Shown piece after piece: positions 1-64,000 of a stretch of DNA of 64,000 nucleotides; position 1 is the first letter of the stretch; every line of letters begins with the position of its first letter. Below the pieces are notes generated by a model. It searched no databases. It saw only the letters and a program-made list of their open reading frames with translations, and was not told the origin of the DNA. The DNA comes from Halobaculum sp. CBA1158 (GTDB taxonomy: Archaea; Halobacteriota; Halobacteria; Halobacteriales; Haloferacaceae), in NCBI RefSeq assembly GCF_021431925.1, contig NZ_CP090371.1:2294001-2358000 (forward strand), in the 5' to 3' direction. The position numbers were made by a program, and so were the translations under genes.

Positions 1-24
1 GTCCTCTCGGTCGCCGTCGGACAT
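1..24 (-). CDS. 5' end of a gene running off the left edge
   Basis: A minus-strand ATG lies at 22-24 and the reading frame stays open to the window edge, giving only the eight residues MSDGDRED. The acidic start is typical of haloarchaeal proteins. The product cannot be identified. It would be transcribed divergently from the small gene that starts at 168. Confidence 0.35.
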
Positions 25-167
25 ACCCGGCCGTGCCTCCGCCGCGGTAGTATGTCTTCGGGTTTCCAGCGCCCGCGGCCGCGTCGCGACGGCGGCCCGC
101 GCGCGAACCGGACCGGTGTCCACGGGCGAGACGACACGCTCTTTCGGGCTCGGCGTCGAACGCGGGT

Positions 168-479
168 ATGTCGCTGGTCGCGTCGCTGCCGGGTCGTCCG
201 CTCACCGACGGGGAGATCGCCTCGCTCAACCGCGCCGACGCCGTCGAGCTCGCCGTCGCCGTCGACAGCGAGACCGCGTCCGAGGCCGCCGAGGCCAACG
301 CCGCCGCCGACGGGGCGGAGGGGTTGCTCCTCGCGACCGACGCGTGGGTGAAGGGCCTGGACTTCCTCGGTGGCGCGTGGGAGGTCGTCGAGACCGTCCC
401 CATCGACGGGGAGGGCGACCGCTACGACGCGCTTCGCGCCTGCGAGGACGCCGTCCGCGCGAACCGCGAGCGCGAGTAA
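168..479 (+). CDS. small conserved-looking hypothetical protein (103 aa)
   Basis: The protein is acidic and alanine-rich, with no membrane segment and no motif I recognise. Its composition (Asp/Glu/Ala with GC-rich third positions) and its clean ATG start and stop argue that it is translated. Two alternative frames over the same DNA give Arg-rich, biologically implausible products and were set aside. It sits 124 bases upstream of a UspA gene on the same strand, so the two could be co-transcribed. No function is proposed. Confidence 0.65.
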   Translation: MSLVASLPGRPLTDGEIASLNRADAVELAVAVDSETASEAAEANAAADGAEGLLLATDAWVKGLDFLGGAWEVVETVPIDGEGDRYDALRACEDAVRANRERE

Positions 480-603
480 CAGACGTGGAGTAGCCGGGAG
501 CCGACGACCGGACGCGATCGTCCGACTCGACTCCCGTATACGGCCGGCGGACGCACCCGTCGGCCGCCGGTTTTTTCGCGTGGCTCGCGTATGACGAGGT
601 GAC

Positions 604-1038
604 ATGTACGACGAGATCCTGGTTCCGACCGACGGGAGTCCCGCCGCCGACGCCGCCGTCGAGCACGCCGTGACGATCGCCGACCGATTCGACGCCACGG
701 TCCACGCGCTGTACGTCGTCGACGCGACCGCGTACTCGACGCTGGAGGCCGGCGGCGAGGTCGTCGTCGACGCCCTAGAGCAGGAGGGGGAAGACGCGGT
801 CAAGCGGATCGCCGAGGCGGCCGACACGGAGGACCTCCCCGTGATCGAGTCGGTCGTCTCCGGCACCGCCTACCAGTCGATCACGGAGTACGCCGACGAC
901 GAGGGCATCGACATGATCGTGATGGGGACGCACGGTCGACAGGGGCTCGACCGCTACCTGCTCGGCTCGGTCACCGAACGCGTCGTCCGGTCGGCCGACC
1001 AGCCGGTGCTCACGGTCCGCCAGCCCGACGACGAGTAG
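604..1038 (+). CDS. universal stress protein, UspA family (single domain)
   Basis: A 144-residue protein matching one UspA domain end to end. It starts MYDEILVPTDGS, the usual beta-1 strand and first nucleotide-binding loop of the family, and ends with GTHGRQGLDRYLLGSVTERVV, the G-x2-G-x9-G-S/T ATP-binding motif near residues 110-130. Members are cytosolic proteins that bind ATP or related nucleotides and are linked to stress survival; the exact role in haloarchaea is mostly unknown. A T-rich stretch at about 570-576 lies upstream and may contribute to its promoter. A second, two-domain UspA gene lies at 41638 in this window. Confidence 0.93.
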   Translation: MYDEILVPTDGSPAADAAVEHAVTIADRFDATVHALYVVDATAYSTLEAGGEVVVDALEQEGEDAVKRIAEAADTEDLPVIESVVSGTAYQSITEYADDEGIDMIVMGTHGRQGLDRYLLGSVTERVVRSADQPVLTVRQPDDE

Positions 1039-1122
1039 ATCGCCGCTCCGCTGTTCTGTCGGTGGTGTCGGCGCTGTCGGTGTCACCGTCGCTGTCGCTG
1101 TCGCGGGAGCCGTCGCGATCCT

Positions 1123-1203
1123 CGTCGCTGCCGCCGGTGTCGCAATCCCCGTCGCTGCCGCCGGTGTCGCAATCCCCGTCGCTGTCGCCGGTGTCGTCGT
1201 CGC
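1123..1203. repeat. 27-bp tandem repeat, three copies
   Basis: The unit cgtcgctgccgccggtgtcg (first 20 of 27 bases) begins at 1123, 1150 and 1177. The first two copies are identical and the third is slightly diverged. It lies between the UspA stop and the M20 peptidase start. The 27-bp period keeps reading frames open on both strands, which creates spurious Ser/Pro or Asp/Gly-rich frames. Confidence 0.85.
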
Positions 1204-1277
1204 GGCAGCCGTCCCGATCGTCGGTCCACGCTTCCGCGAGGCCCGGGTTTATCACCGCAGACGCGGACCACTCGGGT

Positions 1278-2558
1278 ATGAGCCGAACCGTCGCTCACGA
1301 GGACCTGACCGCCGTACGTCGAGACCTCCACCGCCACCCCGAGCCCGCGTGGTGTGAGTTCTACACCACCGCCCGCATCGTCGACGAACTGGAGGCGCGC
1401 GACCTCACCGCGGTCCACTACGGCCCCGAGATCCTGGGGTCCGAGCGGATGAACGTCCCCGACGACGACGAACTCGACGAGTGGTTCGAACGCGCCCGGG
1501 CGGCCGGCGCGCGCGAGGACGTGCTGGAGGCGATCGAGGGAGGATACACGGGCGCGGTCGCGGTACTGGAGCGCGGGGACGGTCCCGTGGTCGGCGTCCG
1601 CGTCGACATCGACGGGCTCCCGATCCTCGAGTCCGAGGACGGTGAGCACGTCCCGGCGGCCGAGGGGTTCCGCTCGGAGCACGAGGGGTACATGCACGCC
1701 TGCGGCCACGACGCGCACGCGACGTTCGGCCTGGGCCTGATCGACGAGGTCCTCGCGTCCGACTTCGAGGGGACGCTGAAGGTGTTCTTCCAGCCCGGCG
1801 AAGAGCAGATCGTCGGCGGCGGGCCGATGGCCGAGTCCGACCTCATCGAGGACGTGGAGTACTTCCTGGCGGCCCACGTCGGCCTCGACCACCCGACCGG
1901 CGAGGTGATCTGCGGCATCGACGGCTTCCTCGCCGTCTCGCACTTCCTCGCGGAGTTCGAGGGCGAACCCGCTCACGCCGGCGGTCACCCCGAGCAGGGC
2001 CGCAACACCGTACAGGCGGCCGCGGCCGCAATCCAGAACCTCTACGCGATCCCCCGTCACGCGGACGGCCCGACGCGGGTGAACGCGGGCATCGTCGGCG
2101 GCGGCACGGCGACGAACATCATCCCCGAGGAGTGCTTCATCGAGGGCGAGGTGCGCGGCGGAACCACCGACCTGATGGAGTACATGGACGGGAAGGCCGA
2201 GACCGTGATCCGGTCGGCCGCCGAGATGCACGAGGTCGACGTGGGCGTCGAGCGACTGGGACGTGCGCCCTCGGCGACGAGCGACGAGGAACTGGTCGAA
2301 CCGATCGCCGCGATCGCCGGCGATATCGAGGGCGTGACGACCGTGACCGAGCGCGACGAACTGGGCGGCAGCGAGGACGCGACGTACATGATGCGGACGG
2401 TCCAGGAGAACGGCGGCTACGCGACGTACGTCGGCATCGGCACCAGCCACCCCGGCGGCCACCACACCAGCACGTTCGACGTGGAGGAGGAGTCGCTCGA
2501 CATCGGCGTCGACTTCCTCACCGCCGCCGTGCTGGAGATCGCCGAACAGCGACCCTGA
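1278..2558 (+). CDS. M20-family amidohydrolase, AbgA-like
   Basis: A 426-residue zinc metallohydrolase of the M20D type, the group of aminoacylases and of AbgA from p-aminobenzoyl-glutamate hydrolase. Visible signatures are DLHRHPEPAW near the N-terminus, the VDIDGLP strand at about 109-115, the metal-binding HACGHDAHA motif at 140-148, PGEEQIVGGGPM, and a C-terminal HPGGHHTS. The roughly 35-residue insert after residue 48, containing ILGSERMNVPDDDELDEWF, is typical of AbgA-like members. I chose the ATG at 1278; a longer frame reaches back to 1062 but only through the tandem repeat. The substrate is probably an N-acyl or amide-linked amino acid and cannot be specified. Confidence 0.9.
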   Translation: MSRTVAHEDLTAVRRDLHRHPEPAWCEFYTTARIVDELEARDLTAVHYGPEILGSERMNVPDDDELDEWFERARAAGAREDVLEAIEGGYTGAVAVLERGDGPVVGVRVDIDGLPILESEDGEHVPAAEGFRSEHEGYMHACGHDAHATFGLGLIDEVLASDFEGTLKVFFQPGEEQIVGGGPMAESDLIEDVEYFLAAHVGLDHPTGEVICGIDGFLAVSHFLAEFEGEPAHAGGHPEQGRNTVQAAAAAIQNLYAIPRHADGPTRVNAGIVGGGTATNIIPEECFIEGEVRGGTTDLMEYMDGKAETVIRSAAEMHEVDVGVERLGRAPSATSDEELVEPIAAIAGDIEGVTTVTERDELGGSEDATYMMRTVQENGGYATYVGIGTSHPGGHHTSTFDVEEESLDIGVDFLTAAVLEIAEQRP

Positions 2559-2685
2559 AACGAAGCGAGGCGAGACGGGAGCGCACTCGAACCGGGTTTC
2601 TCGCCCCTCGGACCCGTCACGTGGGCGATCGTTCGCGCCCGGGAGGAGCCCGGCCCAGTCAGCAGATCCCCGCTCGGGTGTCGTC

Positions 2686-3717
2686 CTACTCGATCGTCAC
2701 GAACTCGTTCTCCTCGTTGAGCGCGAGGTTCGCGGACACCTCCGCGATCCGCATCGCGTACTGTGCGGTCTCCTGGAGGCTGACGAGCACCTCGCGGACC
2801 TGGAGCAACTGCGCGTTCGACATCTCCGGCAGGTCCGTGAGGATGTCCTCCTCGCGGTCCTTCAGCTCCCGAAACAGGAACTTCACCTCGATGGTCAGCG
2901 CGTAATCGCGCTTGACGGCCGCCTCGACGGCCATCTCGGTGACGTCGTCGACCTGGTCGGTGAAGTCGCGGATGCGACGCATCGTCGAGTCGTCGACGTC
3001 GAGGGTGTTGCCGTCGGCCTCCATCACGATCTCGGCGATGTCCTCGGCGTTGTCCGCGATGAGTTCGAGGTTCTTCGCGATCGACCGGTAGCCGATGAGC
3101 GGGAACCCCGAGTCCAGCCCGACCGCGCGCGCGAGGTTCGGGTTCTGGTAGGCCGTGAAGATCAGTCGCAGGAGGAGGACGAAGATCTTGTTGGCCTGCC
3201 GCTCGCGGTTGAGCGCGCGCTGTGCGAGGTCGGCGTTGCCGTGTGCGAGCGCCTTCACGGCCTCCCCGCGCATCGTCGAGCCGGTGTTCTCCAGGCGCTC
3301 GAGGAGGTTGTCGAGCGTGAAGTCCTCCGGGTCGACGGAACACCGGATGGCGATGTTCTCGGGCGTCTCCTCGATCACGCCCAGTCCCATGAGCTGCGTC
3401 TCGGCCTTGTACACCGCGTTGATGTGGTCCGATCCGAGCGCGCCGTCCTCGGTCGTGATGTTGATCACGCGCCGTCCGAGCACGTACTGCGCGAGGATCG
3501 CCCGCTCGAGGGCGTCGGCGTCAAGGTTGTCGGCGTGCAGCGTCGCCTCCGCGTCCTCCGTACTCGCGGACTCGGGCAGCACGGTCAGCGTTCCCTTGCC
3601 GCCCATCCGCAGCGACACCTCGTCGCCCTTCTCGACGTGCTGTTCCTTCGCCCACTCGGCCGGCAGCGTCATCGCCAGCGTCGAGGGGCCCAGCCGCTGG
3701 ACCTTCCGCGTTTCCAT
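2686..3717 (-). CDS. AbrB-PhoU fusion regulator (phosphate uptake regulator type)
   Basis: A 343-residue protein. The N-terminus (METRKVQRLGPSTLAMTLPAEWA) is a SpoVT/AbrB-type swapped-hairpin DNA-binding domain of about 45 residues. It is followed by two PhoU-like helical repeats rich in heptads and acidic metal-ligand positions. Archaeal proteins of this layout are regarded as regulators tied to phosphate transport, but no pst genes are near it here, so its target is unknown. It is convergent with the M20 gene. The upstream region to about 3790 contains AT-rich TATA-like patches. Confidence 0.85.
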   Translation of the reverse strand: METRKVQRLGPSTLAMTLPAEWAKEQHVEKGDEVSLRMGGKGTLTVLPESASTEDAEATLHADNLDADALERAILAQYVLGRRVINITTEDGALGSDHINAVYKAETQLMGLGVIEETPENIAIRCSVDPEDFTLDNLLERLENTGSTMRGEAVKALAHGNADLAQRALNRERQANKIFVLLLRLIFTAYQNPNLARAVGLDSGFPLIGYRSIAKNLELIADNAEDIAEIVMEADGNTLDVDDSTMRRIRDFTDQVDDVTEMAVEAAVKRDYALTIEVKFLFRELKDREEDILTDLPEMSNAQLLQVREVLVSLQETAQYAMRIAEVSANLALNEENEFVTIE

Positions 3718-3829
3718 GGCTAACCGCAGGATCTATACGACCTTAACGTTGACCCCATGGTGATTATACCCTACCGCTGGTATGTAAGGACTACCCCGTC
3801 GGTTCAAATACCCGGCCCGATATCGAGGG

Positions 3830-4924
3830 TCACACGATCTTCATCATCCGGCGCTCGAAGCGGCCGACGCGCACCTTCACCCAGCCGCGGAGCGCCTCGT
3901 CCAGTTCGGGGTCGTCGGTGTCGACGCGAAGCACCCGGAGGTCGTCGAGCTTGTCGCGGGAGGCGACGATCTCCAGGTCGCACTCGCGGATCACCGCCGG
4001 CGACAGCTGCGGGTTGCCGCGGCCGAACACGAACCCTTGGCCGCCGATCGGCGTGACGACGATGACGTTGTCCTCGCCGAGCGCGTCGAGGATCTCCGAC
4101 TCGGCGACGTCCGTGGCCACCACCTCGCCGTCGCGATACACGTCGACGCCGATCGGCGACCCCTCGAAGCACAACGCCGCTTTCACCTCGCCGACGGTCG
4201 AGCCGGGCCCGAGCACCCAGGTCGTCTCCGGACGCGCGCGAACGTCGTCGGCGACACCCTCCGCGAGCGACTCGACGGTGCCGGCGCTCGTCTGTTTCCC
4301 CGACTGCAACCGTTCGGCGACGGGCACGTGCGCGACGGCGCGCAGTTCGGGGGTGACCTCGCCCTCCCGATACTCGTCCTCGTCGATGTCCATCACCTCC
4401 CGGCGCTCCGTGCGCTCGAACGTCGCGGCGACGTACGCCGCGTCCTCCGGTGAGACCCCGAACACCGACGAGTACACCTTCACCCCCGCGGGGACCCCGA
4501 GCATCGGGACGCCGCTTCCGGCCAGCGACCCCGCCACGTCCGCGGCCGTGCCGTCGCCGCCGACGAACACCACCAGGTCCGCGTCGGCCTCGCGAAACGC
4601 CGCGACGGCCGCCCGAGTGTCGTCGGCGTCGGTCTCCTCGTCGTCGGTGCTATCGGCACCCCCGTCGTCGCCGGCGGGCGATCCGAGCACCTCGGGATCG
4701 AAGCCGGCCTCGCGGACCAGGCTCGCGCCCATCGGGTCGCCCCACGCGAGGAGGTCGGCTTCCGGGGCGCGCTCGGCGAGCGCGGCGAGCGCGCGGCGTG
4801 CCCGGTCGGGGGCGCGCGGCTCCGCCCCGCGGGCGCGAGCTTCAGCGACCTTCCCGTCGGTGCCCTTCAGCCCGACGCGGCCGCCCATCCCCGCGACCGG
4901 GTTGACGAGGAAGCCGATTCGCAT
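3830..4924 (-). CDS. ATP-NAD kinase family protein
   Basis: The start at 4924 gives a 364-residue protein beginning MRIGFLVNPVAGMGGRVGLKGTDG, the usual N-terminus of the archaeal COG3199-type NAD kinase-like family. The central VVFVGGDGTAADVAGSLAG holds the GGDG nucleotide-binding motif of the NAD/diacylglycerol kinase fold, followed by GVPAGVKVYSSVF. An Asp/Glu-rich insert at about residues 100-125 is a typical haloarchaeal surface loop. The frame extends upstream to 5005 without homology-like sequence, so the internal ATG is preferred. The likely reaction is phosphorylation of NAD, but this subgroup is poorly characterised. Confidence 0.85.
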   Translation of the reverse strand: MRIGFLVNPVAGMGGRVGLKGTDGKVAEARARGAEPRAPDRARRALAALAERAPEADLLAWGDPMGASLVREAGFDPEVLGSPAGDDGGADSTDDEETDADDTRAAVAAFREADADLVVFVGGDGTAADVAGSLAGSGVPMLGVPAGVKVYSSVFGVSPEDAAYVAATFERTERREVMDIDEDEYREGEVTPELRAVAHVPVAERLQSGKQTSAGTVESLAEGVADDVRARPETTWVLGPGSTVGEVKAALCFEGSPIGVDVYRDGEVVATDVAESEILDALGEDNVIVVTPIGGQGFVFGRGNPQLSPAVIRECDLEIVASRDKLDDLRVLRVDTDDPELDEALRGWVKVRVGRFERRMMKIV

Positions 4925-5048
4925 GCTCGGAGACGACGCGTCGGCGGCAAAAAGAGCGCCGACTCGCGGACGGGTCTGAGGACGAGGACCGCGGAAACAC
5001 CGCAAAAAACGCGACTATCGCCGGCTCGGGAGTCGTGACGGTCGTCGC

Positions 5049-5495
5049 TTACAGGACGCTGTAACCTAGCGCGTACGGCCACGACACGCCCGAGAGCGCG
5101 AGGAACGCCAGCGACGCGCCGGCCATGACGACGTTCTTGAGGAACTGCGTCATCTGGTCCTGCTGCTGGTCCTCGGGCACCGCCCAGAAGTCGTGAATGG
5201 TGACCGCCGAGAGCAGGAGGAACACCGCCAGCCCACCGGCCGCGAGCGCGACGAGCGCGCCCGCGGCGACGCCGAGGCCGCCGAACAGGAGCAGGCCGCC
5301 CGAGAACAGCGTCGCCGCGCGGGGCGCGGGGAGCCCCTTCGCCTCGGAGTAGCCCGCCAACGCGTCGGTCTGCATGAAGTGGTTCAGGCCCATGAACGCC
5401 AGCGTGAGGCCGAACAGCAGCCGCGCGAGGAGGAACACCTCGGCGGAGCCGGCGGTCGCGAACAACTCTGACTGCAGCAGGATCGTATCGAGCAT
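5049..5495 (-). CDS. DoxX family integral membrane protein
   Basis: A 148-residue protein with four hydrophobic segments. The first contains the family-like sequence LLARLLFGLTLAFMGLNHF, with Gly/Asn/His near the first membrane helix, and the last half carries a conserved-looking IHDFWAVPE loop. DoxX proteins are membrane proteins often associated with quinone or thiol redox chemistry; the substrate here is not known. An AT-rich promoter lies just upstream. Confidence 0.85.
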   Translation of the reverse strand: MLDTILLQSELFATAGSAEVFLLARLLFGLTLAFMGLNHFMQTDALAGYSEAKGLPAPRAATLFSGGLLLFGGLGVAAGALVALAAGGLAVFLLLSAVTIHDFWAVPEDQQQDQMTQFLKNVVMAGASLAFLALSGVSWPYALGYSVL

Positions 5496-5521
5496 CGAGT
5501 CGTCCTACACGCCGGCCGAAG

Positions 5522-5531
5522 TTATAATTTT
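5522..5531 (-). promoter_or_regulatory. TATA-like box for the DoxX gene
   Basis: The minus strand reads aaattataa, 27-36 bases before the ATG at 5495, inside the most AT-rich stretch of the first 60 kb (about 5515-5680). The spacing fits a leaderless or short-leader haloarchaeal transcript. Confidence 0.5.
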
Positions 5532-5722
5532 CCTGATATTGGGGTAACCGGGTGGCACAGTTGTTACTGGCGTCTAAATTCGGCTGAAACAGCTAAAATC
5601 GTTCCGTACGGGCGATCGGAGTCACCGATTCGGATCTGAGACGGTTACTATCATCAGCTATTTGTTAACTGATTCTCGCGGTCGCGTCGCCGTCGATCCG
5701 GGTCGGGACCCGGCGACCGCCG

Positions 5723-6205
5723 GTGGCGACGGACGTTTCCCCGACCGACCCCTGGTACGATCGCATGTACACGGGGCGGACAGAGCAGCCGTGTTGTCTG
5801 TGTGGCTCCACCGAGACGACGCGGCGGGTGGACATCCCGCCGCGTGCGGTCCGACTGATGAAGCACGCCGACCCGATCGCCTGGCGCGACATCGTCGGCG
5901 AGGTGTCGATCCACTTCTGTGAGTCAGACTGGGAGACGGTCGCGGACCTGGTGATCGACCTCGGGATGAACCCGCTGTCCCGGTGTAACGTCGCCAGGGC
6001 GTCGTTCGACCTCAGGGAAGACTTCGAGGCGCTGTTGAACGACACCCGCGAGGAACCCGACCAGACCGAACTTGAGGGGCGGATGCTCGCGGACGCCGAG
6101 GAGACGGTCGCGAACGCCGACGCCCCCATGACCGAGCGCCGCGACGTGGTGGAGGCGCTCATCGTCGTCCGGTCGTTGGAGGAACTCGGGGTCACGCCCC
6201 CGTAG
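5723..6205 (+). CDS. hypothetical protein with Cys-rich N-terminal motif (160 aa)
   Basis: The GTG start at 5723 gives MATDVSPTDPWYDRMYTG; an ATG at 5765 is the alternative. Near residue 24 it carries QPCCLCGSTETT and near residue 67 HFCESDW, with one more Cys in SRCNVAR, so a small zinc-ribbon-like metal site is plausible. The rest is helical and acidic. I do not recognise the family by sequence alone. Its length, composition and GC-rich third positions support real coding. It is followed by a 25-bp tandem repeat and then a DICT-domain gene on the same strand. Confidence 0.7.
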   Translation: MATDVSPTDPWYDRMYTGRTEQPCCLCGSTETTRRVDIPPRAVRLMKHADPIAWRDIVGEVSIHFCESDWETVADLVIDLGMNPLSRCNVARASFDLREDFEALLNDTREEPDQTELEGRMLADAEETVANADAPMTERRDVVEALIVVRSLEELGVTPP

Positions 6206-6223
6206 CGAACGGCGGGTGGCGTC

Positions 6224-6298
6224 GGGCCGGAACCGTCACCGGCGGGGTGGGCCGGGACCGTCACCGGCGGGGTGGGCCGGGACCGTCACCGGCGGTGC
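6224..6298. repeat. 25-bp tandem repeat, three copies
   Basis: The unit gggccgggaccgtcaccggc (first 20 of 25 bases) begins at 6224, 6249 and 6274. The first copy has one substitution and the third decays at its end. The array starts 19 bases after the stop of the preceding gene. No coding or clear hairpin role is visible. Confidence 0.85.
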
Positions 6299-6404
6299 GG
6301 TCGACCGTGTCGCCGGCGGCGGGATCAGCGATGTCACCGACGGCGACGCAGTCGACCGATCGTGTCCGTCGCCCGTTTCATCGCCGATCTCACGGGGTGG
6401 AAGG

Positions 6405-6411
6405 CTTTTAC
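6405..6411 (+). promoter_or_regulatory. TATA-like element of the DICT-domain gene
   Basis: The sequence cttttac lies 31-37 bases before the ATG at 6442, in otherwise GC-rich DNA. This is inference from spacing only. Confidence 0.35.
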
Positions 6412-6441
6412 GTGCACCGAGTGTACGTCGGTTGAGACCAG

Positions 6442-7161
6442 ATGTCACTCGGGGCAGTTATCGACTCCGTCGAGGGTCGTGAGAAACGCCTGACGGTGTT
6501 CGACCCGCCGAACGAGGCGGTCGTCGACGACCTTCGGGAGTACTTCAGGTCGCAGGCGGTCCGGATCGAGCGCGGGACCACCGACAGCGGCCTCTCGGGT
6601 TACGTGGTGCTGTCGGACGAGGACGGCGACGAGGTGCTCGCGGCGGTCGACCTCCGGCACGTCGAGGGTGACCTCACGGCCGGGCCCGGCGAGGAGCGCG
6701 CGTTCGCCCCGATCCTCGAACACCTCGACGAGACCACGTTCACCTCCTACGACCTGGGGCAGATGATGGCGGCCACCCGCGAGATGGAGGACCGCGCGTG
6801 GCGCGCCGGCTCCGGCGAACTCCACGCGGGGTTCCAGCGCGTGGGGGCGATCCGCGCCCAGAAGGGCGTCTACGAGGACCTCGCGACGAAGGAACTCGAC
6901 ATCCACGCGTACTGCGCGCCCGGCGGCGCGCTTCCGGAGATCGAGGGCGTCACGCTTCACGCCGAGGACACCGAGGAGATCCGTACCTCCTGGTTCGTCG
7001 TCTTCGACGGCGGCGGCGATCCCGGCGACGCGTGCGCGCTGCTGGCCGAAGAGCGCGGCGACCCCGACGAACGCCGCTTCTACGGCTTCTGGACGTACGA
7101 CCCCGCCACCGTCGCGACCGTCGTCGACCACCTGAACGAGCGGTACGCGGTCACCGCCTGA
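6442..7161 (+). CDS. DICT sensory domain-type protein
   Basis: A 239-residue soluble protein. It begins MSLGAVIDSVEGREKRLTVF and contains TTFTSYDLGQMMAATREMEDRAWR and LDIHAYCAPG in the order expected for haloarchaeal DICT-domain proteins. DICT is a sensory domain originally described next to diguanylate-cyclase and kinase modules. The C-terminal half (TSWFVVFDGG, FYGFWTYDP) looks like a beta-rich ligand pocket. No output domain is fused, so it may act through a partner. No membrane segment is visible. Confidence 0.75.
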   Translation: MSLGAVIDSVEGREKRLTVFDPPNEAVVDDLREYFRSQAVRIERGTTDSGLSGYVVLSDEDGDEVLAAVDLRHVEGDLTAGPGEERAFAPILEHLDETTFTSYDLGQMMAATREMEDRAWRAGSGELHAGFQRVGAIRAQKGVYEDLATKELDIHAYCAPGGALPEIEGVTLHAEDTEEIRTSWFVVFDGGGDPGDACALLAEERGDPDERRFYGFWTYDPATVATVVDHLNERYAVTA

Positions 7162-7284
7162 CGCCGCCGACTCACACCGGTATCCGAACGTGAGATCTAT
7201 CGACCGGCCCACAAACGCGCCGGCGGTTTTCCGACGTTCCGCATTCGTTATATGCGTCCCTGACTGAACGGTTAGACAACTCAG

Positions 7285-8835
7285 ATGGCACACCGATCGC
7301 TTTCCGTTTTGCTCGCCGCGTTGCTCTGCGTCTCGGCCGTCGGCGCGGGCTTCGTCGGCGTCGCCGCCGCCGACGAGGACCCGCGGTTCGAAGCCGAGGT
7401 CGCGGAGCCGGTTCTCGAGCCCGGGGCGACACAGGAGTTGACGATCGAACTCACGAACGACGCCGCCGAGTACGACGAGGACGTCGAGCCGGCGCTCGAC
7501 GTTCGCGCCACCGTCGAGGACACCGCCGGCATCGACGTGCGGTCGAACACCCGCGACCTCGGTCGGATGGGCGACGGCGAGACGCGGGCTGTGTCGGTGA
7601 CCATCGACGTGCCCGCCGACATCCCCGGCGGCACCCACGAGGTGCCGATCACCGTCGAGTACCGCGACCGCGACGACGAGGACGAGGTGCTTGCGACGAC
7701 CGTCTACGCGACCGTGCGCGTCGAGGAGCGCGCCCGCTTCGCCGTCGAGGACGCCGAGTCCGCCGCCCCGATCGACGGGTCGGGTCCCGTGTCGCTGACG
7801 GTGCGCAACGTCGGTGAGGCGACCGCTCGAAACGCGGTCGTCTCGTTCCAGTCGGGTAACTCGGACCTCACGTTCGGCCAGTCGTCGAGCGCCCGCCGGT
7901 TCGTCGGCGAGTGGGCCCCCAACGAGACCCGGACCGTCGAGGTCGACGCGACGGTCGCCGCGTCGGCCGAGACGCGCGAGTACGCCGTCGACGCGACCGT
8001 CGAGTACGAGACGCCCGGCGGGACGCCCGTCGCCTCCCGGACGCTGTCGTTCGGCGTGACGCCGCTCCCCGAGCAGACGTTCGACGTGAGCGGGCTGGAG
8101 AGTTCGCTTCGCGTCGGCGAGGAGGGGCAACTCACCGGGACTGTGACGAACACCGGCGACCGCCCGATCGACAACGCGGTCGTCCTGTTCGAGACCTCGA
8201 ACCCGAACGTCTCGCCGCTCGAACCCGAGGTCGCCGTCGGCTCGCTCGCCCCCGGCGAGTCGGCCGACTTCGCGTTCGACATCGAGGTGTCGAGCGCGGC
8301 CGAGGCCGGCCCCAGGCAGTTCTCCCTGCGTGTGCAGTACCGCGACGACGAGGACACTCGACGGACGAGCGATACGATCGACGCGCCCGCGTCGGTTGCC
8401 CAACAGCGCGACGCCTTCGGCGTCAGCGGGGTCGACGCGAGCTTCGAGGTCGGCGGCGGCGGCACCCTCACGCTCGAGGTGACGAACAACCTCGAGGAGC
8501 CCGTCAGCGACGTGTCCGCGAAGCTGTTCCTGGACTCGCCGCTGTCGTCGGGCGACGACGAGGGGTTCGTCTCCGAATTGGAGCCCGGTGAGTCGGACGA
8601 GGTCGTGTTCGACATCTCGGTCGCCGGGGGTGCCGTCGCCGGCAAGACGTACCCGGCGAGCGTCGACTTCCGCTACGAGACGAGCGACGGCGACACGCTC
8701 ATCTCCGACACCTACCGCGTCCCGGTCGAGACGACGGCCCCCGAGGACGACGGGATCCCGCTGGGCGCGATCGGCGTCGGGGCGGCCCTCGTGCTCGGCC
8801 TCGTCGGCGCGGTGTACTTCCGGCGAAGCAGATGA
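7285..8835 (+). CDS. secreted, membrane-anchored COG1361/CARDB-like beta-domain protein
   Basis: The 516-residue protein has a Sec-type signal peptide (residues 1-29, ending VGVAAADE), then about four repeats of an immunoglobulin-like fold of roughly 110 residues. Each has the pattern LTVxNxGxxx..A.V and an LxPGExxxxxFDI turn, as in S-layer-related COG1361 and CARDB domains. It ends with one membrane helix (IGVGAALVLGLVGAVYF) and a short RRSR cytoplasmic tail. It should sit outside the cell, anchored by its C-terminus. Its stop overlaps the start of the following RND transporter (ATGA), so the two are translationally coupled and probably form one complex. Confidence 0.85.
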   Translation: MAHRSLSVLLAALLCVSAVGAGFVGVAAADEDPRFEAEVAEPVLEPGATQELTIELTNDAAEYDEDVEPALDVRATVEDTAGIDVRSNTRDLGRMGDGETRAVSVTIDVPADIPGGTHEVPITVEYRDRDDEDEVLATTVYATVRVEERARFAVEDAESAAPIDGSGPVSLTVRNVGEATARNAVVSFQSGNSDLTFGQSSSARRFVGEWAPNETRTVEVDATVAASAETREYAVDATVEYETPGGTPVASRTLSFGVTPLPEQTFDVSGLESSLRVGEEGQLTGTVTNTGDRPIDNAVVLFETSNPNVSPLEPEVAVGSLAPGESADFAFDIEVSSAAEAGPRQFSLRVQYRDDEDTRRTSDTIDAPASVAQQRDAFGVSGVDASFEVGGGGTLTLEVTNNLEEPVSDVSAKLFLDSPLSSGDDEGFVSELEPGESDEVVFDISVAGGAVAGKTYPASVDFRYETSDGDTLISDTYRVPVETTAPEDDGIPLGAIGVGAALVLGLVGAVYFRRSR

Positions 8836-11378
8836 ACCACGAACGGGTCGTCGAGGCGGTCGCGAAGGAGATCACCGAGCGTCCCGGTCGTCTGGTGATC
8901 GCGTTCCTCCTGTTAACCGTGGTGTTCGCCGGCGGCCTGGCGAACGTGTCCACGGAGGCGGGAACCGAGCAGTTCACCTCGGGTATTCCCGCCGAGGAAG
9001 CGCTGTCGGACATCCAGCGCGAGTTCGGTCCGTCCTTCACGGCCGACACCGGATCGACACAGCTCGTTCAGCGCGACCGGAACGTGCTCTCGAAGCCCGC
9101 CCTGTTGCGGCTGCTCGAGGCGCAAAATCGGCTCCAGGAGACCGACGGACTGCGCGTGACGGCGGTCTCCTCGCCGGGCGCGACGATCGCCCGGACGATC
9201 GACCCGTCCGCGACGACGACGGAGGCGCAGATCCGCGTCATCGAGCGGTCGACGCCGACGGAGATCGACGAGGCGGTTCGCGAGAACGCCGACGACCCCG
9301 CCTTCACCGGCTCTGTCTCGGACGACTTCAACGCGGAGGCGGCGTCGGCGTCGGCGGCGATCGGGGTCGTCACCCACGAACTCCCCGGTGCCGGCGGCGG
9401 CGGCGCTGCCGCCGGACAAAGCGGCTCGAGCCCGCTGACTGACATCCAACTGCGGAGCCAACGGGTCGTCGACACGGTCGGCGGGGACATCACCGTCTTC
9501 GGCTCAGGGATCATCTCCGAGGAGTTCTCCTCGGTGATCACCGACTCGCTCCTGATCGTGACGCCGGCTGCGGTCCTCCTGATCACCGGGTTCCTGATCG
9601 TCGCGTACCGCGACCTCCTCGACCTGCTGCTCGGGTCGTTCACGCTGCTGCTCGCGGTCGTGTGGACGTTCGGGTTCCTGGGTCTCGCCGGGATCCCGTT
9701 CAGTCAGATGATGATCGCCGTCCCGCCGCTGTTGCTCGCGGTCGGTATCGACTTCGGCATCCACGCTGTGAACCGCTACCGCGAGGACAGAGCCGACGGC
9801 CACGGCGTCGACGAGGCGATGAACATGGCGGTGCGCCAACTCCTCGTCGCCTTCTTCATCGTCACGGGGACGACCGTGATCGGGTTCCTGGCGAATCTCA
9901 CCTCCGACCTCGCCCCGATCCGCGAGTTCGGGCTCGTCGCGGCCGCGGGAATCGTGTTCACGTTCCTCCTGTTCGGCGTGTTCCTCCCGGCGGCGAAGGT
10001 GCTGCTCGACCGGCGGCGCGACCAGCTTCCCATCCCGACGTTCTCGCAGGCTCCGTTGGGGGCGGAAGGAGGCTCCCTCGACGGTGTGCTCCGGATCGGC
10101 GTCTGGATCGGCCAGCGCGCGCCGCGGGTGTTCCTCGCGTCGATCGTCGTCCTCACCGTCGCCTCCGGCAGCTACGCGGCCGGTATCGACACGTCGTTCT
10201 CCCAGGAGGACTTCCTGCCGCCCGAGGACACGCCTGACTACCTCCAGGAGCTCCCCGAACCGTTCGCACCGAGCGACTACTCCGCCGTCGGGACGCTCAA
10301 CTTCCTCGAGGAGAAGTTCACCGCCAGCCAGGGCGGATCGGTCACGATCTACGTCGAGGGCGACATGGAGGACCCGACCACTCTCGAGGAGATCCATCGA
10401 ATGGGCGATGATCCGCCGAGCACGTTCGTCGCAGAGGGCGGCCACGCCGACGAACAAAGCATCGTCACGGTCATCCAACAACGCGCGGCCTCCGACCCCG
10501 AGTTCCGCCGACTCGTGGACCGAAACGACCGGAACGCGAACGGGATCCCCGACGACAACCTCGGCGAGATATACGACTACCTGCTGTCGTCGTCCTCCCG
10601 GGATCAGGCGCTGCAGTACCTGGCCGAGGACCGGCGGAGCACGCAGGTCGTCTACTCGACGGAGGCGGACGCCGATCAATCCGCGGTCGCGGCCGACGGC
10701 CGCACCGTCGCCGATCGCTATCGGACCACCAGCGGGACGACCGTCGCGACCGGGAGCACCGTGGTCTTCGCGGCGGTGTCGGACCTGATCTTCACCTCCG
10801 CGGTCCAGAGCCTCGCGGTCGCGCTGTCGCTGACGGTCGTGTTCCTGGTCCTCATGTACGGACTGCTGGAGGGGCTCCCGTCGATGGGGATCGTCAACAC
10901 GATCCCGATCATCGCGTCCGTCGCGCTCGTCGCGGCGACGATGCGGCTCGCCGGCATCGCGTTCAACGCCTTCACCGCGACGATCCTCTCGTTGACGATC
11001 GGGTTGGGGATCGATTACTCGGTCCACGTCGTCCACCGCTTCGTCGACGAGCGCCGCGAGCGCGACCTCGTCACCGCGCTGGAGCGGACCGTCCGCGGCA
11101 CAGGCGGCGCGCTCCTGGGGAGCATGCTCACCACTACCACGGGGATCGGCGTCCTCGTGTTCGCGGTGTTGACGATCCTCGGACAGTTCGGTGTCCTCAC
11201 CGCAGTATCGATCTTCTACTCGTTCGTCACGTCGATACTCGTGCTCCCGTCGGCGCTCGTCGTCTGGGACCGACTCAAGGGACACGATCCGGATCAGCCG
11301 GTCGACGCGGAGCTATCGCTGTCGGTGCCGCTCCTCGGGGACGACGACCGTCGAGGCGATCCGGCTCACACCGACTGA
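8832..11378 (+). CDS. RND superfamily transporter, MMPL/HAE3 type
   Basis: The 848-residue polytopic protein has two halves. Each has one leading membrane helix, a large extracytoplasmic loop, and a block of five helices resembling the sterol-sensing-like core of RND permeases. Core signatures are VGIDFGIHAVNRYREDRADG in half 1 and IGLGIDYSVHVVHRFVDERRE in half 2, the GxDY/F motif of MMPL proteins. Archaeal members of this group are proposed exporters of lipids or other hydrophobic molecules driven by ion gradients; the substrate is unknown. It begins inside the stop codon of the COG1361-type gene, which probably encodes its extracellular partner. Confidence 0.9.
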   Translation: MNHERVVEAVAKEITERPGRLVIAFLLLTVVFAGGLANVSTEAGTEQFTSGIPAEEALSDIQREFGPSFTADTGSTQLVQRDRNVLSKPALLRLLEAQNRLQETDGLRVTAVSSPGATIARTIDPSATTTEAQIRVIERSTPTEIDEAVRENADDPAFTGSVSDDFNAEAASASAAIGVVTHELPGAGGGGAAAGQSGSSPLTDIQLRSQRVVDTVGGDITVFGSGIISEEFSSVITDSLLIVTPAAVLLITGFLIVAYRDLLDLLLGSFTLLLAVVWTFGFLGLAGIPFSQMMIAVPPLLLAVGIDFGIHAVNRYREDRADGHGVDEAMNMAVRQLLVAFFIVTGTTVIGFLANLTSDLAPIREFGLVAAAGIVFTFLLFGVFLPAAKVLLDRRRDQLPIPTFSQAPLGAEGGSLDGVLRIGVWIGQRAPRVFLASIVVLTVASGSYAAGIDTSFSQEDFLPPEDTPDYLQELPEPFAPSDYSAVGTLNFLEEKFTASQGGSVTIYVEGDMEDPTTLEEIHRMGDDPPSTFVAEGGHADEQSIVTVIQQRAASDPEFRRLVDRNDRNANGIPDDNLGEIYDYLLSSSSRDQALQYLAEDRRSTQVVYSTEADADQSAVAADGRTVADRYRTTSGTTVATGSTVVFAAVSDLIFTSAVQSLAVALSLTVVFLVLMYGLLEGLPSMGIVNTIPIIASVALVAATMRLAGIAFNAFTATILSLTIGLGIDYSVHVVHRFVDERRERDLVTALERTVRGTGGALLGSMLTTTTGIGVLVFAVLTILGQFGVLTAVSIFYSFVTSILVLPSALVVWDRLKGHDPDQPVDAELSLSVPLLGDDDRRGDPAHTD

Positions 11379-11450
11379 GCGTCCCTCGACGAATGCGTCG
11401 GTCGTCCGTGTGGGTGTCGACGGTCTGCCGACGGATCGCCGGCCGCGTCG

Positions 11451-11756
11451 CTATCGGCGGACGCTGAAGCCGTCGAGTCCCTCGGGATCGCCGTACTCGA
11501 CGGTCACGTCCTCGACGACCGCGCGCGGGCTGCCGGTGTGGCACCACTCGACCATGCCCTCGACGGCCTCGCGCGGCCCCTCGAAGGCCACCTCGACGCG
11601 CCCGTCGTCGAGGTTTCGGACCCAGCCGTCGATCCCACGCTCTCGGGCGGTCTCACGCGTGGTGTTCCGGTAGTAGACGCCCTGTACTCTCCCGGAGACG
11701 AACACGTGCGCCCGGACCCGGTCCTCGCCGTGCTCGTCGCGTGCGCCGTCGCTCAC
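11451..11756 (-). CDS. acyP: acylphosphatase
   Basis: The 101-residue protein has the full acylphosphatase fold signature. VFVSGRVQGVYYR (about 18-30) carries the phosphate-binding loop and catalytic Arg30, and GWVRNLDDGRVEV carries catalytic Asn48. FEGP and the C-terminal FSVRR strand complete the alpha/beta sandwich. It hydrolyses acyl phosphates such as acetyl phosphate or 1,3-bisphosphoglycerate in the cytosol. The first 13 residues are an acidic extension. It is convergent with the RND transporter gene. Confidence 0.93.
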   Translation of the reverse strand: MSDGARDEHGEDRVRAHVFVSGRVQGVYYRNTTRETARERGIDGWVRNLDDGRVEVAFEGPREAVEGMVEWCHTGSPRAVVEDVTVEYGDPEGLDGFSVRR

Positions 11757-11933
11757 GGCGGGTCGGTTCGTCGTCCTCGACCGAAAGTGCGGCGGCGGTC
11801 GGCGTCGCCGCCGGTCGACCGGCCGGGCAGGAACGGCGGGCGGATGGCTGACAGGCGACGGCGCTCGGCGGTCCGGTCCCTCGGCGCGTGCCGTCGCTCA
11901 CCCGCGAGCGCGCCGAGACCACGTTCAGTACAC

Positions 11934-11951
11934 GGGGGGTGTGGTCCCCCC
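11934..11951. other. GC-only inverted repeat
   Basis: Six G residues (11934-11939) and six C residues (11946-11951) flank the loop tgtggt. It lies between divergent acylphosphatase and GlmM-type genes, so it could be an operator or an RNA hairpin. There is no following T tract. Function unknown. Confidence 0.4.
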
Positions 11952-12019
11952 ATCCGGTTTGAACGTTCGCGGGCGGTCGGGACCGAGGGAGTCTTGAGCG
12001 CTCCGCCGGACGGTCGGGT

Positions 12020-13390
12020 ATGGACCTGTTCGGAACAGCCGGGATCCGCGGCGACGCGACCGAGCGCGTCACGCCGGGGCTCGTCCTCGACGTGACCCGC
12101 GCGCTCGGAGCACACGCCCGCGAGGCCGGCGACCGCGAGTTCGTCGTCGGCCGCGACGGGCGCGTCACCGGGCCGGCGCTGGCCGCCGCCGCCGAGGCGG
12201 GCCTGGAGTCCTCGGGGGCGACCGTCCGTCGGGTCGGTCAGGTGCCGACGCCGACGCTGGCGTTCGCGTCCCGTGGCCGGCGCGGCGTGATGCTCACCGC
12301 CTCGCACAATCCCCCGACCGACAACGGCCTGAAGGCGTTCGTCGACGGGCTGGAGTACGGCGCGACCGCCGAGACGGCCATCGAGGAGCGCGTCGCCGAC
12401 GGCGACACCCCCGCCGACTGGGACCAGTGGGGCGACGGCGCGCGAGAGGACGTGCTCGCCGACTACCGGACGGCGGTCGCCGACTACGCCCGCGAGTTCG
12501 GGGACGACCCCGACGGCGTCCGCGTCGCCGTCGACTGCGGCAACGGGATGGCGTCGGTCGCGACGCCGCAGGTGCTCCGAGAACTGGGCGCGGACGTGGT
12601 GACGCTCAACGCCACCGTCGACGGCCACTTCCCCGGCCGCGAGTCGAAGCCGACCGCCGAGTCGCTCGCGGATCTGCGGGCGTTCGTCGCCGACGGGGGG
12701 GCGGACTTCGGCATCGGTCACGACGGCGACGCCGACCGGATCGTCGTCGTCGACGGCGACGGCGAGGTCGTCCACGAGGACACCGTGCTCGCGATCCTCG
12801 CGGAGCGATACGTCGCCGCTCGCGACGCCGCCGACCCGGTGGTCGTGACGACGCCGAACGCCTCTGGTCGGATCGACGAGCGCGTCGCGGCCGCCGGCGG
12901 ACGCGTCGAGCGCGTCGCGCTCGGCTACCTCCACGACGGCATCGCCTCGGTTCGGGACGCCGGCGGCGACGTGGCGTTCGCGGCCGAGCCCTGGAAGCAC
13001 GTCCACACCGGTTTCGGCGACTGGATCGACGCCGTCGCCAGCGCGGCCGTGTTCACTCGGCTCGTCGCCGACGAGGGGCTCGACGGACTTCGCGCGCCGG
13101 TCTCCGAGCGCCCCTATCGCAAGGTGAGCGTGGCGTGTGCCGACGACGACAAGGCGTCCGTGATGGACCGCCTCACCGAGACGCTCCCGGCGGCGTTCCC
13201 GGACGCCGAAGTCGACGACGAGTACGGCGTCCGGCTCTCGTTCGCGGACGGCTCGTGGACGCTCGTGCGCCCGTCGGGGACCGAGCCGTACGTCCGCGTG
13301 TACGCCGAACACGACGACGTGGACCGGTTCGTCGAGGAGGTCGCCGGCGTCGTCGAGTCCGCGGTCGACGCCGCCGACGGCGACGGATAG
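12020..13390 (+). CDS. glmM: phosphoglucosamine/phosphomannose mutase (alpha-D-phosphohexomutase)
   Basis: The 456-residue protein has all landmarks of the phosphohexomutase superfamily: FGTAGIRG at the N-terminus, the catalytic phosphoserine loop TASHNPPTDNG with Ser95, the metal-binding loop GHDGDADR, a sugar-specificity loop near EPWKHV, and the phosphate-binding RPSGTEPYVR at the end. It interconverts hexose 1- and 6-phosphates. Archaeal paralogs divide between glucosamine and mannose/glucose substrates, and sequence alone does not settle which applies, so the symbol is tentative. Its products would feed UDP-GlcNAc or glycan synthesis. No sugar-nucleotide genes are adjacent. Confidence 0.85.
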   Translation: MDLFGTAGIRGDATERVTPGLVLDVTRALGAHAREAGDREFVVGRDGRVTGPALAAAAEAGLESSGATVRRVGQVPTPTLAFASRGRRGVMLTASHNPPTDNGLKAFVDGLEYGATAETAIEERVADGDTPADWDQWGDGAREDVLADYRTAVADYAREFGDDPDGVRVAVDCGNGMASVATPQVLRELGADVVTLNATVDGHFPGRESKPTAESLADLRAFVADGGADFGIGHDGDADRIVVVDGDGEVVHEDTVLAILAERYVAARDAADPVVVTTPNASGRIDERVAAAGGRVERVALGYLHDGIASVRDAGGDVAFAAEPWKHVHTGFGDWIDAVASAAVFTRLVADEGLDGLRAPVSERPYRKVSVACADDDKASVMDRLTETLPAAFPDAEVDDEYGVRLSFADGSWTLVRPSGTEPYVRVYAEHDDVDRFVEEVAGVVESAVDAADGDG

Positions 13391-13440
13391 GGATCCGGTA
13401 CTGTCAGATACGCTCGAGAATCTGACCGCTCGAACGCGAC

Positions 13441-13449
13441 GTTTTTAAC
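13441..13449 (+). promoter_or_regulatory. TATA-like box of the nucleoside transporter operon
   Basis: The sequence gtttttaac ends 25 bases before the ATG of the binding-protein gene at 13474. The spacing fits a leaderless transcript starting at or next to that ATG. Confidence 0.5.
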
Positions 13450-13473
13450 CCACTCAGCGTTCCGTACGCACGT

Positions 13474-14658
13474 ATGGACGATACTGAGCGGTTCGACAGG
13501 CGGACGATCGTGAAGGGCGTCGGTGCGGCCGGACTCGCGGGACTCGCTGGCTGTACGGGCGGTCCCGAGTCGGGCGGGTCCGACACCGAGGAGTCGACGC
13601 CGGAGGCCGGGGACGGCGGGTCGGACGGCTCCGAAACGGAGTCCTCGGGCGACGGTTCCGTCGATGTCGGGATGGTGTACGCGACCGGCGGACTGGGCGA
13701 CGGGTCGTTCAACGACCAGGCCCAGGCCGGGATTCAGCAGGCGGCGGACGAGTTCGGCCTCTCGTACGACGAATCCGAGCCCGACTCGGTCTCGCAGTTC
13801 GCCACGTACCAACAGCAGTACGCGCAGTCGACCGACCCCGACTACGACCTCGTCTCGTGTATCGGGTCGCTGCAGGCGGATGCGCTCTCGGAGACCGCGC
13901 CGGACTACCCCGAGCAGGACTTCCTCGCGGTCGATGCGGTGCCGATGGCCGACACCGACGACGACGGCGAGGCGGACAGTCAGTTCGACAACGTCGCCTC
14001 CTACACGTTCAAGGAGCACGAGGGGTCGTATCTCGCGGGACAGCTCGCGGCGCTGCTCACGTCGCAGTCGTTCTCCGCGGGGGCGGGATCGACCGCCGGC
14101 GACTCGACGAACGTCGGCTTCGTCGGCGGCATCGAACTGGACCTGATCCGGAAGTTCGAGGCGGGCTTCACCGCGGGCGTGAAGTCGATCGACTCCGACG
14201 TCGACGTGCAGACGACGTATACTGGGAGCTTCTCCGATCCTTCCGCCGGTCAGGAGGCCGCGCTCTCGATGTACAGCTCCGGCGCGGACATCGTCTACCA
14301 CGCCGCGGGGAACACCGGAACCGGCGTGTTCCGCGCCGCACAGGACGAGGGGAGGTTCGCCATCGGCGTCGATGCCGACCAGTCGTTGACCGCCTCTAGC
14401 TACGCCGACGTCATCCTCGCGTCGATGGTCAAACGCGTCGACACAGCCGTCTACAACGCAGCCGAGGCGGTCGTGAACGACGACTTCGAGACGGGGACCG
14501 CGACGACGCTCGGACTGGCCGAGGAGGGCGTCGACCTCGTATACGGCGACCAGCTGGGCGGCGACATCTCCGAGGACGTCCGCTCTGAGATCGAGTCGTC
14601 CCGCCAAGGGATCATCGACGGCGACATCTCCGTCCCGCAGGACCCCGACGAGGTCTGA
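13474..14658 (+). CDS. BMP-family ABC transporter lipoprotein (nucleoside-type substrate-binding protein)
   Basis: The 394-residue protein starts with a twin-arginine signal (FDRRTIVKG) and a lipobox AGLAGC with Cys27. Export by Tat and lipid anchoring outside the cell are expected, as is common for haloarchaeal binding proteins. An acidic Ser/Glu/Gly linker of about 30 residues precedes the BMP domain. The domain contains the family phrases GGLGDGSFNDQAQAG, KEHEGSYLAGQLAAL, VGFVGGIELDLIRKFEAGF and YHAAGNTGTGVF. BMP proteins bind purine or other nucleosides. It heads a run with the ATPase, two permeases and a nucleoside phosphorylase, which supports nucleoside uptake. Confidence 0.92.
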   Translation: MDDTERFDRRTIVKGVGAAGLAGLAGCTGGPESGGSDTEESTPEAGDGGSDGSETESSGDGSVDVGMVYATGGLGDGSFNDQAQAGIQQAADEFGLSYDESEPDSVSQFATYQQQYAQSTDPDYDLVSCIGSLQADALSETAPDYPEQDFLAVDAVPMADTDDDGEADSQFDNVASYTFKEHEGSYLAGQLAALLTSQSFSAGAGSTAGDSTNVGFVGGIELDLIRKFEAGFTAGVKSIDSDVDVQTTYTGSFSDPSAGQEAALSMYSSGADIVYHAAGNTGTGVFRAAQDEGRFAIGVDADQSLTASSYADVILASMVKRVDTAVYNAAEAVVNDDFETGTATTLGLAEEGVDLVYGDQLGGDISEDVRSEIESSRQGIIDGDISVPQDPDEV

Positions 14659-14803
14659 GCCGCACCGGCAGCCGTCTCTTCGTTCCGACGGGATCCCGCA
14701 GACGCTCTGTTCCGACGAGTAGCCGGCCTGACACGCGGATTTACGAACGTCGCTTCCGTCGAAACGCGCCGTTTATCCCGTCCCCGCCGAAACGGCCGGT
14801 GAC

Positions 14804-16513
14804 ATGACGGAGGCCGTCCGCCTCGACTCGATCACGAAGCGCTTCCCCGGCGTCGTCGCCAACGACGACGTCACGCTCTCGGTCGAACGGGGGACGGTCC
14901 ACGCCCTGCTCGGCGAGAACGGCGCGGGCAAGACCACCCTGATGAACGTCCTCTACGGGCTGTACGAGCCGACCGAGGGCGACGTGTACGTCGACGGGGA
15001 CGGTCTGACGTACGAGGAGGACGGCGGGGGCGACGGGGACGGCGATGCCCCCGCCGGCGACGACGGGCTCGCCGCGATCGCCGACGCGCCGCGGCGGTTC
15101 GACTCCCCGCGCGACGCCATCGACGCCGGCGTCGGGATGATCCACCAGCACTTCATGATGGTCGACCCGATGACCGTCGCCGAGAACATCACCCTCGGCA
15201 ACGAGCCTCGGAAGTGGGGCGGTCTCGCGGTCGACCGCGAGGCAGCACACGAGGCCGTGATAGAGCTCTCCGAGCGCTACGGCTTCGACGTGGAGCCGGA
15301 GGCGACCATCGAGGACGTGGGCGTCGGCATCCAACAGCGCGTGGAGATCCTGAAGGCGCTGTATCGCGGCGCGGAGATCCTGATCCTCGACGAGCCGACG
15401 GCCGTGCTCACGCCGCAGGAGGTCGAGGATCTGTTCCGGGTGCTCGAGGAACTCACCGACGCGGGCAAGACGGTCATCTTCATCACCCACAAGCTCGGGG
15501 AGGCGCTCTCGGCCGCCGACGAGGTGACCGTCCTCCGCGACGGGCGCAACGTGGGCACCGTCGAGACGGCCGGGACGACCCGCGAGGAGCTGGCCGAGCT
15601 GATGGTCGGGCGCGAGGTCGTCCTGGAGACGGACACGCCGCCGGCCGATCCCGGCGCGCCGTCGCTCGCCGTCGAGGGCGTCACCGCCCGCGACGACCGC
15701 GACGTGGTCGCCGTCGACGACGTGTCGTTCACAGTCCGCGAGGGCGAGGTGTTCGGCGTCGCCGGCGTCGACGGTAACGGCCAGTCTGAGTTGGTCGAAG
15801 TGATCACCGGGCTGCACGACCCCGACGAGGGCCGCGTCGCGCTCGGCGGCCGTGACGTGACCGACGCCTCGCGGCGCGAGCGCGCCCGCGCCGGCATGGC
15901 GTACGTCCCCGAGGACCGCCAGGATCGCGGCCTCGTGATGGAGTTCGACCTGACCGAGAACGGCGTGCTCGGCTCCCAACACGACCCGCCGTTCGCCAGT
16001 GGCGGCCGCCTCGACTGGAACCGCGCCGGCGACCACGCCCGTGAGATAATCGACGAGTACGACGTGCGCCCGCCGGACGCGACCGCGTCGGCGAGGTCGC
16101 TCTCGGGCGGTAACCAGCAGAAGTTCATCGTCGGGCGGGAGTTCGCCCGCGACCCCGCCTGTATCGTCGCCTCCCACCCCACCCGCGGGGTCGACATCGG
16201 CTCGACGGAGTTCATCCACGACCGGCTCATCGACCTGCGCGACGACGGGCGGGCCGTGTTGCTGGTCTCCTCGAAGCTCGACGAGGTGCGCGGGCTCGCC
16301 GACCGCCTCGCGGTGATGTACCGCGGCCGCATCGTCGACGTGGTCGACCCCGACGAGGTGACCGAGGAGCAACTCGGGCTCATGATGGCCGGCGAGGACC
16401 CCGACGACGTGCCGCGGGCGACGCGTGTCGCAGGCAGCGACGAGGACGGCGACGACGGGATCGGTTCCTCGACTCCCGCCGGCGTCGACGACGGGGTGGC
16501 GTCCGATGAGTGA
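14804..16513 (+). CDS. ABC transporter ATP-binding protein with two ATPase domains (nucleoside type)
   Basis: The 569-residue protein is a tandem ATPase of the sugar/nucleoside class. Domain 1 (about 1-255) has Walker A GENGAGKTT, Walker B ILILDEPT and an ITHK switch. An acidic insert at about 65-85 interrupts it. Domain 2 (about 275-540) has a degenerate Walker A (GVDGNGQSE), signature LSGGNQQKF and a Walker B ending SHPTRGVDIGS, where the usual Asp-Glu is absent, so domain 1 is likely the main hydrolytic site. Its stop lies 8 bases inside the next gene, so translation with the permease is coupled. Confidence 0.93.
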   Translation: MTEAVRLDSITKRFPGVVANDDVTLSVERGTVHALLGENGAGKTTLMNVLYGLYEPTEGDVYVDGDGLTYEEDGGGDGDGDAPAGDDGLAAIADAPRRFDSPRDAIDAGVGMIHQHFMMVDPMTVAENITLGNEPRKWGGLAVDREAAHEAVIELSERYGFDVEPEATIEDVGVGIQQRVEILKALYRGAEILILDEPTAVLTPQEVEDLFRVLEELTDAGKTVIFITHKLGEALSAADEVTVLRDGRNVGTVETAGTTREELAELMVGREVVLETDTPPADPGAPSLAVEGVTARDDRDVVAVDDVSFTVREGEVFGVAGVDGNGQSELVEVITGLHDPDEGRVALGGRDVTDASRRERARAGMAYVPEDRQDRGLVMEFDLTENGVLGSQHDPPFASGGRLDWNRAGDHAREIIDEYDVRPPDATASARSLSGGNQQKFIVGREFARDPACIVASHPTRGVDIGSTEFIHDRLIDLRDDGRAVLLVSSKLDEVRGLADRLAVMYRGRIVDVVDPDEVTEEQLGLMMAGEDPDDVPRATRVAGSDEDGDDGIGSSTPAGVDDGVASDE

Positions 16514-17744
16514 CGCCGGCCGGTCGCCGCGCGACCGGCTGTTCGACGCGCTCGACCGGCTCGTCGCCGCGAGCGCGACCGAGCGCCTGCTCATCTCGGG
16601 GTCGGCGCTACTGCTGTCGATCGCGATCGGGTTCGTGCTCATCCTGCTGGCGGGCCGGATGACCTCTTGTGAGACCGCGGCGTACTCGCTGCTGGGCGTC
16701 GGCTTCTGTTACGACCCGTTCGTCGTGTACGACAGCCTCTTCTTGGGGGCGTTCGGCGACGTGGCCGCGAACCCGCTGAACGGGCAGCTCGCGACGACCG
16801 TCTCGGAGACGACGGTGCTGGTGTTCACCGGCATCGCCGTCGCTGTGGCGTTCAAAGCGGGCGTGTTCAACATCGGCGGACAGGGACAGCTCGTGTTCGG
16901 CGCGCTCGCGAGCGCCCTGGCGGTGTACGCCCTCTCCGGGGCGGTCTCCGGCCTCGTCGGGACGCTCGTGCTCGTCCCGTTCGGGCTGGCGGTGGGCGCG
17001 TTCGTCGGCGGCGTCTGGGGGGCGATCCCGGGGGCGCTGAAGGCCTACGCCGACGCCAACGAGGTGATCACGACGATCATGCTCAACTTCGTCGCCACCT
17101 CCTTCGCGCTGTATCTCGCCTCGGGACCGTTCAAGGACCCCGACAGCTTCGCCAACCAGACGCGGGGGCTCCCCGAGTTCGCCCTGTTCCCGCAGCCGGT
17201 GTTCCCCGGGCGGACCGACGCCTCGGTGGTCGCGCTCGTGTTGGCCATCGCCGTCGCGGTCGGGCTGGCGTACCTGCTTCGCCGGACCTCCTTCGGCTAC
17301 GACGTGCGCACGAGCGGGCTCCAGCCGGAGGCCGCCGAGTACGGCGGCGTCGACGCCGCCAAGACCGTCGTCGCCTCGATGGCGCTGTCGGGGGCGCTCG
17401 CCGGGCTGGGCGGTGCCGTGTACGTGCTCACCATCGCCGGCAACTTCCAGACGGGCGTGCCCGACTACGGCTTCGACGGCATCACGGTCTCCATCCTCGC
17501 GGGCAACAACCCGGTGGGCGCGCTCGCGGCGGCGCTGCTGTTCGGCGTGCTGAAGTCGGGCTCCATCGTCGTCGACGTGAGCACGGACGTGCCGCCCCAG
17601 CTCGTCGGCGTGCTCCGGGGACTGATCGTCCTGTTCGTGGCGATGCCGGAGTTCTTCCGGATGGTCGGCGCGCGCGTCGACGTGCGCGACCGCTTCGGGG
17701 GGAATCGCGACGCCGTCGCGACCGACGGGGGTGAGGAGGCGTGA
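16506..17744 (+). CDS. ABC transporter permease 1 (nucleoside type, BPD_transp_2 family)
   Basis: The 412-residue polytopic protein has about nine to ten hydrophobic segments. Family features include AVAFKAGVFNIGGQGQLVFGA, where NIGGQGQ is the permease signature, GAIPGALKAYADANEVITTIMLNF, and GFDGITVSILAGNNPVGA near the end. The ATG at 16506 overlaps the ATPase stop, and the frame reaching back to 16425 is only read-through of that gene. It pairs with the next permease to form the transport channel. Confidence 0.92.
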   Translation: MSDAGRSPRDRLFDALDRLVAASATERLLISGSALLLSIAIGFVLILLAGRMTSCETAAYSLLGVGFCYDPFVVYDSLFLGAFGDVAANPLNGQLATTVSETTVLVFTGIAVAVAFKAGVFNIGGQGQLVFGALASALAVYALSGAVSGLVGTLVLVPFGLAVGAFVGGVWGAIPGALKAYADANEVITTIMLNFVATSFALYLASGPFKDPDSFANQTRGLPEFALFPQPVFPGRTDASVVALVLAIAVAVGLAYLLRRTSFGYDVRTSGLQPEAAEYGGVDAAKTVVASMALSGALAGLGGAVYVLTIAGNFQTGVPDYGFDGITVSILAGNNPVGALAAALLFGVLKSGSIVVDVSTDVPPQLVGVLRGLIVLFVAMPEFFRMVGARVDVRDRFGGNRDAVATDGGEEA

Positions 17745-18862
17745 ACGGCTCGCCCCTCGCCGAGCGCGTCGATCGGCTCGGGACCCGCGCACGGCTCGCG
17801 CTCGCGGCCGTCGGGATCGCACTACTGGGGCTCGGCGGACTCGCGCTCGCGGGGGCCGGCGACGTGGTACTCGCGGTCGGCGGCCTGCTGTTCCAGCGGT
17901 CGACGCTTGCGTCGGCGCTTCGGCTGTCGGTCCCCATCGCCTTCGCGGCGCTGGGAGGGATCTTCGCCGAGAAGGCGGGCGTCATCAACATCGGCCTGGA
18001 GGGGCTGCTCATCGTCTCGGCGTTCGGCGGCGTGTACGCAACGTACCTCACCGGGTCGGTGTGGATCGGGCTGTTCGGCGGCGTCCTCGCCTCCACGCTG
18101 TTGGCGCTGTTGTTCGCGATCGTCTGCATCGAGTTCCGCGCCGACCAGATCATCGCGGGACTCGCGATCTGGCTCATCGCGCTGGGGCTCGCGCCGTTCG
18201 CCTCGCAGATCGTCTTCGGGTCGAAGAACTCCGCGACCGTCGCGACCGTGCCCGGCCTCCGTCAGCTCGTCGCGAACAGCGGGGTGCCGTTCGTCGCGAC
18301 CGCCGGCGGCGACGCCCTGGACGCGCTGGCGTCGATCCCCTTCTTCGGCGCGCTGTTCGACGCCTCGCCGATGGTGTACCTGATGTTCGTCGCCGTCGCG
18401 GGCTCGTGGTGGACGCTCAACCGCACCTCCTTCGGTCGCTGGGTGCGCGCCTCCGGCGAGAACCCCCGGGCGCTCGACACCGCCGGCATCAACGTCTCCA
18501 GAGTCCGCTATGCGGCCGTCCTGCTGTCGGGCGTGCTCGCGGGGCTGGGCGGCGCGGCGCTGTCGCTGTCGCTGGGGCAGTTCGTCGGCAACGGCCCGAC
18601 GATGGTCAACGGCAAGGGGTTCATCGCTATCGTCACCTACCTGCTGGGCAACTACAACCCGATCGGGGCGCTGCTGTCGACGCTGCTGTTCGCGGGGCTT
18701 GACGCGCTCCAGCTCACGCTGCAGGGACAGGACGTGCTCTCGATTCCCCGGCCGCTCGTGCGGACCATCCCGTACGTGTCTGTCGTCGTCGTGTTGGCGC
18801 TGTTCGGCCGGACGCGACTCCCCGAGGCCGCGGGCGACCACTACGAGTCCGGCGAGGAGTAG
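17741..18862 (+). CDS. ABC transporter permease 2 (nucleoside type)
   Basis: A 373-residue polytopic membrane protein starting with GTG inside the preceding stop codon (GTGA overlap). It carries the paired-permease signature EKAGVINIGLEGLLIVSAFGG, ADQIIAGLAIWLIALGLAP, and the C-terminal GKGFIAIVTYLLGNYNPIGA. This is the second half of the heterodimeric channel of the BMP-type nucleoside importer. Codon use and composition match the other three transporter genes, indicating a long-standing operon. Confidence 0.92.
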   Translation: MNGSPLAERVDRLGTRARLALAAVGIALLGLGGLALAGAGDVVLAVGGLLFQRSTLASALRLSVPIAFAALGGIFAEKAGVINIGLEGLLIVSAFGGVYATYLTGSVWIGLFGGVLASTLLALLFAIVCIEFRADQIIAGLAIWLIALGLAPFASQIVFGSKNSATVATVPGLRQLVANSGVPFVATAGGDALDALASIPFFGALFDASPMVYLMFVAVAGSWWTLNRTSFGRWVRASGENPRALDTAGINVSRVRYAAVLLSGVLAGLGGAALSLSLGQFVGNGPTMVNGKGFIAIVTYLLGNYNPIGALLSTLLFAGLDALQLTLQGQDVLSIPRPLVRTIPYVSVVVVLALFGRTRLPEAAGDHYESGEE

Positions 18863-18931
18863 CGTCCCCGCCAGCGAGTCCCTCCCGCACACCGGGACGA
18901 CGTTTTTTGTCTCCCGCGTGCACACCGAAGC

Positions 18932-19702
18932 GTGACCGTTCCCCAGTTCCCGGACAAACACGACCACGACCCGATCACCGGGCCGGACGACGACCTGGCG
19001 TACTATCGCGACCTGAACGGGGCGTTCGACGCGCTCCCGGAGGCGGTGATCCTCACGTACTCCGAGTCGACGTTCGAGCGGGCCGTCGCGGAGGCGGGCG
19101 CAGAGGACGGAGCGCTCGACGCGCCGGGGATGGCGAGCCTCCACGTGCTCGCGGGCACCGACGGGCGCGTCGCGGTCGCCGGCGGGTTCGGGATCGGGGC
19201 CCCGGCGACTGCGATGGTCGTCGACGTCCTGGCGACCGCCGGCGTGGAGACGGTCTGCATCGTCGGCTACGCCGGGGCATTGACCACCGATCTGGACGCC
19301 GAGACGGCCGTCGTCGCCGACGGCGCGCTCCGCGACGAGGGAACCTCCCACCACTACCTTCCCGACGGCGAGCCCGCGGAGGCGACCCCGGCGGTGACCG
19401 ACGCGCTCGAGGCCGAGTGCGAGGCCGCCGGTCGGCCGGCGACGGTGGGGCCGACGTGGTCGACCGACGCGGCGTTTCGGGAGACGGCGTTCGAGGCGCG
19501 CCGACTGGCCGAACGGGGGTATCTGACCGTCGAGATGGAGGCGGCGGCCCTCTTCACCGTCGCGGCCGTCCGCGGGATCGACGCGGGCGCGGTGTTCGCG
19601 ATCAGCGACTACGTCACGCCGGAGGGGTGGGACCGGCAGTTCCACGAGGCCGCCGACCGGCTCTACGACCTGGTCCCGATCGCCAGAGACGCGCTCGGGT
19701 GA
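18932..19702 (+). CDS. nucleoside phosphorylase, uridine phosphorylase family
   Basis: The 256-residue cytosolic enzyme, starting at GTG 18932, has the PNP/UDP phosphorylase fold. VAGGFGIGAPATAMVVDVL is the phosphate/ribose-binding glycine-rich strand, and YLTVEMEAAALFTVAAV is the family's Met-Glu-Met-Glu-like nucleoside site. FAISDYV follows near the end with the usual base-contacting region. It cleaves a nucleoside with phosphate to base and ribose-1-phosphate. It lies 69 bases after the nucleoside permease and most likely acts on what that transporter imports. A T tract at 18903-18909 may serve as its own promoter element. Confidence 0.88.
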   Translation: MTVPQFPDKHDHDPITGPDDDLAYYRDLNGAFDALPEAVILTYSESTFERAVAEAGAEDGALDAPGMASLHVLAGTDGRVAVAGGFGIGAPATAMVVDVLATAGVETVCIVGYAGALTTDLDAETAVVADGALRDEGTSHHYLPDGEPAEATPAVTDALEAECEAAGRPATVGPTWSTDAAFRETAFEARRLAERGYLTVEMEAAALFTVAAVRGIDAGAVFAISDYVTPEGWDRQFHEAADRLYDLVPIARDALG

Positions 19703-19837
19703 GAATCGGCGGCCGACCGTTCGCGTCACCCGCGGCGTTCGTCGCCGTGTACCGAGGCCTCGCTACGCTCGACTGCGCGCCGCTCGCGGGTCGTTCCTCC
19801 CCGCTCGCCGTTCGCATCGGGACGGTCGGTCGTGGTT

Positions 19838-19858
19838 CGAGACGGCGGAGCCGTCTCG
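19838..19858. other. perfect 9-bp stem-loop
   Basis: The arms cgagacggc and gccgtctcg flank the loop gga. The hairpin lies in the 248-base gap between the phosphorylase and geranylgeranyl reductase genes. A second hairpin with a similar design follows 7 bases later, so the pair may act as a transcription terminator, an RNA-processing signal or a small palindromic element. Confidence 0.6.
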
Positions 19859-19865
19859 TCCATCA

Positions 19866-19886
19866 CGAGAGAGCTTCGCTCTCTCG
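19866..19886. other. second perfect 9-bp stem-loop
   Basis: The arms cgagagagc and gctctctcg flank the loop ttc. Together with the hairpin at 19838 it forms a tandem pair just upstream of the reductase promoter region. Both begin with CGAGA and end with TCTCG. Confidence 0.6.
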
Positions 19887-19950
19887 AACGACTTCACTCC
19901 CTCCCGTCCCGCATGGAACGACTGGCTTTTTCACCACCCGCGAGTGACTC

Positions 19951-21327
19951 ATGGCAATGACCACCTACGAGCCCGACATCGTCGTCGTCGGCGCGGGGAC
20001 GGCGGGCTGTTATGCGGCCGCGACGGTCGCCGAGGCCGGGCTGGACGTCGTCGTCGTCGAGCGCAAGGACGAGGAGGAGGCGGGCCACATCGCCTGCGGC
20101 GACGCCCTGAAGGGAGCCGACAAGTTCCCCGAGTCGATCCCGAAATCCGAGATCGACTCGGCGTTCACCAACACCGGCGTCGACCACGGGCGCTTCGAGA
20201 TCCCGAGCCACGACACCGTGCTCGAGATCCCGATCCCCGGGGAACTGGCGGTCATCGACCGCTGGGAGTACGGCCGGAACATCATCGACGGGGCGACGCG
20301 CCGCGGCGTCGAGTTCCACTACGACACCGTCGTCCAGGACGTGCGACAGACCGACGCGGGTCGCGTCACGGGCGTTCGCGGGAAGCGGAACGGCGAGGTC
20401 GTCGAGTACGAGGCGGAAGTCACCGTCGACGCAGCCGGCGCGCTGTCGATCCTGCAGGACAAGGCCGACCTCGCGGGCGCGACGTTCGACACGAACGTGT
20501 CCTTCTCGCAGTTCTGTTCGGCGTACCGGGAGGTCGTCGAGGTGCCCGACCCCGTCGAGTGGGACGACGCGCTCGTGTTCAAGCCGACCGAGCGCGCGGC
20601 GGGATACCTCTGGTACTTCCCGCGCACGGACACGGAGATCAACGCCGGCCTCGGCTTCCAGATGAACGAGGAGCCGATGAAGCTCGTGGACGACCTGAAG
20701 CGCGACCTCCGGAACCGCCCCGAGTTCGAGGGCGGCGAGGTGACCGACAAACTGGGCGCGGCGCTGCCGACCCGCCGGCCGTACGACTCGGCGGTCGCGG
20801 ACGGATTCGTCGCCGTCGGCGACGCCGCCGGCCACGTCAACCCCACGACGGGCGGCGGCATCGCCGGCGCGGCCTACGCCGGGAAGTACGCCGCCGAGCA
20901 GGCGGTCGACGCCATCGACGCCGGCGACGTGAGCGAGGACGCGCTGTGGCGCTACAACGAGCGCGTCATGAGCCACTTCGGCGCGCGGTACGCCGCCCTC
21001 GACGTGTACAACATCCTCTCGACGGCGGTCGACGTGGACGAGCTGATGGGTCTGCTCGCGTCCCTACCCGGGGAGAGCCTCGCGGAGGCGCTGTACGAGG
21101 GGAGCGCGTCGGTGAAGCCGCGGCTCGTCGCCGAGGTCATCAAGGACAGCTACGGCCATTGGGGGCAGATCTGGGAGTTCTACAAGACGAAGCGAGTCGC
21201 GGACGACCTGATGGACCACTACGGTCGCTACCCGTCGCGCCCCGGCGGCTTCGAGGGCTGGCGCGAGGAGCGCGACCGGCTCATGGAGCAGGTGTACGAC
21301 GTTACCGGCGCGGAGCCGAAGTACTGA
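19951..21327 (+). CDS. geranylgeranyl reductase family flavoprotein
   Basis: The 458-residue protein begins with an FAD-binding Rossmann motif (VVVGAGTAGCYAAATVAEAG, then VVVERKDE), followed by the GHIACGDALKG segment with a conserved Cys. VGDAAGHVNPTTGGGI is the second FAD contact typical of the family. Such enzymes reduce the double bonds of geranylgeranyl chains in archaeal membrane lipids, or in menaquinone and carotenoid-like chains. Which of these this paralog uses cannot be told from sequence. It stands alone downstream of the two hairpins. Confidence 0.88.
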   Translation: MAMTTYEPDIVVVGAGTAGCYAAATVAEAGLDVVVVERKDEEEAGHIACGDALKGADKFPESIPKSEIDSAFTNTGVDHGRFEIPSHDTVLEIPIPGELAVIDRWEYGRNIIDGATRRGVEFHYDTVVQDVRQTDAGRVTGVRGKRNGEVVEYEAEVTVDAAGALSILQDKADLAGATFDTNVSFSQFCSAYREVVEVPDPVEWDDALVFKPTERAAGYLWYFPRTDTEINAGLGFQMNEEPMKLVDDLKRDLRNRPEFEGGEVTDKLGAALPTRRPYDSAVADGFVAVGDAAGHVNPTTGGGIAGAAYAGKYAAEQAVDAIDAGDVSEDALWRYNERVMSHFGARYAALDVYNILSTAVDVDELMGLLASLPGESLAEALYEGSASVKPRLVAEVIKDSYGHWGQIWEFYKTKRVADDLMDHYGRYPSRPGGFEGWREERDRLMEQVYDVTGAEPKY

Positions 21328-21434
21328 GGAGGGATCTGAAGCACTGACGAGCCGCGGTCCCGACGGACCGGAGGCGAACCCGGGTCCCTCGACACGAACG
21401 GCGAGACGCGAGTCGTCGGAGCACCCGGCCGCCT

Positions 21435-21917
21435 CTACTCTTCGGCCTCGCCGACCTCGGCTTCCGGGTCGTCCGCCGACTCCCCGGCGGCTGGCTCCTC
21501 CTTGCGCGCGCTCAACGGGTTACGGCGGTGGATCGAACAGTCGAACGCCGGATGCTCCGCGAAGTGGCGGATCAGCATGTGCCGGCGCGAGCCGGTGATC
21601 CCGGTTCGGCCCACGTCCTCGGCGTCGAAGCGTTCGGGCAGTCGGTCGTACAGCCGACCGAGCGCCTCGAAGGAGTCGAACACCTTGGCGTTACCCGCCG
21701 AGTCGGCGGCCTTGCGAGAGACGACGTAGCTGCCGTCGGCGCGGAACTCCCCGGCCGTGCGGAAGAACTCCCGGCGCTCGGTCAGGGCGTCGGCTATCGA
21801 CTCCCGCAGCTCGGCGGCGTCCTCTCGACTCAGTTCGTGTCGGACTCCGTCGACCGCGACGACGATGGCATCGCCGTCAGGTGACGCGGCTACGTTACCG
21901 TCCGAGAACTCGATCAG
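21435..21917 (-). CDS. conserved-looking hypothetical protein lacking a normal start codon
   Basis: The coding frame runs from a stop at 21435 back to about 21923 with good haloarchaeal codon use (SDGNVAASPDGDAIVVAVDG..., then RREFFRTAGEFRADGSYVVSRKAADSAGN). The only in-frame ATG/GTG is a GTG at 21683, well inside the protein (82 aa from there). An ATG at 21927 lies in another frame and would join the coding frame if one G near 21921 were absent. So either a rare CTG start at 21917 is used (about 160 aa), or there is a frameshift or sequencing error near the start. The C-terminus is Glu/Asp/Ala-rich. No function recognised. Confidence 0.65.
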   Translation of the reverse strand: MIEFSDGNVAASPDGDAIVVAVDGVRHELSREDAAELRESIADALTERREFFRTAGEFRADGSYVVSRKAADSAGNAKVFDSFEALGRLYDRLPERFDAEDVGRTGITGSRRHMLIRHFAEHPAFDCSIHRRNPLSARKEEPAAGESADDPEAEVGEAEE

Positions 21918-21985
21918 GAGCGGTCATACTCCGGAACATACCCACACGTCCGTCCGGGGGAGTAAAGCCTTGTCGGCGCGGGCGA

Positions 21986-23251
21986 TTACCGCGCCGCGGG
22001 CGGATCGGTCGACGAGTCGGCTCCGGGTTCGAGCGCGAAGAGCCCGTCGTCGGTGCTCGTCCCGTCATCTGGAGTCGAAGTCGGCGACTCGGTTGGCGTC
22101 GCGGTCGGCGACTCGGTGGGCGTCGCGGTGCCGTCGCCCGATCCGTCGTCCTCCGGCGTCGCGGTCGCGGTGCCGTCGGCGGCGTCCCCGTTGTCCGAGT
22201 CCTCGTCGCCGGCGTCCGCGGAGCCGTCCTCGGACCCGTCGTCGCCGGACCCGCCGTCGGCGTCGTCACCGGCGGACTTCGTGCCGAAGACGTCCGTCTC
22301 GACGGTCCGCTGGTAGCTGTCGAGTTCGATCCGCTGCTCGCCGCCCCCGGCCTCGCCGAGGTCGACGACGAGGTAGAACGGCATCGTGAGGTTCGTCACC
22401 TGGTCGCGCTGCAGGTGAGAGACCCACCACTCGTCGAGTCGCTGGGTCCGGATCTCCGTCGTGGCCTCGACCGGTACCGTCTCACCCGGGGGGATCGTCG
22501 TCGTCCGGCCGGCCTCGCCGCCGCCCATCGTGACGTTGTTCATGTAGATGTCGTAGCCGACCTCCGAGAGGGTGATCGGGTACGACTTGGGATTGTGGAG
22601 GTACAGCGTCATCTCGACGCCGGTCGTCTCGTCGTTCACCTCGCCCCACTCGGCCTCAGTGCGGTTGAGATAGAGGACGGGATCGGAGACCACCGGCGCG
22701 TCCGCGTTCAGCGGCGTCGGCTCGCTCGTGCGGAACGCCTCGACGATCGAGGTGTCGATCTCTCGGGTCACCTGCGTCGAGTAGCTCCGATCCACCAGCG
22801 AGGAGTGAACGTCGGCGTTCACCCGGAGCTCGGTGTGCTCGTCGTTCTCGACGTGACTCACCCACCACGCCGGGATCTTCGAGTTGTCGAGGGCCGTGGA
22901 GAACGGGATCGAGGTGTTGCCCGTGCCGAGGTCGACGCCCTCCTTCGTCCCGTTGGCCATCGCGATGCCGTTCATCGTGACGCCGTACTCCGCCGTCACC
23001 CCGGCGAGTCGCGCGCCGATCGGGTTGGGGTTGTTCACCGTCAGTTCGCTCTCGATCGTCGTCGTCTCGTTGGTCACCTCGCCGAATCGGTTCTCCACGC
23101 CCTCGACTGCGGGCGCGCCGACGACCCCGAGCGCGAACGCGCCGCCGACGGAACCGACGACCACGACGGCCGCCAACGCGATCGCCCGCAGCGTCGATAG
23201 CCCGCGGTCGTCCGTCCCCCCGAACGACCCCGTACCGCGTGTGCCTGTCAT
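21986..23251 (-). CDS. membrane-anchored protein with two LEA14-like domains
   Basis: The 421-residue protein has a cytoplasmic N-terminus, one membrane helix at about 20-45 (AIALAAVVVVGSVGGAFALGV), then two similar domains of about 130 residues. Each contains the LEA14 (water stress and hypersensitive response) pattern: SELTVNNPNPIGARLAGVTAEYGVT in the first and MTLYLHNPKSYPITLSEVGYDIYMN in the second, each followed by a WWVSH strand. The last 95 residues are low-complexity Asp/Gly/Thr/Pro, probably an extended glycosylatable spacer outside the cell. LEA14 domains are beta-sandwiches linked to desiccation tolerance in plants; the archaeal role is unknown. Confidence 0.8.
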   Translation of the reverse strand: MTGTRGTGSFGGTDDRGLSTLRAIALAAVVVVGSVGGAFALGVVGAPAVEGVENRFGEVTNETTTIESELTVNNPNPIGARLAGVTAEYGVTMNGIAMANGTKEGVDLGTGNTSIPFSTALDNSKIPAWWVSHVENDEHTELRVNADVHSSLVDRSYSTQVTREIDTSIVEAFRTSEPTPLNADAPVVSDPVLYLNRTEAEWGEVNDETTGVEMTLYLHNPKSYPITLSEVGYDIYMNNVTMGGGEAGRTTTIPPGETVPVEATTEIRTQRLDEWWVSHLQRDQVTNLTMPFYLVVDLGEAGGGEQRIELDSYQRTVETDVFGTKSAGDDADGGSGDDGSEDGSADAGDEDSDNGDAADGTATATPEDDGSGDGTATPTESPTATPTESPTSTPDDGTSTDDGLFALEPGADSSTDPPAAR

Positions 23252-23395
23252 CGCGCCCGGCTACTCCGGGGCCCCAAAAAGTCCTGTCGGGTCGGATCGA
23301 GCACGTCGGCTCAGCCGCTGACGGAGTCGTCATCCTCGCCGTCGCGCCGTCGGCGACTCCGCAAGCGTTAGGTGCGTTCCCTCGGAGCCACGGGT

Positions 23396-23581
23396 ATGGC
23401 AACCGAGACGGTCGAAAGCGACATGTCCGTCGGCGTCGCGCTCGCGTTCGGCGCGCTGGCGACGGTCGGCGCGGGGTTCATGCTGGTGGGCGCGTCCCAG
23501 ACGGTAATGGCGTGGGGGTTCGCGCTGGCGATGGTCGCGGCGATGCTCGCGGTCGTGGCGGTGCAGGCGTTCGACGCCTGA
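23396..23581 (+). CDS. small two-helix membrane protein (61 aa)
   Basis: From ATG 23396 the protein is MATETVESDMSVGVALAFG..., with two hydrophobic helices separated by a short SQTVMAWG turn and almost no soluble part. The frame extends to 23372 with a GTG, but the ATG gives the more natural N-terminus. It belongs to the many small haloarchaeal membrane proteins of unknown role. Confidence 0.7.
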   Translation: MATETVESDMSVGVALAFGALATVGAGFMLVGASQTVMAWGFALAMVAAMLAVVAVQAFDA

Positions 23582-23681
23582 TCGGGAGCGACCGGGATCG
23601 GAGGACGGAACCGAGCGGGCGATCGGCGCGTCCGCCGAGGGAAGCGTTAAGAACGCGCACACCGTAGTATCGGTAGGACAA

Positions 23682-23906
23682 ATGACGGAGTACACCGACG
23701 AGGAGAAACGCATCCTCGCGTACCTGCGGGACAGCGTCTCCCGGGGAGAGGAGTACTTCCGCGCGAAGAACATCGCCGACGCGATCGGCCTCTCGGCCAA
23801 GCAGGTCGGCTCGCGGCTGCCGACGCTCGCCGAGAAGGCCGACGAGGTCGACATCGAGAAGTGGGGACGCGCGCGCTCGACGACCTGGCGCGTCGAACTC
23901 CCGTAG
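23682..23906 (+). CDS. small winged-helix-like protein (74 aa)
   Basis: MTEYTDEEKRILAYLRDSVSRGEEYFRAKNIADAIGLSAKQVG has the helix-turn-helix rhythm (AKNIADAIGLSAKQVGSRLPTL) of a short winged helix, and the end (GRARSTTWRVEL) is a beta wing. The size and pattern fit a haloarchaeal family of short DNA-binding-like proteins (I associate it with DUF7123, from memory). It is probably a transcription factor or chromatin-associated protein. No regulated target is evident. Confidence 0.8.
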   Translation: MTEYTDEEKRILAYLRDSVSRGEEYFRAKNIADAIGLSAKQVGSRLPTLAEKADEVDIEKWGRARSTTWRVELP

Positions 23907-24071
23907 CCCGGTTGCGCGTCGGTTCCGCACGCCTCGACCGCCGAGCCGCGCCACAGACGCCAAGATCCCGTCAGCAACCGGGCCCGCCGACGCACCCGAC
24001 AGGGTCGGTCGCCTCCCCCGTTCGATCGTGAACCACCCCGTTTTTTCGCCTTCCGGCCGTACCTGCTGTCG

Positions 24072-24500
24072 ATGACCGTGCGTGTACGTCGGGAGCTGAT
24101 CTTCGACGCCGAGCCGGAGGACGTGTGGGCCTTCATCTCGGATCCGGCGAAGCGTGCCGGCGCGATCAGCGTCGTCGACGAGTACGAGGTGACCGGCGAC
24201 AGGACCGCGACGTGGCACGTGAGCCTCCCGATCCCCGTGATCCGGTCGACGATCACCGTCGACACCGAGGAGGTCCGCGTGGACCCCCCGGAGTACGTGA
24301 AGTTCGTCGGGAAGTCGCGGGCGTTCCGCGTCACGGGCGAACACACCGTCTCCGAGACCGAGGACGGACGCACCCGCCTCGTCAACGAGTTCGTCGTCGA
24401 CGGCCGACTTCCGGGCGTCGAGTCGTTCTTCGAGCGGAAGTTCGGCGACGAGTTGGACAACCTCGAACGGGCGCTCGAACGGGACCTGGGGCTCGCATGA
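24072..24500 (+). CDS. SRPBCC/CoxG-like lipid- or ligand-binding protein
   Basis: The 142-residue protein MTVRVRRELIFDAEPEDVWAFISDPAKR has the START/SRPBCC opening strand and helix, then alternating beta strands (TATWHVSLPIP, STITVDTEEV) and a long C-terminal helix (FEQ-like SFFERKFGDELDNLERALER). Proteins of this fold bind hydrophobic ligands or assist enzymes. Its stop overlaps the start of the next gene (ATGA), so it is translationally coupled to a nitrilase-superfamily enzyme and may share its pathway. Confidence 0.85.
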   Translation: MTVRVRRELIFDAEPEDVWAFISDPAKRAGAISVVDEYEVTGDRTATWHVSLPIPVIRSTITVDTEEVRVDPPEYVKFVGKSRAFRVTGEHTVSETEDGRTRLVNEFVVDGRLPGVESFFERKFGDELDNLERALERDLGLA

Positions 24501-25315
24501 GACTCGCGCTGGCGCAGATCCGGGTCCGCGGGGCCGACCGCGACGGCAACCGCGAGCGCGCGCTCGCGGCCGTCGCCGACGCCGCCGACCGGGGCGCGGA
24601 CCTGGTCGCGCTCCCGGAGCTGTGGAACGTCGGCTACTTCGCGTTCGAGACGTACGAGCGCGCCGCCGAACCCCTCTCGGGACCGACCCTCGCGGCGGTG
24701 CGGGAGGCCGCCGCCGACCACGGGATCGCCGTGCTCGCGGGCTCGGTCGTCGAGGACCTCGCCGGGAGCGCCGCCGACGGCGAGGACGTGCCCGCCGAGG
24801 AGGGACTCGCCAACACGGCCGTCCTGTTCGACGCCGACGGCGAGCGCCGGGCCGTCTACCGGAAGCACCACCTGTTCGGGTACGAGTCCGCCGAGACGCG
24901 ACTGCTCACGCCCGGGGAGGCGCTGCCGGTCGTCGACCTGCTCGGCTTCCGGGTCGCCGTGACGACCTGCTACGACCTGCGATTTCCCGAGCAGTTCCGC
25001 GCGCTCGGCGAGCGCGGGGCGGACCTCGTGCTCGTGCCGAGCGCGTGGCCGTACCCCCGCGTCGAGCATTGGCGGACGCTCCCGCGGGCGCGGGCCATCG
25101 AGAACCTCTCGTACGTCGCGACCGCCAACGGCTCCGGGAGCTTCGAGGACGCGGAGTTGGTGGGGCGCTCGACGGTGTACGACCCGTGGGGGACGACGCT
25201 GGCGTCCGCCGGCGACGACCCCGCGCTCGTGACCGCGGAGGTGGAGCCCGAGCGCGTCGCGCGCGTCCGCGAGGAGTTCCCGGCGCTCCGGGACGGACGC
25301 GAGTACCGGTCTTGA
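24497..25315 (+). CDS. carbon-nitrogen hydrolase (nitrilase superfamily, omega-amidase-like)
   Basis: The 272-residue enzyme contains the complete catalytic triad: Glu41 in LPELWN, Lys123 in VYRKHHLFGYESAE, and nucleophile Cys158 in VAVTTCYDLRFPEQFRAL. The YDLRFPE phrase and the short length are those of the amidase subgroup (omega-amidase, deaminated glutathione amidase) rather than true nitrilases. It hydrolyses a carboxamide, with an unknown substrate. I start it at the ATG overlapping the SRPBCC stop; the longer frame from 24125 is an artefact of GC-rich sequence. Confidence 0.9.
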   Translation: MRLALAQIRVRGADRDGNRERALAAVADAADRGADLVALPELWNVGYFAFETYERAAEPLSGPTLAAVREAAADHGIAVLAGSVVEDLAGSAADGEDVPAEEGLANTAVLFDADGERRAVYRKHHLFGYESAETRLLTPGEALPVVDLLGFRVAVTTCYDLRFPEQFRALGERGADLVLVPSAWPYPRVEHWRTLPRARAIENLSYVATANGSGSFEDAELVGRSTVYDPWGTTLASAGDDPALVTAEVEPERVARVREEFPALRDGREYRS

Positions 25316-25345
25316 GCCGGGGACGCTCGACGGGTCCGAGCGACG

Positions 25346-25600
25346 CTACTCGACGTAGTGAACGAAGACGGTCCGGTCGTTCCCGAGGAGGTGGCACAGG
25401 CGTTCGCGCACGTCGGGGTCCACGTCGACGTGCGCGAGCGGAACCTCCTCGACCCGACTGAGTCGGCCGACGGCTCCGCCGTCGCCTCCCGTGATAGACT
25501 CGCCGGGCTCGCCGAGACGGCGGTGATCGACGATACGGCGCGGTCGTGACAGCAGGCCCTCGGCACCGCCAAGTAGTGCCTCGGCCCTGAGGCGGACCAT
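25346..25600 (-). CDS. small hypothetical protein (84 aa)
   Basis: From ATG 25600 the protein begins MVRLRAEALLGGAEGLLSRPRR and ends HLLGNDRTVFVHYVE. Third codon positions are mainly G/C, and the C-terminal half (AHVDVDPDVRERLCHLLG) looks like a folded acidic protein. A plus-strand frame covering 25358-25549 overlaps it and is judged the shadow. No family or function is recognised. It sits between convergent neighbours. Confidence 0.55.
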   Translation of the reverse strand: MVRLRAEALLGGAEGLLSRPRRIVDHRRLGEPGESITGGDGGAVGRLSRVEEVPLAHVDVDPDVRERLCHLLGNDRTVFVHYVE

Positions 25601-25917
25601 GTTCGAGTGCTTCGGTCGCGACGACATAACCGTTGCGTCGCCGCCGGCGTTTGCCGCCGGCGCTCGTTGCCGCGAAACGAGTCCCGGAGCCTTTATCCCG
25701 ATCACGCCGATACGGTGTATCGCCGGCAGACCGACGCTTTTCTCGTCGCAAGCTGGCGAATCCAAATCCGCGCCGCCACACCCGATGCGCACGTCCGCTC
25801 CGCGATCAGGGGTCCATCGCGCCGGACGCGCGCACCACCGCCTCCCCACTCCCACCTTCGTTTCCGCCTTCCCGAGTTCTCGAGTCGCTCCCGACTGACC
25901 GCGAGTGCGAGTCCCGA
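25601..25917. other. non-coding stretch
   Basis: A 317-base gap between the start of a small minus-strand gene and the end of the Gfo/Idh gene. It contains a GC-rich imperfect palindrome, gccgccggcgtttgccgccg, at about 25638-25659 and several open frames with poor, Pro/Ser/Arg-rich translations. I see no supported gene in it. Confidence 0.5.
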
Positions 25918-26976
25918 CTACAGCTCGACTCGCGCCCCCGAAGCGGCCGACTCCTGGATCGCTTTGAGCGTCCGCATGTCGACGAGACCGTCGGCCCCGT
26001 CGGGCTCGATGTCGCCGTCCGAGAGGACCGCGTGCGCGAAGTAGTCGAACTCCTCGACGGTCTCGTCGGCCCCCGCGTCGGCGACGGCGACGCGACCCTC
26101 GGCCGTCTCGACGGTCACGTCCCGGGCGACGCCGGGCTGGAACGCCGACTCGACGGCGACGCGCCCGTCGCTTCCGAGCAGCTCCAGGAACGTGTGTTCG
26201 CGCCCGGAGAACGCCGCCGAGAAGCCGCCGACCCAGTCGTCGAACTCGACGCGGAAGTCGGCGTACTGGTCGACCTCGTCGAACGCCGGGTCGGGCGAGC
26301 GCGTCGTCGCGGAGACGGCGACCGGGTCGTCGCCCGCGAGGAAGCGCGCGGTGTTGAGCGGGTACACGCCCACGTCGTACAGCGCACCGCCCCCGGCCAG
26401 TCGGCCGTCGAGCCGCCATTGGTCGGGGTCGCGACCGCCCCCGAGCACGGGGAACGCGAAGTCGCCGGTGGCGCGTCGGAGGTCGCCGATCCCGCCGTCG
26501 GCGACGAACTCGCGAAGGCGTCGCATCACGGGGTCGGTCTGCATCCGGTAGGCGGTCATCAGGCGGACGCCGGCGTCCTCGCAGGCGGCGACGAGTTCCT
26601 CCGCGCGGGCGACGGTCGCCTCCAGCGGCTTCTCGCAGATCACGTGCTTGCCGTGGGACGCGGCCGTCCGGACGTGCGGCAGGTGCAGGCGATTCGGGGT
26701 GGCGACGTAGACGGCGTCGTACTCGTCGGTCGCCGCGCCCGCCTCGTACTCGTCGTAATCGACCGCTGTGACGCCGAACTCGTCGGCGAGGCTCGCGCGC
26801 TTGTCCGGGTCACCGCTGACGGCGACTGTCGCCTCGGCGTACCGCCCCTCGACTATCGCCGGGATGGAGACGCTGCGAGCGTAGTTGCCACAGCCGACGA
26901 TCGCCAGCCGGAGCGTGCCGGTCGCGTCGCCGTCCCAGTCGCGTCGTCGTGTTTCCGAGAGCGTCGTGTCGTACAC
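25918..26976 (-). CDS. Gfo/Idh/MocA family oxidoreductase
   Basis: The 352-residue enzyme has an N-terminal NAD(P)-binding Rossmann fold (LRLAIVGCGNYARSVSIPAI, then TVAVSGDPD) and the family's EKPL motif (HVICEKPLEATV), whose Lys takes part in catalysis. The C-terminal domain is the alpha/beta dimerisation and substrate domain. It is a dehydrogenase of a sugar or related polyol with unknown specificity. The GTG start at 26976 is chosen because the frame upstream to 27129 is Arg/Thr-rich and unlike the family, but a later start near LRLAIVG is possible. Confidence 0.85.
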   Translation of the reverse strand: MYDTTLSETRRRDWDGDATGTLRLAIVGCGNYARSVSIPAIVEGRYAEATVAVSGDPDKRASLADEFGVTAVDYDEYEAGAATDEYDAVYVATPNRLHLPHVRTAASHGKHVICEKPLEATVARAEELVAACEDAGVRLMTAYRMQTDPVMRRLREFVADGGIGDLRRATGDFAFPVLGGGRDPDQWRLDGRLAGGGALYDVGVYPLNTARFLAGDDPVAVSATTRSPDPAFDEVDQYADFRVEFDDWVGGFSAAFSGREHTFLELLGSDGRVAVESAFQPGVARDVTVETAEGRVAVADAGADETVEEFDYFAHAVLSDGDIEPDGADGLVDMRTLKAIQESAASGARVEL

Positions 26977-27489
26977 GCGCGTCCGATCGGCGCGTCCGGT
27001 GGTAAAACCGACCGTCCTCGTCTCACCCGCGCGCCCGGGAGTATCGAATTCGATATCTCGGAGGGAGCCTTGAAGTGGAGACCGCGCAGTCGTTTCGGTA
27101 CCGCGGGACCGAACCAGGCTCGGACACATCCCCCCAGCGTGTCCGGGCGTCCGACCCTTCGGGTCGATCCGGTTCGGCTTCGCGGGTCACGGGGCCTCGC
27201 GCCCCGCGCGAACCGGGGGCCGTCCGGGCGACGGCGACTTCGCCCATCCGCCCGGGGGGCCGGGGCAACTCCCGCTCCCACTCCCGTCCCCGGCCCGACG
27301 CTCCCGGCACCGCACCGAACGCACACCAACCGCACCACACCACACACGCCGCGTCCGCGTCGCTGTCGGCGTCTCACACCGCGCCGAGATCGCCGCGGAG
27401 CGGATTCCCGGCGGTTCGCCGGGGCGTCACGGGAGCGGATCTCCCCGCCAGGGGATCGACGCTACGATCCGGAGCGACCGCCGCGTCCC
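26977..27489. other. 513-base non-coding stretch
   Basis: The gap lies between the Gfo/Idh start and the aldehyde dehydrogenase end, both on the minus strand. It holds the presumed promoter of the Gfo/Idh gene and a C/A-rich run at about 27310-27355 (caccaaccgcaccacaccac). Open frames on both strands translate to Pro/Arg/Ser-rich sequence and are not credible. No repeat or RNA gene is seen. Confidence 0.45.
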
Positions 27490-29019
27490 TCAGTCGTCTT
27501 TCGTCTTGATGTCGGCCGAGAGGCCCTGCGCCATCTCGATGTCCTTGGAGTTGTTGAGCGTCCAGGCGGTCCGCTCGGTGACGGCCTCGATGACCTCGCG
27601 GGCGCTCGGGTAGCCGTTGCCGGACTTCTTCACGCCGCCGAAGGGGAGCTGGACCTCCGCGCCGATGCAGGGGAGGTTGCCGTACGCCAGCCCGACCTCG
27701 GCGTTGTCCCGGTAGTAGTTGATCTGGCGGTAGTCCTCGGAGATGACTGCGCCAGCCAGCCCGTAGTCGGTGTCGTTGTGGATCTCGACGGCCTCCTCGA
27801 TGTCGCCGCTGTACTTCAGCAGGGCGACGTGGGGACCGAACACCTCCTCGTGGGTGCACCGCAGGTCCTCGTGAGGGTCGGCCTCGTACACGAACGGCCC
27901 GACCCAATGGCCGTCCTCGTGCCCGTCGGGGATCTCGTCGTCGTCCAGTTCCTCGCGGTCGACGAGCACGTTCACGCCCTCGTCCTTCGCGAGCTGGTTG
28001 TACTTCGAGACCTTCTCTTTGTGTTCCGGTTCGATGAGCGGCCCCATGAACGTATTCTCGTCGAGCGGGTCGCCGACGGCGACGGACCTCGCGTTGTCGA
28101 CGAACCGCTCTTTGAACTCGTCGTACACGTCCTCATGGACGATCAGCCGCTCGGAGGAGACGCAGCGCTGGCCGGTCGTCTTGAAGCTCGACATCACGGC
28201 CGAGTGGACCGCCACGTCGAGGTCGGCGTTCTCCGTGATCACGATGCCGTTCTTTCCGCCCATCTCGCAGGCCGCGAGCTTGCCCGGCTCCCCGCCGACC
28301 TTGCCGGCGATCTCGTGACCGACCTCCGCCGAGCCCGTGAACAGCACCGTGTCGACGCGGTCGTCCTCGACGATCGCGTTGCCGGCGTCGCCGTACCCCT
28401 GCACGAGGTTGAACACGCCGTCGGGGACGCCCGCGTCCTCGAACATCTCCGCGAGGATCTGCGCGCACCACGGCGTCTGCTCGGCGGGCTTGAACACGAC
28501 CGTGTTGCCCTCGACGAGCGCGACGGCCATGTGCCAGAACGGGATGGCGACGGGGAAGTTCCACGGCGTGATACACCCCACCACGCCCCGGGGTTTCCGC
28601 CGCATGTAGGCGTCCTTGCTCGGGATCTCCGAGGGGACCACGTCGCCCTTGGGGTGGCGGGCGTCGCCGGCGGCCCACTCGACCATGTGCCACGCCTCGG
28701 TCACGTCGGCTTTCCCCTCGGAGATCTCCTTGCCGCACTCCATCGTCACGATCTCGCCGAGCTCCTCGTGGCGCTCCTTGAGCTCGTGGTAGATGTCCCA
28801 GAGGTACTCCGCGCGGTCGATGTGAGAGAGTTCCTTCCACTCCTCGAACGCCTCGTCGGCGGCCGCGACCGCGCGCTCGACGTCGGCCTCGGTGCCGCGG
28901 CGGAACTCGCCGAGCTCCTCGCCGTTGGCGGGGTTCTCGCTGGCGAACGTCTCGTCGCCCGTGCCGTCGGTCCACTCGCCGTCGATGTAGTGCTGGTAGA
29001 CGCCCTCGTCTCGACTCAT
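27490..29019 (-). CDS. NAD(P)-dependent aldehyde dehydrogenase
   Basis: The 509-residue enzyme (ATG 29019) shows the full aldehyde dehydrogenase pattern: oxyanion Asn154 in TPWNFP, Lys178 in VVFKPAEQTP, the nucleotide-binding FTGSAEVG, general base Glu252 in ACEMGGKNG, nucleophile Cys286 in GQRCVSS, and EEVFGPHVA. It oxidises an aldehyde to its acid in the cytosol. The haloarchaeal subgroup may act on semialdehydes, but nothing nearby identifies the substrate. An ATG 18 bases upstream is an alternative start. Confidence 0.93.
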   Translation of the reverse strand: MSRDEGVYQHYIDGEWTDGTGDETFASENPANGEELGEFRRGTEADVERAVAAADEAFEEWKELSHIDRAEYLWDIYHELKERHEELGEIVTMECGKEISEGKADVTEAWHMVEWAAGDARHPKGDVVPSEIPSKDAYMRRKPRGVVGCITPWNFPVAIPFWHMAVALVEGNTVVFKPAEQTPWCAQILAEMFEDAGVPDGVFNLVQGYGDAGNAIVEDDRVDTVLFTGSAEVGHEIAGKVGGEPGKLAACEMGGKNGIVITENADLDVAVHSAVMSSFKTTGQRCVSSERLIVHEDVYDEFKERFVDNARSVAVGDPLDENTFMGPLIEPEHKEKVSKYNQLAKDEGVNVLVDREELDDDEIPDGHEDGHWVGPFVYEADPHEDLRCTHEEVFGPHVALLKYSGDIEEAVEIHNDTDYGLAGAVISEDYRQINYYRDNAEVGLAYGNLPCIGAEVQLPFGGVKKSGNGYPSAREVIEAVTERTAWTLNNSKDIEMAQGLSADIKTKDD

Positions 29020-29199
29020 GGGCAAATCTTGCGCCACCGGCGTGATATAGGTGCGGGAAAGCCGGCGGTCGCCCGCGACGATCGCGTCTCCTGCCCCGTA
29101 TCTCGCGATACCACGTCCGCCGGCGCTGTCGCCGCGGCGGATTTCCGTCGGTCGGCGACCGCCGTAAGAGTCTTTCGTCGCCGCGGCCTCGACGCGACC

Positions 29200-29661
29200 A
29201 TGCCCGGCACCGACGCGGAACCCGAGTCGCTCACCATGGATCTGCCGGAGTCGGTCGACGAACCGGCGCTCCGGCGCGTGAAGACCGTCGCGCGCGTGAT
29301 GGACGAGGCCGTCCGGATCCCGGGAACGAACACGTGGGTCGGTCTCGACCCCGTGTTGGGGGTCGTTCCTGGCGCGGGCGACGCGGTCGCCGCCGGCGTC
29401 TCGCTGTACGTCGTCGCGGAGGCCGCGTACCTCGGCGTCCCGCTGACCACGGTCGTCCGCATGCTCGCGAACGTCGCCGCCGACGCGGCGCTCGGGTCGG
29501 TCCCCGTGGTCGGCCCGCTGTTCGACGCGGTGATCAAGGCGAACACGTGGAACGTCTCCTACCTGGAGGAGTTCGTCGCGAACGAGTCGACCGACCGGTC
29601 GGGCGACTCCGGCCGGGAGGACGACCGCGACCCCGTCACGATCGAAGTCACCGAGGGGTAG
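29200..29661 (+). CDS. DUF4112 family membrane-associated protein
   Basis: The 153-residue protein contains [38 protein letters not shown], the characteristic DUF4112 block with IPG..VGLDP..GLIPG..D, then two hydrophobic segments and ANTWN near the end. It is predicted to be an integral or peripheral membrane protein of unknown function, found in archaea and bacteria. The C-terminal 25 residues are an acidic tail. The open frame continues far upstream through antisense DNA, but translation should start at ATG 29200, divergent from aldehyde dehydrogenase. Confidence 0.85.
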
Positions 29662-29705
29662 CGGTCGCGGTCACGGTCACCCGTCGACCGCACGCTGCTG
29701 GAGCC

Positions 29706-29765
29706 TCGTTGCACCCGTCCTCGCTGCACCCGTCCTCGCCGCACCCGTCCTACCTACACCCGGCC
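29706..29765. repeat. 15-bp tandem repeat, four copies
   Basis: The unit tcgctgcacccgtcc occurs at 29706, 29721, 29736 and, more diverged, 29751. It occupies the gap between the DUF4112 stop and the convergent kinase gene. Confidence 0.85.
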
Positions 29766-29783
29766 GCCCTGCTCGCCCGCGCT

Positions 29784-30635
29784 CTACGGCTCACGACGGT
29801 CGACGTTCGCGTCCGCGGTCCCGCCCCGTTCGACCGCCCGTTTCTCGATCTCCCCCTTCAGCGTCGGCGCGTCGAAGTCGTGGTCCGGGCGGATGGCGAC
29901 GAAGTCGAGGTACTCGCGCGCGGCCAGCACGTCCTCGGGCGGGTACGCCGACAGCGCCGCCGCCACCGCGTCGCCCGCGCCGATCAGCGGCTCCAGCGCC
30001 GCGAGCCCGCACGCCAGGTCGTACTCGCGGGCGTCGAGCGCGCCCGGCTCGCGGACGCTCGTCGCGTCGATGAAGTAGAGCTCGTCCTCGAGGATCAGGA
30101 CGTTCTCGGCCCGGAGGTCGCCGTGGGCGAGTCCGTGGTCGTGAAGGCGAGCGAGCGCGCGAAACAGCTCGGACGCGAGGCCGCGCTCGGTCCCCGGGTC
30201 GAGTTCGTCGAGCGGACGGAACGCCGGGAGGTACTCCACGACCAGCACGCCGAGGCCGTCGATCGACAGCGCCTCCACCGGCTCGGGGGCGTTGACGCCG
30301 ATGGCGCGCATCTCCCGGGTCGCCTCCAGTTCGTGGCGGGCCATCTCCGCGGGCGTCCCGAAGTGCTCGAAGAACCCCTCGGTGCCCGAGGAGAACGCCC
30401 CGACGTTGCGGCCGGCGGTGAACAGCGCGTGCACGACCGAGTTCTGTCGGCTCACCACCTTCACGAAGTAGTCGTCGCCGCCGGCGTGCAGGATGAACGG
30501 CGTCGACAGCCAGTTGTCGGCGTCGAGGAACTCCACGCGCGCGCTCCCGTCGCCGTAGCGGCCGGCGAGGTCGCGCGCGACCGTCTCCAGGCGATCCCAC
30601 TCGACGGTGCCGCGGAGGAGACGCTGGAGGTCCAT
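29784..30635 (-). CDS. RIO-like serine/threonine protein kinase homologue
   Basis: The 283-residue protein contains kinase landmarks: Lys59 in DYFVKVVSR, a mid-domain LVVEYLP hinge, catalytic loop [15 protein letters not shown] with Asp173, and a metal-binding FIDATS in place of DFG. The HGD..xxN and xID forms are those of RIO and related atypical kinases rather than classical eukaryotic-type kinases. It lacks a winged-helix RIO2 domain. The C-terminal 80 residues form a helical bundle. Targets are unknown. It is divergent from the acyl-CoA dehydrogenase gene. Confidence 0.8.
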
Positions 30636-30767
30636 GCCGTGATGCGTAGGCGAGCGACGCTGATAAATCGTTGTGAGCGAACGCCGCCTGGCGGGACCCG
30701 GGCGCGGATATTGCACCAACCGCAAGCCATCGAAACAGGTATTCCGGACGCCGCCCGTGCATCGGAC

Positions 30768-31907
30768 ATGAACTTCGATCTGCCCGCGGAACACCGGATG
30801 ATCCGCGACCAAGTCCGCGAGTTCTGCGAGGAGGAGATCGCCCCCATCGCCCAGGAGATCGAGGACGAACACCGCTTCCCGGCGGAGATATTCGATCAGC
30901 TCGGGGGGCTCGACGTGATGGGCGTCCCGATCACAGAGGAGTACGGGGGCCTCGGCGGCGACACCCTCATGTACTCGGTCGTCGCCGAGGAACTCGGCCG
31001 CGTCTCCGGCGGTATCGGACTCTCGTACGTGGCACACACCTCGCTCGGCTCGAAGCCGATCGAGCTGTTCGGCACCGACGAACAGAAGGAGGAGTGGCTT
31101 CGCCCGCTCGCGACGGGTGAGGGGATCGGCGCGTGGGCGCTCACCGAACCCGACTCGGGGTCGGACGCCTCCGACATGGACACGACGGCCGAGAAGGACG
31201 GCGACGAGTGGATGCTGAACGGCACGAAGCAGTTCATCACGAACGCCAGCGTCGCCAACTCTGTGCTCGTGAAGGCCGTCACCGACCCCGAGGCGGGTTA
31301 CGACGGCATCTCGACGTTCATCGTCGACCCCGACGACGACGGCTTCGAGGTGACGACCGTCTGGGACAAGATGGGCCTGAACTGCTCGCCGACCTGCGAG
31401 ATCCAGTTGAGCGACGTGCGGATCCCCGAGGACCGCCTGCTCGGCGAGGAGGGCGAGGGGTGGACGCAGACGATGAAGACGCTGGACGGCGGCCGGATAT
31501 CCATCGCCGCGCTGTCGACGGGGCTCGCGCAGGGGGCCTACGAGGCGGCCGAGGAGTACGCCGGCGAGCGCGAGCAGTTCGGCCAGCCCATCTCGAAGTT
31601 CGACGCCGTCCGCGACATGGTCGTCGACATGCACCGCAAGACCGAGCGCGCGCGTCTGCTCACTCACAAGGCCGCGACGATGTACGACGACGGCGAGGAC
31701 GTGACGCGCGCGTCGGCGCTCGCCAAACTCGACGCCAGCGAGGCGGCCCGCGAGGTCGCCGAGGACTCGGTACAGGTCCACGGCGGCTACGGTTACACCA
31801 CCGACTTCCCGCCCCAGCGGTTCTACCGCGACGCGAAGCTGATGGAGATCGGAGAGGGAACCAGCGAGATCCAACACCTCATCATCGGTCGCGAACTCGG
31901 CCTCTAG
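30768..31907 (+). CDS. acyl-CoA dehydrogenase
   Basis: The 379-residue flavoenzyme begins [23 protein letters not shown]. It has the family signatures [23 protein letters not shown] (FAD and substrate contact), [19 protein letters not shown], and a C-terminal [20 protein letters not shown] followed by GEGTSEIQ with the catalytic Glu region of short-chain members. It introduces a trans-2 double bond into an acyl-CoA with electrons passed to ETF. The chain-length specificity is unknown. The ATG at 30768 matches the family N-terminus. Confidence 0.92.
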
Positions 31908-31980
31908 CTCGCCCGACCCGGCGGAGCGAGACGGGCCGGATCGAGCGGTTGATCCTCGTGAGGGCGGTTCGAAAATCGGG

Positions 31981-32005
31981 GCTGATAATTTCATCAGCGT
32001 CTTTT
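31981..32005 (+). terminator. hairpin plus T tract after the acyl-CoA dehydrogenase gene
   Basis: The arms gctgat and atcagc flank aatttc, and a T5 tract follows at 32001-32005. The element is 74 bases after the stop and about 40 bases before the histidine kinase start. It could therefore be a terminator, or an operator or promoter element of the kinase gene. Confidence 0.45.
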
Positions 32006-32042
32006 TGCGTGGTACTGCAGCAGCATACGAGGACGACCGGTA

Positions 32043-34316
32043 ATGGATCACATATCCGACATCGTGGTCGGGGTCACCTTCGCCGCGGCGCTGGCGTCCA
32101 CAGCGACGGGAACGGTCGCGTATCTTCGGACTCGCGAACGCGCGGACCACGCCGGGACGGCGTTCGTCGCCGTCATGTACGGGGCGGCGCTGTGGGCCGC
32201 GCTGCTTGGGGCTCAGCTGCTCGCCGGGACGACACCGCTCGGGCGGGCGCTGTTTCGACTCAAGTGGGCCGCGGGAGCGCCCGTCGTGACGACCGCCCTG
32301 CTGTTCGCGCTGTACTACACGGGCCGCGGTGGGTGGGTGACCCGCCGACGGGCGGCCCTGCTGGCGGTCGAGCCCGCGGCGGCGGCGGCCCTGTTCGTGC
32401 TCGACCCTGGCGGGGTGATGTTCTCGTCCGTCGCCGAGCGGACGGTCTACGGCATGGCGATGCTCGTCGAGTCGCCGGGGGTCGGCTTCCTGGTCCACTT
32501 CGGGTACTGCCTGCTGATCGGCACAGCTTTCGTGATGCTGTTGGCGGAGGCGGCGTTCACCTCGTCGGGACCGTACCGACTGCAAGCGATGACGCTCGCG
32601 GCGGGGGCGACGATCCCGCTGTCGACCGAACTCGCGTTCATCCTCGACCCCCCGGGCGTGCCGCCGTTCGACATGACGCCGATAGCCTTCGGGGCGGTCG
32701 CCGTGCTCCAGTTGATCGCGATGTATCGATTCGCCCTCTTCGACGTGGCACCCGTCGCCCACGAGACGGTGTTCGGCGGCCTCGACGACGCCATCGTCGT
32801 CGTCGACGAGTCCGATCGGGTGCTCGAGACGAACCCGGCCGCGCGCGAGGCGTTCGACCTCGCGGGCGACGGCGTCGGTCGCGACGCGCGAGCGGTGCTC
32901 CCCGACGATCCCGGCACCGAAGATCTCCTCGACGGCGACGACGCGGAGGTGACGCTCGACGACGGCGACGGCGAACTCGTCGTCGCCGGCGACCGCGACC
33001 CGACCTACTTCGAGGCGACGTGTGAACCGCTGGGCCGCGAGGGCGTCAGGCTCCTCGTCTTTCGCGACGTGACCGAGCGCACGCGCGTCGAGCGCCGCTA
33101 CCGGGCGTACGTCGAGCACGCCGACGACATCGTCGCCGTCGCGGACGCCGACGGCGTGTTACACTACGTGAGCCCGGCGGTGGAGGGGGTCCTCGGCTAC
33201 GACGCCGACGACATCGAGGGGGAGGTCCTCACCGAGTACATCCACCCCGACGACCGCCGGAGCGTCGCCGAGCCGTTCGTCGCCAGCCTGGAGAACCCCG
33301 GCGGGACCGTCCGGATGACGTTCCGCGTCCGGCACGCGAACGGCGGCTGGCGGACGCTCGACGGGGTCGCCGTCAACCGGTTTCACGACCCTCACGTCGG
33401 CGGCTACCTCATGACGCTGCGCGACGAGACGCGCCGCGACAGGTACGAACAGCGGCTCCGGGTGCTCACTAGGGTGCTTCGACACGACCTGCGCAACGAA
33501 CTGAACGTCGTGCTCGGCTACGCAGACGTGATCGGCGCGGAGGCCGACGACCGGACCGGCGAGCACGTCGAGAGCATCCGCCGGGCGGCCGAGCGGCTGG
33601 CGTCGCTGGGCGAACGCGTCCGCGGCGTCGACCAGACGCTCAGAAGCGCCGACCACGGCGGCCGACCCGTTTCCGTGACCGCCGTCGTCGAGCGCGTCGC
33701 CGAGCGCGCCCGCGACCGGTTTCCAGACGCCGAGGTGCGCGTCGACGGCGACGACGGCGACGACGGCGACGCGATCGCGTACGCCGACGAACTGCTCGCC
33801 ACGGCCGCCTGGAACGCCGTCGAGAACGCCGTCCGTCACCACGACGGCGACCGACCGCGGGTGCTGTTGTCGACCCGTCGCGACGGCGACGCCGTCGAGC
33901 TCCGGATCGCCGACAACGGATCCGGCATCCCCGACGAGGACCGCGAGGCGGTCGAGTCGGGCCACGAGACGCAGCTGCAACACGCCAGCGGGATCGGGCT
34001 GTGGCTCGTCCGGTGGATCGTCGACGGCGTCGACGGGGAGCTGGCGTTCGCCATCGACGACCCCGACCCCGACCCGTTCGACGACACCGGGACGGTCGTC
34101 GTGCTTCGGTTCCGAGCGGTCGAAGACGGCCGCGAGCCGGACCCGGCCGCCGAGCAGATCGACCCGTGGGGCGTGGCGAGCGCCGGGGCGGGACACGCCG
34201 ATGGCGGCGACGACGGGTGGCACCCCCCGACAGAGAGCCAACGGGACGGCCCGACCGGCGACGTGCGTGAGGCCCCGATGCGGAACGGTGAGCCGACCGG
34301 CACACGCGACGACTGA
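32043..34316 (+). CDS. sensor histidine kinase with 7TM, two PAS domains and HATPase
   Basis: The 757-residue protein has seven hydrophobic helices at about 5-232, matching the N-terminal 7TM sensory domain of archaeal kinases. PAS-like domains follow at about 243-345 and 352-465 (second with HPDDRRSVAE). The HisKA helix has RVLRHDLRNELNVV with phospho-acceptor His481, and the ATPase domain has NAVENAVRHH, DNGSGIP and SGIGLWLVRW. The last 50 residues are an acidic, low-complexity tail. It should sense membrane or intracellular signals and pass phosphate to an unlinked response regulator; none is adjacent. Confidence 0.9.
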   Translation: MDHISDIVVGVTFAAALASTATGTVAYLRTRERADHAGTAFVAVMYGAALWAALLGAQLLAGTTPLGRALFRLKWAAGAPVVTTALLFALYYTGRGGWVTRRRAALLAVEPAAAAALFVLDPGGVMFSSVAERTVYGMAMLVESPGVGFLVHFGYCLLIGTAFVMLLAEAAFTSSGPYRLQAMTLAAGATIPLSTELAFILDPPGVPPFDMTPIAFGAVAVLQLIAMYRFALFDVAPVAHETVFGGLDDAIVVVDESDRVLETNPAAREAFDLAGDGVGRDARAVLPDDPGTEDLLDGDDAEVTLDDGDGELVVAGDRDPTYFEATCEPLGREGVRLLVFRDVTERTRVERRYRAYVEHADDIVAVADADGVLHYVSPAVEGVLGYDADDIEGEVLTEYIHPDDRRSVAEPFVASLENPGGTVRMTFRVRHANGGWRTLDGVAVNRFHDPHVGGYLMTLRDETRRDRYEQRLRVLTRVLRHDLRNELNVVLGYADVIGAEADDRTGEHVESIRRAAERLASLGERVRGVDQTLRSADHGGRPVSVTAVVERVAERARDRFPDAEVRVDGDDGDDGDAIAYADELLATAAWNAVENAVRHHDGDRPRVLLSTRRDGDAVELRIADNGSGIPDEDREAVESGHETQLQHASGIGLWLVRWIVDGVDGELAFAIDDPDPDPFDDTGTVVVLRFRAVEDGREPDPAAEQIDPWGVASAGAGHADGGDDGWHPPTESQRDGPTGDVREAPMRNGEPTGTRDD

Positions 34317-34351
34317 CGCGCTCGGGGGCGTCCCCCCGGTCGTCCGTCCAC

Positions 34352-34729
34352 CTACTCCGATTTCTCGGCGACGAACACCAGCGGCTCCCAGTCCCCGCGC
34401 TCCTCGGGGACCAGGTCGGCCGCGTCGGTGAACGCCCGGTCGTGGGTCGCCCGCGCGGCCGCCAGCACGGCCGCGGAGGCGTCGAGCCTCGCGGCGAACT
34501 CCCGCCACACGCGGGGCGGCACGAGGAGGTGATAGACGCGCCCCTCGCGCCTGACGAGCGGGTCGTAGTCGAAGGCTCGTCGGTACTCGAAGACGAGGTC
34601 GGCGACCCCCGGGTACGCCCGCACGTCCGACTGCATCCGCGCGAGCGCCTCGCGGAGCGCCGCCGGGTCGACGCCGGCGTCCGCGGCCGCCTCGTCGACG
34701 TATCCCTCCAGGGGTCCCAGCCCGTCCAT
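34352..34729 (-). CDS. conserved-looking hypothetical protein (125 aa)
   Basis: From ATG 34729 the protein reads MDGLGPLEGYVDEAAADAGVDP... and is soluble and alpha/beta in character, with YRRAFDYDPLVRREGRVYHLLVP in the middle and a C-terminal WEPLVFVAEKSE strand. Composition and third-position GC are typical of the genome. I do not recognise the family. It is divergent from the PfkB kinase gene. Confidence 0.7.
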   Translation of the reverse strand: MDGLGPLEGYVDEAAADAGVDPAALREALARMQSDVRAYPGVADLVFEYRRAFDYDPLVRREGRVYHLLVPPRVWREFAARLDASAAVLAAARATHDRAFTDAADLVPEERGDWEPLVFVAEKSE

Positions 34730-34912
34730 GTCCCGGGATGGCCCCGGGGCGGCATGAGCGTTCGGTCGCAGGGAGCCGACCCCGCCGACGGCTCCGGCGA
34801 CCGGTCCGAGGGCGGGTCGGAGGGTCGAAGTACCGGCCGGCCGGATCGCGGGTATGCAGCACGGAACGGTCGTCGGGTCCGCGGGCTCGGTCGCACGGGA
34901 GGGGCCGGGAGC

Positions 34913-35860
34913 GTGAGCCGACTCGTGGTCGGCGAGTGTATCGTCGACCTCCACCCTGCGGGTGGCGAGCGAGGGGACGACGAGCACGCCTATCTCCGCC
35001 GCCCGGGCGGCGCGCCCGCGAACGTCGCGGTCGGACTCGCGCGCCTCGGGGAGCCGCCGGCGCTGTGGACCCGCCTGGGCGACGACGCGCTCGGCGACTT
35101 TCTCGCGGCGACGCTCCGGGAGGCGGGGATCCCGGAGACGCACGTCGAGCGCGACCCGGACGCCCCGACGGGGCTGTCGCTCGTCTCGCTGGACGCCGAC
35201 GGCGACCGCTCGTTCTCGCTGTACCTCGACGGCACCGCGAGCACGCGGCTGGAGCCGGGGCGAGTCGACGACGCGGCGCTTGCGTCGCTCGACTGGCTCC
35301 ACGTCGGCGGGGTCGAACTCGCCCACGAGTCGTCGCGCTCGGCGGTGTTCGACCTGCTCGATCGCGCCCCCAGCGAGGTCACCGTCTCGTTCGACCCGAA
35401 CGCCCGGCCGTCGCTGTGGACGACGTTCGACTACGCGGAGACGCTCTCGCGGGCGCTCGAGCGCGTCGACGTGTTCGTCGCCAGCGTCGAGGACCTGCGC
35501 CCCGCCGGCTACGAGGGCGCGCCGCCCGCGCTCGCCGACCGGATCGTCGCCGGCGACGACGGCCCGCACACGGCGCTCCTCACCCGCGGCGCGGACGGCG
35601 CGTGCGCCCGGTCGAGCGCCGACGCGCCGTGGGGGGCCGGGCGAGCCGACCACGCGGGCTTCGAGGCGTCCGTCGTCGACACCACGGGAGCCGGAGACGC
35701 CTTCACGGCCGGCGCGATCGCGGCGCTGGACGGGGGGGCCGACCTCCCGGCGGCGCTTCGCTTCGGAAACGCGGTCGGCGCGCGGGCGACGACCGCGCGA
35801 GGCGCGATGGCCGCGCTCCCGACCCGCGCGGAGGTCGAGGCGTTCCTCGACGACCGATAG
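34913..35860 (+). CDS. PfkB-family carbohydrate kinase
   Basis: The 315-residue enzyme has signature 1 in RRPGGAPANVAVGLARLG and signature 2 in DTTGAGDAFTAGAIAALDGG with the catalytic Asp. The GTG start at 34913 gives MSRLVVGECIVDLHP, the usual first strand. It phosphorylates a sugar or nucleoside with ATP. Close relatives include fructokinases and KDG kinases, and the specificity cannot be assigned. No sugar-pathway genes are adjacent; an MFS transporter gene converges on it. Confidence 0.88.
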   Translation: MSRLVVGECIVDLHPAGGERGDDEHAYLRRPGGAPANVAVGLARLGEPPALWTRLGDDALGDFLAATLREAGIPETHVERDPDAPTGLSLVSLDADGDRSFSLYLDGTASTRLEPGRVDDAALASLDWLHVGGVELAHESSRSAVFDLLDRAPSEVTVSFDPNARPSLWTTFDYAETLSRALERVDVFVASVEDLRPAGYEGAPPALADRIVAGDDGPHTALLTRGADGACARSSADAPWGAGRADHAGFEASVVDTTGAGDAFTAGAIAALDGGADLPAALRFGNAVGARATTARGAMAALPTRAEVEAFLDDR

Positions 35861-35884
35861 CGACCCCGGCGTCGCGCCCCCGGC

Positions 35885-37243
35885 TCACCTGCCGGCGAGC
35901 ACGACCGCCGTTCCGGCGAACACGAGCGCCGCACCGACCCCGAACGTCGGAAGGTAGCCCGCGGCTCCGGCGACGACGCCCCCGAGCGCCGAGCCGACGG
36001 CGGTCGCGAGTCCCGCGACGGCCGCCTGTATGCCGAGTGCGGCACCGCGGGTCGCGTCGTCGGACAGTCGGGCGACGATACCCGCGGTCGTGACGGCGAT
36101 GAACGCCCACGTCGCGCCGACGAGGCCGAACGCGAGCGCGTACCCCGCGAGCGCCGAGGGGGCGGCCGCGGGGAGGATCACGCCCACGAGGGCGACGCCG
36201 GGGAACAACGCGCCCCGGACCGCGAGCGCGGCCGCCTGCACGGTCCGCGGAGCGTACCGCCCGGCGAGACGACCCGCCGGGGTGTAACAGACCGCCGAGC
36301 CGAGGTTGCCCGCGAGGTACACCGCGAACACCGCGCCGTCGTCGACGCGCTCGGCGAGGAACGCCGGAACCGGACCCCAGAAGACGGCGAAGCCCAGCGA
36401 GAACACGATCACCGCGAGGAGGTACCGCCGCAACGACGGGGACAGACGGGCCGGCGACGCGGCCGAACGGGCGGACGAGGCTGAACGAGCCGGCGTCGAC
36501 CCCGGGCGGGACCGCCCGCTGTCGCCCGTTCCACGCCCCCGCCACGCCGTCCGCAGGCCCCAGTACACCCGCGTCGGGCCGTAGGCGCTCGCGCGGAGGT
36601 ACCGGCCGGCCCCCCAGTTCGACCGCGAGAGCCGCGCGTACACCCGGCGGAAGCGCTCGGCGGAGACGGTCGAGGGCTCGGGATACCAGACGCGTGCGAG
36701 CGCCGTCGCGACGGCGGCGACGGCCGCCAGCAGGAGGAACAACAGGCGCTGACCGACGAGCGGGGCGATCCCGATCCGGGGCGCGAGAAGCGTCCACGCG
36801 GTGCCGACGAGGAGGCCGGCGACCCAGCCGTACCCCTGCCAGGCGTTCAGGGTCGCGATGCGGCCGTCCCACTCGTCGACGGGCGCGCCCTCGACGACGA
36901 TCAGGTTCAGGACGGGGACGGCCGCGGAGACGACGAACCACAACGCGGCGTTGAGCGCGAGCACGGTGACGGGAGTCCTCGCCAGCGGAACCAGCGCGAG
37001 CACGCCGGCGGTCGACCCGAGCGCGACGAGCACGAACGGTCGCCGACGGCCCGTCCGGGCGGCGAGGGCGGCCCACGCGACGGCACCGGGGACACCGACC
37101 AGCGCTGCGGTGGCCGCGATCAGCCCGACGAACGCGAGGCTCGCGTCCAGCGCGATGGCGTACAGCGGCACCAGCACGGACGCGCCGCCGACGGCGGCGT
37201 ACCCCGCTCCCCACGCGAGGAGCCACCGGCGATTCGGGTCCAC
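35885..37243 (-). CDS. MFS transporter (12 TM)
   Basis: The 452-residue polytopic protein has about twelve hydrophobic helices in two halves, separated by an Arg/Ser-rich cytoplasmic loop at about 195-265. The loop between helices 2 and 3 carries the basic AARTGRRRPFVLVALG sequence in the position of MFS motif A, and a related GRYAPRTV loop occurs in the second half. The direction and substrate are unknown. It is divergent from the M24 peptidase gene. Confidence 0.85.
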   Translation of the reverse strand: MDPNRRWLLAWGAGYAAVGGASVLVPLYAIALDASLAFVGLIAATAALVGVPGAVAWAALAARTGRRRPFVLVALGSTAGVLALVPLARTPVTVLALNAALWFVVSAAVPVLNLIVVEGAPVDEWDGRIATLNAWQGYGWVAGLLVGTAWTLLAPRIGIAPLVGQRLLFLLLAAVAAVATALARVWYPEPSTVSAERFRRVYARLSRSNWGAGRYLRASAYGPTRVYWGLRTAWRGRGTGDSGRSRPGSTPARSASSARSAASPARLSPSLRRYLLAVIVFSLGFAVFWGPVPAFLAERVDDGAVFAVYLAGNLGSAVCYTPAGRLAGRYAPRTVQAAALAVRGALFPGVALVGVILPAAAPSALAGYALAFGLVGATWAFIAVTTAGIVARLSDDATRGAALGIQAAVAGLATAVGSALGGVVAGAAGYLPTFGVGAALVFAGTAVVLAGR

Positions 37244-37341
37244 GGCCGGCGGTGTCGCCGGCGGGTGATATCCGTTGTGCTCTCGTCACCTCTCCCTCCC
37301 GTCGTCCCGCCCCCTCGCCTCCCCCTCCCGCCGTGGCTTCG

Positions 37342-37380
37342 GGTCCGGTCCGGTCCGGTCCAATCCGGTCCGGTCCGATC
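37342..37380. repeat. pentanucleotide repeat (ggtcc-type)
   Basis: Repeated ggtcc units cover 37342-37361, then a caa interruption and further units to 37380. The run lies 45-83 bases upstream of the M24 start, in the divergent MFS/M24 gap. The run is long enough to be prone to slippage. Confidence 0.75.
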
Positions 37381-37424
37381 GCAGCTCCGACGCGTTCTTC
37401 TCGTCGGCGACCACACCGACTGCC

Positions 37425-38639
37425 GTGACCGACGCAGTCGCCACCGACGACCCCCACGCCCGCCGCCTGCGCGCCGTCCGCGACCGCCTCGGCGACGCCG
37501 GCGACACGACCGACGACATCGACGAGGTCCCCCCCGACGCGGCCGCCGCCGACGCGCTGGTGCTGTTCCCGAGCACGAACCTCCGGTACCTCACCGGCTA
37601 CACCGAAGAGCCCGGCGAGCGCCACTTCCTGCTGTTCGTGACCGCCGACGCCGACCCGGTGTTCCTGGTCCCCGAACTGTCCGGCGAGCAGGTGCGCGCC
37701 GAGTCCGTCGTCGACGACGTGCGGACGTGGGCCGACGACGAGGACCCCGTCGCGGCCGTCGAGTCCGTCCTCGCGGAGTTGGGTCTGGCGGGCGACGACC
37801 GCGACGACCGCGACGCCGATGACGCTCCCCCGCACGTCCTCGTCGACGACGCGATGCACGCGCGCTTCACCCAGGACCTCCGGCGGGCTCTCCCGAGCGC
37901 GACGTGGGGCCTCGCGAGCGAGGTGCTCGCGGACTTGCGGGTGGTCAAGGACGACGCGGAGATCGCCGCCCTCAGACGGGCGGGCGAGGCCGCAGACGCC
38001 GTGGTCCGCGAGCTCCGTCGCGACGGCGACGACCTCGTCGGGACGACCGAGGCGGAGCTCGCGACCCACATCGAGGAGCGCCTCGTCGCCAACGGCGGCA
38101 CCGGCGTCTCCTTCGAGACCATCGTCGGCTCGGGGCCCAACGGCGCGATGCCCCACCACACCCACGGCGACCGCACCGTCGAGGCGGGCGACCCGGTCGT
38201 CCTCGACTTCGGCACGCGCGTCGACGGCTACCCCTCCGACCAGACGCGGACGCTCGTGTTCGGCGACGACTCGCCCCCGGAGGGCTTTCGCGAGGTCCAC
38301 CGCGTCGTCCGCGAGGCCCAGGACGCGGCAGTGGAGGCGGTCGAGCCCGGTGTCACGACCGGCGCGGTCGACGCCGCCGCCCGCGAGGTCATCGAGGAGG
38401 CCGGCTACGGCGAGGCGTTCATCCACCGCACGGGCCACGGCGTCGGCCTCGACGTGCACGAGGAGCCGTACGTCGTCGCCGACGGCGAGCGCGAACTGGA
38501 GCCGGGGATGGTGTTCAGCGTCGAACCCGGGATCTACCTGTCGGGGGAGTTCGGCGTTCGGATCGAGGACCTCGTCGTCGTCACCGACGACGGCTGCGTC
38601 CGGCTCAACCGCACCGACCGCGACTGGCGGACCGACTGA
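37425..38639 (+). CDS. M24 family metallopeptidase (Xaa-Pro aminopeptidase/dipeptidase-like)
   Basis: The 404-residue protein has an N-terminal creatinase-like domain (TNLRYLTGYTEEPGERHFLL) and the pita-bread catalytic domain. All five metal ligands are visible: two Asp in VVLDFGTRVDGYPSDQTRT, His in HRTGHGVGLDVHEEP, Glu in FSVEPGIY, and Glu in RIEDLVVV. It cleaves Xaa-Pro bonds using Mn or Co. An acidic DDRDDRDADDA loop is inserted at about 125-135. The GTG at 37425 is chosen because sequence before it is Ser/Arg-rich and crosses the pentanucleotide repeat. Confidence 0.9.
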   Translation: MTDAVATDDPHARRLRAVRDRLGDAGDTTDDIDEVPPDAAAADALVLFPSTNLRYLTGYTEEPGERHFLLFVTADADPVFLVPELSGEQVRAESVVDDVRTWADDEDPVAAVESVLAELGLAGDDRDDRDADDAPPHVLVDDAMHARFTQDLRRALPSATWGLASEVLADLRVVKDDAEIAALRRAGEAADAVVRELRRDGDDLVGTTEAELATHIEERLVANGGTGVSFETIVGSGPNGAMPHHTHGDRTVEAGDPVVLDFGTRVDGYPSDQTRTLVFGDDSPPEGFREVHRVVREAQDAAVEAVEPGVTTGAVDAAAREVIEEAGYGEAFIHRTGHGVGLDVHEEPYVVADGERELEPGMVFSVEPGIYLSGEFGVRIEDLVVVTDDGCVRLNRTDRDWRTD

Positions 38640-38784
38640 CCGGCCGCGTTCCCGGCACGTGTAGCGGTGGTGATGTATCCGTCTCCGCTTTCGGTTCGGA
38701 TACGGAAGCGTAGTCTGAGAGTTTTGGTTCGCCGAAAACGTCAGCCACGTGAGAGTTATCCGCGCGGGACGAGTAGGATCGAGC

Positions 38785-39597
38785 ATGGCGGATCCGAACG
38801 CGTACGTCTTCGTGTTCGTCGCGGGGTCGATCACCGCGCTCGCGACGGGGCTGGGCGCGATCCCGTTTTTCCTCGTCGACGACATCAGCGACCGCTGGAA
38901 CGTCGTTCTGTGGGGGCTCGCGTCGGGGATCATGCTCGGCGCGTCGCTGTTCGGACTGGTGAGCGAGGGGCTGGCCTACGGCGGTCCCCTGGATCTGGGT
39001 GTCGGCGCGCTCGCGGGCGTGCTGCTGGTGGTCGTCGCCCACGAGGTGATCGAAGACGTGGAGGTGCACCCCCGGAAGTACGAGGAGGCGGACTTCAAGA
39101 AGCTCCTGCTCATTCTCGGCGTGCTCACCGTCCACAGCTTTCCGGAGGGGGTCGCCGTCGGCGTCTCCTTCGCGGAGTTGGGCTTCGACGCGTCCGGCGG
39201 GCCGGTGGTGTTCGGAACGGCGGTGCCGCTGCTGGCGGTGTTCATGACCGTCGCCATCTCGATCCACAACGTCCCCGAGGGCGTGGCGGTGTCGATCCCG
39301 CTGCGCTCGATGGACGTGTCGCCCCCGCGGATGGTCTGGTGGGCGGTGTTCTCCAGCCTCCCGCAGCCGATCGGGGCCGTGATCGCGTTCTACTTCGTCA
39401 CGCTCGCCGAGCGCTTCCTCCCGGTCGGCTTCGGCTTCGCCGCCGGCGCGATGGTGTACCTCGTGCTCACGGAGTTCATCCCGGAGGCCCTGGAACTGGG
39501 CGAGGGGCTGGCGGGCGGCGGCAGGCGCGAACTGGTCGCGGGCGTCCTCGTCGGGGTCGGCGCGATGGTGCCGCTGCTGTCGGTCACTTCGGTATAG
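38785..39597 (+). CDS. ZIP family divalent metal transporter
   Basis: The 270-residue membrane protein has about eight hydrophobic helices. The metal-binding motifs are HSFPEGVAVGVSF in helix 4 and HNVPEGVAVSIPL in helix 5, which are diagnostic of ZIP proteins that bring Zn2+ or Fe2+ into the cytoplasm. A short HEVIEDVEVHP loop between helices 3 and 4 provides extra His and Glu. The ATG at 38785 gives MADPNAYVFVFVAGS. No metal-responsive regulator is adjacent. Confidence 0.92.
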   Translation: MADPNAYVFVFVAGSITALATGLGAIPFFLVDDISDRWNVVLWGLASGIMLGASLFGLVSEGLAYGGPLDLGVGALAGVLLVVVAHEVIEDVEVHPRKYEEADFKKLLLILGVLTVHSFPEGVAVGVSFAELGFDASGGPVVFGTAVPLLAVFMTVAISIHNVPEGVAVSIPLRSMDVSPPRMVWWAVFSSLPQPIGAVIAFYFVTLAERFLPVGFGFAAGAMVYLVLTEFIPEALELGEGLAGGGRRELVAGVLVGVGAMVPLLSVTSV

Positions 39598-39766
39598 CGG
39601 TCGAGGGTGTATCGGAGGGCGGAGGAGTCGGTAGTATCGGTACGGCCGCCGTCGCCGACGCGGTCGCTGTCGCTGTCGTCGAACTGGCGGCTCCGCGAGA
39701 AGCGGGTCAGCGCGGGAACGCGGTCGTCGACGTCCGGGTCGGGCCGGGTCGAGTCGAGTCGCGACG

Positions 39767-40051
39767 TTAGTGCGAGTGGCCCATGGCGTCCGAGAGGCTC
39801 CGTCCGAAGCGCTCCTCGAACAGCCGCTCGGCCGTCTCGTTGATGTCGAGCACGTCCTGGGGCGGCTCGCCCTCGCTGTGGTGGGCGATAGCGTGCGCCT
39901 GCTGGGCGAACGCCTGCAGGATCACGTCGCTGACGACCTGGCTGGGATCCTCGCCCTGTTCGGCGAGCATGTCGACGAGCCCCTCGGGGAGGTCGACCTC
40001 GTCGCTGTCGCCGTCGGGTCCGGTGACTGTGTAGGTTTCAGTTTCGGCCAT
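39767..40051 (-). CDS. small acidic conserved-looking hypothetical protein (94 aa)
   Basis: MAETETYTVTGPDGDSDEVDLPEGLVDML is followed by the helix VVSDVILQAFAQQAHAIAHHSEG and ends SDAMGHSH, with six His in total. It is acidic and soluble. It may bind a metal through its His residues, but no known motif is present. It lies upstream of the thioredoxin reductase gene in the opposite direction of reading order (reductase stop at 40134), both on the minus strand, so the reductase precedes it in a possible operon. Confidence 0.75.
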   Translation of the reverse strand: MAETETYTVTGPDGDSDEVDLPEGLVDMLAEQGEDPSQVVSDVILQAFAQQAHAIAHHSEGEPPQDVLDINETAERLFEERFGRSLSDAMGHSH

Positions 40052-40133
40052 GCCCCGACGGTGGCGTGGCGGACGTAAAGGTCCGTGGGTCTGGGTACAT
40101 CGCGGGCTCAGGTGTCGGTCTCGACGGATCGGA

Positions 40134-41186
40134 TCAGTCGTCGGCGGCGGCCGTCTCGCCGGCGGTCGCCTCCGCCCGCTTCAGGTCCTCCAGGTAGTCG
40201 TCGGCGTCGATCGCCGCCTTGCAGCCCATCCCGGCGGCGGTGACGGCCTGCTGGTAGTGGTAATCGACCACGTCGCCCGCGCCGAACAGGCCGTCGACGG
40301 CCGTCTCGGTCTGGCCCCCGCCGTGGCCGCCCGTCGTCCGGACGTATCCCTCGTCGTCGAGGTCGACGCCCGTGTCCTCGAGGTAGTCGGTGTTGGGCGT
40401 GTGGCCGATGGCGTAGAACGCCGCGCCGACCTCGAACTCCCACTGCTCGGTCTCGGGGTCGTCGAGCTTCTCGGTCGGGTGGCCCTCGGGGTGGCGCACC
40501 AGCGTCGCCGACTCGACGCCGTCTTCGGGGGTGCCGTGGAGCTCGGTGACCTCGGTGTTTCGCATGATCTCGATGTTCCCCTCGTCGACGTGCTCCATCA
40601 CGCGGTCGATCCAGTAGTCCTCGGCGCGGAACTCCTCGCGTCTGTGGACGATGTACACCGTGTCGGCGAACTTCGTGAGGAAGCTGGCCTCCTCCATGGC
40701 GGCGTCGCCGCCGCCGACGACGAGCATGTCCTCGCCGCGGAAGAACGCGCCGTCGCAGGTCGCACACGTCGAGAGGCCGTAGCCCATCAGCTCGTCCTCC
40801 CCGGGGATTCCCAGGGTGCGGGCCGACGCGCCCGAGGCCGCGATGACGGCGTCTGCGGTGTACACGTCGCCGTTGGTGAGTTCGACACGGAACGGCCGCG
40901 CGGAGTCGTCCACGCGCTCGACGACGCCGTTTTGCACCTCCGCGCCGAAGCGCTTCGCCTGCGCTTTGGCGTCGTTGATGAACTCCGCGCCGCCGATCCC
41001 CTCGGGGAAGCCGGGGAAGTTCTCGACCTCCGAGGTGAGCGTGAGTTGGCCCCCGGGTTCGTCGCCCTCGAAGACGAGGGGGTCGTTGTTCGAGCGCGCG
41101 GCGTAGATAGCGGCCGTGAGGCCCGCTGATCCGGTCCCGGCGATTATCAGCGGACGGTGTTCGACGATATCGGCTGAGTCGGTCAT
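40134..41186 (-). CDS. trxB: thioredoxin reductase (NAD(P)/FAD-dependent)
   Basis: The 350-residue protein has FAD-binding IIAGTGSAGLTAAIYAARS, GGQL at about 46, the redox-active CATC (Cys141, Cys144) in LSTCATCDGAFF, the NAD(P)-binding LVVGGGDAAMEEASFL, and a C-terminal GLFGAGDVVDYHYQQAVTAAGMG. It keeps thioredoxin-like proteins reduced in the cytosol. The length is about 30 residues above the bacterial norm because of acidic extensions and loops. No thioredoxin gene is adjacent. Confidence 0.93.
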   Translation of the reverse strand: MTDSADIVEHRPLIIAGTGSAGLTAAIYAARSNNDPLVFEGDEPGGQLTLTSEVENFPGFPEGIGGAEFINDAKAQAKRFGAEVQNGVVERVDDSARPFRVELTNGDVYTADAVIAASGASARTLGIPGEDELMGYGLSTCATCDGAFFRGEDMLVVGGGDAAMEEASFLTKFADTVYIVHRREEFRAEDYWIDRVMEHVDEGNIEIMRNTEVTELHGTPEDGVESATLVRHPEGHPTEKLDDPETEQWEFEVGAAFYAIGHTPNTDYLEDTGVDLDDEGYVRTTGGHGGGQTETAVDGLFGAGDVVDYHYQQAVTAAGMGCKAAIDADDYLEDLKRAEATAGETAAADD

Positions 41187-41293
41187 TACCGCTCGGTAGG
41201 CCGCTGTCCGGTTTGTACGTTGTGCTGTCGTGTCCGCCCGGCGGCCGCCCGAGAGGCGACACGCTCAGGGGCCGGGCGCGTGCATCGACGCGC

Positions 41294-41581
41294 ATGACCG
41301 CCGATCTCGAGGAGAAGACGACCCGGTACGGGGAGATGCTCGCGGACGCGCTCGCGGCGGCGGAGGTGTGCGTTCCCGAGGGGACGCCCCTGCACGAGAT
41401 GGCCCTCGAATGCGAGGAGATGGCCGTCTCGTACCTGGAGGACGGGCGGCACTTCCGCGCGAACGACGACCCGGTGAACGCGCTGGCGTCGTACTCGTAC
41501 GGCTACGGGTGGCTCGACTGCGGCGTCCGCCTGGGGTTGTTCTCGGTCCCCGACGACACGGAGCTGTTCACCACGGAGTGA
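41294..41581 (+). CDS. DUF357 domain protein
   Basis: The 95-residue helical protein (MTADLEEKTTRYGEMLADALAAAEV, then MALECEEMAVSYLEDGRHFRANDDPVNALASYSYGYGWLDCGVRLGLF) shows the paired helices and the DPVNALA..SY..GWLD block of DUF357. The family is widespread in archaea and has no firm function. It is divergent from thioredoxin reductase and 56 bases upstream of a tandem UspA gene. Confidence 0.9.
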   Translation: MTADLEEKTTRYGEMLADALAAAEVCVPEGTPLHEMALECEEMAVSYLEDGRHFRANDDPVNALASYSYGYGWLDCGVRLGLFSVPDDTELFTTE

Positions 41582-41637
41582 GTCGATAGTGGGAACGGGC
41601 AGCCCGTTTTTTCAGGATCGCCGATCGACGGTCGCGT

Positions 41638-42564
41638 ATGGACGGGTACGAACTCTCGGAGATCGTGGTCGCGACCGACGGCAGCGATCCCGCGGAGGCG
41701 GCCGTCGGAGAGGCGATCGCGCTGGCGGCGGCGGTCGGCGCGCGAGTGCACCCGTGTGCGGTCGTCGACCCGTACCTGACGGGCCAGCGGGTGACCGACG
41801 TGGCGAAACTGCGGTCGGACGCGAGCGAGCGCGTCGAGGCCGCCGCCGAGCGCGCCCGCGAGGCCGGCGTCGACGCCGACCCCGTCGTCCGCGAGGGGAC
41901 GCCCCACGAGGAGATCGGCGCGCACGTCGAGTCGGTGGGCGCGGACCTGCTCGTCGTCGGGACGCACGGCCGCCGCGGCGCGCGGCGGGTGCTGCTCGGC
42001 AGCGTCGCCGAGAAGGTGATCCGTACCGCGACGGTGCCGGTGCTCGCGGTCCACGGCGGCGACGAGCGCCCGACGTGGGGGGACGGGAGCCGCCTGCTCG
42101 TCGCGACCGACGGCAGCACCGCGGCCGTCCCGGCCGAGCGCGTCGGCGTCGGTCTCGCGGCCGCGCTGAACGCCGACATCACGGCCGTCAGCGCCTTGGA
42201 CGAGGCGGAGGCGCTCGCTGGGGCCTGCGGAGGTGCGCTCAGCACGGAGGTCGTCGAGTCGGTCCGGTCGGCGCTGGCGGAGCGGGCCGAGCGGGCGGTC
42301 GACCGCGTCCGCGACCGCGCCGAGGCCGCCGGCGTCGACGCCGAGGGCGAGGTGATCGGCGGCGAGCCGATCGGCGCGATCCGCGACCACGCCGCCGACG
42401 TCGACGCCGACCTCGTCGTCGTCGGCACCCACGGGCGAACCGGCGTCCGGCGAGTCCTCCTGGGGAGCGTCGCCGAGGGGATCGTCAGGTCGGCGGACCG
42501 GCCGGTGCTCGTCGTCCCGTCGGCGATGGACGAGGACGCCGACGAGAACGTCGACGGGAACTGA
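41638..42564 (+). CDS. tandem-domain universal stress protein
   Basis: The 308-residue protein carries two UspA domains. Each starts with a VATDGS loop (IVVATDGSDPAEA near 10 and LLVATDGSTAAVP near 156) and ends with an ATP-binding motif: GTHGRRGARRVLLGSVAEKV in the first and GTHGRTGVRRVLLGSVAEGI in the second. Both nucleotide sites look intact. It probably folds as an intramolecular version of the usual UspA dimer. A gttttttca stretch 30 bases upstream is a likely promoter element. Confidence 0.93.
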   Translation: MDGYELSEIVVATDGSDPAEAAVGEAIALAAAVGARVHPCAVVDPYLTGQRVTDVAKLRSDASERVEAAAERAREAGVDADPVVREGTPHEEIGAHVESVGADLLVVGTHGRRGARRVLLGSVAEKVIRTATVPVLAVHGGDERPTWGDGSRLLVATDGSTAAVPAERVGVGLAAALNADITAVSALDEAEALAGACGGALSTEVVESVRSALAERAERAVDRVRDRAEAAGVDAEGEVIGGEPIGAIRDHAADVDADLVVVGTHGRTGVRRVLLGSVAEGIVRSADRPVLVVPSAMDEDADENVDGN

Positions 42565-42608
42565 GAGGATCGGACGCGCCGGCGACGGCGTCGCCGTCGG
42601 CGACCCCG

Positions 42609-44132
42609 CTACTCAAGTCGGACCTCGGAGCCGTCCGGGCCGTCCTCGACGGCGAGTCCGAGCGCCTCCAGGTTGTCGCGGAGGCGGTCGGCGCGCTCGT
42701 AGTTTCCGGCCTCGCGCTCGGCCTTGCGCACGTCGAGCACGAGGTCCGCGAGGTCGCCGACCAACTCGGCGTCGCCGTCGGCCTCGCGCCCGAGTTCGAG
42801 CCCGAACACGTCGCCGCCGAACTCCTCGAACGTCTCGACGGCGCGGCGAAGCCCGCGGTAGTCGTACCCTGGAGCGTTACCGGCGTCCCCGGTATCGCCG
42901 GTGTCGGCGAGATCGACGGCCTCGAGGTGGCGGTTCACCGCCGTTCCCAACTCGAGCAGCGCGCCGAACGCCTCCCGGACGTTCAGGTCGTCGTTCATCG
43001 CCGTCACGAACGCCTCGCGAGCGTCGTCGACGGCCGCGCGGAGGTCGTCGTCGGTCTCCTTCGCCCGGGCGTCGACGGAGTCGCAGGCGTCGACGGCCGT
43101 CTCGTAGGCCCGTTCGAGCCGGTCCCAGCGCTCCTCGGCCTCGGCCATCGCGTCCGCAGAGAAGGTCTGGTCGCCCCGGTACTGCGCGCCCAGATAGAAG
43201 GTGCGCAGGACGTTCACGCCGAACTCCTCGAGCGCGTCCGAGACCGTGAAGAAGTTGCCGAGGCTGGAGGACATCTTGTCCTCGGCCGTCTCCAGCAGTC
43301 CGTTGTGGAGCCAGTAGCGCGCGAACGTGTCGCCCGTGGCGGCCTCGCTCTGGGCGATCTCGTTCTCGTGGTGGGGGAACACCAGGTCGCGCCCGCCCAT
43401 GTGCACGTCGAGGGTGTCGCCGAGGTGGGTGGTCGACATCGCCGAACACTCGATGTGCCAGCCCGGGCGACCCTCGCCCCACGGCGAGTCCCACGTCTGC
43501 CCCGTCGGAAGGTCGCTGTCGTGGTCGTGCTTGCGGTGCTCGCGGACCGCCTCTTCGCTCACGCCGTCGGCCTTCCACAGCGCGAAGTCGGCCGGGTGGC
43601 GCTTCTCGGCGAGCGCGTCCTCGTCCTCGTCGGCCTCCAGTTCCTCGGGGCGTTGGTTCGAGAGGTCGCCGTAGTCGTCGAAGCTGGTCACGTCGAAGTA
43701 GACGGAGCCGTTCGCCTCGTAGGCGTGTCCCGACTCGATCAGGCGTTCGACGATCCGAACGATCTCGGGGACGTGTTCGGAGACGCGGGGGTACACCTCC
43801 GCGCGCTCGAGGTTCAGCCCGCGCATGTCCGTGAGAACGGACTCTGTGTAATGGCGGGCCACGTCCGCCTCGGTGTCCCAGCCCTCGCGCTCGCCGACGC
43901 GGGCGGCGATCTTCTCGTTCACGTCGGTGACGTTCTCGACGTGGCGCACGTCGTAGCCGAGCCACGAGAGCCACCGGTGGAGGATGTCGGCGTGGAACCA
44001 CAGCCGCGCGTGCCCGAGGTGCGCGTCGTCCGAGACCGTCAGCCCGCAGACGTACAACAGGACCTCGTCGTCACTCGCCGGCTCGAACGCCTCCCGTTCG
44101 CCCGTCAGGGTGTTGGTCACGGACAGACCCAT
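42609..44132 (-). CDS. cysS: cysteinyl-tRNA synthetase
   Basis: The 507-residue class I synthetase has zinc-ligand Cys29 in YVCGLTVSDDAHLGHAR, where HLGH is the HIGH motif, the WHIECSAMS and HMGGRDLVFPHHENEIAQSEA zinc and substrate loops, and EDKMSSSLGNFF as the KMSKS motif. The DALR-type anticodon domain follows at about residue 340. It charges tRNA-Cys, so this organism uses the direct route. Acidic loops are typical halophilic adaptations. It ends convergently with the UspA gene. Confidence 0.96.
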   Translation of the reverse strand: MGLSVTNTLTGEREAFEPASDDEVLLYVCGLTVSDDAHLGHARLWFHADILHRWLSWLGYDVRHVENVTDVNEKIAARVGEREGWDTEADVARHYTESVLTDMRGLNLERAEVYPRVSEHVPEIVRIVERLIESGHAYEANGSVYFDVTSFDDYGDLSNQRPEELEADEDEDALAEKRHPADFALWKADGVSEEAVREHRKHDHDSDLPTGQTWDSPWGEGRPGWHIECSAMSTTHLGDTLDVHMGGRDLVFPHHENEIAQSEAATGDTFARYWLHNGLLETAEDKMSSSLGNFFTVSDALEEFGVNVLRTFYLGAQYRGDQTFSADAMAEAEERWDRLERAYETAVDACDSVDARAKETDDDLRAAVDDAREAFVTAMNDDLNVREAFGALLELGTAVNRHLEAVDLADTGDTGDAGNAPGYDYRGLRRAVETFEEFGGDVFGLELGREADGDAELVGDLADLVLDVRKAEREAGNYERADRLRDNLEALGLAVEDGPDGSEVRLE

Positions 44133-44222
44133 ATCGGGCGACGGTACGCGGGCCTCCGTGTTAAACGGTCGAAAACGTCCTCGGCCGATGTGGGGACGGA
44201 CCGGCGCGTTCGGTCGACGCGG

Positions 44223-44798
44223 TCAGCCGACGACGGCCTCAACGACCCGGAGCGCGCTCGCGCCGTCGCGGCGGCCCACGACGACCGCGAGCCCCTCGGG
44301 CGTCGCGCCGGCCGCCTCGACGGCGACGCCGGCGGTTCGGAGCCGCCCGAGCACCCGTTCGAGGACGCCGGCGTCGACCGACCCGCGCGCCAGCACGGCG
44401 GTCGCGTCGCCCGCGTCGAGCGCGTACGCGACCCCGCCGACCCGGAGCACGGGGCCCGAGTGGTCGGTCGCGTCGGCGTCGAGGGTTTCACCGTCGAGGG
44501 TGCCCCCGTCGGAGGCGTCGTCGGCGACGGCGACGCGACCGACTCCGCGGTGCATCGTCACGCGCGCGCCCCCGTCTGCGGTCGGGTCACCGTCGGCGGT
44601 GACGGCGTCGCCGCGGGCGGCCCGCTCGTCCCGGAGGTCGTCCCCGAAGCGCCGCAGCGCCGTCGCGACCGCGTCGGCGTCGGCATCGAGGTCGAGCAGC
44701 GACGCCGCGGCGGCGTAGTTCACCACGCCGGCCCGAAGCGCGTCGAGCAGGAACGGGCGCTCGCGGACGGCCTCACGGGTCTCCTCGGCGACGGTCAT
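44223..44798 (-). CDS. hypothetical haloarchaeal-type protein, possible ACT-like C-terminus
   Basis: From ATG 44798 the 191-residue protein starts MTVAEETREAVRERPFLLDALRAGVVNYAAAASLL, a helical segment like those found in archaeal regulatory proteins. An acidic spacer follows, then a C-terminal alpha/beta unit (VLARGSVDAGVLERVLGRLRTAGVAVEAAG...GLAVVVG) whose strand-helix-strand rhythm resembles an ACT domain. That similarity is my inference. A regulatory or ligand-binding role is possible but unproven. An ATG 27 bases further upstream is an alternative start. Confidence 0.7.
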   Translation of the reverse strand: MTVAEETREAVRERPFLLDALRAGVVNYAAAASLLDLDADADAVATALRRFGDDLRDERAARGDAVTADGDPTADGGARVTMHRGVGRVAVADDASDGGTLDGETLDADATDHSGPVLRVGGVAYALDAGDATAVLARGSVDAGVLERVLGRLRTAGVAVEAAGATPEGLAVVVGRRDGASALRVVEAVVG

Positions 44799-45048
44799 GT
44801 CCGAGGGCGCGGCGGCCGCGGGCATAACGCCGACGGTTCGCGAGGCGGTCGCGGCCGGGTCGACCGTCAGGCTGGCGGCGCTTGGCGTCGCGTCCGGCCT
44901 GGCTGTCCCGCTTGGGGAGGTCAGCCGCGCTCGACGCCGAGCGCCTCGCGGCGACCGCTCGCGTCGCTGAAACGACCTTCAGTAAGCCGCCGGACAGAAA
45001 CATCATTCAGAATATCATTTAGTGCGTCGGGGCCGATCGTTCACGTGC

Positions 45049-45309
45049 ATGAGACGACCCGCACACGGGGGACACCACGCCCCCGAGACGGACGTACCGG
45101 TCGGTCCGACGGCGGCGCTGGCGGCGCTGGCGGCGCTCGCGCTCGCGACGTTCCTCGCCCACGCGGTCCCGCTCGTCGTCGCAGGAGCCGCGGGCGCGAC
45201 GCTCGCGCTCGGCGGTCGACGGTTGCTGGCGACCGTTCGGACTCGGAGGACGCGTCGTCGCCGGGGACGGCTCTGTCTCCCCGGCACGCGCGCCTGCGTC
45301 GAGGTCTGA
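45049..45309 (+). CDS. small membrane protein with His-rich N-terminus and Arg-rich tail (86 aa)
   Basis: MRRPAHGGHHAPETDVP is followed by two hydrophobic helices (AALAALAALALATFLAHAVPLVVAGAAGATLAL) and a tail RTRRTRRRRGRL. The AT-rich stretch at about 45000-45022 could hold the promoter. It precedes the CbiX/DR2241 pair on the same strand, separated by a 36-bp tandem repeat. No family is recognised; translation is likely but not certain. Confidence 0.55.
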   Translation: MRRPAHGGHHAPETDVPVGPTAALAALAALALATFLAHAVPLVVAGAAGATLALGGRRLLATVRTRRTRRRRGRLCLPGTRACVEV

Positions 45310-45376
45310 ACCGAACCGGATGCAGTCCCCGCTGACGCCCTCTGATCCGAACCGGATGCAGTCCCCGCTGACGCCC
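45305..45376. repeat. 36-bp tandem repeat, two copies
   Basis: The unit tctgatccgaaccggatgca (first 20 of 36 bases) starts at 45305 and 45341 with one mismatch. The first copy includes the stop codon of the small membrane protein gene. It sits about 90 bases before the cbiX start. Confidence 0.85.
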
Positions 45377-45467
45377 TCCCGCCCTCGAACGGATCGGGAG
45401 GAACCGCCGGCCGCAACGGCCCTCCTCCGTCGAAGGCGATAAGGTCGCTCCGGCCCTCGATTCGATC

Positions 45468-46346
45468 ATGAGCCAGGCGCTGGTTATCGTCGCCCACGGG
45501 TCGCATCTCAACCCCGGGTCGAGCGCGCCCACGTACGAGCACGCGGACACCATCCGCGCGGCCGGCGCGTTCGACGAGGTCCGAACCGGATTCTGGAAGG
45601 AGGAACCGAGTCTCCGGGAAGTGCTGCGCACCTGCGAGGCCGACGAGGTGTACGTCGTCCCGATGTTCATCTCGGAGGGGTACTTCACAGAGCAGGTGAT
45701 CCCGCGAGAGCTCCGACTCGACGAGTGGGACGTGGCCGACTGGGACTCCGACGGGCTCTCTGCGGACGTTGCCACCTACACCGCCGAGGACACCGGCCAG
45801 ACGGTCCACTACTGCGGGCCGGTCGGCACCCACGAGTCGATGACGGACGTGCTGGTGCGCCGTGCCGAGAGCGTCACCGGCGACCCCGACGTGGGCGAGG
45901 GGTTCGGCTTCGCCGTCGTCGGCCACGGCACAGAGCGCAACGAGAACTCCGCGAAGGCCATCGAGTACCACGCCGACCGCGTCCGCGACACGGACCGCTT
46001 CGACGAGGTCCAGGCGCTGTACATGGACGAGGAGCCGGAGGTCGACGACGTGACCGACTACTTCGAAAGCAAGGACGTGGTCGTCGTCCCGCTGTTCATC
46101 TCCGACGGCTTCCACACCCAGGAGGACATTCCCGAGGACATGGGCCTCACCGACGACTACCGGACGGGCTACGACGTGCCCGCCGCGGTCGACGGTCACC
46201 GGATCTGGTACGCCGGGGCGGTCGGCACGGAGTCGCTGATGGCCGACGTGGTGCTGGAGCGGGCGGCAGACGCCGGCGCGGACGTGGGCGCGGCCATCGA
46301 GTCCGTCCGCGAGACGACCCGCGTCGCCCCGGAGGCGGACGACTGA
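45468..46346 (+). CDS. cbiX: CbiX-family sirohydrochlorin cobaltochelatase-like protein
   Basis: The 292-residue protein is a tandem of two CbiX-like halves. Half 1 has VIVAHGSH with His10 and VVPMFISEGYFT. Half 2 has AVVGHGTE with His153 and VVPLFISDGFHT with His216. In the small archaeal enzyme the metal site uses one His from the HGS loop and one from the GxH loop. Here the second His of half 1 is Phe73, so half 2 keeps the complete pair. The enzyme would insert Co2+ (or another metal) into a tetrapyrrole in cobalamin or siroheme synthesis. The next gene starts directly at its stop codon. Confidence 0.88.
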   Translation: MSQALVIVAHGSHLNPGSSAPTYEHADTIRAAGAFDEVRTGFWKEEPSLREVLRTCEADEVYVVPMFISEGYFTEQVIPRELRLDEWDVADWDSDGLSADVATYTAEDTGQTVHYCGPVGTHESMTDVLVRRAESVTGDPDVGEGFGFAVVGHGTERNENSAKAIEYHADRVRDTDRFDEVQALYMDEEPEVDDVTDYFESKDVVVVPLFISDGFHTQEDIPEDMGLTDDYRTGYDVPAAVDGHRIWYAGAVGTESLMADVVLERAADAGADVGAAIESVRETTRVAPEADD

Positions 46347-47681
46347 ATGCTCGCGCGACAGTTCGACGCGCTCCTCGAGGCCGCCGAGAGCGACGGCGGC
46401 GTCGACTTCGACGGGCTACACGTCGCCCGCGGTGACGACGGCGGCTACACCTTCGCGACGCCCGAGCACGAGGCGACAGACCTCTCGGAGTCCGAACTTC
46501 ACGCCCACGCCGACGGGAGCCCGCACGTCACCAACTGGTACTTCTGGGAGCGGGAGGTGCGGCGACACGGCTCCCCCCGTCGGGCGTTCCTCCGGCACGC
46601 GGAGGCGGCCGACGACCACGCGGTCCACGAGCGGTACGACGCGCTCGCGGACGGGATGGTCACCGAGTGGGGCCAACTCCGGATCGAGGCGACCGTCGTC
46701 GACGACGGCGACGGGGGCGAGGTCGCCGGCGACGATGCCCCACTCGACGGCTCCCGTCGCTACGACGTGCGCCACGTCGCCGACGCCGACCACCAGGTCG
46801 AGGAACTGGAGACGTACGACGACCCGCTGGAGGCCCGCGAACTGTCGAAACACGACGACGACGGGATGTACCGCCCGCTGAAGACCGGCGCGAACATGCC
46901 GACCGGGTGGGTGTTCACGGACCTCGATTGGCGCGACGCGGTCGAGACGGTCGAGTTGCTGTACCCCGCGACGGTCGCGAACTGGTACCGCGAGCGCGAG
47001 GGGACCCTCGACATCGACCACTGGACGGACACGACCGACCGCCAGACGGGCATCTACGGGGTCGTCTCCGAACTGCCGCGCGAGGCCGTCGAGTGGGTCG
47101 CCGAGGCCGCCTGCGACGACTCCCAGTGCGTGAAGCGCCGCGAGTGGGAGTACGACGCCGGCGACGAGTTGGCCGCCGACGGCGGCACGGGCGCGTTCCC
47201 GTGCCGGGAGCCGTGCTCGCTGGTGATCGCCGCCGCGCGCAGGTGGACGAAACTCGAGGAGGAGGAACCGCGGGAGTACACGTTCCACCTCACGCCCAGC
47301 GAGAAAGAACAGATCGAGGGGATCGTCGACGCCGTCGCCGACGGCCGCGTCGACGAGATCCGCGAGGCCGACGTGTACGAGGACGCCAACCGCTACCGGA
47401 CGCGATACCTCCGCGCGAAGCTGTTCGACGACGACGGGAACCTCGGCGGCGTCGCGACCGAGCCGGAGACGCACGGTCACGACGACCACGACCACGACGA
47501 CCACGACGGCGACGCTGACCACGACCACGACGGCGACGGCGACCACGACGACCATGACGACCACGACGGCGACGCTGACCACGACCACGACGGCGACGGC
47601 GACCACGACGACCATGACGACCACGACGGCGACGGCGACCACGACGACCACGACCACGACCACGACAGCGACAACGAGTAG
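46347..47681 (+). CDS. DR2241-type Fe-S protein with His/Asp-rich repeat tail
   Basis: The 444-residue protein directly follows cbiX with no gap. Residues 1-370 match the DR2241-type layout found beside cobalamin genes in haloarchaea. Four Cys (256, 261, 286, 290; CDDSQC and CREPC) fit a 4Fe-4S or metal cluster site. Residues 375-444 are a tail of DHDHDGDGDHDDHDDHDGDA repeats with about 19 His, encoded by a 60-bp tandem repeat. Such tails bind Ni2+, Co2+ or Zn2+ and could supply or buffer metal for the chelatase. The exact role of DR2241 proteins is unknown. Confidence 0.85.
   Translation: MLARQFDALLEAAESDGGVDFDGLHVARGDDGGYTFATPEHEATDLSESELHAHADGSPHVTNWYFWEREVRRHGSPRRAFLRHAEAADDHAVHERYDALADGMVTEWGQLRIEATVVDDGDGGEVAGDDAPLDGSRRYDVRHVADADHQVEELETYDDPLEARELSKHDDDGMYRPLKTGANMPTGWVFTDLDWRDAVETVELLYPATVANWYREREGTLDIDHWTDTTDRQTGIYGVVSELPREAVEWVAEAACDDSQCVKRREWEYDAGDELAADGGTGAFPCREPCSLVIAAARRWTKLEEEEPREYTFHLTPSEKEQIEGIVDAVADGRVDEIREADVYEDANRYRTRYLRAKLFDDDGNLGGVATEPETHGHDDHDHDDHDGDADHDHDGDGDHDDHDDHDGDADHDHDGDGDHDDHDDHDGDGDHDDHDHDHDSDNE
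47481..47672. repeat. 60-bp coding tandem repeat in the DR2241-type gene
   Basis: Two nearly identical 60-bp copies cover 47521-47580 and 47581-47640, differing at one position near the end, flanked by partial copies at 47481-47520 and 47641-47672. Each unit encodes 20 residues of His/Asp/Gly. The near identity suggests recent unit duplication. Confidence 0.9.
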
Positions 47682-47753
47682 CCGGGGATCAACCCCGTCG
47701 CCGACGGGTCACGTCGCGCGACCGGAGTCAGCGCCGGCGTCGGCGTCATCGGA

Positions 47754-48374
47754 TCACGCGACGAGCAGGTACAGCGCCGCGGCGACGGCGATCACGACGG
47801 CTCCAGCACCCAGGAGGACGGCGACTCCGTCGAACGTCGCGACGACCACGGCCGCGAGCGCCAGCACGGCAACCACGAGCGCGCCGACCGCGACCGCGCC
47901 AGCGTCGACGCCGCCCTCCGCGACGAGAGGGGAGAGGACCGCTCTCCAGCCCGTCGGGGACCGAGCGTCGGCCCCGCCGTGGGGGTCCCGGGAGCCGCCC
48001 GCCGGCGGCGACGCGAACGACTCGTCGACCGGTACGTCGTCCTCCTCGGGCGGCTCGAGGCGTACCGCGACCTCCGCCGTCTCCGCGCCGTGGCCGGTGA
48101 CGACCTCCAGCACGCCCTCGACGGGCTCGTCGACCGAGGCGACCGACGCCCGAACGGTTCGACTCGCCCCGGCGTCGACGTAGTGGTTCGACTCGGGCAG
48201 CGACGCCGCGGCCGCGAGCGGGCCGTCGAACCGGAGGTGGACGTGGACCGGCTCGCCCTCGTTACGGAGCTCGATCTCGAAGGACCCGTCGACGACGAGG
48301 GAGTCGGGCGCGATCGCCTGATTCAGTCGGTCGCGGTTCAGCGCGACCGCCAGGGTGATCGCCTGTGAGGACAC
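47754..48374 (-). CDS. haloarchaeal-type membrane protein with extracytoplasmic beta domain
   Basis: The 206-residue protein has an N-terminal beta-rich domain of about 110 residues (LVVDGSFEIELRNEGEPVHVHLRF, EVVTGHGAETAEVAVRLEPPEED), a Pro/Gly/Asp linker, and two C-terminal membrane helices (VGALVVAVLALAAVVVATF and VLLGAGAVVIAVAAALYLL). The beta domain resembles a CARDB-like sandwich. There is no signal peptide, so the beta domain might be cytoplasmic. Function unknown. It is convergent with the DR2241-type gene. Confidence 0.75.
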   Translation of the reverse strand: MSSQAITLAVALNRDRLNQAIAPDSLVVDGSFEIELRNEGEPVHVHLRFDGPLAAAASLPESNHYVDAGASRTVRASVASVDEPVEGVLEVVTGHGAETAEVAVRLEPPEEDDVPVDESFASPPAGGSRDPHGGADARSPTGWRAVLSPLVAEGGVDAGAVAVGALVVAVLALAAVVVATFDGVAVLLGAGAVVIAVAAALYLLVA

Positions 48375-48576
48375 ACATCCGACTCTCCCAGCGACGCGAT
48401 AAAAAGGTTCGTTGCGGCCGTACGGCGCTCGGGCGCACAGGAACGGCTACGGCGGTGCGAGCGCGGCGGTCGCGACCACGGCGGCGGGGTCGTCGGTGCT
48501 CGCGGCGGGGTCGTCGGTGACGGCGACCGCAACGACACGTCGCTGGCGACGGCCGGCGACCGGGAACTCCGTGCGA

Positions 48577-48768
48577 CTACTCCCGCATGTCCGGCGGCAG
48601 GAGGTTCGGGATGCCGTCTTCGATGGGGAACGTCTCCCCGCAGTCGGTGCAGGTGAGCGTCCCCTCGAGGATCTCGCCGTCCTCGCCCTCCTCGCGCTCG
48701 GTCACCTCGAGGTCGAGGTCGTGCTTGTCGAGCGGACAGCAGACGATGTCCAACAGGGACTCTTTCAT
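48577..48768 (-). CDS. Trm112-family methyltransferase activator
   Basis: The 63-residue zinc-binding protein MKESLLDIVCCPLDKHDLDLEV...GTLTCTDCGETFPIEDGIPNLLPP has two Cys pairs (CC at 10-11 and CTDC) and the IEDGIPNLLP ending of Trm112/YcaR proteins. Archaeal Trm112 binds and activates several tRNA, rRNA and protein methyltransferases. No methyltransferase gene is adjacent, in keeping with a general partner role. It lies 78 bases downstream of purA on the same strand. Confidence 0.92.
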   Translation of the reverse strand: MKESLLDIVCCPLDKHDLDLEVTEREEGEDGEILEGTLTCTDCGETFPIEDGIPNLLPPDMRE

Positions 48769-48846
48769 TGGCCGAATCGTGGCGCGGGCCGGTCAAAAGC
48801 GTGCGGGTTCGATGCGTCCGGCCGCCGATCGATCGGGACTGGGAAC

Positions 48847-50181
48847 TTACTCCCAGGGGTTCGTCCGGACGACCGTCTGTTCGCGGTCGGGACCGACGCC
48901 GACCGCGTGGACGGGCGTGTCGAGTTGGTCCTCCAGGTACTCCAGGTAGTCGACGGCGGCAGCGGGGAGCGCGTCGAACCCCGCCTCGGCGACGGCGTCG
49001 GCGTCGAACTCGGGCCACGGCTCGAGCTCCCGAAGCACCGGGTCGCACTCGTCCCACCGCTCGGTCGTCGCCGGCAGCGACAGCCGCCGTTCGCCGTCGA
49101 GTTCGTAGGCGTGCCCGACGTTCAGTTCGTCGAGGCCGGCGAGCACGTCGAGGTGGTTGACGGCGATCCCGGTGTAGCCGTTGACGCGGGCGGCGTGCCG
49201 GAGCATCGGCACGTCGAGCCAGCCGATCCGCCGGGGTCGACCCGTGACCGTGCCGAACTCGCCGCCCTTCTCGCGGATGTCGCTCGCGAGCGACTCCTCG
49301 CGGTCGTCGCCGTCGAGTTCGGTCGGCATCGGCCCTTCGCCGACGCGCGAGAGGTACGCCTTCACGACGCCGACGACCTCGCCGCGACCGGTGACGGTCG
49401 GGCCGGTTCCGGAGCCGATGGCCGCTCCGCCGGCGGTCGGGTTCGAGGAGGTGACGTACGGGTAGCTCCCGTGGTCGATGTCGATGAGGGTGCCCTGCGC
49501 GCCCTCGAACATGACGTTCTCGCCCGCGGCGCGGCGCTCGTGGAGGAACTGCGAGCAGTTGACCGTCATCCCCTCCTCGCGGAGGCGTCGACCGAACTCG
49601 GCGTACTCCTCGTGGAGCGCGTCGACGTCGCACTCCTCGCCGGCCTCGAGGCCGTACACGTCCTCGATGACCGCTCGCGTGTACGGGACGACGTACTCGA
49701 GGCGGTCGCGCAGCACCTCGGGGTCGAGCAGGTCGCCGACGCGGATCCCGCGGCGACCGGCCTTGTCCTCGTAGGTCGGCCCGATCCCGCGGCCGGTGGT
49801 GCCGACCTCGAGGCCCGACTCGGAGTCGGCCTTCGCCTCCTCCTCGATCCCGTCGAGCCGCCGGTGGTACGGCATGATGACGTGGGCGCGCTGTGCGACG
49901 CGCACGTCGGGGTCGAGTCCGCGCTCGCGCAGCGTCCCGATCTCGTCGAACAGCGTCCGCGGGTTCACGACGCAGCCGTTGCCGAGGACTCCGATCTTCC
50001 CCCGGACCGCGCCCGAGGGGACGAGCGAGAGGGCGTACTCCTCGCCGCCCTCGACGACGGTGTGGCCGGCGTTGTCGCCGCCCTGATACCGCACGACGAC
50101 GTCGGCGTCCCCGCCCCACAGGTCGACGAGGGCACCCTTACCCTCGTCTCCGAGCTGGGAACCGACGATGGTGACAGTCAT
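48847..50181 (-). CDS. purA: adenylosuccinate synthetase
   Basis: The 444-residue enzyme begins MTVTIVGSQLGDEGKGALVD, with the GDEGKG P-loop, then YQGGDNAGHTV, a GRGIGPTYEDKAGRRGIR phosphate-binding region, FEGAQGTLIDIDHGSYPYVTSSNPTAGG and TGRPRRIGW near the centre. It joins IMP and aspartate using GTP, the first committed step to AMP. The ATG at 50181 matches the family start; the frame upstream to 50337 is not conserved-looking. It is divergent from a winged-helix regulator. Confidence 0.96.
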   Translation of the reverse strand: MTVTIVGSQLGDEGKGALVDLWGGDADVVVRYQGGDNAGHTVVEGGEEYALSLVPSGAVRGKIGVLGNGCVVNPRTLFDEIGTLRERGLDPDVRVAQRAHVIMPYHRRLDGIEEEAKADSESGLEVGTTGRGIGPTYEDKAGRRGIRVGDLLDPEVLRDRLEYVVPYTRAVIEDVYGLEAGEECDVDALHEEYAEFGRRLREEGMTVNCSQFLHERRAAGENVMFEGAQGTLIDIDHGSYPYVTSSNPTAGGAAIGSGTGPTVTGRGEVVGVVKAYLSRVGEGPMPTELDGDDREESLASDIREKGGEFGTVTGRPRRIGWLDVPMLRHAARVNGYTGIAVNHLDVLAGLDELNVGHAYELDGERRLSLPATTERWDECDPVLRELEPWPEFDADAVAEAGFDALPAAAVDYLEYLEDQLDTPVHAVGVGPDREQTVVRTNPWE

Positions 50182-50407
50182 ACCGGACGCCAGTTCCGCG
50201 CCGCCCGGTAAACAGATTACGGTCCGGTCGCGAGAGGATCCCAAGAATGTGGATCGCTCTCGACACACCACAAACTCGATATCCGCGTCCGCGCATTGGT
50301 CGGGGCGGTTCCAGGCGTAAGCGTTAACCACCCCCACGCCGCACTATTGGATCCGATCGCCCGACGACGTGCCGACCGACCCTCCGGTCGGCGATGCGGA
50401 GGAGAAC

Positions 50408-50415
50408 TTTTAAAA
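50408..50415 (+). promoter_or_regulatory. TATA box of the winged-helix gene
   Basis: The sequence ttttaaaa lies 27-34 bases before the ATG at 50442, the spacing of haloarchaeal leaderless promoters. The aggagg at 50415-50420 overlaps it and is too far from the ATG to act as a ribosome binding site. Confidence 0.6.
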
Positions 50416-50441
50416 GGAGGACACACGAGTTAACACGTGCC

Positions 50442-50747
50442 ATGATAGATAGACTGGAGAAGGAGGTCGACATGCTCGAGCGGCACCTCCAAGTCCTCCG
50501 AATGGTCATCGAGAGCGAGCCGATCGGCATCGTCAAGATGTCCAACGAGACGGGCTACCCCCATCACAAGGTCCGGTACTCGCTGCGCGTGCTCGAGGAA
50601 GAGAACCTCATCGAGCCGTCCAGCCAGGGTGCGATCACGACCGAGCGGACCGCGGAGTTCGTCGACGAACTCGACGAGAAGCTCGACGAGATCGTCGACA
50701 AGATCGGCGGCATGCGGATCGAGGACGCGCCCGAACTGGAGAGCTGA
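50442..50747 (+). CDS. winged-helix transcriptional regulator (101 aa)
   Basis: MIDRLEKEVDMLERHLQVLRMVIESEPIGIVKMSNETGYPHHKVRYSLRVLEEENLIEPSSQGAITTE shows a leading coiled-coil helix, a helix-turn-helix (IVKMSNETGYPHHKVRYSLRVLEE) and a wing (LIEPSSQGAITT). A second long helix at the C-terminus (FVDELDEKLDEIVDKIGG) suggests coiled-coil dimerisation. It probably binds DNA. It is divergent from purA across a 260-base intergenic region with an obvious TATA box. Targets unknown. Confidence 0.85.
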   Translation: MIDRLEKEVDMLERHLQVLRMVIESEPIGIVKMSNETGYPHHKVRYSLRVLEEENLIEPSSQGAITTERTAEFVDELDEKLDEIVDKIGGMRIEDAPELES

Positions 50748-50972
50748 TCGGCCCGACCACGTCTCCGATCGATCGACTGCGCGGCTTCGACGCGACGACA
50801 CCTCCCGAACACGCGCTCGCCGGATTCGGCCCCACGGTGGATCGTCGTCGTGAGCGGCTGCGATGCCGGCGGCGGACCGAGTGATCGCGACCGCGAACGG
50901 ACGACGGCGAAGCCGATCGACGGGAGGAAGGTAAACTGACACCGAGTGGGAGATACTCGTCGCGAGCGACGG

Positions 50973-53411
50973 CTACAGCTCCGGGACGTTCACGTGGAAC
51001 TCGCCCTCGCGCGACTCGACGAGACACAGATGGAACCCCCGCTTGCGCGCGAGCCTCACGAAGCTCTTGCGCTTGCCCCGCGAGAGCAGTCCGCCGCCGG
51101 TCGCGTCGGCGGCCGCCTCCAGCGCTCCCGGTTCGAAGAAGGAGGCGGTGACGTAGAAGGCGGCCGCGAGGTGGTCGTCGGCCTCCGCGACCGCGCCGGC
51201 GTCCCCGACGAGGCCGTCGAGCATCGACTCGGTCGTCGCGTCGCGGCCCTCGGTCACGTCGGCGACGACGAGCGGGTCGCCCATGCGGTCGCGCAACACC
51301 ACGTCGAAGGTGCGCTCGTCGGCGTCCGCGGCGGCGTCGCCCTCGATCGAGACGGTCCCGTTCAGCTCCGCGCGGTCGATCTCGGGGATCGCATCGAACA
51401 GGTCGCGCAGCCCCGACTCGTTGCCGGTGGTCTGGATCTCGTACAGCAGGTCGCGGACGACCCACTCGATGAAGCCGTACTCGATCGTGTCCGTCAGGAA
51501 CTCGCGGTACGGGCGGCCGTCGACGGCGGCGTCCTCGCTCTCGAAGTCGGTGTGCAGTTCCAGTCGGAGGTTGTCGTTCACCTCGCTCCGGCGCGCGCCG
51601 CCGGCGTGGGCCGTCTCCAGGGTCGCCTCTCCCTTCGAGTCGTAGCGGATGAACAGGTTCGTGCCGTCGAGCGCGCGGTCGGCGGGCACGGGTCGCCCCG
51701 CCGCGTCGGCGTCGCCCTCGGCGGCTCCCTCCGCCGCCTCCGCGGCCGCGCGGGCCTCCTCGAGTTCCGCCTCGAGGTCGTCGACCCGGTCGGCCAGCCG
51801 GTCGTTCTCCTCCCGGAGTCGTCGGATCTCCTCCTCGGCGGCCTCCAGTTCCGCCCGCGTCTCGGTGACGGCCTCGGCGGCGCGGTCACGGTCCGCACGC
51901 GCCGACGCCAGCTCCTGGCGTACGGCCGCCAGCGACTCCTCGTCGGTCGGCGACTCCGCGGCGTCATCGGCCGTCGGCTCCGCCGACGGCGACGACGAGG
52001 TCGACGCCGAGTTCGCGTCCGCGTCCGCGTCGGCCGACGCGCGCTCGTCTTCCCGGTCGCCTCCGCGGTCGCTCCCGCGGTCGTCGCTCCGATCGGTGCG
52101 CGAGGAGCGGCTGTCGCGACGGTCGCGCTCGCGGGGCGCTCCCGGTTCCGTTCCCCTCTCCGCCTCCGGTCCGCTGTCGGCCGGGGCCGCGGTCCCGGCG
52201 TCCTCGGGGGCCAGCGACGGGATCGACCGCGTCTCGCGCCATTGCGCCTCCGCGGAGAAGGGGTCGCCGTTGGCGTCGGTTTCCTCAGGGGCGGCGGAAA
52301 CGCCGTCCGCGCCGTCGCCGGCGCGGCCCGTCCCCACCTCTGACGCCGACGACGACGCGGCACCGACGCCCGAGTCGCCGGCGTCGTCGCCCGCGCGGTC
52401 TCCGGGGGTCGACGCGTCCTCGTCTGCGGCGCGTGGACCGCCGCGTTCGTCGGCGTCCTCCGGCGATTCGTCCGGGGGCGCGGCGGAGTCGGCGTCGGAC
52501 GCCGATGTCGGCTCCGCGTCGGCGACGGTGCCGTCGACGGGATCGTCCTCCGCGTCGGCGACGGTGCCATCGACGGGATCGTCCTCCGCGACGGAGTCGG
52601 TCTCCGTCCTCGGGTCAGTCTCCGTCGTCGCTTCGGTCTCCGCCGGGGGAACGGAGTCGTCCCCGCCGCCGGAGCCGAAGGTGATACTGTCGTGTGAGGG
52701 ACCGTCAGGCTCGCCCGCACCGCCGTCGTCGGACGCGCCGGTCCCGGCGGGACCGGCGTGTTCGTCGGGCGCATCGTCGGCCTCTCGACCAGCCGCGACG
52801 CCCGCCGCGCCGGCGGTCGACGAGGAGTCCCCGTCGGCGGCGGGACCCGGGTTCGGTTCGGGCTCCGGCTCCGGCAGCTCGACGACCTCGATATCGACGT
52901 CGACGACCTCGTAGATACCGACCTCGTCGTCGGCGGCCTCGAACGCCTCGTCGCCCGTCTTGATCTGCTTCTGTTCGCCGGTGCCGACGAACGCGCACGC
53001 CAGCCGACGGCCGCCGTAGTAGACCGCGTAGTAGTCGCCGGAGAGGACGTTCTCCGACAGCTCGACGTAGCCGGTGAAGCTCCCCGCGGAGAGCTTCGCG
53101 TCGGCCGCCGACAGCGCCGTGTCGTTCGTGTAGTAGCGCGCCTTCGTCTCGCCGCCGGTCTCCCGCATCGCGAACAGCAGCGGGAGCGACGGGTCGGGCG
53201 CGGCGTAGGCCGTGCCGTCGGCGTCCGCGAACGATTCGATCGAGCCGTCGAACACGCCGACGATCCGGCCGTTCAACACGAACAGCCACGCGCGCCCGTC
53301 GGTGACCGCGCCCGTGAACTCGCGCGATGCGAGCTCGCGGAGCCCGTCGATCCCCCCCGAGAGCGGCTCGGACTCCCACCCGGTCACCGTTTCGACTGTT
53401 TCGCCGTCCAT
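50973..53411 (-). CDS. large acidic coiled-coil protein of unknown function (812 aa)
   Basis: From ATG 53411 the protein has four parts. An N-terminal domain (1-about 190) contains FTGAVTDGRAWLFVLNGRIVGVFDG. A long Asp/Glu/Ala/Ser-rich spacer (about 195-485) includes a VDGTVADAE duplication. A canonical coiled coil spans about 489-565 (EIRRLREENDRLADRVDDLEAELEE). A folded C-terminal domain (about 585-812) has GTNLFIRYDSKGEATLETAHAGG and PLVVADVTEGRD. There are no membrane segments. Matching haloarchaeal proteins are, to my knowledge, uncharacterised. It may be a scaffold or regulator. Confidence 0.8.
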   Translation of the reverse strand: MDGETVETVTGWESEPLSGGIDGLRELASREFTGAVTDGRAWLFVLNGRIVGVFDGSIESFADADGTAYAAPDPSLPLLFAMRETGGETKARYYTNDTALSAADAKLSAGSFTGYVELSENVLSGDYYAVYYGGRRLACAFVGTGEQKQIKTGDEAFEAADDEVGIYEVVDVDIEVVELPEPEPEPNPGPAADGDSSSTAGAAGVAAGREADDAPDEHAGPAGTGASDDGGAGEPDGPSHDSITFGSGGGDDSVPPAETEATTETDPRTETDSVAEDDPVDGTVADAEDDPVDGTVADAEPTSASDADSAAPPDESPEDADERGGPRAADEDASTPGDRAGDDAGDSGVGAASSSASEVGTGRAGDGADGVSAAPEETDANGDPFSAEAQWRETRSIPSLAPEDAGTAAPADSGPEAERGTEPGAPRERDRRDSRSSRTDRSDDRGSDRGGDREDERASADADADANSASTSSSPSAEPTADDAAESPTDEESLAAVRQELASARADRDRAAEAVTETRAELEAAEEEIRRLREENDRLADRVDDLEAELEEARAAAEAAEGAAEGDADAAGRPVPADRALDGTNLFIRYDSKGEATLETAHAGGARRSEVNDNLRLELHTDFESEDAAVDGRPYREFLTDTIEYGFIEWVVRDLLYEIQTTGNESGLRDLFDAIPEIDRAELNGTVSIEGDAAADADERTFDVVLRDRMGDPLVVADVTEGRDATTESMLDGLVGDAGAVAEADDHLAAAFYVTASFFEPGALEAAADATGGGLLSRGKRKSFVRLARKRGFHLCLVESREGEFHVNVPEL

Positions 53412-53516
53412 CGGCGGTACATCGCTGCGTCCCACGCAAATACTTTCCGCCACGTCCGACGGTCGTCCGACGAGCGGCGCGTCGAGCGGCGGGAGGCCGC
53501 GACGGCGACCCGTCCG

Positions 53517-53873
53517 TCAGCCGACGAGCGCGTACACGAACAGGAACCCGAAGTACAACAGCACGAGCAGACCCAGCGAGAGGATCCGGAACCGACGGAG
53601 GTCGGCGGTCTCCTCCTCGCGGGCGGCCTCGAACGCCGCCCGCTCGTCGGCTGTGAGGTCGGCGTGGTCCACCCCGAGGTGGAGGTCCCGCTGCCGCCGA
53701 CCGGCGAACGGCCGGCCGCACCGCGGGCAGGCGATCGCCTCGGCGTCCGGCGGCACGTCGTATCGGTCCGCGTCGCCGCCGCGGTCTCCGTCGCCGCCGC
53801 GATCTCCGTCGCGGTCGGCGGTGGCGACGCGGTTGTCATCGGAGTCACGGCCGGGGGTGCCGTCGCGGGTCAT
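53517..53873 (-). CDS. membrane-anchored C2H2 zinc-finger-like protein (118 aa)
   Basis: An Asp/Gly/Arg-rich N-terminus of about 45 residues leads to a single C2H2-type motif, ACPRCGRPFAGRRQRDLHLGVDH (C-x2-C-x12-H-x4-H). A charged helix (LTADERAAFEAAREEET) and one C-terminal membrane helix (LSLGLLVLLYFGFLFVYALV) follow. The zinc finger faces the cytoplasm if the tail is anchored in the usual way. Its start overlaps the stop of the polytopic membrane protein upstream (ATGA), so the two are co-translated. Function unknown; the setting beside coxC is suggestive. Confidence 0.8.
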   Translation of the reverse strand: MTRDGTPGRDSDDNRVATADRDGDRGGDGDRGGDADRYDVPPDAEAIACPRCGRPFAGRRQRDLHLGVDHADLTADERAAFEAAREEETADLRRFRILSLGLLVLLYFGFLFVYALVG

Positions 53874-55267
53874 ACGAACGGCGGCGCACCTCCGGGGCGG
53901 GAGACGATCCACAGGCTGATCATCGTGTACGCCACCATGGCGACGGTGACGCCGTACTGGCTCCGGACCGCCTGGAGTCGGTCGGGAAACAGCTCGTAGG
54001 CGGTCGCGTGGGCGACCCAGACGGCCAGCAGATGGCCGCCCAGCACGGCGGCGACGCCGACCCCGCCGACCCAGTCGGGGACGATCAGCCGCACCGGGGC
54101 GTCGGGCGGGGCGAGCGGCGACGCGAGCACGACCGCGAGCGTCGGCGCGAGCGTCAGCGCCGTCGTGAGGTTGTGCGCGAGGTGGTACCCGGCGGCGATG
54201 GCCAACAGCGACGGCGCGAACCGTCGCGCGAGCGTTCCGGGCGCGAGGTACGTCCCCGCCGTGCGACGCGCGGCGGCCGCGGCGGCGAGATACAGTCCGA
54301 GGAAGCCGAGGTAGCCCGCGACCATCGCCAGCAGGTACACCGCGGGTGCCGGCACGCCGAACTCGACGACCGGGCGGGCGATATCGGCCCACAGCGTCGT
54401 CCCGACGAAGCCGTCGTAGGTGGTGACGAACACCACAGCGACGACGAACCCCACGTCGTCTCGACCCCCGACCGGGTCGGCGTCGGTGAGTCCCATCCCC
54501 GGCAGTCGCAGTCGGAGGCCGTCGTCGGTCCGCGCTACCGGCGCGACGCGTCCGTACGCCGCCAGCAGCTTCGAGACGGGGTCGGCGTTGGCGAACCAGT
54601 CGTCGACGCCGACGACGGCGCTGCCGAGGACCGACACCGCGAGGTAGCCGACGACGAGCAGGGTGAGGGGCCGGGGATCGTCCGCCAGCGGCGTCACGAC
54701 CTCCAGGTACACCAGCGCGAGCAGCCCCGCGACCGCGGGCCACGACCCCAGTCGTTCGGGGTACGTGCGGTCGAACGAGGGGACCGCGCCGGCGACCGTC
54801 CGGAACGGGTCGACGGCGGGCCAGCCGTCGCCGACGAGGTACGCCGACAGCACGAACAGCCCCCACCAGCCGACCCACACGATCAGCACGGCGGCGTTAC
54901 GGAGGGGGTCCGAGGGCCCGAACAGGCCCGCGACGACGGTGACCGCCAGCGCGACGACGCCGACGGCGCGAGCGAGGAGCCGCGCGAGCCGTCCCGGGGC
55001 CGGGACCGCCCGGCCCCACCCGTCGATGCGGGCGATGTACGCCCGGTCGGTGACGGCCGACGCGAGCAGGAACGACGCCCCGACGACCGCGCCCCCGGTG
55101 GCGAGAAACAGCCACGTCGGGACCGTGACGGCGGCGCTCGCGCCCCGAACGCCGCCAGCGTGGGCGGCCGCGCGGGCGACGAGCGCGACCGACGCGACGG
55201 CGGCGACGACGGACGCGAGGAGGACGCGCCGCACGCGACCGCGTGGGCGGGAGGACCGATCCATCAC
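53870..55267 (-). CDS. polytopic membrane protein of unknown function (465 aa)
   Basis: A signal-like N-terminal helix with AAAHAGGV is followed by about ten to eleven membrane helices. Notable His positions are GYHLAHNLTTAL and GGHLLAVWVAHATAYELF in late helices, plus WVGWWGLFVLSAYLVGDGWPAVDPF, which looks like a conserved pore or cofactor region. Intramembrane His residues could bind haem or copper. It is coupled to the zinc-finger protein gene and lies in the divergent arm of a cluster with cytochrome oxidase subunit III. A role in oxidase assembly is a hypothesis only. Confidence 0.8.
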   Translation of the reverse strand: MMDRSSRPRGRVRRVLLASVVAAVASVALVARAAAHAGGVRGASAAVTVPTWLFLATGGAVVGASFLLASAVTDRAYIARIDGWGRAVPAPGRLARLLARAVGVVALAVTVVAGLFGPSDPLRNAAVLIVWVGWWGLFVLSAYLVGDGWPAVDPFRTVAGAVPSFDRTYPERLGSWPAVAGLLALVYLEVVTPLADDPRPLTLLVVGYLAVSVLGSAVVGVDDWFANADPVSKLLAAYGRVAPVARTDDGLRLRLPGMGLTDADPVGGRDDVGFVVAVVFVTTYDGFVGTTLWADIARPVVEFGVPAPAVYLLAMVAGYLGFLGLYLAAAAAARRTAGTYLAPGTLARRFAPSLLAIAAGYHLAHNLTTALTLAPTLAVVLASPLAPPDAPVRLIVPDWVGGVGVAAVLGGHLLAVWVAHATAYELFPDRLQAVRSQYGVTVAMVAYTMISLWIVSRPGGAPPFV

Positions 55268-55327
55268 TCGCGGTTGGGCGAGGCCACCCGAGTAGCTTCC
55301 GGAACGGAACCGCCGACCGCGACGGAG

Positions 55328-55819
55328 TCAGTCGCACCGGGCGTCGTCGCGCTCGGCGGTTCCGGGGGAGTCGAGCGCGTCGGCCGCGTCGTCGACGGCC
55401 CCGTCGCCGGCGACGACCTCCCGGAGGACGGTCCGGTGACACCGGCGCTTGTCGGTGTTCTCGACGCACACCAGCGCCACGTCGTCGCCGTCGGCCAGCG
55501 CCGACCTGAGGTCCGCGACGGCGGCCCGGGCGTCAGCGTCGCCCGCGAGGTACGCGCGGTAGCGGTCGTCGACGCCGACGCGGTCCCAGGCCGCGTTGTG
55601 CGCCCCGGCGGCACACAGCCCGTCGATGCGGAACGACTCGGCGGCGTCGGCGTGATCGGCGAGAAGTTCGGCCGGCGGCGCGAGCGCCGGACGACGCTCG
55701 TCGACGACCCCGCGGACGCCGCTCGCTCCGGGCGGGGCGACCCCGACGAGCCGCGTTCCCTCGGGCAGATCGGCTCGACCGCGGGTCAGCGCGTCGGCGT
55801 GCACGTCGAACAGCGGCAC
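55328..55819 (-). CDS. DUF488-like protein
   Basis: The 163-residue protein starting at GTG 55819 (VPLFDVHADALTRGRADLPEG) ends with DDVALVCVENTDKRRCHRTVLREVV, which matches the DUF488 C-terminal signature (hydrophobic strand, then CHR). DUF488 proteins are small alpha/beta proteins of unknown activity. A few residues further upstream in frame (MLAARPGGH, start 55846) are possible. It lies just upstream of the polytopic membrane protein gene, on the same strand. Confidence 0.75.
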   Translation of the reverse strand: MPLFDVHADALTRGRADLPEGTRLVGVAPPGASGVRGVVDERRPALAPPAELLADHADAAESFRIDGLCAAGAHNAAWDRVGVDDRYRAYLAGDADARAAVADLRSALADGDDVALVCVENTDKRRCHRTVLREVVAGDGAVDDAADALDSPGTAERDDARCD

Positions 55820-55951
55820 GTGTCCTCCTGGGCGAGCGGCGAGCAAAAGCGCGTCGCCGGGGCGGCGGCGTCGAGGAGGGGGTAGCGACCGCCCGCGGGC
55901 CCGCCGGCGCAGGTGGGAGGATTTTTGTCTCCGCGTCGGCTACCGGCGCGC

Positions 55952-56818
55952 ATGGCTACAGAAACGGAGGACGCCCACGACGACGGGCACCACCTGCCCG
56001 CGGTCGAGGACTGGCCGCGAGGGTTCGGAGAGGCCTCGTGGTGGCCGTTCGTCACGGCGCTGGGCGCTGCGGGCATCTACATCGGCGCGGCGCTGTACCT
56101 CATGGCCGTCGGCGACCGCAACCTCGTCGGACCGATGGTCGGTCCGGGGGTCGTCGTCGGCAGCATCGGGCTGTTCCTGGTCGGCATCTACGGCTGGATG
56201 TATCACGCGTTCGTGGTCCACTTCTGGGAACGCGGCGCGGACGAACACAGCGCGAGCAAGCTCCGGTGGGGGATGATCGCGTTCCTCGGCTCGGAGATCG
56301 CCACCTTCAGCGCCGGCTTCACGTACTTCTTCTTCATCCGCTCGCAGTCCGGATGGGCGGAGGTCGCGAGCGACCTCCCGACGCTCGTCGGGTCGCTCGT
56401 CGCGATCAACACCGCGATCCTGATCGTCTCGTCGGTGACGCTGCACTTCGCCCACGGCGCGATCCGCCGCGACGAGCGCAGCAAGTTCATCGGCTGGCTC
56501 GCGGTGACGCTCCTGCTCGGAGTCGTGTTCATCGGCGGCCAAGTGTACGAGTACTACGAGTTCATCGTCCACGAGGAGTTCACCCTCACCTCCGGGCTGT
56601 TCGGCTCGGCGTTCTACGGCCTCACCGGGCTCCACGGCCTTCACGTCTCGATGGGCGCTGTGCTGCTCGGCATCGTGTTTGTCCGCGCCCTGCTCGGGCA
56701 GTACTCCGCCGAGCGACACGTCTCCGTGACGACCGCCTCGATGTACTGGCACTTCGTCGACGCCGTCTGGATCTTCCTCGTCGTCGCCCTGTACGTCGGC
56801 GCTGCGGTCGGCGCGTAG
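55952..56818 (+). CDS. coxC: cytochrome c oxidase subunit III
   Basis: The 288-residue protein has a soluble His/Asp-rich N-terminus and seven membrane helices. Family markers are SWWPFVTALGAAGIYIGAALYL, a short loop HFWERGADEHSASKLRWGMIAFLGSEIATFSAGFTYFFF with the conserved Glu, GLHGLHVSMGAVLLG, and SMYWHFVDAVWIFLVVALYV. Subunit III stabilises the catalytic core and its proton path. No subunit I or II gene is in the window, so oxidase genes are scattered. The ATG at 55952 follows a gatttttg stretch about 30 bases upstream. Confidence 0.93.
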   Translation: MATETEDAHDDGHHLPAVEDWPRGFGEASWWPFVTALGAAGIYIGAALYLMAVGDRNLVGPMVGPGVVVGSIGLFLVGIYGWMYHAFVVHFWERGADEHSASKLRWGMIAFLGSEIATFSAGFTYFFFIRSQSGWAEVASDLPTLVGSLVAINTAILIVSSVTLHFAHGAIRRDERSKFIGWLAVTLLLGVVFIGGQVYEYYEFIVHEEFTLTSGLFGSAFYGLTGLHGLHVSMGAVLLGIVFVRALLGQYSAERHVSVTTASMYWHFVDAVWIFLVVALYVGAAVGA

Positions 56819-56833
56819 TCGGTCGCTACCCGT

Positions 56834-57145
56834 TCAGTCCGCGTTTTCGTTCTCGTTTCCGTTCGCGTTCCTGGTTCCGTTCGCGTTCTCGGTTCCGGTT
56901 CCGCCTGAGGGATCGATCGCGTCCCCGTCCGCGAGGCGGATCTCCTCGACCTCGCGTCGCTCGCCGTCGACGTACTTGTAGTGGACGCCCTCCGCCTCCT
57001 CCTCGGTCTTCCGGTGTGAGCCGTCGCACAGCGGGAACTCCTCGCTCAGCCCACAGCGACACACCGCGATGTCGCCGTACTCCTCGTCGAGGTCGTCCTC
57101 GTCCAGCCGGATCGGTCCGGTATCGGTGAGCGTGACTTCGCGCAC
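56834..57145 (-). CDS. CDGSH iron-sulfur domain protein
   Basis: The 103-residue protein, starting at GTG 57145, has the full mitoNEET-type cluster motif CRCGLSEEFPLCDGSH, in which Cys29, Cys31, Cys40 and His44 ligate a 2Fe-2S cluster. It precedes HYKYVDGERREVEEIRLADGD. The C-terminal 25 residues are an Asn/Gly/Glu tail (NANGTRNANGNENENAD) encoded by imperfect hexamer repeats (cgttct/cgttcg). Such clusters are redox-active and labile; no partner is visible. It converges with coxC with a 15-base gap. Confidence 0.9.
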   Translation of the reverse strand: MREVTLTDTGPIRLDEDDLDEEYGDIAVCRCGLSEEFPLCDGSHRKTEEEAEGVHYKYVDGERREVEEIRLADGDAIDPSGGTGTENANGTRNANGNENENAD

Positions 57146-57250
57146 GCGTGGCCCTTGAGGGCCGGGGGGTATCACTTCCGTCCCCGGACGGCGCGAGCGC
57201 ACGCTGGTTGCGTCCGCATCCGTTATCACTGTGCCGCCGCAGGGCGGGAT

Positions 57251-58888
57251 ATGGGAAAGTGGCGACGGCGGACCGCGGCGTACCTGATCGCTATCACCGT
57301 CGTCGTCCTGCTGTTCGCGATCGCGTACCACCACGGGATGCGGACGTTCGAGGGGAGCGAGCGGTCGTTCCTCCATCACCTCCGGGTGGTCGTCGAGACG
57401 TTCACGACGACCGGCTACGGCTCGGACGCTCCCTGGGAGACGGACGTGATGAACGCGTTCGTCATCGTGATGGACATCACCGGGGTCGTGTTGATCTTCA
57501 TGGCGCTGCCGGCGTTCGTCTTCCCGCTGTTCGAGGAGACGCTGTCGACGACGCCGCCGACGGCCGCCGAGGAGGCCGAAGATCACGTCCTCATCTGCGG
57601 GCACACGCCCCGGGGGCGGGTCCTCCGCGAGGAACTCCGCGCGCGCGACGTGCCGTACCTGTTCGTCGTCGGCGACGGCGACGAGGCCGCGGACATCTAC
57701 GACGCCGGCGAGGAACACGTCGTCCACGGCGACCCCGAGGACGTCGAGACGCTCCGGAACGCGAACGTCGGGGCCGCGACCGCGCTCGTCGCCGACGCCG
57801 ACGACGAGACGAACGCGAGCATCGTCCTGTCGGCCCGCGAGGCGGTCGACGACGCCGACGGCCTCCGGGTCGTCAGCCTCGTCGAGGACGAGGACGTCGC
57901 CGACTACCACCGGTACGCCGGGGCAGACGAGGTGCTCTCGCCGCGGCGACTGCTCGGCGAGAGCCTCGGGGCGAAAGCGACCGCGAGCGTCTCCGACGAG
58001 GTGGGCGACGGCGTCGAGATCGGCGAGGACTTCCAGATCGCGGAGTTGCTCGTCCACCACGGCAGCCCGCTGGTGGGCGAGACGGTCGCCGGCTCGGGTA
58101 TCGGCGAGCGCACCGGCGCGAACGTGCTCGGCGCGTGGGACGACGGCGAGTTCGAGTCCCCGCCGCGGCCCGAGCGCGTCATCGACGAGCACACCGTCCT
58201 GCTCGTCGTCGGCACCGAGGCCGAACTGGAGGCGCTGAAGGAACTCACCCTCTCGGAGACCCGCAACCGTCGCCGCGGGTCGGTCGTCGTCGTCGGCTAC
58301 GGGATGGTCGGACACAGCGCCGCCGCCGAACTTCGCGGGCGCGACGAGGTGATCGTCGTCGACGAGCGCGACGACCCGGGCGTCGACGTGGTCGGCGACG
58401 CCACACAGCGCGAGACCCTCGAGAAGGCGGGCGTCGAGGACGCCCGGGCGGTCGTGCTCGCGCTCGATTCGGACACGACCACCATCTTCGCGACGCTGGC
58501 GGTGAAGCAGGTCGCCCCGCGCGCGGAGGTGATCGTCCGCGCCAACGACGCCGAGTCGGTCCCGAAGCTCTACCGGGCGGGCGCGGAGTACGTGCTCTCG
58601 CTGTCGACGGTCTCGGGTCGCCTGCTGGCCTCGCACCTGCTCGACGAGGAGGTGCTCCGGCCCGAGACGCAGGTCGACCTGATCCGCACGCGAGCGCCCG
58701 GCCTGGAGGGGAGGACCCTCGCCGGGGCGAACGTGCGCGCGGCGACCGGCTGTACGGTCGTCGCCGTCGAACGCGACGGCGACCTCCGCACGGACCTCGG
58801 CCCGGACACGCGGATCCTAGCTGGCGACGCGCTCGTCGTCGCCGGCACCGACGACTCGGTCAACCGGTTCAACGAGCTGTTCTGTTGA
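57251..58888 (+). CDS. potassium channel with two RCK (TrkA-N/TrkA-C) units
   Basis: The 545-residue protein has two membrane helices with a pore loop TTTGYGSD at about 52-59, the K+ selectivity filter (TVGYG type). Two cytosolic RCK units follow. Unit 1 spans about 112-330 (HVLICGHTPRGRVL, then NVGAATALVADADDETNAS) and unit 2 about 335-545 (VVVVGYGMVGHSAAAELRG, then GVEDARAVVLALDSDTTTI), each with a TrkA-C subdomain. RCK units gate the pore in response to ligands such as NAD(H), ATP or divalent cations. K+ is the main osmolyte of haloarchaea. The ATG at 57251 is preferred. Confidence 0.92.
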   Translation: MGKWRRRTAAYLIAITVVVLLFAIAYHHGMRTFEGSERSFLHHLRVVVETFTTTGYGSDAPWETDVMNAFVIVMDITGVVLIFMALPAFVFPLFEETLSTTPPTAAEEAEDHVLICGHTPRGRVLREELRARDVPYLFVVGDGDEAADIYDAGEEHVVHGDPEDVETLRNANVGAATALVADADDETNASIVLSAREAVDDADGLRVVSLVEDEDVADYHRYAGADEVLSPRRLLGESLGAKATASVSDEVGDGVEIGEDFQIAELLVHHGSPLVGETVAGSGIGERTGANVLGAWDDGEFESPPRPERVIDEHTVLLVVGTEAELEALKELTLSETRNRRRGSVVVVGYGMVGHSAAAELRGRDEVIVVDERDDPGVDVVGDATQRETLEKAGVEDARAVVLALDSDTTTIFATLAVKQVAPRAEVIVRANDAESVPKLYRAGAEYVLSLSTVSGRLLASHLLDEEVLRPETQVDLIRTRAPGLEGRTLAGANVRAATGCTVVAVERDGDLRTDLGPDTRILAGDALVVAGTDDSVNRFNELFC

Positions 58889-58927
58889 GGGAGTCGCGAA
58901 ATCCCGAGTCCGGGAGTTCCCACGCCC

Positions 58928-59554
58928 TCACGGGTCGTCGCCGAGGAATCGTCCGGCGAGCGGCGCGACCGGCGACCACGCGAGCACCCACGCCGCGAGC
59001 AACAGCGCCCCGACCAGCTCCGGGATCGCGATGCCGTCGCCGAGATCCAGCGCCGCCAGCCACGCCCACCACGCGCCGAGGTGGACGACCGGCGAGACCA
59101 CCAGCAGTCGACCGACGAGCGTTTCGCGTCGCCGAAGGCCGTCGATCCCCAGCGTCGCCGTGAGAACGAGGAAGAAGGCGACCGCCACGGGGGCGTGCGC
59201 GGCGGTGTCGGAGGGGAACGCCCCGACGCCGGCCATCGAAAGCGTCGTGACCGCGAACAGGGCCGCGACGAGGCGGCCCGCGCGGTCGGGCGCGTCCGTC
59301 CACAGCGCCCACGCGTACGCGACCCCGGCGATCCCGCCGACGATCAGCCCGCCGTTGAACGCCGTCGCGACCGCCGGGTCGCCGGCGACGCCCAGATCCG
59401 AGAGGGCGTTCGCGCGCCAGGCGAACCACGGCGCGAGCGCGACGGCGAGGGCGATCCCGCCGAGCGACGGGACCGTCGAGGCGACGCCGGCGATCGCGGC
59501 GACGCGGCGGGGGCGGTCGGGTGACACGGACGGGGATCGCGCCCGCGGCGACAT
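58928..59554 (-). CDS. DUF998-type membrane protein
   Basis: The 208-residue protein has about six hydrophobic helices. Helix 1 contains IAGVASTVPSLGGIALAVALAPWF, followed by NALSDLGVAGDPAVATAFNGGLIVGG, the DUF998 hallmark with SDLG and N-x-G. FPSDTAAHAPVAVAFF follows in the middle. The family is integral in the membrane and of unknown function. It is divergent from the aldo/keto reductase gene. Confidence 0.85.
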   Translation of the reverse strand: MSPRARSPSVSPDRPRRVAAIAGVASTVPSLGGIALAVALAPWFAWRANALSDLGVAGDPAVATAFNGGLIVGGIAGVAYAWALWTDAPDRAGRLVAALFAVTTLSMAGVGAFPSDTAAHAPVAVAFFLVLTATLGIDGLRRRETLVGRLLVVSPVVHLGAWWAWLAALDLGDGIAIPELVGALLLAAWVLAWSPVAPLAGRFLGDDP

Positions 59555-59635
59555 GGTCGTTTCCCAACCGCGGTGAACGGGCGAGGCGTGTCCCCGACCC
59601 GAACCCTTTCCTCGCCGACGGCCCCACCTCCGCCG

Positions 59636-60439
59636 ATGACCGACCTCGACCTCCCGGCGCTGGGACTGGGCACCTCCGCGAACGACGACTTCGAGGAGTG
59701 CGCCGAGACCGTCCGCACGGCCCTGGAGGTGGGCTACCGCCACGTCGACACCGCACAGATGTACGACAACGAGGCCGCCGTCGGCGAGGGCATCCGCCGC
59801 GCTGACGTGGACCGCGAGGACGTCGTGGTGGCGACGAAAGTCCACCCGGACAACCTCGCGTACGACGACGCGAAACGCACCACTCGCGAGTCGCTGGAGC
59901 GCCTCGAACTCGACGCCGTCGACCTGCTGTACGTCCATTGGCCGATCTCGGCGTACGACCCCGAGGAGACGCTGCGCGCGATGGACGAACTCCGCGCGGA
60001 GGGGCTGTGCGACCACGTCGGCCTGTCGAACTTCACCCCCGATCTGCTCGACGAGGCGCGGGGGATCCTCGATTCGCCGGTCGCGGCCCATCAGGTGGAG
60101 TGTCACCCGCTGTTACCGCAGGAGGGACTCCGGGAGTACGCCGTCGAGCACGGCCACTCCCTCGTCGGCTACTCGCCGCTCGGTCGAGGCGAGGCGCTGG
60201 ACGACCCCCTGCTGACGGAGATCGCCGAGAAACACGACACCTCCACGGCGGCGGTGTGTCTCGCGTGGGCGTTCGCACAGGAGGCGCTCGTTCCGATCCC
60301 GAAGGCGACCGGCGACCACGTCCGCGCGAACTTCGAGGCGCAGGAGGTAGAGCTAGACCGGGAAGACCTCGACCGCATCGCCGAGTACGACGTGCGCGAG
60401 CGCGTCATCGACCCCGACGACGCCGCCTGGAATCGGTAG
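59636..60439 (+). CDS. aldo/keto reductase
   Basis: The 267-residue enzyme carries the AKR catalytic tetrad: Asp38 and Tyr43 in HVDTAQMYDNE, Lys68 in VVVATKVHPDN, and His101 in LLYVHWPI. The NADPH-binding IPKATGDHVRANFEA motif is near the end. It reduces or oxidises carbonyl/alcohol pairs and resembles the bacterial 2,5-diketogluconate reductase-like branch. The ATG at 59636 is preferred over an upstream start because family members begin at this point. Confidence 0.92.
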   Translation: MTDLDLPALGLGTSANDDFEECAETVRTALEVGYRHVDTAQMYDNEAAVGEGIRRADVDREDVVVATKVHPDNLAYDDAKRTTRESLERLELDAVDLLYVHWPISAYDPEETLRAMDELRAEGLCDHVGLSNFTPDLLDEARGILDSPVAAHQVECHPLLPQEGLREYAVEHGHSLVGYSPLGRGEALDDPLLTEIAEKHDTSTAAVCLAWAFAQEALVPIPKATGDHVRANFEAQEVELDREDLDRIAEYDVRERVIDPDDAAWNR

Positions 60440-60546
60440 TCGCGCCGGGTACGTCGCGTGCGGTCGCATCGGGTCGTCACGTCAGGTCGTGTCGGCGACG
60501 ATGTCGATCCCGTGCGTTCTTCACCGAGGCCGTCCCACTCCCGTGC

Positions 60547-61047
60547 GTGTATAAACGGGGGCACCTCGGCGTCGCGATGCTCACGCTCGCGCCGATCACG
60601 TTCTGGCTGTTGACCGCCGGCTACCCGGTGTTCGCCGTGCTCGTCGCCGGCACGGTGCTGTACCTCGCGATGCTGCCCGACGTGGACCACCGGATCCCCG
60701 GGATCCCCCACCGGGGGCCGACCCACTCGCTTTTGTTCGCGGGCGTGGTCGGCGGCGTCTTCGCCGGCGCGGCGTCGCTCGTCGAACCCGTCCTCTCGGT
60801 CGCCGTGCCCGGCGGCGTCTCGATGGTCGCGTTCGGCTTCCTGCTCGGATTCGGGAGCGTCGTCGCGCACCTCCTGGGCGACGTGATCACCCCCGCCGGC
60901 GTCAACTTCCTGTGGCCGTACCCCCGGGAGTGGTCGCTGTATCTGACGACCGCGGACTCAACGCTCTGGAACTGGGGGCTGTTCGTGCTCGGCGTGTTCG
61001 CGATGGGGGCCTCGGTCGCGTTCGCCGTGCGGGGACTGCCGATCTGA
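60547..61047 (+). CDS. YdjM/DUF457-type membrane-bound metal-dependent hydrolase-like protein
   Basis: The 166-residue protein from GTG 60547 has four membrane helices and the characteristic motifs MLPDVDHRIPGIPHRGPTHSLLFA and AHLLGDVITPAGVNFLWPY, whose Asp/His residues form the presumed metal site. The family (YdjM, formerly linked to LexA regulation in E. coli) is predicted to hydrolyse an unknown membrane substrate. It follows the aldo/keto reductase on the same strand with about 105 bases between them. Confidence 0.88.
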   Translation: MYKRGHLGVAMLTLAPITFWLLTAGYPVFAVLVAGTVLYLAMLPDVDHRIPGIPHRGPTHSLLFAGVVGGVFAGAASLVEPVLSVAVPGGVSMVAFGFLLGFGSVVAHLLGDVITPAGVNFLWPYPREWSLYLTTADSTLWNWGLFVLGVFAMGASVAFAVRGLPI

Positions 61048-61108
61048 ACCGTCGGGGGGCGCGGATCGCGCCACAAGACCTATTCCATCGGCGTCTGCGG
61101 TTCGAGCC

Positions 61109-61309
61109 ATGGTCCCCCTCCAGAACGCCGCGGGCGGTCTCGCCCTCCTGATCAGCCTCCTGTTCTTCGCCCTGTTCATCTACATGGTGTACTGGACGTA
61201 CACCGACGCCCAGCGGAACAGCCCGCATCCGGCGTTCCTGTGGGCCATCGTCGTGTTCCTCGCACCGCTGCTCGGACTCGTCCTGTACGTGCTGCTCGGC
61301 CGGCGCTGA
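61109..61309 (+). CDS. small PLDc_N-type membrane protein (66 aa)
   Basis: Two hydrophobic helices (LALLISLLFFALFIYMVYWTYTDA and PAFLWAIVVFLAPLLGLVLYVLLG) are joined by the Q/R-N-S-P-H loop and end in RR, the layout of the phospholipase D-like N-terminal membrane domain found alone in many archaea. It is probably a regulator or assembly protein of unknown function. Confidence 0.8.
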   Translation: MVPLQNAAGGLALLISLLFFALFIYMVYWTYTDAQRNSPHPAFLWAIVVFLAPLLGLVLYVLLGRR

Positions 61310-61373
61310 CCAGCTCCGGCGACGACGACGACCCGGGGACAGGGATTTATCCCGCGTCGCCGAACGCCGTCAC

Positions 61374-61967
61374 ATGAGCGAGGAGTCCCCCCGACCCGAC
61401 CTGCTCGACGACGCCCAGCGACGCTTCCCGGTCCCCGACTACGACGAGGTCCCCGAGGACGTCCGCGAGCGACTCGACGAGGAGACCGAGCGCGCGGGCT
61501 TCACGCCGAACGTCATGTCGGCGCTCGCGTACAAGCCGAGCCACTTCCGGGCGTTCATGGCGTTCCACGACGCCCTCGTCGAGGACACCGACCTCGACCG
61601 CGAGGAGGTGGAGATGATCGTCGTCGCCGTCTCCGGGCGGAACAACTGCCTGTACTGCAACGTCGCCCACGGCGCGCTCGTCCGCATCTACGCCGAGGAC
61701 CCGCACCTCGCGGACCAGCTCGTGTCCAACCACCGCACCGCCGACGTGAGCGACGAGCGCATGGCGATGCTGGAGGTGGCGGTGAAGCTCACGGAGGACC
61801 CGGACGCCGTGACCACGGAGGACCTGGATCTGCTGTACGAGGCGGGGTACTCCGAGGAGGAGGTGTGGGACATCGGAATGGTCGCCGCCTTCTTCAACCT
61901 CTCCAACCGGATGGCGACGTTCGCCGACTGGCGACCCAACGACGAGTTCTACGGGATGGGCAGGTAG
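61374..61967 (+). CDS. AhpD-like peroxidase-related protein (carboxymuconolactone decarboxylase fold)
   Basis: The 197-residue protein has the AhpD-like helical fold with the redox-active CLYC motif (Cys92, Cys95; NNCLYCNVAHG with His99) and a conserved Glu pair before it (DREEVEMIVVAVSG). It belongs to the peroxidase-related group of the carboxymuconolactone decarboxylase family. The motif supports thiol-based peroxide or disulfide chemistry; the reductant partner is unknown. It is the last GC-rich gene before an AT-rich island. Confidence 0.9.
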   Translation: MSEESPRPDLLDDAQRRFPVPDYDEVPEDVRERLDEETERAGFTPNVMSALAYKPSHFRAFMAFHDALVEDTDLDREEVEMIVVAVSGRNNCLYCNVAHGALVRIYAEDPHLADQLVSNHRTADVSDERMAMLEVAVKLTEDPDAVTTEDLDLLYEAGYSEEEVWDIGMVAAFFNLSNRMATFADWRPNDEFYGMGR

Positions 61968-62001
61968 AATCAGTCGTGCGAAATCGATGCGGTGTTGAAT
62001 A

Positions 62002-62009
62002 ATATAAAT
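62002..62009 (+). promoter_or_regulatory. TATA box of the AT-rich regulator gene
   Basis: The sequence atataaat lies 24-31 bases before the ATG at 62033, fitting a leaderless transcript. It also makes the ATG at 62033 more likely than the in-frame ATG at 62021. Confidence 0.6.
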
Positions 62010-62032
62010 ACTATCCCGCAATGAGGACTCAT

Positions 62033-62359
62033 ATGGCCTCCTCGGACGAACCCTCGTGGGCTTTGCTCCTCCGAGCGTTGTATGAGGGGGAACGGTCGTC
62101 ACTCAAGACATCTCCTGGGTCAGGTCAGACAATCAGCCGATCTGATGCAGTACACCAGAGAATAGAGTTGGACCCAGATGCAGTCGACGAAGCGGCGGAA
62201 TATCTGATCGCGACAGGGCTGCTCAAGCAGGAATCCGACCGGGGACTGCCAGAGCAATACGAGTTGACGAGAAGAGGGTTCGATGTCGCACACCAGAGAG
62301 CGATACAACGTTCGCAGCCGAGAGAGAAGACAGGAGGTCCAGCCGACAGACGGACATAA
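62033..62359 (+). CDS. winged-helix protein, probable 5' part of a frameshifted gene
   Basis: The 108-residue product MASSDEPSWALLLRALYEGERSS... has a winged-helix pattern (AVDEAAEYLIATGLLKQESDRGLPEQYELTRRGFDVAHQ) and a polar tail ending in a stop at 62357. In the same strand, another frame continues from the tail with REDRRSSRQTDINAIVALVTYG and then two membrane helices, which looks like the missing C-terminal part. A single-base deletion in the GA-rich run at about 62317-62335 would explain both pieces. GC content is visibly lower than the neighbours, so recent acquisition is likely. Confidence 0.6.
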   Translation: MASSDEPSWALLLRALYEGERSSLKTSPGSGQTISRSDAVHQRIELDPDAVDEAAEYLIATGLLKQESDRGLPEQYELTRRGFDVAHQRAIQRSQPREKTGGPADRRT

Positions 62360-62403
62360 ATGCGATTGTTGCGCTCGTCACGTACGGGCTGCTGATTGTC
62401 GGG

Positions 62404-62664
62404 TTGTTTGAGTTACTGGTAACCGTCTACACGACGATTGGCGTTTCCGATTGGAAATTAGTGATGGCGTTCACTCTGGCCGCACTACTGGTCATCCGTA
62501 TTATATTGGAGGTTCACCAGCAGGGAGATATATTTACGGATTTGATAATAAAAAATGGTATTGATATACCAATTTTAGACAGTTTCGAGAATGCTGATTA
62601 CAATGAGCCCGATCGCGAACAAACCGACCAACAAGGGAAAGACATCGAGGAAGAGACGGAATAG
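62404..62664 (+). CDS. two-helix membrane fragment, probable 3' part of the frameshifted gene
   Basis: From a TTG at 62404 the frame encodes 86 residues, but the open frame extends back past 62350 with INAIVALVTYGLLIVGLFELLV, an evident first membrane helix, and no start codon there. A second helix follows (WKLVMAFTLAALLVIRIILEV), then a polar acidic tail. The natural reading is the membrane half of a winged-helix/two-helix protein broken by a frameshift. Base composition is low-GC. Confidence 0.5.
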   Translation: MFELLVTVYTTIGVSDWKLVMAFTLAALLVIRIILEVHQQGDIFTDLIIKNGIDIPILDSFENADYNEPDREQTDQQGKDIEEETE

Positions 62665-62778
62665 TCCTGAAGCAGGGATCGAGTTACCCAACGCCTGAAA
62701 TACTGGAATCAGAGCCAGCGCAATAACTCCAATAATAAGCGCGCTCGTGAGTGACTGTACTTGCGACCCGACGCTCAT
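62575..62778 (-). CDS. small two-helix membrane protein (67 aa), AT-rich
   Basis: MSVGSQVQSLTSALIIGVIALALIPVFQALGNSIPASGLFRLFLDVFPLLVGLFAIGLIVISILE is a clean two-helix membrane protein. A TATA-like box lies at the right distance upstream. It overlaps the acidic tail of the plus-strand fragment at 62575-62664, so the two are convergent. Its size, hydrophobicity and AT-rich codons resemble small membrane proteins of haloarchaeal mobile elements. Function unknown. Confidence 0.6.
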   Translation of the reverse strand: MSVGSQVQSLTSALIIGVIALALIPVFQALGNSIPASGLFRLFLDVFPLLVGLFAIGLIVISILETV

Positions 62779-62803
62779 GTTAGCGTGTTTTGTCGCGTTG
62801 TGG

Positions 62804-62810
62804 TATAATC
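62804..62810 (-). promoter_or_regulatory. TATA-like box of the small membrane protein gene
   Basis: The minus strand reads gattata, 26-32 bases before the ATG at 62778, fitting a leaderless transcript. Confidence 0.45.
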
Positions 62811-62835
62811 TATCGGGTTGGTCGAAGCTTAGTCT

Positions 62836-63033
62836 CTAAGACGTGGACTCGACCTCGTACTGATCGGGCACGGCCGCGATGAGGTCGAGGGGGTCGGCGT
62901 CGCCCTCGACGACCGCCTCGTTCGCCTCGTGGTCCGCTGACGCCTCGTCGACGCCGTCGACGCCCTCCAGCGCCTCCACGACGTTCGCCTCGCAACCGCC
63001 GCAGGTCATCCCGTCGATCTGCATCGTCGTCAT
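62836..63033 (-). CDS. copZ: heavy-metal-associated domain protein, copper chaperone CopZ-like
   Basis: The 65-residue protein MTTMQIDGMTCGGCEANVVEALEGVDGVDEASADHEANEAVVEG is a single HMA domain. The metal-binding Cys11 and Cys14 in GMTCGGC bind Cu(I). Such proteins pass copper to CopA ATPases. It is divergent from a copA-type gene across a 175-base gap, so the two are likely co-regulated. Confidence 0.9.
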   Translation of the reverse strand: MTTMQIDGMTCGGCEANVVEALEGVDGVDEASADHEANEAVVEGDADPLDLIAAVPDQYEVESTS

Positions 63034-63208
63034 ACCTCACGATAGCGGACTCGACGACATGGGGATTTCGGTCGCGGACGACCGATCCCGCGAGGTTTTC
63101 TCATCGGTTTCAGATCCGATTTCGCTTTGGTTTGTTAGATTCGAGCGGGAGAGAGCCGAACGATCGAAGGCACAAACCGCATGAATACGGACCCCGTACG
63201 TACACCCA

Positions 63209-64000
63209 ATGAGTGACTCGAACCGCGTCCGGATCGACATCGGTGGCATGACCTGCGCCAACTGCGCCGCCACCATCGAGGACGCCGTCTCGGAGGTGGA
63301 CGGCGTTGGCGAGGTGAGCGCGAACTACGCGACCGACGAGGCGACCGTGGCGTACGACCCCGAGCGCGTCTCGCTGGCGGCGGTGTTCGAGGCGGTCGAG
63401 TCGGCCGGCTACGACCCGATCGCCGAGACGGTGACCGTGGGGATCACCGGGATGACCTGTGCGAACTGCTCTGCGACCATCGAGGACGCCGTCGGCGACC
63501 GTCCCGGCGTCGTGAGCGTCGACGCCAACTTCGCGACCGACGAGGCGACCGTCCGCTACGCGCCGTCGGTGACGACGCGCGAGGAGATCGACGACGCGAT
63601 CGAGTCGGCCGGCTACGAGCCGATCCGCGAGGAGGGCGGCGGCTCCGGTGGCGACGGCGGCGAGTCAGCGAAGGACGCCGCCCGGAGCGCCGAACTCGCC
63701 CGCCAGCGTCGCCTGACGCTGTTCGGGGCGGCGCTGTCCGCGCCGCTCCTGGCGATGCTCGCGCTCGAACTGCTCGCGCCCGGCACGCTCCCCGAGGAGA
63801 TTCCCGGGACCGGGCTCCACGTCGGCTGGGTCGCGTTCGCGCTCGCGACGCCCGTGCAGGTGCTGCTCGGCCGGGAGTTCTACGAGAACTCCTACACGGC
63901 GCTCGTGGTGAACCGGCGGGCCAACATGGACGTGCTGATCGCGCTGGGGTCGACCACCGCGTACGGCTACTCCGTGATCGCCTTGCTCGGCGTGTTGCCG
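63209..64000 (+). CDS. copA: copper-translocating P-type ATPase (N-terminal part; runs off the right edge)
   Basis: The 264 residues in view begin MSDSNRVRIDIGGMTCANC, the first of two HMA domains; the second has GITGMTCANCSATIEDAV at about residue 80. An acidic Gly/Ser linker and the first membrane helices of a P1B-ATPase (LTLFGAALSAPLLAMLALELL, VGWVAFALATPVQVLLG) follow. Then comes VVNRRANMDVLIALGSTTAYGYS, a region conserved in Cu/Ag pumps before the CPC helix. It exports Cu(I) using ATP. The phosphorylation and ATP domains are beyond the edge. Confidence 0.93.
   Translation, partial: MSDSNRVRIDIGGMTCANCAATIEDAVSEVDGVGEVSANYATDEATVAYDPERVSLAAVFEAVESAGYDPIAETVTVGITGMTCANCSATIEDAVGDRPGVVSVDANFATDEATVRYAPSVTTREEIDDAIESAGYEPIREEGGGSGGDGGESAKDAARSAELARQRRLTLFGAALSAPLLAMLALELLAPGTLPEEIPGTGLHVGWVAFALATPVQVLLGREFYENSYTALVVNRRANMDVLIALGSTTAYGYSVIALLGVLP

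What the first reader, a model, noticed from the sequence alone, without database searches (positions are those of the whole stretch)
45468..47681. Chelatase CbiX coupled to a DR2241-type protein with a 60-bp-repeat His/Asp metal tail
The two genes are adjacent with no gap. The second has four Cys for a metal cluster and a tail of about 19 His in Asp/Gly repeats, encoded by nearly identical 60-bp units. In some bacteria a His-rich segment is part of CbiX itself; here it is on the partner. The arrangement suggests a metal (probably Co) storage and delivery unit for tetrapyrrole metal insertion, and repeat number may vary between strains.
Basis: partly seen in the sequence, partly recalled or inferred. 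Interest (0 to 1): 0.6.

Follow-up and report, generated by a model that had tools for sequence, protein, structure and literature searches.

The report
Siroheme iron-chelatase pair with variable His tail
Two adjacent genes of a salt-loving archaeon very likely form the enzyme that puts iron (not cobalt) into siroheme, the precursor of heme; the striking histidine/aspartate tail on the partner protein is a fast-changing add-on that most relatives lack.

Summary
CbiX (45468-46346) directly abuts a DUF7348-DR2241-[4Fe-4S] protein (46347-47681) that has four invariant Cys and a disordered tail with 19 His, encoded by 2.9 copies of a 60-bp unit. The organism is a Halobaculum.

The pair is ordinary across Halobacteriales. 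The partner is found in 347 of 392 genomes and is adjacent to CbiX in 116 of 130 checked. It is the split form of a fused Deinococcus protein. The metal reading needs correcting. The partner's presence tracks siroheme use almost perfectly: 344 of 347 partner-bearing genomes have Ahb siroheme decarboxylase or a siroheme reductase, against 4 of 45 partner-less genomes. It tracks cobalamin synthesis poorly. In three Deinococcus species the fused gene lies beside cobA-hemD and sulfite reductase. The window genome has a separate CbiX in its cobalamin cluster, and some of the longest His tails occur in species with no cobalamin pathway and no other CbiX. Iron is therefore far likelier than cobalt.

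The tail is not core machinery. 89 of 130 homologues have no His there; within Halobaculum it ranges from 2 to 20 His, built from different repeat units. Metal binding is plausible but untested. New variant of a known kind.

The parts
45305..45378 (.). 36-bp direct repeat (2.1 copies) about 90 bp upstream of cbiX; not shown to belong to the system
   Evidence: Tandem repeat search; the 30-base core occurs only at these two places in the window.
45468..46346 (+). CbiX-type class II chelatase with two lobes (292 aa); by elimination the haloarchaeal CbiX2
   Evidence: Pfam PF01903 in two stretches, E 8.9e-35; NCBIfam PRK02395 equivalog, E 5e-175.
45924..45926 (+). Catalytic-type His153 of the C-terminal lobe (GHGT)
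   Evidence: Invariant in 121 of 121 CbiX2 sequences; kept in fused Deinococcus proteins.
46113..46115 (+). Catalytic-type His216 of the C-terminal lobe (GFHTQEDIP); the equivalent N-lobe site is Phe
   Evidence: Invariant in 121 of 121; N-lobe site is Phe in 120 of the 121.
46347..47681 (+). DR2241-family partner protein (444 aa)
   Evidence: Pfam and NCBIfam; PDB 2jh3 by sequence, E 4e-17, and by predicted fold, E 1e-9.
46356..46559 (+). DUF7348 domain
   Evidence: Pfam PF24039, E 2.8e-25; confidently modelled, pLDDT above 90.
46623..46997 (+). DR2241 stabilising domain
   Evidence: Pfam PF18069, E 5e-37.
47001..47243 (+). Fer4_23 [4Fe-4S]-binding domain
   Evidence: Pfam PF18009, E 2e-31.
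47112..47216 (+). Stretch with the four cluster Cys codons: C256 47112-47114, C261 47127-47129, C286 47202-47204, C290 47214-47216
   Evidence: Invariant in 135 of 135 homologues.
47472..47678 (+). His/Asp/Gly tail: 69 residues, 19 His, 36 Asp; predicted disordered
   Evidence: Composition; pLDDT below 50 for residues 373-431.
47480..47652 (+). Tandem array, 60-bp unit x 2.9
   Evidence: Tandem Repeats Finder, 93% matches.

Best explanation
CbiX2 and the DR2241-type protein are the two subunits of the haloarchaeal sirohydrochlorin ferrochelatase. CbiX2 inserts Fe2+ into sirohydrochlorin with the His153/His216 pair of its C-terminal lobe, giving siroheme for sulfite/nitrite reductases and for heme by the AhbA/AhbB route. 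The partner supplies the DR2241 stabilising domain and a [4Fe-4S] domain that in Deinococcus are fused to the chelatase; its exact job (stability, redox sensing or electron transfer) is not known. The His/Asp tail is an intrinsically disordered appendage that arose and expanded by tandem repetition in a few lineages. It probably binds divalent metal loosely and may raise the local Fe2+ supply or buffer metal, but it is not required for the enzyme. Shown here: domain content, adjacency, conservation of the His pair and Cys, phyletic link to siroheme use, Deinococcus gene context, rapid tail turnover. Inferred: physical complex, iron as substrate, any metal binding by the tail.
For: Fused relatives: one NCBIfam model (PRK02395.1-4, 486 aa) spans both proteins, as do PDB 2jh3 and Deinococcus proteins with the same C-lobe His pair. 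Gene context: in three Deinococcus species the fused gene is directly followed by cobA-hemD and lies next to nitrite/sulfite reductase, cysC, PAPS reductase and sat; in Halorussus halophilus a DR2241 gene is followed directly by cobA. Phyletic pattern in 392 Halobacteriales genomes: 344 of 347 genomes with the partner have a siroheme consumer (Ahb or NIR_SIR) against 4 of 45 without; CbiC only 187 of 347 against 13 of 45. Own genome: a second CbiX lies with CbiG and corrin methylases near CbiC. G231, G138 and G263 have His-rich tails (20, 23, 12 His) but no CbiC, no other CbiX, and do have Ahb. Literature prediction: CbiX2 is the siroheme ferrochelatase (PMC3403918, PMC8305020).
Against: No enzyme or metal data exist here. 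Class II chelatases show little metal specificity, which cannot be read from structure (PMC7689651). The precorrin-2 dehydrogenase SirC might itself insert iron, as CysG does. Fourteen of 130 loci lack an adjacent same-strand CbiX in the stretch fetched. Genomes are not phylogenetically independent. Four partner-less genomes have a siroheme consumer (G010, G025, G147, G159) and three partner-bearing ones have none (G028, G243, G291). The naming of this CbiX as CbiX2 is by elimination, not by alignment with HVO_1128.
Confidence: 0.75

Rival explanations
1. One reading: a cobalt storage and delivery unit for cobalamin, with the His tail as the cobalt store.
For: CbiX homology; Bacillus megaterium CbiXL, a cobaltochelatase, has a 4Fe-4S centre and a His-rich region, for which metal storage and delivery was proposed (PMC7689651).
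Against: 160 genomes have the partner but no CbiC, and 13 have CbiC but no partner. A separate CbiX with MxCxxC sits in the cobalamin cluster. His-tailed G231, G138 and G263 lack CbiC and any second CbiX. Deinococcus context is siroheme and sulfate assimilation.
Confidence: 0.05
2. The tail is a neutral product of replication slippage in GAC/CAC codons at an unconstrained C-terminus and has no metal role.
For: Most homologues lack it; sister species at 88-90% core identity carry 2, 3, 12 or 19 His; repeat units differ (9, 24, 27 and 60 bp in Halobaculum, 15 bp in a Halobellus-group genome). Asp and His codons differ by one base.
Against: Six of ten tails of 30 or more residues in the order sample are His-rich, by separate expansions. 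Other acidic tails in the genome have at most 3 His in 40 residues. The imperfect tail L005 has 8 GAT changes but no Tyr, Val, Arg, Pro, Leu or Gln. The other His-Asp runs found in this genome include a LarC-like nickel-cofactor protein.
Confidence: 0.4
3. SirC is the true ferrochelatase and the CbiX2/DR2241 pair has another siroheme-linked role, such as a regulatory or salvage step.
For: SirC relatives such as CysG are bifunctional; PMC8305020 leaves iron insertion by SirC open.
Against: Intact invariant His pair in CbiX2; the Deinococcus siroheme clusters carry this gene directly before cobA-hemD.
Confidence: 0.12

Closest known systems
Deinococcus fused CbiX-DR2241-Fer4_23 protein (PDB 2jh3 DR2241 and its plasmid-borne paralogues)
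   Same: Same CbiX lobes, DR2241 domain and four-Cys [4Fe-4S] domain in the same order; the plasmid-borne paralogue keeps the same C-lobe His pair.
   Different: One polypeptide there, two adjacent genes here; the haloarchaeal partner has an extra DUF7348 domain and a conserved extension after the Fe-S domain; no His tail in the Deinococcus proteins. The crystallised DR2241 lacks at least the first C-lobe His.
Haloarchaeal CbiX2 (HVO_1128 and orthologues), predicted siroheme ferrochelatase
   Same: By elimination the same protein; same prediction on function (PMC3403918, PMC8305020).
   Different: The passages found in those papers do not mention DR2241, the tail or the phyletic link to siroheme users.
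Bacillus megaterium CbiXL cobaltochelatase
   Same: Chelatase linked to a 4Fe-4S centre and a His-rich region that is dispensable for cobalt insertion (PMC7689651).
   Different: Its cluster (MxCxxC) and His region are on the chelatase itself, its catalytic His pair is in the N-terminal lobe, and its metal is cobalt.
SirB-type siroheme ferrochelatases, e.g. Paracoccus pantotrophus CbiXL-PP
   Same: Two-lobe chelatase with the His pair in the C-terminal lobe (PMC7689651), linked to siroheme.
   Different: No DR2241 partner is described for it in the passage read.

Membership tests
CbiX-DR2241 chelatase family (PRK02395 / PF18069 + PF18009) | CbiX lobes plus DR2241 domain plus Fer4_23 with four Cys, fused or adjacent | tested here: met
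Siroheme ferrochelatase (SirB-type class II chelatase) | Catalytic His pair in one lobe | tested here: met
   H153 and H216 invariant in 121 of 121; N-lobe second site Phe.
Siroheme ferrochelatase (SirB-type class II chelatase) | Co-occurrence with siroheme consumers | tested here: met
   344 of 347 versus 4 of 45 genomes.
Siroheme ferrochelatase (SirB-type class II chelatase) | Genomic neighbourhood of siroheme genes | tested here: inconclusive
   Met in Deinococcus and Halorussus; the nearest genes in this window are cysS, purA and DUF families (cysS read from the ORF sequence).
Siroheme ferrochelatase (SirB-type class II chelatase) | Insertion of Fe2+ into sirohydrochlorin | not testable with these tools
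   Needs an enzyme assay.
CbiXL cobaltochelatase (Bacillus megaterium type) | MxCxxC 4Fe-4S motif in the chelatase | tested here: not met
   The window CbiX has only Cys56 and Cys116; the other CbiX of this genome has MSCDTC.
CbiXL cobaltochelatase (Bacillus megaterium type) | Catalytic His pair in the N-terminal lobe | tested here: not met
   Second N-lobe site is Phe in 120 of 121.
Cobalamin-pathway chelatase | Found with cobalamin genes across genomes | tested here: not met
   160 genomes have the partner without CbiC.
His-rich metal storage or delivery protein | His-rich, low-complexity metal-ligand stretch | tested here: met
   19 His in 69 residues.
His-rich metal storage or delivery protein | Stretch conserved among orthologues | tested here: not met
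   89 of 130 orthologues have no His there; 8 of 130 have six or more.
His-rich metal storage or delivery protein | Measured metal binding | not testable with these tools
   Needs ITC or a similar assay.

The most novel reading that the evidence does not exclude
The DR2241/[4Fe-4S] partner is an active redox subunit of siroheme synthesis, for example oxidising precorrin-2 or keeping iron ferrous for CbiX2, so that chelatase and redox step form one complex. The siroheme clusters seen in Deinococcus hold this fusion with cobA-hemD and show no annotated precorrin-2 dehydrogenase in the stretches read. In some lineages the His/Asp tail would act as its iron reservoir.
Probability: 0.1. Interest if true: 0.7.

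Novelty: new variant of a known kind. Interest (0 to 1): 0.45.

Why it matters
Which haloarchaeal protein inserts iron to make siroheme, the entry to their heme pathway, is listed as an open issue (PMC8305020). The near-perfect co-occurrence of the DR2241-type partner with siroheme consumers, together with the Deinococcus gene context, supports the CbiX2 prediction, adds a second subunit that the papers found here do not name, and makes the question testable by two gene deletions. The His tail is a natural series of lengths (2 to 20 His in one genus) for testing whether such tails matter.

Tried and rejected
Cobalt/cobalamin role: rejected on phyletic pattern, the separate cobalamin-cluster CbiX, and tail-bearing genomes without the pathway. 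Structure prediction from the single sequence failed (pLDDT 39); with 56 homologues it reached 72, enough to recover 2jh3 and show the tail disordered, but the Fe-S region itself was low confidence. Sigma-70 promoter scan found nothing and does not apply to archaea. Literature search found no paper holding both DR2241 and CbiX; the only DR2241 paper held lists it as a predicted sirohydrochlorin cobaltochelatase. The genome-contig scan gave only nine loci, enough to name the genus Halobaculum.

Full report
What is there. The window carries a CbiX gene at 45468-46346 and a second gene starting at the next base, 46347-47681. The first product has two CbiX lobes; the second is DUF7348 + DR2241 stabilising domain + Fer4_23 [4Fe-4S] domain + a His/Asp tail. 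A single NCBIfam model of 486 aa, PRK02395.1-4, covers residues of both proteins, and PDB 2jh3, DR2241 of Deinococcus radiodurans, matches the first protein with its N-terminal half and the second with its C-terminal half. So the haloarchaeal pair is the split form of a protein that is one chain in Deinococcus. The tail is 69 residues with 19 His and 36 Asp, with a 60-bp unit repeated 2.9 times.

How common is the pair. In 392 Halobacteriales genomes the partner is found in 347. In 130 loci read in detail, 116 have CbiX upstream on the same strand, 50 of them overlapping or within 5 bases. His153 and His216 of the CbiX C-terminal lobe are invariant in 121 of 121 sequences, and the four Cys of the partner in 135 of 135. 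The genus is Halobaculum by named relatives.

Which metal. The literature predicts that haloarchaeal CbiX2 is the siroheme ferrochelatase and CbiX1 the cobaltochelatase, without proof (PMC3403918, PMC8305020). I tested this in four ways. First, own genome: there are only two CbiX proteins. The other one has the MxCxxC motif, the N-lobe His pair and a thioredoxin-like ferredoxin domain, and lies with CbiG and corrin methylases, about 9 kb from CbiC. Second, natural exceptions: G231, G138 and G263 carry tails with 20, 23 and 12 His but have no CbiC, no second CbiX, and do have both siroheme decarboxylase proteins AhbA and AhbB. Third, phyletic pattern: a siroheme consumer (Ahb, PF17805; or NIR_SIR, PF01077) is present in 344 of 347 genomes with the partner and 4 of 45 without; for CbiC the figures are 187 of 347 and 13 of 45. 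Of 22 partner-less genomes re-searched with the Fer4_23 model none had it, and only one had Ahb. The losses recur within genera: in genus g64, G112 and G235 lack the partner and both consumers, while G145, G350 and G383 have the partner and Ahb. These counts are not corrected for phylogeny; the lists were copied by hand from the tool tables and the totals agree with the tallies. Fourth, Deinococcus: in D. radiodurans, D. ficus and D. wulumuqiensis the fused gene directly precedes cobA-hemD and neighbours nitrite/sulfite reductase, adenylyl-sulfate kinase, PAPS reductase and sulfate adenylyltransferase; these proteins keep the same C-lobe His pair. In Halorussus halophilus a DR2241 gene is followed directly by cobA. 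All four point to siroheme, hence iron, and away from cobalamin.

What the tail is. In 130 homologues 89 have no His after the conserved C-terminus, 33 have one to five, and 8 have six or more. All 11 Halobaculum species in the set have the partner; their tails carry 2, 2, 3, 3, 3, 3, 9, 12, 16, 19 and 20 His. Best DNA periods differ: 60 bp here, 9 bp in L136, 27 bp in L007, 24 bp in L005, 15 bp in L012, a Halobellus-group genome. This is repeated, separate expansion from a short His-containing stub, not an inherited array. The tail is predicted disordered. His enrichment is not just the acidic proteome: other acidic tails in 424 kb of the genome hold at most 3 His in 40 residues, and in the order sample six of ten tails of 30 or more residues are His-rich while three are acidic without His. 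A pattern search for His-Asp runs in the genome found three other proteins, which by sequence look like LarC (nickel cofactor), a MoaB-like protein and an AAA ATPase (names from my reading of the sequences, not from a family search). A metal role is therefore plausible, but a neutral repeat tract cannot be excluded. In B. megaterium CbiXL the comparable region is dispensable for cobalt insertion (PMC7689651).

Mechanism proposed. CbiX2 binds sirohydrochlorin between its lobes and inserts Fe2+ with His153/His216; the partner stabilises it and carries a [4Fe-4S] cluster of unknown purpose; where present, the tail may concentrate or buffer divalent metal near the enzyme. Complex formation, iron as substrate and tail function are inferences.

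Verdict. The pair is a known kind with a split architecture; the His tail on the partner is a lineage-specific variant. The most useful outcome is the support for CbiX2 plus the DR2241-type protein as the haloarchaeal siroheme ferrochelatase.

Noticed in passing
45305-45378: A 36-bp direct repeat (2.1 copies, 97% matches) lies just upstream of cbiX; its core occurs nowhere else in the window.
   Followed up: partly
L141:11520-12749 (G000:C1 about 51.5-52.7 kb): The other CbiX of this genome: two lobes, MSCDTC motif, short His-containing linker and thioredoxin-like 2Fe-2S ferredoxin domain, in a cluster with CbiG and corrin methylases.
   Followed up: yes
L198, L199, L200: Other His-Asp runs in the same genome: a MoaB-like protein, a LarC-like protein and the C-terminus of an AAA ATPase (names by reading, not by family search).
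   Followed up: partly
PDB 2jh3 against L205:4957-6426: The only solved structure of the family lacks the first C-lobe His, whereas the Deinococcus paralogue in the siroheme cluster keeps both, so the solved protein may be a degenerate paralogue.
   Followed up: partly
L004 / L140 (G260): In one Halobaculum species the start of the partner gene appears in a second frame next to the main match, suggesting a frameshift or sequencing error.
   Followed up: no
29704-29762 and 52512-52601: Further in-window tandem arrays: 15 bp x 3.9 and 36 bp x 2.5.
   Followed up: no
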